Positions 1-18,132 of a stretch of DNA of 18,132 nt are shown here, one piece after another. The notes under the pieces were generated by a model. The model had not been told where the DNA came from, did not search any database, and was given only the letters and a program-made list of their open reading frames with translations. Made by a program: the position numbers and the translations under genes. This stretch comes from Hyphomonas sp. (GTDB lineage: Bacteria > Pseudomonadota > Alphaproteobacteria > Caulobacterales > Hyphomonadaceae), in contig JANSXJ010000025.1 in assembly GCA_024743015.1 (NCBI GenBank), forward strand, positions 1-18,132, given 5' to 3'. Position 1 is the stretch's first letter. The number at the start of each line of letters is the position of its first letter.

Positions 1-362
<362 letters not shown>

Positions 363-385
363 TCAATTGTTACAAATTCGTGTGG

Positions 386-401
386 TTAACGCCCCATTAA
401 C
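386..401. promoter_or_regulatory. Candidate CtrA binding box (TTAA-N7-TTAAC)
   Basis: TTAA at 386-389, seven bases, then TTAA at 397-400 followed by C: a perfect match to the CtrA response-regulator consensus of alphaproteobacteria. It lies in the 170-bp divergent region between panC and the hypothetical gene/mipZ pair, 24 bp before the ATG at 425. That places it over or just downstream of a promoter for the plus-strand pair, where binding could repress or activate. CtrA control is inferred from motif and position only. Confidence 0.55.
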
Positions 402-424
402 CGTTTGGGGCGAAATTTTAACGC

Positions 425-880
425 ATGAGAAAGCCCATCCTTCCCCGCTTCAAGTCGCTGCTGAGTGCAGCATGTTCCGCGCTTTACACTCGCCAGGTGA
501 AGCCGGCCTCCTCTGACCTCAATCGCGACCCGGCAGTGCCGGATCTTGAGCCAGATGATGAAGCTTGGTTGTTTGAGTCTGACGCAGCATATGAAGCCAA
601 GCGCGTCGAGCTTTCAAACGATATGAATGCGCTGGCAGATGACCTATCTGACCTTCGCGAAGCACTCGCTTTGATCCACGGCGAAACCCCGTTCCCAGTT
701 GAAGCCACCACGCTCAAGCCATGTGCCGTCATCCATCATGACGATATGCTCTTCGAAGGCGAAGTCGAAGCCCCGTTCATTCCAGCACAGGAAGAAGTCA
801 GCGGCGGCGAAGGCGTATACCTCTTCGGGGATGCCCCAACCTTCCAGGACGAGGTGCCTGCTCAACAGCACGCAGCCTGA
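425..880 (+). CDS. Hypothetical acidic protein upstream of mipZ
   Basis: I do not recognise this 151-residue protein. It has a basic, hydrophobic N-terminus (about residues 1-26, possibly an amphipathic helix: K/R with LL, AACSAL), then an acidic body (DLEPDDEAW, SNDMNALADDLSDLREALALIHGE) predicted partly helical, and an acidic Pro/Glu-rich tail. There is no clear signal peptide or membrane segment. It ends 26 bp before the mipZ ATG on the same strand, so the two are probably cotranscribed. Support for it being real: it fills the space between panC and mipZ, has an alphaproteobacterial amino-acid composition, and no better competing frame covers this stretch. The ribosome site before ATG 425 is weak (GGGGCGA). 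A link to cell division is only guilt by association. Confidence 0.6.
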   Translation: MRKPILPRFKSLLSAACSALYTRQVKPASSDLNRDPAVPDLEPDDEAWLFESDAAYEAKRVELSNDMNALADDLSDLREALALIHGETPFPVEATTLKPCAVIHHDDMLFEGEVEAPFIPAQEEVSGGEGVYLFGDAPTFQDEVPAQQHAA

Positions 881-906
881 TGACCTAGAAAAGAGGCGCC
901 CCGGCA

Positions 907-1797
907 ATGCCCGACGGACATGGACATATAGGCGATTCCGCCGACACACTTACACTTTCAATCCCGGCACAAAAACAGTGCCGGGTTGTTGTTGTAGGTA
1001 ACGAAAAAGGCGGCGCCGGGAAGTCTACCGTATCCGTGCATCTTGCGATCGCCTTGATGCGGATGGGATTGAAAGTCGGAGTCATCGATCTCGACGTTCG
1101 TCAACGTACGCTGACCCGCTATCTCGAAAACCGCATGCGTTGGATGCAATCGACCGGAGCACAGCTTCCGATGCCGGAGATTATCCGCGTCGATGCAAGC
1201 TCTGAGCGCGATCTCGATATTGCCGAAAAAGAAGAGACCGAGCGGTTTCACACCTCTCTCGAACGTCTCAAAGAAGTCTGCCAGGTTGTGATTGTCGACG
1301 CCCCGGGCGGAGATACGTACCTGTCGCGGATCGCGCATATGGCCGCCGATACTCTGGTTACGCCACTAAATGATTCTTTCGTGGACTTTGATCTGCTCGG
1401 AGATGTGAACCCGCAAACGCTGGAAGTCCTGCGCCCCAGTTTCTATTCGGAAATGGTCTGGCAGTGCCGCAAGAGCAAAGCGCGGACATCGCGCCAACCC
1501 ATCGACTGGATTGTGATGCGCAACCGTGTTTCACCGCTCGAAGCTCGCAACAAACAGAAAGTCGGTGAAGCACTGTCCAATCTGTCAAAACGGATCGGGT
1601 TTCGCCTCGCGCCCGGCCTGTCCGAACGGGTCATTTATCGCGAGCTTTTCCCGGCCGGCCTGACCCTGCTGGATCTCACCGAGAGCGGCTCCAATGTCTC
1701 CTTCACGATGAGCCACGTTGCTGCGCGCCAGGAGCTGCGAGATCTCGTTATCCTGCTGCAATTGCCAGAGCTTGCGGGCACCGAGATCTCTTTCTAG
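907..1797 (+). CDS. mipZ: MipZ, ParA/MinD-type ATPase positioning the division site
   Basis: MipZ forms a bipolar gradient through interaction with ParB at the origins and inhibits FtsZ assembly away from midcell. The 296-residue protein carries a deviant Walker A GNEKGGAGKST (signature K34, catalytic K39), switch I DLDVRQRT (61-68) and Walker B/switch II DAPGG (131-135). It also has the MipZ hallmark TPLNDSFVDFDLLG (152-165), which separates it from ordinary ParA and MinD. It has about 20 more residues before the first beta-strand than I recall for Caulobacter MipZ. No internal start before the Walker A exists in frame, so ATG 907 (AGAGG about 10 nt upstream) stands. It follows the acidic hypothetical gene by 26 bp. 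Its stop is 5 bp from the convergent stop of the adhesin, with no terminator between them. Confidence 0.95.
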   Translation: MPDGHGHIGDSADTLTLSIPAQKQCRVVVVGNEKGGAGKSTVSVHLAIALMRMGLKVGVIDLDVRQRTLTRYLENRMRWMQSTGAQLPMPEIIRVDASSERDLDIAEKEETERFHTSLERLKEVCQVVIVDAPGGDTYLSRIAHMAADTLVTPLNDSFVDFDLLGDVNPQTLEVLRPSFYSEMVWQCRKSKARTSRQPIDWIVMRNRVSPLEARNKQKVGEALSNLSKRIGFRLAPGLSERVIYRELFPAGLTLLDLTESGSNVSFTMSHVAARQELRDLVILLQLPELAGTEISF

Positions 1798-1802
1798 CGT
1801 CT

Positions 1803-4800
1803 TTACCAGCCCCAACGCACACCCGCGCGCGCGCCATACTCATCGCGGTCTGGGACAACTCCAAGGGCCATATTCGCGGACCAATTGCTGTGCAGACGCG
1901 CTGTCCCTGAGAAAGCCAAGGCGGTTTTTCCACTAAAGTAGCCGACATTACCAGTGAGGGCGAACCGCTCATTCGCTTGCAACCAGCTTGAGCCTGCAAG
2001 AGCATTCGACACCGCAATGCCGGCTGAATGCTCGTCCAGCCGTTGCTGCGCGTGAACCAGGGCAGACGCGAGCATATCAACCTCGAGATCCAGCTGTGTG
2101 AAGGAGGATTGGAGCGACTGGATCGCTACCGCGTTGTTGCTGATCGCCTGCTCGCTATTGGCTATCCGAACCTGATTTTCACTGATCGACGCCTGCGCAT
2201 GCACTAGCGCGGTTTGGTTGGCTGAAATATTCTCTTCATGGGTCTCGATATTGATCTCCGCGGCGTCCAGGCGCGCGCCTTGATCGACCATTGTCACTTC
2301 AGCTGTACCCAGTCGGCCTTCATGGTCGATGACATTGCTTTGCAGCTGACCAATCTCTGCTGTGTGCCCTTCAAGCTCTGACTGATGCTGCTCCAATCTG
2401 AGCTCGTGCGTTGAAAGCTGGTCTTCTGTCTGAGCGAGGCGCTCTGTGTTGTCTTCAATCGTCTCGGCATTGTTGGAAATCAAAACCGCATTGTCTTGAT
2501 GTGCCAGTCTGTTTTGCTCGATTGCTGCACCGTTTCCTTGGATCGCTGACCGGTTGTCAGAAATATCAGCCTGCGCCCCCTCAAGTCCAAGCTCCAGATC
2601 AGCAATACTCTCTTGATGGCTCTCCAGATTGATCTCCGCAGCTGCCAGGCGCGTGCCCTGATCGACCATGGTCGCCTCAGCCGAATCCAGTCGGCCTTCA
2701 TGGTCGATCACACTGCTTTGCAACTGATCAATCTCTACTGTGTGCCCTTCAAGCTCTGACTGATGCTGCTCCAGTGTTATCTCATGCGTGGAAAGCTGGA
2801 CTTCTGTCTGAGCGACGCGCTCGGTGTTGTCTGCAATCGTCTCGGCATTGTTGGAAATCAAGACCGCATTGTCTTGATGTGCCAGTCTGTTTTGCTCGAT
2901 TACTGCAGTGTTTCCTTGGATCGCACTCACATTCTCGTCGACCCGGCGCGAGGTTTCTTGAAGGGCTTGAGCATTCCCCTCAATCGCTGATCGGTTTTCA
3001 GAAATATCGCCTTGTGTTCCCTCAAGCCCAAGCTCCAGATCAAGAATGGCTTCAGTGTTCTGCTGGGTCTGCTCAAAACTCGTTTCCGATAACCCGCGCA
3101 GATTGGCAATCGCGGACGCGTTCTCGTCGACACGCTCATTGGTCTGCGAAATTGCTTCCCGGTTTTGCTCGATGCCAGCGCTGTTCTCGGCAATGGTCTC
3201 AACGTTTGTTAGGATGGACTCGCGATTGACACCGATCGCATTCGCGTTCCCCTCCACCTCTTCATCCAAGGCAGAAATCGCGCCCGTATTTTCGCCAATC
3301 GCCGCCGAGTTCTCCTCCAGACGTTGCTGCTGCCCGGCGATTGTATTGGAATTTTCAGCCACCGTCTCTTGGGTGGCACTAAGATCACGCCGCGTTCGCG
3401 CGATCGTTTGTTCGTTTGCGGACACGCGCTCAGCCGTTTGGCTTATGAACGCGGTATTGTTGTCAATGTCGTCGCGATTTTCCGAGATGGCATTCGTGTT
3501 TTCAGCGAGGCTGCTCTCCACCTCTTCGGTTCTTTCTTCCAGGGTCGAGACATGGGCCTCGGTTTCGGCGATGGCGCGGGTGTTTTCCTGCGTCCGTCGC
3601 CTTATGTTGCCTATCGCAACGCCCCCAGATCCAATTTCATCCGCCAAGGCCCCGATCGCGGCCGAATTCTCGTCCAGACGCTGCTGCTGCTCGGCGATTG
3701 AACTGGAGTTTTCAGTCACCGTCTCTTGCGTGGTGCCAAGATCGCGCTGCGCTTGTGCAATCGCTTCCTCATTTACAGAAACGCGCTCAGCCGTTTGAGT
3801 CGTGAACGCGGTATTGCGGTCTATAGCTTCGCGGTTTTCCGAGATGGCATCCGCGTTGTGAGCAAGGCCGCTCTCAACTTCCTCGGTCCTTGTTTCCAAG
3901 GCTGAGACCTGGGTCTCGGTTTCGGCGATGGCGCGGGCGTTTTCCTGCGTCCGCCGTCTGATGTCGCCTATCGCAACACTCCCAGTCCCAATCTCATCCG
4001 CCAAGGCCCCGATCGCGGCCGCGTTTTGGCCAATCGCCATCGCGTTCTCGGAAATGCCAGCGGTGTTTTCGCCGATATCGAAAGCGTTTTGCGCAATACC
4101 GGATTCCGCGTCTGAAACATACGTGTTCAGGCTCTCAATCTGCTGCGCATTCTGTTCGGCCAATTGCGTATTGCTCGCGGCTTGCTCGCTGACCGCGCTC
4201 AATTCTACACCTTGAGAGTCAAACTGAACTTGAAGCGTGTCGAGGCGCTGACTGACCGTGTCCACGCGGCTGGATAATGTACCGAACTGGTTGAAGTTCA
4301 CGGCGTCAAAGGCATCCGTGCCGTCTGCGACATAGGAAATACGGCGCAGCAGGGACTCATCTTCATCCGTCGTCGCCGGATCATCGGCGCGCCCAATCGA
4401 AACTGTATAGTCATCAGCAGCGATGGAATTTGCCCCGAGCGCAACCGAGTAACGGCCCCGGGCTTCGGCCAGCATCCCGAGCGCAGTTGAATATCTCTCC
4501 GCGGCAAGGCTATTCGCGCCAATTGCCAAGCTCCCAAAGCTGCCTTCCGTTACGTTGGCATTGTACCCCAAAGCCGTCCCCACCAGCGCCTGATCGCCAA
4601 CGCCCGCATTGGTTCCAATGGCCACGCTGTCAAATTCAAACGCATTTGCGCCTGTACCGATGGCAATACTCTGCCCGCCTTGGGCATTTGCGGCTCCGCC
4701 GATAGCGAGCGCCCCACCTGGATTGGCTATCGCCGCGGGCCCATCGCTATTGACTTGAAAGTACTGAGCGTCCGCCAACAACCGCTCGTAACTATCGACA

Positions 4801-5981
4801 AGGTTCAACAGCGCGCCTGAATTGTCAGAGATCGCAGTGCGATTAACGCCAATCTCGACCGCGTTGGCATCGACTCTGGACTCCACCGTGTTGAGCTGTC
4901 CGACATTCACCGCATCGGTATCGTTCATACCCGCCGCAACATAGGTGAGGCGACGCCGCAGCGTTTCATCTTCTGGTGAGATTGGATCGTCTTCGCGTCC
5001 GAATGATACGGTATCGGCCTCATCGGCTATGGACGTCGAGCCAATTGCAACGGCCCTCAAGGCCGTGGCTTCGGCTTCAAAACCCAGTGCGGTGGCCCGT
5101 ATCCCATCGGCGTGCGATTCGCCGCCGATTGCCATCGATGCAAATGCGCCATCCGCCACGCCGGCATGATAGCCGAGCGCCACACCAAAGGCCGCTTCAT
5201 CGCCAACACTGGCATACTCTCCGATAGCCACCGCATCTGTGCTCCCCGCATAGGACGCGCCGCCGATCGCGATCGCATTGCTGCCCGCAGCATTTGCCGC
5301 CGCAGAAGTAGCGCGAATGTCCACATAGTCTGTGACCTCATCCAGTGAGCCGATCCGGGTTTCGACAGACTGAATGGCAGCAAGGTTTGTGGAGATATCG
5401 ATCGCATTGTCGCTGATATTGGTCGCAACCGCCTCGAGCTGGCTTAGCGTCACGGCATCATTCGAGTTTTGCGCGTCCGCGAGATTGGTGATGCGCCGCT
5501 TCAAGGTCGAGGAGCCGACCGAAACTGTATTGGCGTCGGCCGCAACAGAATCGGCGCCGAGCGCGACTGAATGCGCCGCAGTAGCTTTGGCGTAAGCTCC
5601 AAGCGCCGTGGAATAGTACCCGTCCGCATCGCTAACTGCACCGATCGCTGTGCCGGCAAAAGCGGCGCCATCGACCTCTGCCTGAAATCCGAACGCCGAT
5701 CCTATATGGGCCGCCGCGTCGATATGTGCGTCGGTTCCGACCGCGACAGAATCATTTGCTTCAGCTTCGGCATCCAGTCCGATGGCGATACCCCCTTCCT
5801 GATCAGCCCGCGCGTTATTGCCGATCGCGATCGCGTCGTCACCGGTCGCCTCAGCCTCGCCCTCAGCGCTGTTAATGTCGATCAATTCCGAGCGTAAATC
5901 ACCAATGGTCTGTGCCATTGCAGCGGGCGAATTCAGCCAGATCACAGACAAGGCCGAGCTTACGAATAACGGTGTTTTCAC
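1803..5981 (-). CDS. Trimeric autotransporter adhesin (YadA-like, type Vc secretion)
   Basis: Surface adhesin of 1392 residues that would trimerise and export itself through its C-terminal anchor. Signal peptide 1-23 (cleavage after AMA). Three head modules follow, each of YadA-type 14-residue repeats (SVAVGTDA, AIAIGGAS, SVAIGTNA patterns) closed by a HIM-like connector: heads about 45-157, 234-329 and 424-531, connectors about 161-182 (RRITNLADAQNSNDAVTLSQL), 342-364 and 546-566. Then a coiled-coil stalk about 568-1310 with two families of long internal repeats. The neck and four-strand YadA anchor fill about 1311-1392, ending in the aromatic residue W1392. Start is GTG at 5981, with GGAG 7 nt upstream; an ATG-TGA start-stop overlaps it. 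AraC-type operator candidates lie 111-152 bp upstream. Ligand unknown. Confidence 0.95.
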   Translation of the reverse strand: MKTPLFVSSALSVIWLNSPAAMAQTIGDLRSELIDINSAEGEAEATGDDAIAIGNNARADQEGGIAIGLDAEAEANDSVAVGTDAHIDAAAHIGSAFGFQAEVDGAAFAGTAIGAVSDADGYYSTALGAYAKATAAHSVALGADSVAADANTVSVGSSTLKRRITNLADAQNSNDAVTLSQLEAVATNISDNAIDISTNLAAIQSVETRIGSLDEVTDYVDIRATSAAANAAGSNAIAIGGASYAGSTDAVAIGEYASVGDEAAFGVALGYHAGVADGAFASMAIGGESHADGIRATALGFEAEATALRAVAIGSTSIADEADTVSFGREDDPISPEDETLRRRLTYVAAGMNDTDAVNVGQLNTVESRVDANAVEIGVNRTAISDNSGALLNLVDSYERLLADAQYFQVNSDGPAAIANPGGALAIGGAANAQGGQSIAIGTGANAFEFDSVAIGTNAGVGDQALVGTALGYNANVTEGSFGSLAIGANSLAAERYSTALGMLAEARGRYSVALGANSIAADDYTVSIGRADDPATTDEDESLLRRISYVADGTDAFDAVNFNQFGTLSSRVDTVSQRLDTLQVQFDSQGVELSAVSEQAASNTQLAEQNAQQIESLNTYVSDAESGIAQNAFDIGENTAGISENAMAIGQNAAAIGALADEIGTGSVAIGDIRRRTQENARAIAETETQVSALETRTEEVESGLAHNADAISENREAIDRNTAFTTQTAERVSVNEEAIAQAQRDLGTTQETVTENSSSIAEQQQRLDENSAAIGALADEIGSGGVAIGNIRRRTQENTRAIAETEAHVSTLEERTEEVESSLAENTNAISENRDDIDNNTAFISQTAERVSANEQTIARTRRDLSATQETVAENSNTIAGQQQRLEENSAAIGENTGAISALDEEVEGNANAIGVNRESILTNVETIAENSAGIEQNREAISQTNERVDENASAIANLRGLSETSFEQTQQNTEAILDLELGLEGTQGDISENRSAIEGNAQALQETSRRVDENVSAIQGNTAVIEQNRLAHQDNAVLISNNAETIADNTERVAQTEVQLSTHEITLEQHQSELEGHTVEIDQLQSSVIDHEGRLDSAEATMVDQGTRLAAAEINLESHQESIADLELGLEGAQADISDNRSAIQGNGAAIEQNRLAHQDNAVLISNNAETIEDNTERLAQTEDQLSTHELRLEQHQSELEGHTAEIGQLQSNVIDHEGRLGTAEVTMVDQGARLDAAEINIETHEENISANQTALVHAQASISENQVRIANSEQAISNNAVAIQSLQSSFTQLDLEVDMLASALVHAQQRLDEHSAGIAVSNALAGSSWLQANERFALTGNVGYFSGKTALAFSGTARLHSNWSANMALGVVPDRDEYGARAGVRWGW
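2223..3041 (-). repeat. Second pair of long stalk repeats (147 and 126 residues) in the adhesin
   Basis: Residues 981-1127 and 1128-1253 are copies: both begin DLELGLEG, share IEQNRLAHQDNAVLISNNAETI, and end AAEIN-E-H. Copy A is 147 residues (21 heptads) and copy B 126 (18 heptads). The difference is a 21-residue block flanked in copy A by two SAI-x-GN motifs (998-1003 and 1019-1024), consistent with loss, in copy B, by recombination between those short repeats. Confidence 0.9.
3318..4031 (-). repeat. Two tandem 119-residue (357-bp) repeats in the adhesin stalk
   Basis: Residues 651-769 and 770-888 are copies of one stalk unit, each opening with AAIGALADEIG, then VAIG-IRRRTQEN and RAIAETE, and continuing through NTAF-QTAERVS-NE and TQETV-ENS. 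The period of 119 residues is exactly 17 heptads, so the coiled-coil register is unchanged across the junction. A third partial start (ENSAAIGEN) follows at about 890. Confidence 0.9.
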
Positions 5982-6092
5982 ATCAATACTCCGAACAAGT
6001 ATTGAGAATGCCGCCCTGCCCGCGCGCAGGATTGCTACGGACCAGTCCCAAGGTTGGTCGCATTAGGGTGAAGCTCGATGCACCTCGAAGTC

Positions 6093-6110
6093 ATTGTCCG
6101 TGCATCTCAA
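6093..6110 (-). promoter_or_regulatory. Candidate AraC-type operator upstream of the adhesin gene
   Basis: Minus-strand 18-mer matching TTGAGA-N6-GANAAT (it reads TTGAGATGCACGGACAAT), ending 111 bp before the adhesin GTG. A second, weaker copy (CTGAGA-N6-GAAAAG) lies at 6115-6132, exactly 22 bp further upstream, so the two face the same side of the helix. Just downstream is TTCGAGGTG-CATC (6077-6089), which also recurs next to the operator of the 8880 gene with one mismatch. A possible -10 (CCTAAT) is at 6062-6067. Confidence 0.55.
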
Positions 6111-6256
6111 GTTACTTTTCCCGACGTCTCAGATCGTTTCGATGAGATCCGTATACGTTGTTGTATATATTATGAAATTATCCAAACTGGCGGTGCATTC
6201 TCGCACCCGCTCAACGTGTCACTTGTCTCGCCAGATTTCGCTTACGATCCGGCAAT

Positions 6257-7318
6257 TTAGGATTGCGGCACACCGTTTTGTTCCACGCTGAACCAGTCGA
6301 GCATTGGATCGTTCAGCGTACGGCGAGGTTCACCACTCATATCTGCCCGATAGCCCGTTTTAAACAACGAACCCGGCGGGCGCCCAAATGCCAGTTTTAC
6401 GGCACGGTTGAAATTCGCATCCGAGGAAAACCCCCACCGCTCAGAGACTTGGCTGAGTCGTCCGCGACGGATGCCGCCTGTCGCGAGATCCCATATCGCG
6501 GAAAACAGGCGCCGGTCCTGAATACGACGACGCACCCCGCCGTCCAGTTCAAACATCCGATAAAGCGTTGCGCGCGACATATTGAACAGCTCGCAAATCT
6601 GTCGAGGTCCCAGATTGGGGTCCTCGAGATGCGTATCAATATATTTTCGGATCAGATTGCGTCGGCCGATCCACCACTCTTCACGATCCGAGACCGGGGT
6701 CCAGGACTCCTGAATCTCCGATTTCAGTAAAGTGATCAGGCTTTCCGGATCAAATGCTTCACCGCCACTGCGCGCAAAGTATCGGTCGAGCAGCACCGCA
6801 AGCTGGTGTCCGCGCGGGGAGTCTACGTCCAAAACAATCGGCGCGACAGGATCCGCATCGGTGAGACCGAGTTCAGATCTTGGGATCATCACTTGCTCGA
6901 TTTCCGCATTGTGATGGCTACCACGAAACTGCTGCTTAAAATCAGTGATCGTGATAATTCCGGGGCGGTGTACATAGTTAGAGTCGGAAAACTCGATCGC
7001 GGCGAACCCCGAGTGTAACCGCTGAACGGAAACAACGCCGCCTGACTGATGCTGCTGACCTTGGCCATGTTGGAACAATTCGCATCCGGTTGCGAACCGG
7101 GCACCGACCAAATGCCCTTCGGCCCTGCTCTCAAACAGGTTGGTGCCATCCGGTCGCCGCGGATGTAACAGATTGATCGATTGGACGGGGGCCCACAGGT
7201 CGAGCCAGTCTTTCATCGACACAGCCCGCATATCCCAGCCAGCGAGTTTTTCTACTCCGGTGTGACCAGGCTGAGCATTCGACGCTTCGGCGTCAGGCGT
7301 TTTGAGAACTAATTGCAT
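6257..7318 (-). CDS. AraC-family transcriptional regulator (paralogue 1, next to the adhesin)
   Basis: The 353-residue protein has an N-terminal AraC-binding-like sensor domain (about 30-200) and a C-terminal double helix-turn-helix domain (about 220-320). First recognition helix: MSRATLYRMFE (247-257). Second: FSSDANFNRAVKLAFG (297-312), followed by PPG. The DNA-binding domain is about half identical to that of the protein at 7837-8880, and both recognition helices are nearly identical, so the two probably bind the same sites. It lies 275 bp upstream of the adhesin on the same strand. ATG at 7318 has no convincing ribosome site; the candidate promoter ends so close to it that the mRNA may be leaderless. 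Internal ATGs at residues 30 and 35 are alternatives. It is likely an activator that autoregulates; effector unknown. Confidence 0.9.
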   Translation of the reverse strand: MQLVLKTPDAEASNAQPGHTGVEKLAGWDMRAVSMKDWLDLWAPVQSINLLHPRRPDGTNLFESRAEGHLVGARFATGCELFQHGQGQQHQSGGVVSVQRLHSGFAAIEFSDSNYVHRPGIITITDFKQQFRGSHHNAEIEQVMIPRSELGLTDADPVAPIVLDVDSPRGHQLAVLLDRYFARSGGEAFDPESLITLLKSEIQESWTPVSDREEWWIGRRNLIRKYIDTHLEDPNLGPRQICELFNMSRATLYRMFELDGGVRRRIQDRRLFSAIWDLATGGIRRGRLSQVSERWGFSSDANFNRAVKLAFGRPPGSLFKTGYRADMSGEPRRTLNDPMLDWFSVEQNGVPQS

Positions 7319-7327
7319 AGTTCAATG

Positions 7328-7370
7328 AGTATCTGAATTTCAGACCCCTGAAATTCTCATCACGTCTCAA
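7328..7370 (-). promoter_or_regulatory. Promoter/operator of AraC paralogue 1: operator, palindrome and -10
   Basis: Operator candidate at 7353-7370 (TTGAGACGTGATGAGAAT on the minus strand): two TGAGA half-sites 10 bp apart. After 19 nt comes a -10-like GATACT (7328-7333), only 9 nt before the ATG at 7318. A perfect 9-bp inverted repeat (GAATTTCAG / CTGAAATTC, 4-nt spacer, 7335-7356) overlaps the proximal half-site and fills the space to the -10, ending one base short of it. It could be the site of a second regulator or a repressive hairpin. Confidence 0.5.
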
Positions 7371-7444
7371 ACTTTGAAGATATCGCATAGTCTAGGAAAC
7401 TATTCAAAAACACTCTGGCGTCGTTTTTGATATTTTATTCAATA

Positions 7445-7487
7445 TTGAGACGTTTGGATAATGACGATTGTTTGTAGATACCATAAT
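7445..7487 (+). promoter_or_regulatory. Candidate operator plus -10 facing the plus strand
   Basis: The 18-mer 7445-7462 (TTGAGACGTTTGGATAAT) matches TTGAGA-N6-GANAAT and agrees with the paralogue-1 operator at 14 of 18 positions, but in the opposite orientation. Nineteen nt later is CATAAT (7482-7487, five of six to the -10 consensus), the same spacing as at both AraC-family promoters. No good -35 is present, which fits an activator-dependent promoter. A start near 7494 would give a transcript into the terminator at 7594-7637. Confidence 0.5.
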
Positions 7488-7493
7488 CCGATT

Positions 7494-7637
7494 GCGTGCG
7501 GCGGGGATCAAACCTCTTTGCACACGTGAATAGCTCTTAACTTTCTTTTGGTTGCGGTAACTAACGTCCCCTAGTACTCACGTGATCAAAAGATGCGCCT
7601 TGGCCGTTTACGCAGTCGGCCAAGGCGCAATTTTTTT
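7494..7637 (+). ncRNA. Putative small RNA (about 145 nt) ending in a strong intrinsic terminator
   Basis: Inferred from a plus-facing operator/-10 (7445-7487) and a plus-strand terminator (7594-7637) with no plus-strand gene between or around them; both flanking genes run on the minus strand. No ribosome site with a credible reading frame is seen, and I do not recognise a known RNA family. The 5' end is an estimate from the -10 position. The terminator could instead serve the minus-strand gene at 7837-8880, which is why confidence is moderate. Confidence 0.4.
7594..7637 (+). terminator. Strong intrinsic terminator, possibly bidirectional
   Basis: Perfect 13-bp GC-rich stem (TGCGCCTTGGCCG at 7594-7606 with its complement at 7617-7629), 10-nt loop, then AA is followed by seven T (7631-7637) on the plus strand. 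In the minus direction the stem is followed by the weaker tract TCTTTTG (7587-7593), so it may also end the transcript of the AraC-family gene at 7837-8880, 200 bp past its stop. Confidence 0.85.
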
Positions 7638-7686
7638 GTAGAGAATTGCTGGCAGGAACCTGACATGCGCCCGGCCGACGGCGCGA

Positions 7687-7724
7687 ACTGAAGCGACGCA
7701 TGCGGATTGAAGCGACGCATTGGG
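7687..7724. repeat. Imperfect 19-bp tandem duplication
   Basis: Two adjacent 19-mers, 7687-7705 and 7706-7724, agree at 16 of 19 positions and share the 13-nt core TGAAGCGACGCAT. They lie in the gap downstream of the AraC-family gene at 7837. Function unknown. Confidence 0.8.
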
Positions 7725-7836
7725 TTCAGATCGACGTTCCAATCAACGCGTATCGCCAGCGCTCCAGCTCATCGACACACTTATGAGACATCTGCTCAAG
7801 CCTCGGCTTGTGGCACGAGACGATCAAGTCACAGCG

Positions 7837-8880
7837 TTAAGCGGCGATTTTATCGAAACCACGTACACCGGTGAGATGCTCGATAGCGCGCTCGGAGTTT
7901 GGTATCATCGCCGACGGGTCCAAGTCGGATAGCGAATATGAGCAAAGTTGTCCGGGGGTCGTTCCGAAGGCGCGACGGACGGAACGCGAAAAATTAGCGT
8001 CAGAGCTAAAGCCCCACCGCTCCGCTGCTTCATGGATCATGCCCCGCTTGATCGGCTTGGATGAAATCTCGAACACGGCCCGGAACAGGCGCCGATTGCT
8101 GATATAGTTCCGCACCCCGTTTTCCGACTCGAACATTCGATAGAGGCTTGCGCGAGAAACCCCGAATTCATGTAAGATCGATGTTGTCGACAAGTCGGGC
8201 GACAACAAATTCCGCTCAATATGTTCGCAGATCAGATCGCGCAGCGCGTTGCGTGCCTGTCTCCGCACGTCGCCTCCGACAGGGTTTCCCACAATCGCGA
8301 ATTTCACGCAGCTGACGAATCTCGAAAAGTCCGACGCGTTCAGTTCAGACGTCCCTCGCTGCAATGGCACGCACAAACGATCCATCTCTCGACCAAGAAG
8401 CCTGGCCGCGAGGGTGCCAGCCCGGAAATGAAGCGATGGAAGCGGTGCCTCCGCCGGAAGCCCCAGTGAGTCCTTGTTCAAATAAACGCTCTCAAGATGA
8501 GAGGCCTCGTGTAACGCGTCAAACTGGTGCGCGTAGTCGATGATCGCGATATCTCCAGGTCGATGAGCAAACGCATTGTCACCGCTGACTCCAATTGTAC
8601 CGCCCCGAACAAAGCGCTGCACTTGGACCAAATCCCGCAAGAGGCTGGAATGGCGCTTTGTCATCCGCAAGGATTGGGCGTCATAGGTCGCACTCACGAT
8701 GACACAGGATTCAGATGTGTGATTGTGGATCTCAAACTGGCCTGAATTCCGACCCGACAGAATGGGCGCAATGTCGAACATTCTGGCAGTCTGCGCGAAC
8801 CAGAAATCAAAGGGCCCCTGACCATGTTCCGAGAGAAACTGAATCTTTGAGTCTGCGCTGACCGGATAGACATCCATCAT
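7837..8880 (-). CDS. AraC-family transcriptional regulator (paralogue 2)
   Basis: The 347-residue protein has the same plan as its neighbour at 6257: N-terminal sensor domain (about 20-200), then a double helix-turn-helix (about 212-313) with VSRASLYRMFE (241-251) and FSSDANFSRSVRRAFG (291-306). The spared recognition residues against a diverged sensor half suggest two regulators reading one operator in response to different signals. The start is ATG 8880 or the adjacent ATG 8877; GAGGG lies 11-14 nt upstream. A motif-matching operator lies 76 bp upstream, so autoregulation or cross-regulation by the paralogue is likely. Its 3' region may run about 200 nt to the hairpin at 7594-7629. Effector and partner are not readable from sequence. 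Confidence 0.9.
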   Translation of the reverse strand: MMDVYPVSADSKIQFLSEHGQGPFDFWFAQTARMFDIAPILSGRNSGQFEIHNHTSESCVIVSATYDAQSLRMTKRHSSLLRDLVQVQRFVRGGTIGVSGDNAFAHRPGDIAIIDYAHQFDALHEASHLESVYLNKDSLGLPAEAPLPSLHFRAGTLAARLLGREMDRLCVPLQRGTSELNASDFSRFVSCVKFAIVGNPVGGDVRRQARNALRDLICEHIERNLLSPDLSTTSILHEFGVSRASLYRMFESENGVRNYISNRRLFRAVFEISSKPIKRGMIHEAAERWGFSSDANFSRSVRRAFGTTPGQLCSYSLSDLDPSAMIPNSERAIEHLTGVRGFDKIAA

Positions 8881-8931
8881 TGTCTGTATCGCCCTCTATC
8901 TGATTGCGGCGCACCGCGTTCTTTCTCAGAA

Positions 8932-8974
8932 CGTATCAGATCCACCTCGAACGAAAATTCTCGTGGAGTCTCAA
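8932..8974 (-). promoter_or_regulatory. Promoter/operator of AraC paralogue 2
   Basis: Operator candidate 8957-8974 reads TTGAGACTCCACGAGAAT on the minus strand, with half-sites TGAGA and CGAGA 10 bp apart. Nineteen nt downstream is GATACG (8932-8937), a weak -10; the hexamer 17 nt before it is GAATTT, the same as at paralogue 1. TTCGAGGTG-GATC (8939-8951) adjoins it, as at the adhesin promoter. The remainder of 8881-9080 shows no gene. Confidence 0.5.
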
Positions 8975-9080
8975 GTTTTCAATGGGGTTGTTTAGCCCGA
9001 TCACGACATTCTGCCCGAGATTTCGCCGTGAAACACCGTCCTGCCAGGACCGTCGCCGCTCAATCGATTCAACCTGATGT

Positions 9081-9452
9081 TTAGGAGTAATCCGCGATCC
9101 GGCTAAGCAAACGACCGCGAAACTCGAAGAAGCTCGCGCCGCGGATCTTGACGGTTTCTCCCGCCCGCACGCCATTCGGCAAGTCAACCGCCGCCTTGCC
9201 CTCAAACTCGATCTCGGCAGAGGCTTTACCCTCGCCAATGATAAGGTTGATCAGTCTTTGCCGCCGATAGGAAAATGCATTGCCGGACAGGCGCGCCACT
9301 TCCCCCATCTGATCGCGGCCTTCCAGACGCATGGACTGGCTGGCATTTGAGATGTTCTCGAAGATGACATCCTCAGTCACGCAATCGAGCATGCCCTCAA
9401 TGTCTCGGTCATTGTAACTCTGGATGTACCGATTGATGATGTCTTCGTGCAT
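9081..9452 (-). CDS. SnoaL/NTF2-like small protein
   Basis: A protein of 123 residues from the start chosen here, with the cone-shaped alpha+beta fold of the SnoaL-like/NTF2-like superfamily: opening helix IINRYIQSYNDRDIEGMLDCVTEDVIFEN, then antiparallel strands ending ASFFEFRGRLLSRIADYS. Members include small hydrolases, isomerases and ligand-binding proteins; the reaction cannot be assigned. ATG 9461 is an unlikely start because AAGGAG abuts it with no spacer; the same AAGGAG sits 9 nt before ATG 9452, so 9452 is preferred. It is divergent from asd (112-bp gap) and lies upstream of, and on the same strand as, the AraC-family gene at 8880, 200 bp away with that gene's own operator between, so it is probably a separate transcript. 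Confidence 0.85.
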   Translation of the reverse strand: MHEDIINRYIQSYNDRDIEGMLDCVTEDVIFENISNASQSMRLEGRDQMGEVARLSGNAFSYRRQRLINLIIGEGKASAEIEFEGKAAVDLPNGVRAGETVKIRGASFFEFRGRLLSRIADYS

Positions 9453-9573
9453 GGCCGCCATCTCCTTGCCATCTAAATTGGGTTTAACCGATTCTTTTCA
9501 ACACGTCCGTTTAGTTGCGCTGCAGCAAAAGCCGTGACATAGGGCGGGACTGATTTTCGAAGGAGGCAGGCCA

Positions 9574-10608
9574 ATGGCTTTGCGCGTGGCAATTGTAGGG
9601 GCAACCGGTAATGTTGGACGGGAATTGTTCAACATTATGGATGAACGCAATTTCCCGGCTGACAAGGTTCACGCGGTCGCCTCGCGCCGGTCGCTGGGGC
9701 GAAAATGCTCCTATGGCGATAAAACCGTACTGTGCGAAGCGCTGGATGATTTTGACTTCAGTAAAGTCGATCTGGTCCTGATGTCTGCGGGCGGCAGCAT
9801 TTCCAAAGAGTGGTCGCCAAAAATCGCGGCGGCGGGGGCGATCGTGGTCGACAATTCCAGCGCCTGGCGCATGGATCCGGATGTCCCGCTGGTCGTGCCG
9901 GAAGTCAATGGCGAGGCAGTCCTTGGCTATGGCAAGAAGAACATTATCGCCAACCCGAATTGCTCTACGGCGCAGCTAGTGGTGGCGCTGAAGCCCCTGC
10001 ACCAGGCAGCGGGCATCAAACGCGTCGTTGTCTCGACTTATCAATCGGCGTCTGGCGCAGGCAAAGCCGGCATGGATGAGCTGTGGACACAGACCAAAGG
10101 CATGTTTGTGAATGACAGCCCGACCCCGGACGTTTTCTCCAAGCAGATTGCCTTCAATGTCATTCCTCAGATCGACGTTCCAATGGAAGACGGCTCGTTC
10201 AAGGAAGAGTGGAAGATGCGGATGGAAACCAAGAAGATCATTGATGAGTCGATCGAACTGGTTGCCACCTGCGTTCGCGTTCCGGTCTTTGTCGGCCATT
10301 CCGAAGCGGTCAATGTTGAGCTGGAAGATCCGCTCAGCGTCGAAGATGCGCGTGAGCTGTTCCGCAATGCGGACGGCGTCCAGCTGGTTGATAATATCGA
10401 GGAAGACCAGTTCATCACGCCGGTCGATTGCGTCGGCGAATGGGCCAGCTATGTCAGCCGCGTTCGCAAAGACCCGACGGTCGAGAATGGCCTCGTCTTC
10501 TGGAACGTATCCGACAATCTTCGCAAGGGCGCCGCTCTCAACGCCGTCCAGATCGGCGAAGAATTGATCAAACGCGGCGTGCTGAAACCTGAAGCCGTTC
10601 TGGCTTAG
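9574..10608 (+). CDS. asd: Aspartate-semialdehyde dehydrogenase
   Basis: NADPH-dependent reductive dephosphorylation of aspartyl phosphate to aspartate semialdehyde, the branch point to lysine/diaminopimelate, threonine and methionine. The 344-residue length is normal. Visible signatures: NADP-binding GATGNVG (9-15), SAGGS (71-75), DNSSAWRMD (93-101), active-site cysteine C130 in NPNCST, substrate-binding R235 and catalytic H242 in RVPVFVGHSEA, and NLRKGAALNAVQIGE near the C-terminus. AGGAGG sits 7 nt before ATG 9574. A GANTC (CcrM-type) site lies at 9490-9494 in the divergent upstream region. The phosphatase gene follows 11 bp after the stop, implying one operon. Codons 198-203 contain an 18-nt stretch also present at 7726-7743. 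Confidence 0.97.
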   Translation: MALRVAIVGATGNVGRELFNIMDERNFPADKVHAVASRRSLGRKCSYGDKTVLCEALDDFDFSKVDLVLMSAGGSISKEWSPKIAAAGAIVVDNSSAWRMDPDVPLVVPEVNGEAVLGYGKKNIIANPNCSTAQLVVALKPLHQAAGIKRVVVSTYQSASGAGKAGMDELWTQTKGMFVNDSPTPDVFSKQIAFNVIPQIDVPMEDGSFKEEWKMRMETKKIIDESIELVATCVRVPVFVGHSEAVNVELEDPLSVEDARELFRNADGVQLVDNIEEDQFITPVDCVGEWASYVSRVRKDPTVENGLVFWNVSDNLRKGAALNAVQIGEELIKRGVLKPEAVLA

Positions 10609-10619
10609 GGTCCACGCGC

Positions 10620-11063
10620 GTGCCCAGCCTGCTCTTTGTGTGCCTCGGTAATATTTGCCGCTCGCCAGCTGCAGACGGGATCGCGCAATCAATCGCGAAA
10701 CAGCGCGGCCTGGACTGGCGCATCGATAGCGCGGGTACCGGGGCGTGGCATGTCGGCAAGATGCCAGACGATCGCATGATGGCAGCCGCGGCCACGCGCG
10801 GCATCGATCTCTCCTCGCTGCGCGCACGTCAGGCGGAATCGGATGATTTTCTACGCTTCGACCATATCTTCGCCATGGACGCGGCCAATCTCGCCGACCT
10901 GGAGCAAATCCGGCCTGCAGGGGCCACCGCAAATCTCAGCATGTTCCTGGAACAAGCGGACGTTCCAGACCCCTATTATGGCGGCGCGGATGGGTTCGAG
11001 CATGTGCTTGATCTGATTTCCGGGCGGATGAAAACGCTGTTCGATCGCTTGCAACAAGACTGA
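10620..11063 (+). CDS. Low-molecular-weight protein tyrosine phosphatase
   Basis: Cytoplasmic cysteine-dependent phosphatase of 147 residues. The P-loop CLGNICRS (nucleophile C8, R14, S15) is at the very N-terminus and the general acid D117 is in the DPYYGG motif, both in their usual places for the family. GTG start at 10620, 11 bp after the asd stop, so it is probably translated from the asd mRNA. The substrate is unknown: bacterial members dephosphorylate either tyrosine kinases of capsule synthesis or small molecules, and no such kinase is seen here. No convincing terminator follows before the tRNA gene. Confidence 0.93.
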   Translation: MPSLLFVCLGNICRSPAADGIAQSIAKQRGLDWRIDSAGTGAWHVGKMPDDRMMAAAATRGIDLSSLRARQAESDDFLRFDHIFAMDAANLADLEQIRPAGATANLSMFLEQADVPDPYYGGADGFEHVLDLISGRMKTLFDRLQQD

Positions 11064-11096
11064 TGTAAAAACCCGGTACGCGCCCGCTTTTTCCCC

Positions 11097-11125
11097 TTGC
11101 ACCGACTGCTGATTTGCGGTTTATG
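11097..11125 (+). promoter_or_regulatory. Candidate promoter of tRNA-Gly
   Basis: TTGCAC (11097-11102), 17-nt spacer, TTTATG (11120-11125). The predicted start is about 35 nt before the tRNA. The leader holds a 7-bp inverted repeat (CGGTCGC / GCGACCG, 11133-11152) with a 6-nt loop. Confidence 0.45.
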
Positions 11126-11167
11126 GCGGCTTCGGTCGCGAGACAGCGACCGACTTACCCATCGGAT

Positions 11168-11242
11168 GCGGGCGTAGCTCAGGGGTAGAGCACAACCTTG
11201 CCAAGGTTGGGGTCGTGAGTTCGAATCTCATCGCCCGCTCCA
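11168..11242 (+). tRNA. tRNA-Gly (anticodon GCC)
   Basis: Full cloverleaf: 7-bp acceptor stem GCGGGCG/CGCCCGC, D arm GCTC-AGGGGTA-GAGC, anticodon stem CAACC/GGTTG with loop TTGCCAA (anticodon GCC at 11200-11202), and T arm with GTTCGAATC. Discriminator T at 11239 and an encoded CCA at 11240-11242. It reads GGC (and GGU) codons. Confidence 0.97.
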
Positions 11243-11330
11243 AATTTCTCAACGATTTAGACGATTCTGCAAAATTGAACTGGCCACGACGTGGGCGGTT
11301 CGGATCGCGATCAAGGACGCTCGCCATTTT

Positions 11331-11359
11331 TTGCGTGTTCGGTCGGCATTGGTGATAAT
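11331..11359 (+). promoter_or_regulatory. Candidate promoter of the amidohydrolase gene
   Basis: TTGCGT (11331-11336), 17-nt spacer, GATAAT (11354-11359), in the 245-bp gap between the tRNA and the amidohydrolase. It would give a leader of about 120 nt. Nothing else in 11243-11487 is recognisable. Confidence 0.45.
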
Positions 11360-11487
11360 TCTCACGCGATCAGAACGCGATCGCTTGCTTTTCGACTCCC
11401 AGGCTCTGTAGTGTTGAACAATCCAAGAAAAGCCGGAAGGCAGATCGCGCCCCGATACGCTTGTCCGATCCATAAACGGAGAGATTC

Positions 11488-12771
11488 ATGAAACGCACCC
11501 TTGGCGCCGTCGCGGCCCTGACCGTCACCTTTCAGGCCCCCGCCTTCGCAGACGGTCATCAAACGCTTCTGCAGAATGCGTCTGTGATCGATGTTGAGAC
11601 TGGAAGCATCGCCGAAGACCAGAACGTCCTTATCGAAGATGGTATGATTACGGCGATAGGCTCGCGTGTCCGCGCGAACGGATCGGCGACCCGCATTGAT
11701 CTGGATGGGGCATATCTGCTGCCCGGTCTGACCGACAGTCACGTCCACCTGACCAGTCGGGCCGACAAGCACGGTCTACGTCGACTGCTGATTTCAACCC
11801 CGCGCGCCGCGATTAGCGGTGTCGCCAATGCGAAGATCACGCTCGAAGCGGGTTTCACGACGGTGCGGAATCTCGGCGCTCCCGGCTACGCAGATATCGA
11901 CCTGCGCAAAGCCATTGATGAGGGCGAGGTTCCCGGCCCGCGTATTCTCGGCGCTGGCCAAGGCATCAGCATAACCGGTGGTCATTGCGGTGATGCAACG
12001 TCCCTGCCCTATGAAGATAAAGTCGAGGGCCGCGCCGCCGATGGCCCCTGGGCGGCACGCCAGAAAGTCCGCGAGAACAAGAAATACGGCGCAGACCTTA
12101 TCAAATTTTGCGCCACTGGCGGCGTGCTTTCTCCCAATACGACGATCAATGCGCAACAGTTCTCATTGGAAGAGATGAAAGCCATCACGGATGAAGCACA
12201 GGCGCTCGACCTGAAAGTGGCGGTTCATGCACATGGGCCACGCGGCATCCAGTCCGCGCTCGATGCCGGGGTCGACTCCATCGAACACGCGAGCATGATC
12301 ACCGATGCCAGCATCGCACAAGCGGTGAGCCAGGGGACGTATCTCTCAATGGACGTCTATGTATCTGACTATATTCTCTCAGAAGGAGAAGCTGCCGGCG
12401 TTTTGGCAGAATCACTCGCCAAGGAGCGGCAAGTTGGGCGTTTTCAGCGCGAACGCTTCAAAGCTGCGGTGGAAGCGGGCGCGAATATCGCCTTTGGGAC
12501 AGACGCCGGTGTCTACCCGCACGGTACCAATGCGCGTCAGTTCGCCAAAATGGTCGAATGGGGCATGACTCCATTACAAGCCATTCAGGCCTCAACCATC
12601 GGCAACGCTGACCTGTTCGGCATGTCCGACGAGATCGGCTCAATCACGGTCGGCAAATATGCAGACCTGATCGCCGTCCCGGAAAACCCCCTCAGCGATG
12701 TCTCTGTATTGGAACATGTCGACTTCGTGATGAAGAATGGTGACGTCTACAAGAATGAGTTGGGGGACTGA
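11488..12771 (+). CDS. Exported metal-dependent amidohydrolase (prolidase/Xaa-Pro dipeptidase-like)
   Basis: The 427-residue protein starts with a signal peptide (1-21, cleavage after AFA), so it is periplasmic or secreted. It has the full binuclear metal set of the amidohydrolase superfamily: HxH at H85/H87 (TDSHVHL), probable carboxylated lysine K206 (LIKFCATGG), histidines in AVHAHG (H247/H249), SIEHAS (H267), and the aspartate D339 in FGTDAG. These motifs match the imidazolonepropionase-like/Xaa-Pro-dipeptidase branch, whose Caulobacter members cleave dipeptides with C-terminal proline, arginine or lysine. Peptide hydrolysis is therefore the best guess, but substrate is not decided by the motifs. 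GGAGAG lies just upstream of ATG 11488. It is convergent with the TonB-dependent receptor and shares a terminator with it. Confidence 0.9.
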   Translation: MKRTLGAVAALTVTFQAPAFADGHQTLLQNASVIDVETGSIAEDQNVLIEDGMITAIGSRVRANGSATRIDLDGAYLLPGLTDSHVHLTSRADKHGLRRLLISTPRAAISGVANAKITLEAGFTTVRNLGAPGYADIDLRKAIDEGEVPGPRILGAGQGISITGGHCGDATSLPYEDKVEGRAADGPWAARQKVRENKKYGADLIKFCATGGVLSPNTTINAQQFSLEEMKAITDEAQALDLKVAVHAHGPRGIQSALDAGVDSIEHASMITDASIAQAVSQGTYLSMDVYVSDYILSEGEAAGVLAESLAKERQVGRFQRERFKAAVEAGANIAFGTDAGVYPHGTNARQFAKMVEWGMTPLQAIQASTIGNADLFGMSDEIGSITVGKYADLIAVPENPLSDVSVLEHVDFVMKNGDVYKNELGD

Positions 12772-12801
12772 GCGCGCCAAACCAGAACCGGACTAAAGCA
12801 A

Positions 12802-12836
12802 AACGGGCAGTCCCAATGGACTGCCCGTTCTTTTTT
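12802..12836 (+). terminator. Intrinsic terminator between the amidohydrolase and the receptor gene
   Basis: Perfect 12-bp stem (12802-12813 with 12818-12829), CAAT loop, then C and six T (12831-12836). The minus-strand exit is also T-rich (TTGCTTT), so it can serve both convergent genes. Confidence 0.88.
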
Positions 12837-12861
12837 GGTCTGTGAAAGGCGCCTGCGCGTC

Positions 12862-15372
12862 TTATTCACCGAACTTGTAGTTAAAGCGCACACCGATGGC
12901 CCGCGGCGCGCCCAGCGTCGCATAATGTGTCCGCACCGTGACGGGGTTGCCGTCATTGTCTGTCACAATCTGATTGCTCAGCGGCGTGCCGACAAAGCCT
13001 GTCTCGATATACTGATCGAACAGGTTGTTGACGAACAGGGACGCGGTCCATTCTTCCGCAATGTAGGTCGCGTTGACATTTGCCACGCCGAACGATTTCA
13101 GCGTGACAGAGTTTCCGCGGCCACCTGTGCGGGTCAGGACGTCGCCCTGCCAAGCATATCCGCCATTGAAGACGATCTCGTCACCATTGTTCAGAGGCTT
13201 GGTATAGTCCGCAAAGAACGAGTACTGCGTCTCGGGAGAGCCAGGCAGTCGATCACCGGTGCGACCATCTTCAAACGCTGTGCCGAACCCTGGAGGGGTG
13301 ATCGTCCGCACGAGGAATGGAACATCCTCGGTCAGCTCTGTATCGGTCACCGACAGAGCACCGCGCAGGTTCAGGGCATCATTCACCGCCCACGAGCCTT
13401 GCAGCTCGATACCGGTCGACTCGGCCCCAGCCGCGTTGATCGTGATCGGAATGTTCGCGTTCACGGTCGCTGAATCAACCTGCGGGTCGACCCAATCGAC
13501 ATAGTAGAGCGCACCGTTCAGCGTCAGTGCGCCGTCCAGCCACGTCGTCTTAGCCCCAATCTCATAATTGGTGGTTTGGTCAGGCCCATACTGACGCTCG
13601 TCAAATTGCGCGACGTCACCCGGGTTAGGACCAAATTGTTGACCGGGTGCCAGCGCACAAGAGCCTTGCGTTGCGTTCGGGTCAAATGCTGGGCAAGGGC
13701 CGAGACCATTCGAGTTACCGATCCGGTAGCCTTCACTAACGGTGAAGTAACCCAGGATATCATCGGTGAAATCGTACGACGCGTTGAACTTGTAGAGGAA
13801 GCCATCATCAGCTTGCCCGAGCGAAGGATCGAAAGGCTGCGCCCTAATTTCGCCGAGCGTCCGAGGCACAAAGCTGGCATCGAAGAGCGGGAAGTCCACC
13901 GCGCTGAATTCTTCCAGCTCGTAATCATACCAACGTGCACCGACGGTCACGTTCAGTCGATCCGTGATGTCGTATCCGACCTCACCGAAGATCGCTGTCT
14001 CTGTCAGCTCAGAATACGCCTGGGAGAAGTATTCCAGATCATCCGGGCGATCGACCAGGAAGGTGAACCCAAGCGTGTTAATCGCGTAGGTATCATATCC
14101 GGGCGTAAACTCTGAAGACGATCCAACCGTTTCATTCTTCGAGTAGAACCCGCCAATGATCCAGTCGAGTGGACCATCATGCTTCGACACCAGACGAACT
14201 TCCTGGGTGAATGTCTCTTCTTCCCCAACTTCGCGGGTAATTGAAGCAAAGGCCGGGAACAGCTCATAAGAGTATTCGAGTGAGATCAGCAGATCGTTCT
14301 GATCGCGCATCCCGTCATCTTCGAACGTCGACAGACCAGTCGCCGATGTCAGTTCAGCAAAGCCGAGATCCGCGGTCACTTCCAGCGCCAACAGATCATT
14401 GGTGATCTCATTCGGCTCGGGAACCCGCTTGGCATTCTCGAACGCACCGGCGCGGAAAATGTTCGCCAGCGCACCTGGATAGACTGCACGCTGAGACGAA
14501 ATCCGACGACCACCAACTTCCACATTCTGATAGTAGTAAGTCAGCGTACCATCGAGCCAATCAGTTGGCGTCCAACGCGCTGCAATACGTCCGGAAAGCG
14601 CTTCTTCGCTGTCCACGTCTTTGGCGCTGCGCAGATTCGCCGAAACGTCAGCCGGATCGGTAAAGTCTGGATCCGGATTCGATACGCCTGGCTCGATCAA
14701 AAGGAATGGCTGATCAACGAAACCGCTATCGTTCAGCATATCGAGCGAGCCGCGGATCGCGAAATTGTCGCCGAACTGCTTGTTGAACGTGAAGCCGTAA
14801 TCTGTCGAAAGACTATCCGCCGTTTCGTACTGGAAGGCTTCGGCGCGAACTTCGAGTGTGTCGGCAGCGAAGTCAGGACGCTTCGGGATGTATCGAATGG
14901 CACCTGCCAGCGTTCCGGCACCATAAAGGGTCCCTTGTGGCCCAAGCAGAACCTCGACACGCTCCACGTCATTCAGTTTGAGGTCGATGAAGAGCGGAAT
15001 ATCGCCGAGATAGGTCGCAACCGTTCCGCCGCCATCATTGTTGCCGTCGCCTGACCCGATTGGGTTGGCGTTCAGGCCGCGGACAACAATCGGGTTCCCT
15101 TGACGACCGCCGCGGTCAACCACGTTGATGCCGGGCACGTAAGCCAGCGTATCTGCAAGTTCTGTAAAGCCTTGCTTTTCGATCTGGTCCGCGCCGACGG
15201 CAGCGATGTTGAGCGGCACGTCCTGGACGCTTTCAGCGCGGCGGGTCGCGGTGATGATGACGGTTTCCTGACGCGCTTCGGCTTCTTCGGTGTCAGCCTC
15301 CTGAGCGATCGCATGCGGAGCCGCGGTTAAGGCGAGCAGAACGCTCGCACTGGTGAGTAGCTTTGTTTTCAT
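12862..15372 (-). CDS. TonB-dependent outer-membrane receptor
   Basis: The 836-residue protein would import a scarce nutrient across the outer membrane with energy from TonB. Signal peptide 1-23 (cleavage after AIA), TonB box ETVIITA (36-42), plug domain about 46-165 with the conserved VRGL (97-100), ERVEVLLGPQGTLYGAG (137-153) and GAIRYIPKRPD, then a 22-strand barrel. The C-terminus is YKFGE, i.e. two residues beyond the usual terminal phenylalanine. GGAGG lies 7 nt before ATG 15372. Its substrate is unknown; there is no iron-box, B12 riboswitch or carbohydrate gene beside it. The partner in context is the divergent TPR-sulfotransferase gene, with candidate operators in the 138-bp gap. Confidence 0.96.
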   Translation of the reverse strand: MKTKLLTSASVLLALTAAPHAIAQEADTEEAEARQETVIITATRRAESVQDVPLNIAAVGADQIEKQGFTELADTLAYVPGINVVDRGGRQGNPIVVRGLNANPIGSGDGNNDGGGTVATYLGDIPLFIDLKLNDVERVEVLLGPQGTLYGAGTLAGAIRYIPKRPDFAADTLEVRAEAFQYETADSLSTDYGFTFNKQFGDNFAIRGSLDMLNDSGFVDQPFLLIEPGVSNPDPDFTDPADVSANLRSAKDVDSEEALSGRIAARWTPTDWLDGTLTYYYQNVEVGGRRISSQRAVYPGALANIFRAGAFENAKRVPEPNEITNDLLALEVTADLGFAELTSATGLSTFEDDGMRDQNDLLISLEYSYELFPAFASITREVGEEETFTQEVRLVSKHDGPLDWIIGGFYSKNETVGSSSEFTPGYDTYAINTLGFTFLVDRPDDLEYFSQAYSELTETAIFGEVGYDITDRLNVTVGARWYDYELEEFSAVDFPLFDASFVPRTLGEIRAQPFDPSLGQADDGFLYKFNASYDFTDDILGYFTVSEGYRIGNSNGLGPCPAFDPNATQGSCALAPGQQFGPNPGDVAQFDERQYGPDQTTNYEIGAKTTWLDGALTLNGALYYVDWVDPQVDSATVNANIPITINAAGAESTGIELQGSWAVNDALNLRGALSVTDTELTEDVPFLVRTITPPGFGTAFEDGRTGDRLPGSPETQYSFFADYTKPLNNGDEIVFNGGYAWQGDVLTRTGGRGNSVTLKSFGVANVNATYIAEEWTASLFVNNLFDQYIETGFVGTPLSNQIVTDNDGNPVTVRTHYATLGAPRAIGVRFNYKFGE

Positions 15373-15444
15373 TTGGTAACCTCCAGACCTCTCTCCATAA
15401 GGATGAGAAACACGCGCGGATCGCCTCGCGTCAAACTTATCTTC

Positions 15445-15466
15445 ATGTCAGAACCGCCATTGACAT
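15445..15466. promoter_or_regulatory. Inverted repeat in the receptor/sulfotransferase divergent region
   Basis: ATGTCA (15445-15450) and TGACAT (15461-15466) with 10 bp between, centred 83 bp from the receptor ATG and 55 bp from the sulfotransferase ATG. Its right arm overlaps a TTGACA (15460-15465) that could be a -35 for the plus-strand gene, although no good -10 follows. A second short inverted repeat, GGCAA-CGT-TTGCC, lies at 15483-15495. These are candidate shared operators; no binding protein is assigned. Confidence 0.35.
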
Positions 15467-15510
15467 AAATGCGTTGTAATTGGGCAACGTTTGCCTGATT
15501 AAGTGCCATT

Positions 15511-17082
15511 ATGGATGAGTTGACCCGGAACCTGCTTGAAGCGCGCAGATTGTTGCGTCGCAAAGCCTATCGCGAATGCCACGCGATCTGTCTTAACGTT
15601 CTAAAATCTCAGCCAAAAAATGCGGAAGCGTTCACTATTCTCGGCGTGTTGACAGCCGAGCACGGAAATTTCGCTAAGGCTCTGGAAATATTCCGGCGCG
15701 CGATCGCAGCGGATGAACAGACAGGCGAAGCGGAGGCGCATGCCGCGCGGTGCCTGATCGCTCTTAATCGCCGCGACGAAGCTGTCTCAATGGCTCAGGC
15801 CGCAGCGAATCGGGACCCAACTGACGCGCTCATCCTGGACACGATTGGAGTCGTTCTGAGCCGGGCTGGGCACCATGAAGACTCGCTCAGCTATTATCAG
15901 CGTGCGGTGGAGGCCGACCCCTGTGACCCGAACTATCAATACAATCTGGGCGCGGCACTGCAATTCCTCGGACGTTTCGAGGAGGCGAAAGCCGCCTTTC
16001 ACGCCTGCCTGGAATTGAACCCGGATGAAAGCCGCGCTCTGGTCGCGCTCGCCTCAATGGGACGAGAGGCAAATGAGGCCTCATTGATCCCCGCGCTGGA
16101 GGCGGCCTGGGATGTGCGCGACGAAACCGATGCCGATCAGGCCCTGCAGCTCGCGCACGCCCTGGCCCGGTCTTACGAAGATCAGCAAGACCCAGTCACA
16201 GCCATGAGCTGGCTTGAACGCGGAAAACGCCAGAAACGCGCATCGGTTCGCAATCGGGAAGAAGAAGACAAAGCTTGCTTTGCCGCCGCGATTGATCTCG
16301 CCTCGAGCCTGTCCATCGCCAACATGCCGAACAAGGGCGGCCCGATTTTCATCGTTGGTATGCCGCGAACGGGCACGACGCTGACCGATCGAATTCTCTC
16401 CAGTCATCCCGAAGTCACCTCTGCCGGAGAGCTGAGTGATTTCAGCGTCGCGCTAAAACGCCAAGCTCAAACCCCCGGGCCGTATGTTCTCGATGCGCAA
16501 ACGCTGATCGCCGCCAAGGGCGTAGACCTTCCCGCCCTCGGACAAGCCTATCTGGACAAAGTTGCTGCCACGCTCGGACTTGATGGCCGTTTCGTCGACA
16601 AGATGCCCCTCAACGCGTTTTTTACGCCGATCATCCTCGCCGCTATCCCAAATGCACGCGTGGTCTGCCTGCGCCGGCACGCTGCCGATACCGTGCTCAG
16701 CAATTACCGCCAGCTGTTCGCCACCTCTTTTTCCTATTATGCGTACGCGTACGATCTGAAAGCGACGGCGCGCTATGTCGTGAAATTCTTCAATCTGATC
16801 GACGAGTACGAGACCGCCTTGCCACCGAGCCGGTTCAAAATCCTGGATTACGAATCGCTCGTCGCGGACCAGGAAGGTCAGACGCGGCAGTTGCTCGACT
16901 TTTGCGGTCTGACATTCGACCCCGCCTGCCTCAGTTTTCACGAAAACGAAGCACCGGTTGCAACCGCCAGCGCGACCCAAGTCAGACAGCCTCTTTATTC
17001 TAGCTCCATGGGACGCTGGAAATCCTATCGCCCCGCAATGGACCCGGCGCTTGAAATCCTTCAAGTCGCCGATCTGATCTAG
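15511..17082 (+). CDS. TPR-repeat sulfotransferase
   Basis: The 523-residue protein has an N-terminal TPR array (about 5-175; e.g. LGVLTAEHGNFAKALEIFRRAIAAD) for protein binding, a linker, and a C-terminal PAPS-dependent sulfotransferase domain (about 277-510). In that domain, FIVGMPRTGTT (280-290) is the 5'-phosphosulfate loop, CLRRHAADTVLSNYRQLF (386-403) carries the 3'-phosphate-binding Arg/Ser, and the late motif VRQPLYSSSMGRWKSY (491-506) is typical of this group. No signal peptide, so probably cytoplasmic. ATG 15511 is forced by an in-frame TGA at 15496; the ribosome site is weak. Such TPR-sulfotransferases often sit beside TonB-dependent receptors in this bacterial group (from memory); whether it modifies the receptor or its ligand is unknown. 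Its stop overlaps the convergent crotonase stop. Confidence 0.92.
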   Translation: MDELTRNLLEARRLLRRKAYRECHAICLNVLKSQPKNAEAFTILGVLTAEHGNFAKALEIFRRAIAADEQTGEAEAHAARCLIALNRRDEAVSMAQAAANRDPTDALILDTIGVVLSRAGHHEDSLSYYQRAVEADPCDPNYQYNLGAALQFLGRFEEAKAAFHACLELNPDESRALVALASMGREANEASLIPALEAAWDVRDETDADQALQLAHALARSYEDQQDPVTAMSWLERGKRQKRASVRNREEEDKACFAAAIDLASSLSIANMPNKGGPIFIVGMPRTGTTLTDRILSSHPEVTSAGELSDFSVALKRQAQTPGPYVLDAQTLIAAKGVDLPALGQAYLDKVAATLGLDGRFVDKMPLNAFFTPIILAAIPNARVVCLRRHAADTVLSNYRQLFATSFSYYAYAYDLKATARYVVKFFNLIDEYETALPPSRFKILDYESLVADQEGQTRQLLDFCGLTFDPACLSFHENEAPVATASATQVRQPLYSSSMGRWKSYRPAMDPALEILQVADLI

Positions 17083-17840
17083 ATGTCTTCAAAATTTCCG
17101 CCGCGCCCTTTACCGCCGGCGAACCGACCCGCGCCTTGCGCTGCGCCAGCCCGCAAGGAGTCGCGGCCATACTCAGCTTCACGCTCTAACGCCTGATCGA
17201 TTGGAAGACCCCATTGCGCGATCGAGCTGGCGCGGTCCATCCGCATGCAGGTCTGCGGGAAGGCCGCGAGCTGCTGTGCGAGATCGATCGCTGCCTGCAA
17301 GGCCGTACCGTCCGCCGCCACTCTGTTTGCGAGACCAAAAGAAAGCGCTTCATCGGCATCGACGGGACGTCCTGTCAGGATCATATCCATGGCACGCGAT
17401 TGTCCGATCAGGCGCGGCAGACGAACCGTACCGCCATCGATCAGCGGTACACCCCAGCGTCGACAATAGACCCCAAACACGGCGCTCTTTGCTGCAATTC
17501 GCAAGTCACACATGATTGCGAGTTCCAGGCCGCCTGCCACAGCATGTCCTTCCACTGCCGCGATTGACGGCTTGCTGAGCGTCAGCCAGCTCGGCCCCAT
17601 CGGGCCGGTGCGTTCATATCGCTGACCTTCTGAAACCGCTTTGAGGTCAGCGCCCGCGCAGAAATGCCCGCCCGCGCCGGTCAGGATATGGACCGCAATG
17701 TCCGGGTTGGCCTCGCCCTCCAGAAAGGCCGCTTTCAGCGCGGCGGCGGTTTCCGGATCGACAGCATTGCGTGCGTGGGCCCGGTTGATCGTGATGATCC
17801 CTGCGCTCCCACGCGTCTCGACAAGTACCGTCGCCGCCAT
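17079..17840 (-). CDS. Crotonase-family (enoyl-CoA hydratase/isomerase-like) protein
   Basis: The 253-residue crotonase fold protein acts on an acyl-CoA. Oxyanion-hole motif GGHFCAGADL (57-66) and EGHAVAGGLELAIMCDLRIAA (97-117) are clear, and E106 matches the first catalytic glutamate of rat enoyl-CoA hydratase. The second catalytic glutamate (in FGQPE of the rat enzyme) is replaced: here FGVYCRRWG puts C126 in that place, so ordinary crotonyl-CoA hydration is doubtful. WGVPLIDGGTVRLPRLIG (129-146) is typical of a subgroup annotated only as crotonase/enoyl-CoA hydratase. Its ATG is 5 bp after the acs stop (AGGTAAG as ribosome site), implying an operon and likely coupled translation. Confidence 0.92.
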   Translation of the reverse strand: MAATVLVETRGSAGIITINRAHARNAVDPETAAALKAAFLEGEANPDIAVHILTGAGGHFCAGADLKAVSEGQRYERTGPMGPSWLTLSKPSIAAVEGHAVAGGLELAIMCDLRIAAKSAVFGVYCRRWGVPLIDGGTVRLPRLIGQSRAMDMILTGRPVDADEALSFGLANRVAADGTALQAAIDLAQQLAAFPQTCMRMDRASSIAQWGLPIDQALEREAEYGRDSLRAGAAQGAGRFAGGKGRGGNFEDI

Positions 17841-17845
17841 GATGC

Positions 17846-18132
17846 TTACCTGTTCTGTCTGTTTTCGATGAGGTCCTGCACGACTTCGGGTTCGGCGAGG
17901 GTTGAGGTGTCGCCGAGATTGTCGAACTGGTTTTCAGCGATCTTGCGCAGGATGCGGCGCATGATCTTGCCGGACCGTGTCTTGGGCAGGCCGGGCGCGA
18001 ACTGGATCAGGTCCGGGCTGGCAATCGGTCCGATCTCGGTGCGGACATGCTGGACAAGGGCCTTTTTCAGCTCATCATTGCCCTCGATGCCTGCCACAGG
18101 CGTGACATAGGCATAGATGCCCTGACCCTTGA
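17846..18132 (-). CDS. acs: Acetyl-CoA synthetase, C-terminal end, cut by the window edge
   Basis: Cytoplasmic AMP-forming ligase converting acetate to acetyl-CoA. Only the last 95 residues are present. They match the mobile C-terminal domain: [45 protein letters not shown] with the catalytic lysine of the SGK motif, which is the known acetylation-control site, and [11 protein letters not shown] near the end. The reading frame stays open to the right edge. The downstream crotonase-family gene starts 5 bp after the stop. Confidence 0.96.

Follow-up and report, generated by a model that had tools for sequence, protein, structure and literature searches.

The adhesin locus and its proposed control sequence

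The window, the whole 18,132-nucleotide stretch of DNA analysed, carries on its minus strand the genes for a trimeric autotransporter adhesin and for two regulators, AraC_A and AraC_B. A predicted small RNA lies on the plus strand, divergent from AraC_A, and copies of one box precede all four units:

1803–5981, minus: YadA-like trimeric autotransporter adhesin (open reading frame of 1392 aa starting at GTG; Pfam domains)
6068–6073, minus: CTTCAC, adhesin −10 hexamer position, 19 nt past the box; poor match
6093–6110, minus: adhesin proximal box, exact match
6115–6132, minus: adhesin distal tandem box CTGAGACGTCGGGAAAAG, degenerate, 22 bp upstream of the proximal box
6257–7318, minus: AraC_A regulator, 353 aa (Pfam HTH_18, 36.9 bits, cut-off 33.6)
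7328–7333, minus: GATACT, putative AraC_A −10 hexamer, 19 nt past the box
7353–7370, minus: AraC_A box (GAGAATTTC type), exact match; this type in 8/8 orthologous promoters
7445–7462, plus: small-RNA box (GATAATGAC type), exact match, divergent from the AraC_A box
7482–7487, plus: CATAAT, putative small-RNA −10 hexamer, 19 nt past the box
7494–7640, plus: predicted small RNA, previously undescribed (ends predicted; conserved structure, terminator)
first part of 7494–7640, plus: predicted 5′ hairpin of the small RNA
7528–7543, plus: small-RNA linker, invariant in the alignment
7560–7582, plus: small-RNA stem-loop with conserved loop (alignment and structure)
from 7595, plus: predicted intrinsic terminator of the small RNA, hairpin and T run
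7837–8880, minus: AraC_B regulator, 347 aa (Pfam HTH_18, 43.7 bits, cut-off 33.6)
8932–8937, minus: GATACG, putative AraC_B −10 hexamer, 19 nt past the box
8957–8974, minus: AraC_B box (GAGAATTTT type), exact match; ending identical in genomes G024 and G015

Pfam families YadA_head (PF05658), YadA_stalk (PF05662) and YadA_anchor (PF03895) all score above cut-off in the adhesin, and these predicted head, stalk and C-terminal anchor domains assign it to the YadA type. Both regulators are assigned to the AraC/XylS family by a C-terminal double helix-turn-helix that exceeds the curated cut-off, and AraC_B also by its predicted fold, a confident model (mean pLDDT 90.8) that suggests an N-terminal sensor-like domain on these regulators.

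A reading made from the sequence alone had proposed four copies of TTGAGA-N6-GANAAT, with 11 of 18 positions invariant and no equal match elsewhere in the window. Each copy was recovered with no mismatch at the positions listed, the recount again gave 11 invariant positions, and a scan of the whole window found no fifth exact match. With up to two mismatches, the window holds 11 matches compared with a mean of 4.6 in 200 shuffles (sd 2.2, maximum 10). In the whole genome of origin, the exact motif occurs 11 times and its reversed pattern not at all; with one mismatch, the counts are 62 and 6. Two features of the sequence-only reading required revision. It had resolved most copies into two TGAGA-like half-sites, and a single asymmetric box of ~21 bp (TTGAGAC-N5-GANAAT followed by another three bases) is a better reading than a pair of equal halves. 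Its list of exact boxes stands and omitted the degenerate second box at the adhesin.

This second box lies at the identical 22-bp offset in all six adhesin promoters examined, the copy in G003 being weak. Proximal adhesin boxes, exact or degenerate, are also found in G008, G026, G015, G001 and G003, and deviate from the exact motif in the last three. We regard the tandem arrangement at adhesin promoters as a new observation.

The placement of the box relative to the predicted promoters is likewise fixed. At three of the four window copies, a −10-like hexamer (GATACT, GATACG or CATAAT) begins exactly 19 nt past the box, as had been noted before; at the adhesin, the hexamer in this position is CTTCAC. 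Across 65 sites in the nine genomes that carry close relatives of the window regulators (see below), the third base of this hexamer is T in 44 and the first is G or C in 56. With its −10-like signal at 19 nt, the box is placed like a class II activator site. At AraC_A, the ATG follows 9 nt past the hexamer (8–9 nt in 8/8 genomes), so the mRNA is probably leaderless.

Distribution across Henriciella

We compared 29 Henriciella genomes, nine with close relatives of the window AraC regulators and 20 others. Exact copies of the motif number 71 in the nine carriers and 15 in the other 20 (Mann–Whitney p 7e-6), a comparison in which five of the 20 have weak AraC matches and in which the nine may form one clade and thus be non-independent. 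Upstream of the AraC genes of the nine carriers, 27 of the 40 examined have a stretch that matches 11 or all 12 of the consensus bases, against a background of 0/1168 and 2/386 stretches, and 13 lack such a strong box. The boxes at the adhesin, AraC_A, AraC_B and the small RNA are found again in relatives, with their positions retained amid otherwise variable sequence. This comparative evidence supports the regulon first proposed, comprising the adhesin, both regulators and the small RNA. In some Henriciella species, one sequence precedes all four units, which suggests that they are switched jointly by related regulators.

Within the genus, the motif is abundant in the regulator carriers alone. 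Sites also precede genes for a cadherin-repeat protein, for an ABC transporter of type I secretion and for further AraC regulators; several site-linked genes were seen in one genome only, and they form no obvious set. The genes behind the boxes are a wider set than an adhesin regulon, and we take the AraC-family adhesion regulon to be genuine and broader than first described. Two conserved orphan sites, G000:C61 and G024:C11, were considered as further small-RNA loci and rejected, since inspection by eye recognised neither a terminator nor a −10 hexamer at 19 nt.

A conserved candidate small RNA divergent from AraC_A

The small RNA proposed in the sequence-only reading is well supported as a candidate: a conserved structured unit with promoter-like sequence and a terminator. 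It is present in eight of the 29 genus genomes, all eight among the nine regulator carriers. Four genomes have the AraC_A box and the RNA box 92 bp apart; in four others the distance is 84 bp (two genomes), 82 bp (one) or 80 bp (one). Its fold has a z-score of −4.65, and of the 41 pairs in the structure, 11 have two-sided changes. Among five measures of covariation, three lay above all of 500 shuffles; for the remaining two, 17 and 55 of the shuffles equalled or passed the observed value. A model search with stricter filters across 398 genomes of the order returned seven Henriciella genomes and a weak match in G272 (E 1.8e-4). At gathering score, Rfam 15 identified a tRNA alone in the window and nothing at the small RNA, around which nine permissive hits all fell under their gathering scores. 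Matches on the minus strand at this locus are read as the self-complementary terminator. A pseudoknot was set aside, as its outer stem looks broken by eye in G001 and G026 and a nested structure fits the alignment.

If produced, the RNA may act by base pairing. We paired two of its conserved segments, as found in the window, with the start regions of six window genes and of five relatives' adhesins, comparing duplex energy with 200 shuffles in each of 22 tests. One test gave p < 0.05, that of the G003 adhesin with the linker (0/200 shuffles); the other adhesins gave no duplex signal, and we therefore claim no target. Searches by title in an open-access library returned no paper on a Henriciella adhesin or a Hyphomonadaceae small RNA. 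For this family, the locus offers a circuit of adhesion control that is open to testing and includes a new small RNA; G024 and G028, which have lost parts of the locus, provide natural comparisons.

Proposed mode of control and related systems

Taken together, these results make it very probable, in our judgement, that TTGAGAC-N5-GANAAT plus three bases is the operator of an AraC-type family in some Henriciella species, and that it serves class II activation of the adhesin, AraC_A, AraC_B and the small RNA. The family members would have similar DNA-reading helices; when the family alignment is inspected by eye, both helix-turn-helix helices are alike in most of its sequences. Each box would probably be read by one monomer, whose two helix-turn-helix units would touch it at points a single turn apart. 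The box would extend from about −49 to −29 and overlap the −35 region of sigma-70-type promoters. In the window, AraC_A and AraC_B may bind the two tandem boxes of the adhesin, their own and each other's boxes, and the box of the divergent small RNA. That many paralogous regulators apparently read one operator raises the question of how crosstalk is avoided.

The AraC proteins might instead bind these boxes to repress or autorepress at the regulator genes and activate at the outputs only, with the box endings marking the two modes. Regulator boxes end TTY-like in 11/11 cases and output boxes GAY in 14/14, a split that is new and was spotted post hoc, and a 9-bp inverted repeat spans the AraC_A promoter spacer (7335–7356). 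The spacing to the −10 hexamer is, however, identical at the regulators and the RNA, the orthologous promoters behind the split are non-independent, and endings are mixed among the remaining AraC genes and targets. We consider this alternative unlikely, although it is the most serious of the three.

A far weaker case can be made for an alternative sigma factor that uses the motif as its promoter element, the AraC genes being mere members of its regulon. The constant distance to the −10-like hexamer and the genome-wide distribution of the motif would suit such an element. If the hexamer is the −10, though, the conserved bases at about −49 to −29 reach too far upstream for a lone −35 element, and the signal downstream of them is a weak one (44 of the 65 sites have the T, as given above). 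Moreover, the motif tracks the AraC family across the genus and precedes many of its members, and the 22-bp tandem copies resemble activator sites. That the motif has no regulatory role and stems from a repeat or from coding bias is barely credible: of 79 sites, counting exact and relaxed ones, 24 lie within ORFs called by a simple ORF picker, some of them over-extended, and a relaxed match, TTGAGACGGTCCGCCAAT, recurs within a long ORF in three genomes, but the reversed-pattern control gave 0 in 9/9 carrier genomes, box positions persist amid variable sequence and the tandem copies share one fixed offset.

Within the preferred reading of a shared class II operator, the endings tentatively suggest a further step, which we hold possible and no firmer than that. 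Lineage-specific AraC paralogues might share one operator with two dialects: regulator genes would have single boxes with a T end (GAGAATT), and outputs would have boxes with a GAY end, paired in tandem at the adhesin. The two dialects would separate self-control from output control. The new small RNA, the best-conserved part of a fast-changing adhesin island, could then be a second output linking adhesion to genes elsewhere.

Related systems offer partial precedents. In Yersinia, the AraC-family activator VirF drives yadA. The combination of an AraC-family regulator (VirF/LcrF) with a YadA-type adhesin appears similar here, and this previously drawn parallel holds for the regulatory logic only. 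The ToxT regulon of Vibrio cholerae (tcp pilus and small RNAs TarA and TarB) joins, as proposed here, an AraC-family activator and short boxes to colonization genes and small RNAs, and ahead of tarB lie putative toxboxes in a direct repeat whose arrangement matches that at tcpA (excerpt of PMC3136459). In contrast to ToxT, two adjacent regulators and further paralogues would share one box here, the adhesin is a trimeric autotransporter and the RNA diverges from a regulator gene; ToxT, expected as the closest relative were it orthologous, is missing from the 10 PDB sequence hits at E ≤ 0.001. Those hits include MarA, SoxS and Rob, matched over the helix-turn-helix part. The class II marbox of these three is described as an asymmetric site in forward orientation that overlaps the −35 element and is bound by a monomer (excerpt of PMC6900184). 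The Henriciella box would resemble it in asymmetry, overlap with the −35 region and proposed monomer reading; it differs in sequence, and its regulators have a predicted N-terminal sensor-like domain.

The sole hit of the 10 to cover both domains was PDB 5NLA from Sinorhizobium meliloti (E 3.8e-31), named CuxR in PMC7499043 and, according to an excerpt of PMC9045272, a binder of c-di-GMP through an RxxxR motif. We considered c-di-GMP control by analogy and did not take it up. An RxxxR before residue 200 is common to at most 10 of 52 aligned family members. AraC_A and AraC_B have RYFAR at 179 and RMTKR at 72, respectively, and 49 of the 52 have an RxxxR at residue 206, just before the helix-turn-helix.

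Recurrence of the box across Henriciella genomes

All four copies of TTGAGA-N6-GANAAT that the sequence-only reading had placed at 6093–6110, 7353–7370 and 8957–8974 (minus strand) and at 7445–7462 (plus strand) were recovered by exact pattern matching, and they are, as it had supposed, the sole exact matches within the window. When as many as two mismatches are tolerated, the number of matches in the window rises to 11, above every one of 200 shuffles. A genome-wide pattern scan returned the exact pattern 11 times in the 3.88-Mb genome of the organism itself (G000) and the reversed pattern 0 times; on allowing one mismatch, the counts were 62 and 6, respectively. The window features considered here are:

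1803–5981, minus strand: YadA-like trimeric autotransporter adhesin
6257–7318, minus strand: AraC_A, AraC-family regulator
7494–7640 (predicted ends), plus strand: predicted small RNA, a conserved element opposite AraC_A and behind a box
7837–8880, minus strand: AraC_B, AraC-family regulator

A search of 61 genomes, 29 of them from the genus Henriciella, for AraC_B and the exact motif revealed close AraC_B matches (best E ≤6e-55) in nine of the 29. These carriers hold 71 exact sites (G000, 11; G001, 4; G003, 8; G008, 10; G014, 5; G015, 8; G024, 10; G026, 9; G028, 6), and the reversed-pattern control gave 0 matches in each of them. The remaining 20 genus genomes, five with weak AraC_B matches (E 1e-11 to 1e-17), contain 0–2 exact sites each and 15 in total; the difference in site number has p 7e-6 in a test that assumes independent genomes, which these are not.

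The nine carriers yielded 41 AraC_B matches, one a short fragment, and the other 40 genes were all examined within 350 nt upstream and 250 nt downstream of the point where the open frame begins. The refined box TTGAGAC-N5-GANAAT is matched in 11 or all 12 of its bases at 27 of the 40, one of these boxes being a degenerate stretch 345 nt upstream; among the other 13 genes, five reach 10 of 12 (one with just 89 nt of upstream sequence) and eight reach 7–9. In overlapping 600-nt background stretches from 20-kb loci chosen independently of the motif, at least 11 of 12 occurred in 0 of 1168 from non-carriers and 2 of 386 from carriers.

Promoter architecture

To describe the surroundings of the box, we compiled 65 sites from the nine carriers that fit TTGAGA-C/T-N5-G-N2-AAT with enough flank; eight manually listed sites that were taken as coding, of which seven fit the form, were excluded, and other sites flagged as lying in open frames were retained. 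The −10-like hexamer that the sequence-only reading had proposed at 19 nt reappears over these sites with the same spacing, starting 20 nt past the last motif base; it opens with G or C in 56 of 65 and has T as third base in 44. Directly past the 18-mer, the three positions favour G, A and C, each found in 39 of 65 sites with T as the usual alternative. If the hexamer occupies −12 to −7, the box would span about −49 to −29 and overlap the −35 region. Class II activator sites, that of MarA among them, occupy this position (PMC6900184). The two helix-turn-helix units are similar in most family members (family alignment, by eye), consistent with one shared box; the second unit is missing from AraC_A of G024. 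A perfect 9-bp inverted repeat, GAATTTCAG-ACCC-CTGAAATTC (7335–7343 and 7348–7356), sits in the AraC_A spacer, between box and −10 hexamer; it is partly kept by eye in G024, G008 and G015 and may be a second operator. The AraC_A start falls 8–9 nt past the hexamer in eight of eight genomes, so its mRNA is probably leaderless.

All six adhesin genes examined carry tandem boxes, the distal one placed precisely 22 bp upstream of the proximal one. For G000, G008, G026, G015, G001 and G003, respectively, the distal box scores 11, 10, 11, 11, 10 and 9 out of 15 and the proximal box 14, 15, 15, 14, 13 and 12; background positions score at least 10 in 0.06% of cases and at least 9 in 0.3%, and the distal box of G003 is weak because another stretch in G003 also scores 9. 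Only three of the 65 sites, all adhesin sites, have a score of at least 8 at the 22-bp offset. In the adhesin leader (5983–6005, minus strand), TCAATACT can pair with AGTATTGA around the GGAG ribosome site, with a similar pairing by eye in G015; translation control is a possible consequence.

The adhesin island and its predicted small RNA

When orthologous intergenic regions were compared, as the sequence-only reading had suggested, the boxes of AraC_A, AraC_B, the adhesin and the RNA all recurred in relatives. Gene order is mipZ, adhesin, AraC_A, RNA, AraC_B, SnoaL and semialdehyde dehydrogenase in G000, G024 and G015, the island adhesin of G024 consisting of the anchor end alone, with the head missing; adhesin, AraC_A, RNA and SnoaL in G008, with no AraC_B within the stretch seen; and mipZ, adhesin, AraC_A and RNA in G001, G003 and G026. 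Between G000 and G024 or G015, flanking proteins are 95–100% identical, AraC_B 57–65% and AraC_A 59–84%; the RNA is 97–98% identical across the aligned part. In G024 (locus L061, 5477–6595) the AraC_A frame continues into the adhesin anchor remnant, and the adhesin head and second helix-turn-helix are absent, reflecting either a natural deletion or an assembly fault. The match to AraC_A in G008 (L068, 3810–4803) is split into two pieces that overlap, pointing to a frameshift or an error in sequencing. In G028 (L196, 5266–5915), all that is left between SnoaL and mipZ is a remnant of the adhesin anchor and, by eye, a degenerate stretch resembling the box.

Within the island, boxes end in two ways: regulator boxes read GAGAATT in 11 of 11 (AraC_A in eight genomes, AraC_B in three), and output boxes carry a pyrimidine (T or C) at position 15, with AAT followed by GA, in 14 of 14 (RNA 8, adhesin 6). 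The split has a Fisher p of 2e-7 from a hand-entered table, having been spotted post hoc among orthologues that are not independent; outside the island, endings in the same genomes are mixed.

RNA and AraC_A boxes are separated by 80–92 bp, a distance of 92 being seen in four genomes and of 84 in two. The RNA element (E ≤1.5e-30) is single copy in eight of the 29 genus genomes, all carriers, G028 being the one carrier without it; weaker matches, none below E 8e-5, reflect either the terminator read on its opposite strand or brief chance similarity. A pattern of 19 fixed bases from the element found seven stretches only in a collection of 84,980 species, from which G000 itself is perhaps absent: by title, five Henriciella and two Hyphomonadaceae bacterium. 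The element has no Rfam match. Its fold beats all 200 shuffles (z −4.65), and two-sided changes occur at 11 of 41 consensus pairs, in 27 cells where shuffles give 11.7. Of the five covariation measures, computed on a structure taken from the same alignment, three are higher than in any of 500 shuffles; the count of pairs with two-sided changes was matched by 17 of 500 and the pair-type count by 55 of 500. Among relatives the 5' hairpin varies, the linker GAATAGCTCTTAACTT is constant, and the loop ACTAACG-Y-CCCCTAGTACTCACG is constant save for the Y base. We infer that the small RNA acts by base pairing; no target was found in the start regions of six window genes and five relatives' adhesins.

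Most likely, AraC_A, AraC_B or both bind the boxes and would thereby activate the adhesin, the RNA and the regulators' own genes, presumably on a signal sensed via the regulator N-terminal domain. CuxR is the nearest solved protein across both domains of AraC_B, whose structure model, built from a 52-row alignment, has a mean pLDDT of 90.8. The nearest described circuit known to us is that of ToxT with TarA and TarB (PMC3136459); among the open-access papers searched, none was related by title to a Henriciella adhesin or a Hyphomonadaceae small RNA.

Further genes behind boxes

The stretches examined cover 69 of the 71 exact sites, the other two being in G026; 24 of 79 exact or relaxed sites fall within ORFs of a simple picker, partly through over-extended ORFs. 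An exact site precedes a PrtD-like type I secretion ABC transporter in G000 and G008 (the latter match slightly below the NCBIfam cut-off), and G024 has a similar site, its transporter gene not being called by the picker. A beta-propeller protein follows an exact site in G008, G015, G024 and G028, the same site standing at a contig end in G000. Other such genes encode an aldo/keto reductase (G008, G028), a small protein with weak OsmE likeness (G000, G024), a cadherin-repeat protein (G008) and an outer-membrane beta-barrel protein (G014); further genes, each seen once and in one genome, include those for a GMC oxidoreductase and a DUF4442 protein. Conserved boxes on contigs G000:C61 (L001, 757–774) and G024:C11 (L128, 2891–2908) have no obvious gene close behind and no −10 at 19 nt. 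A contig-end gene fragment behind an exact box (G000:C520, L011, 2–346) has no Pfam match; it groups with the AraC paralogues and is probably a further one.
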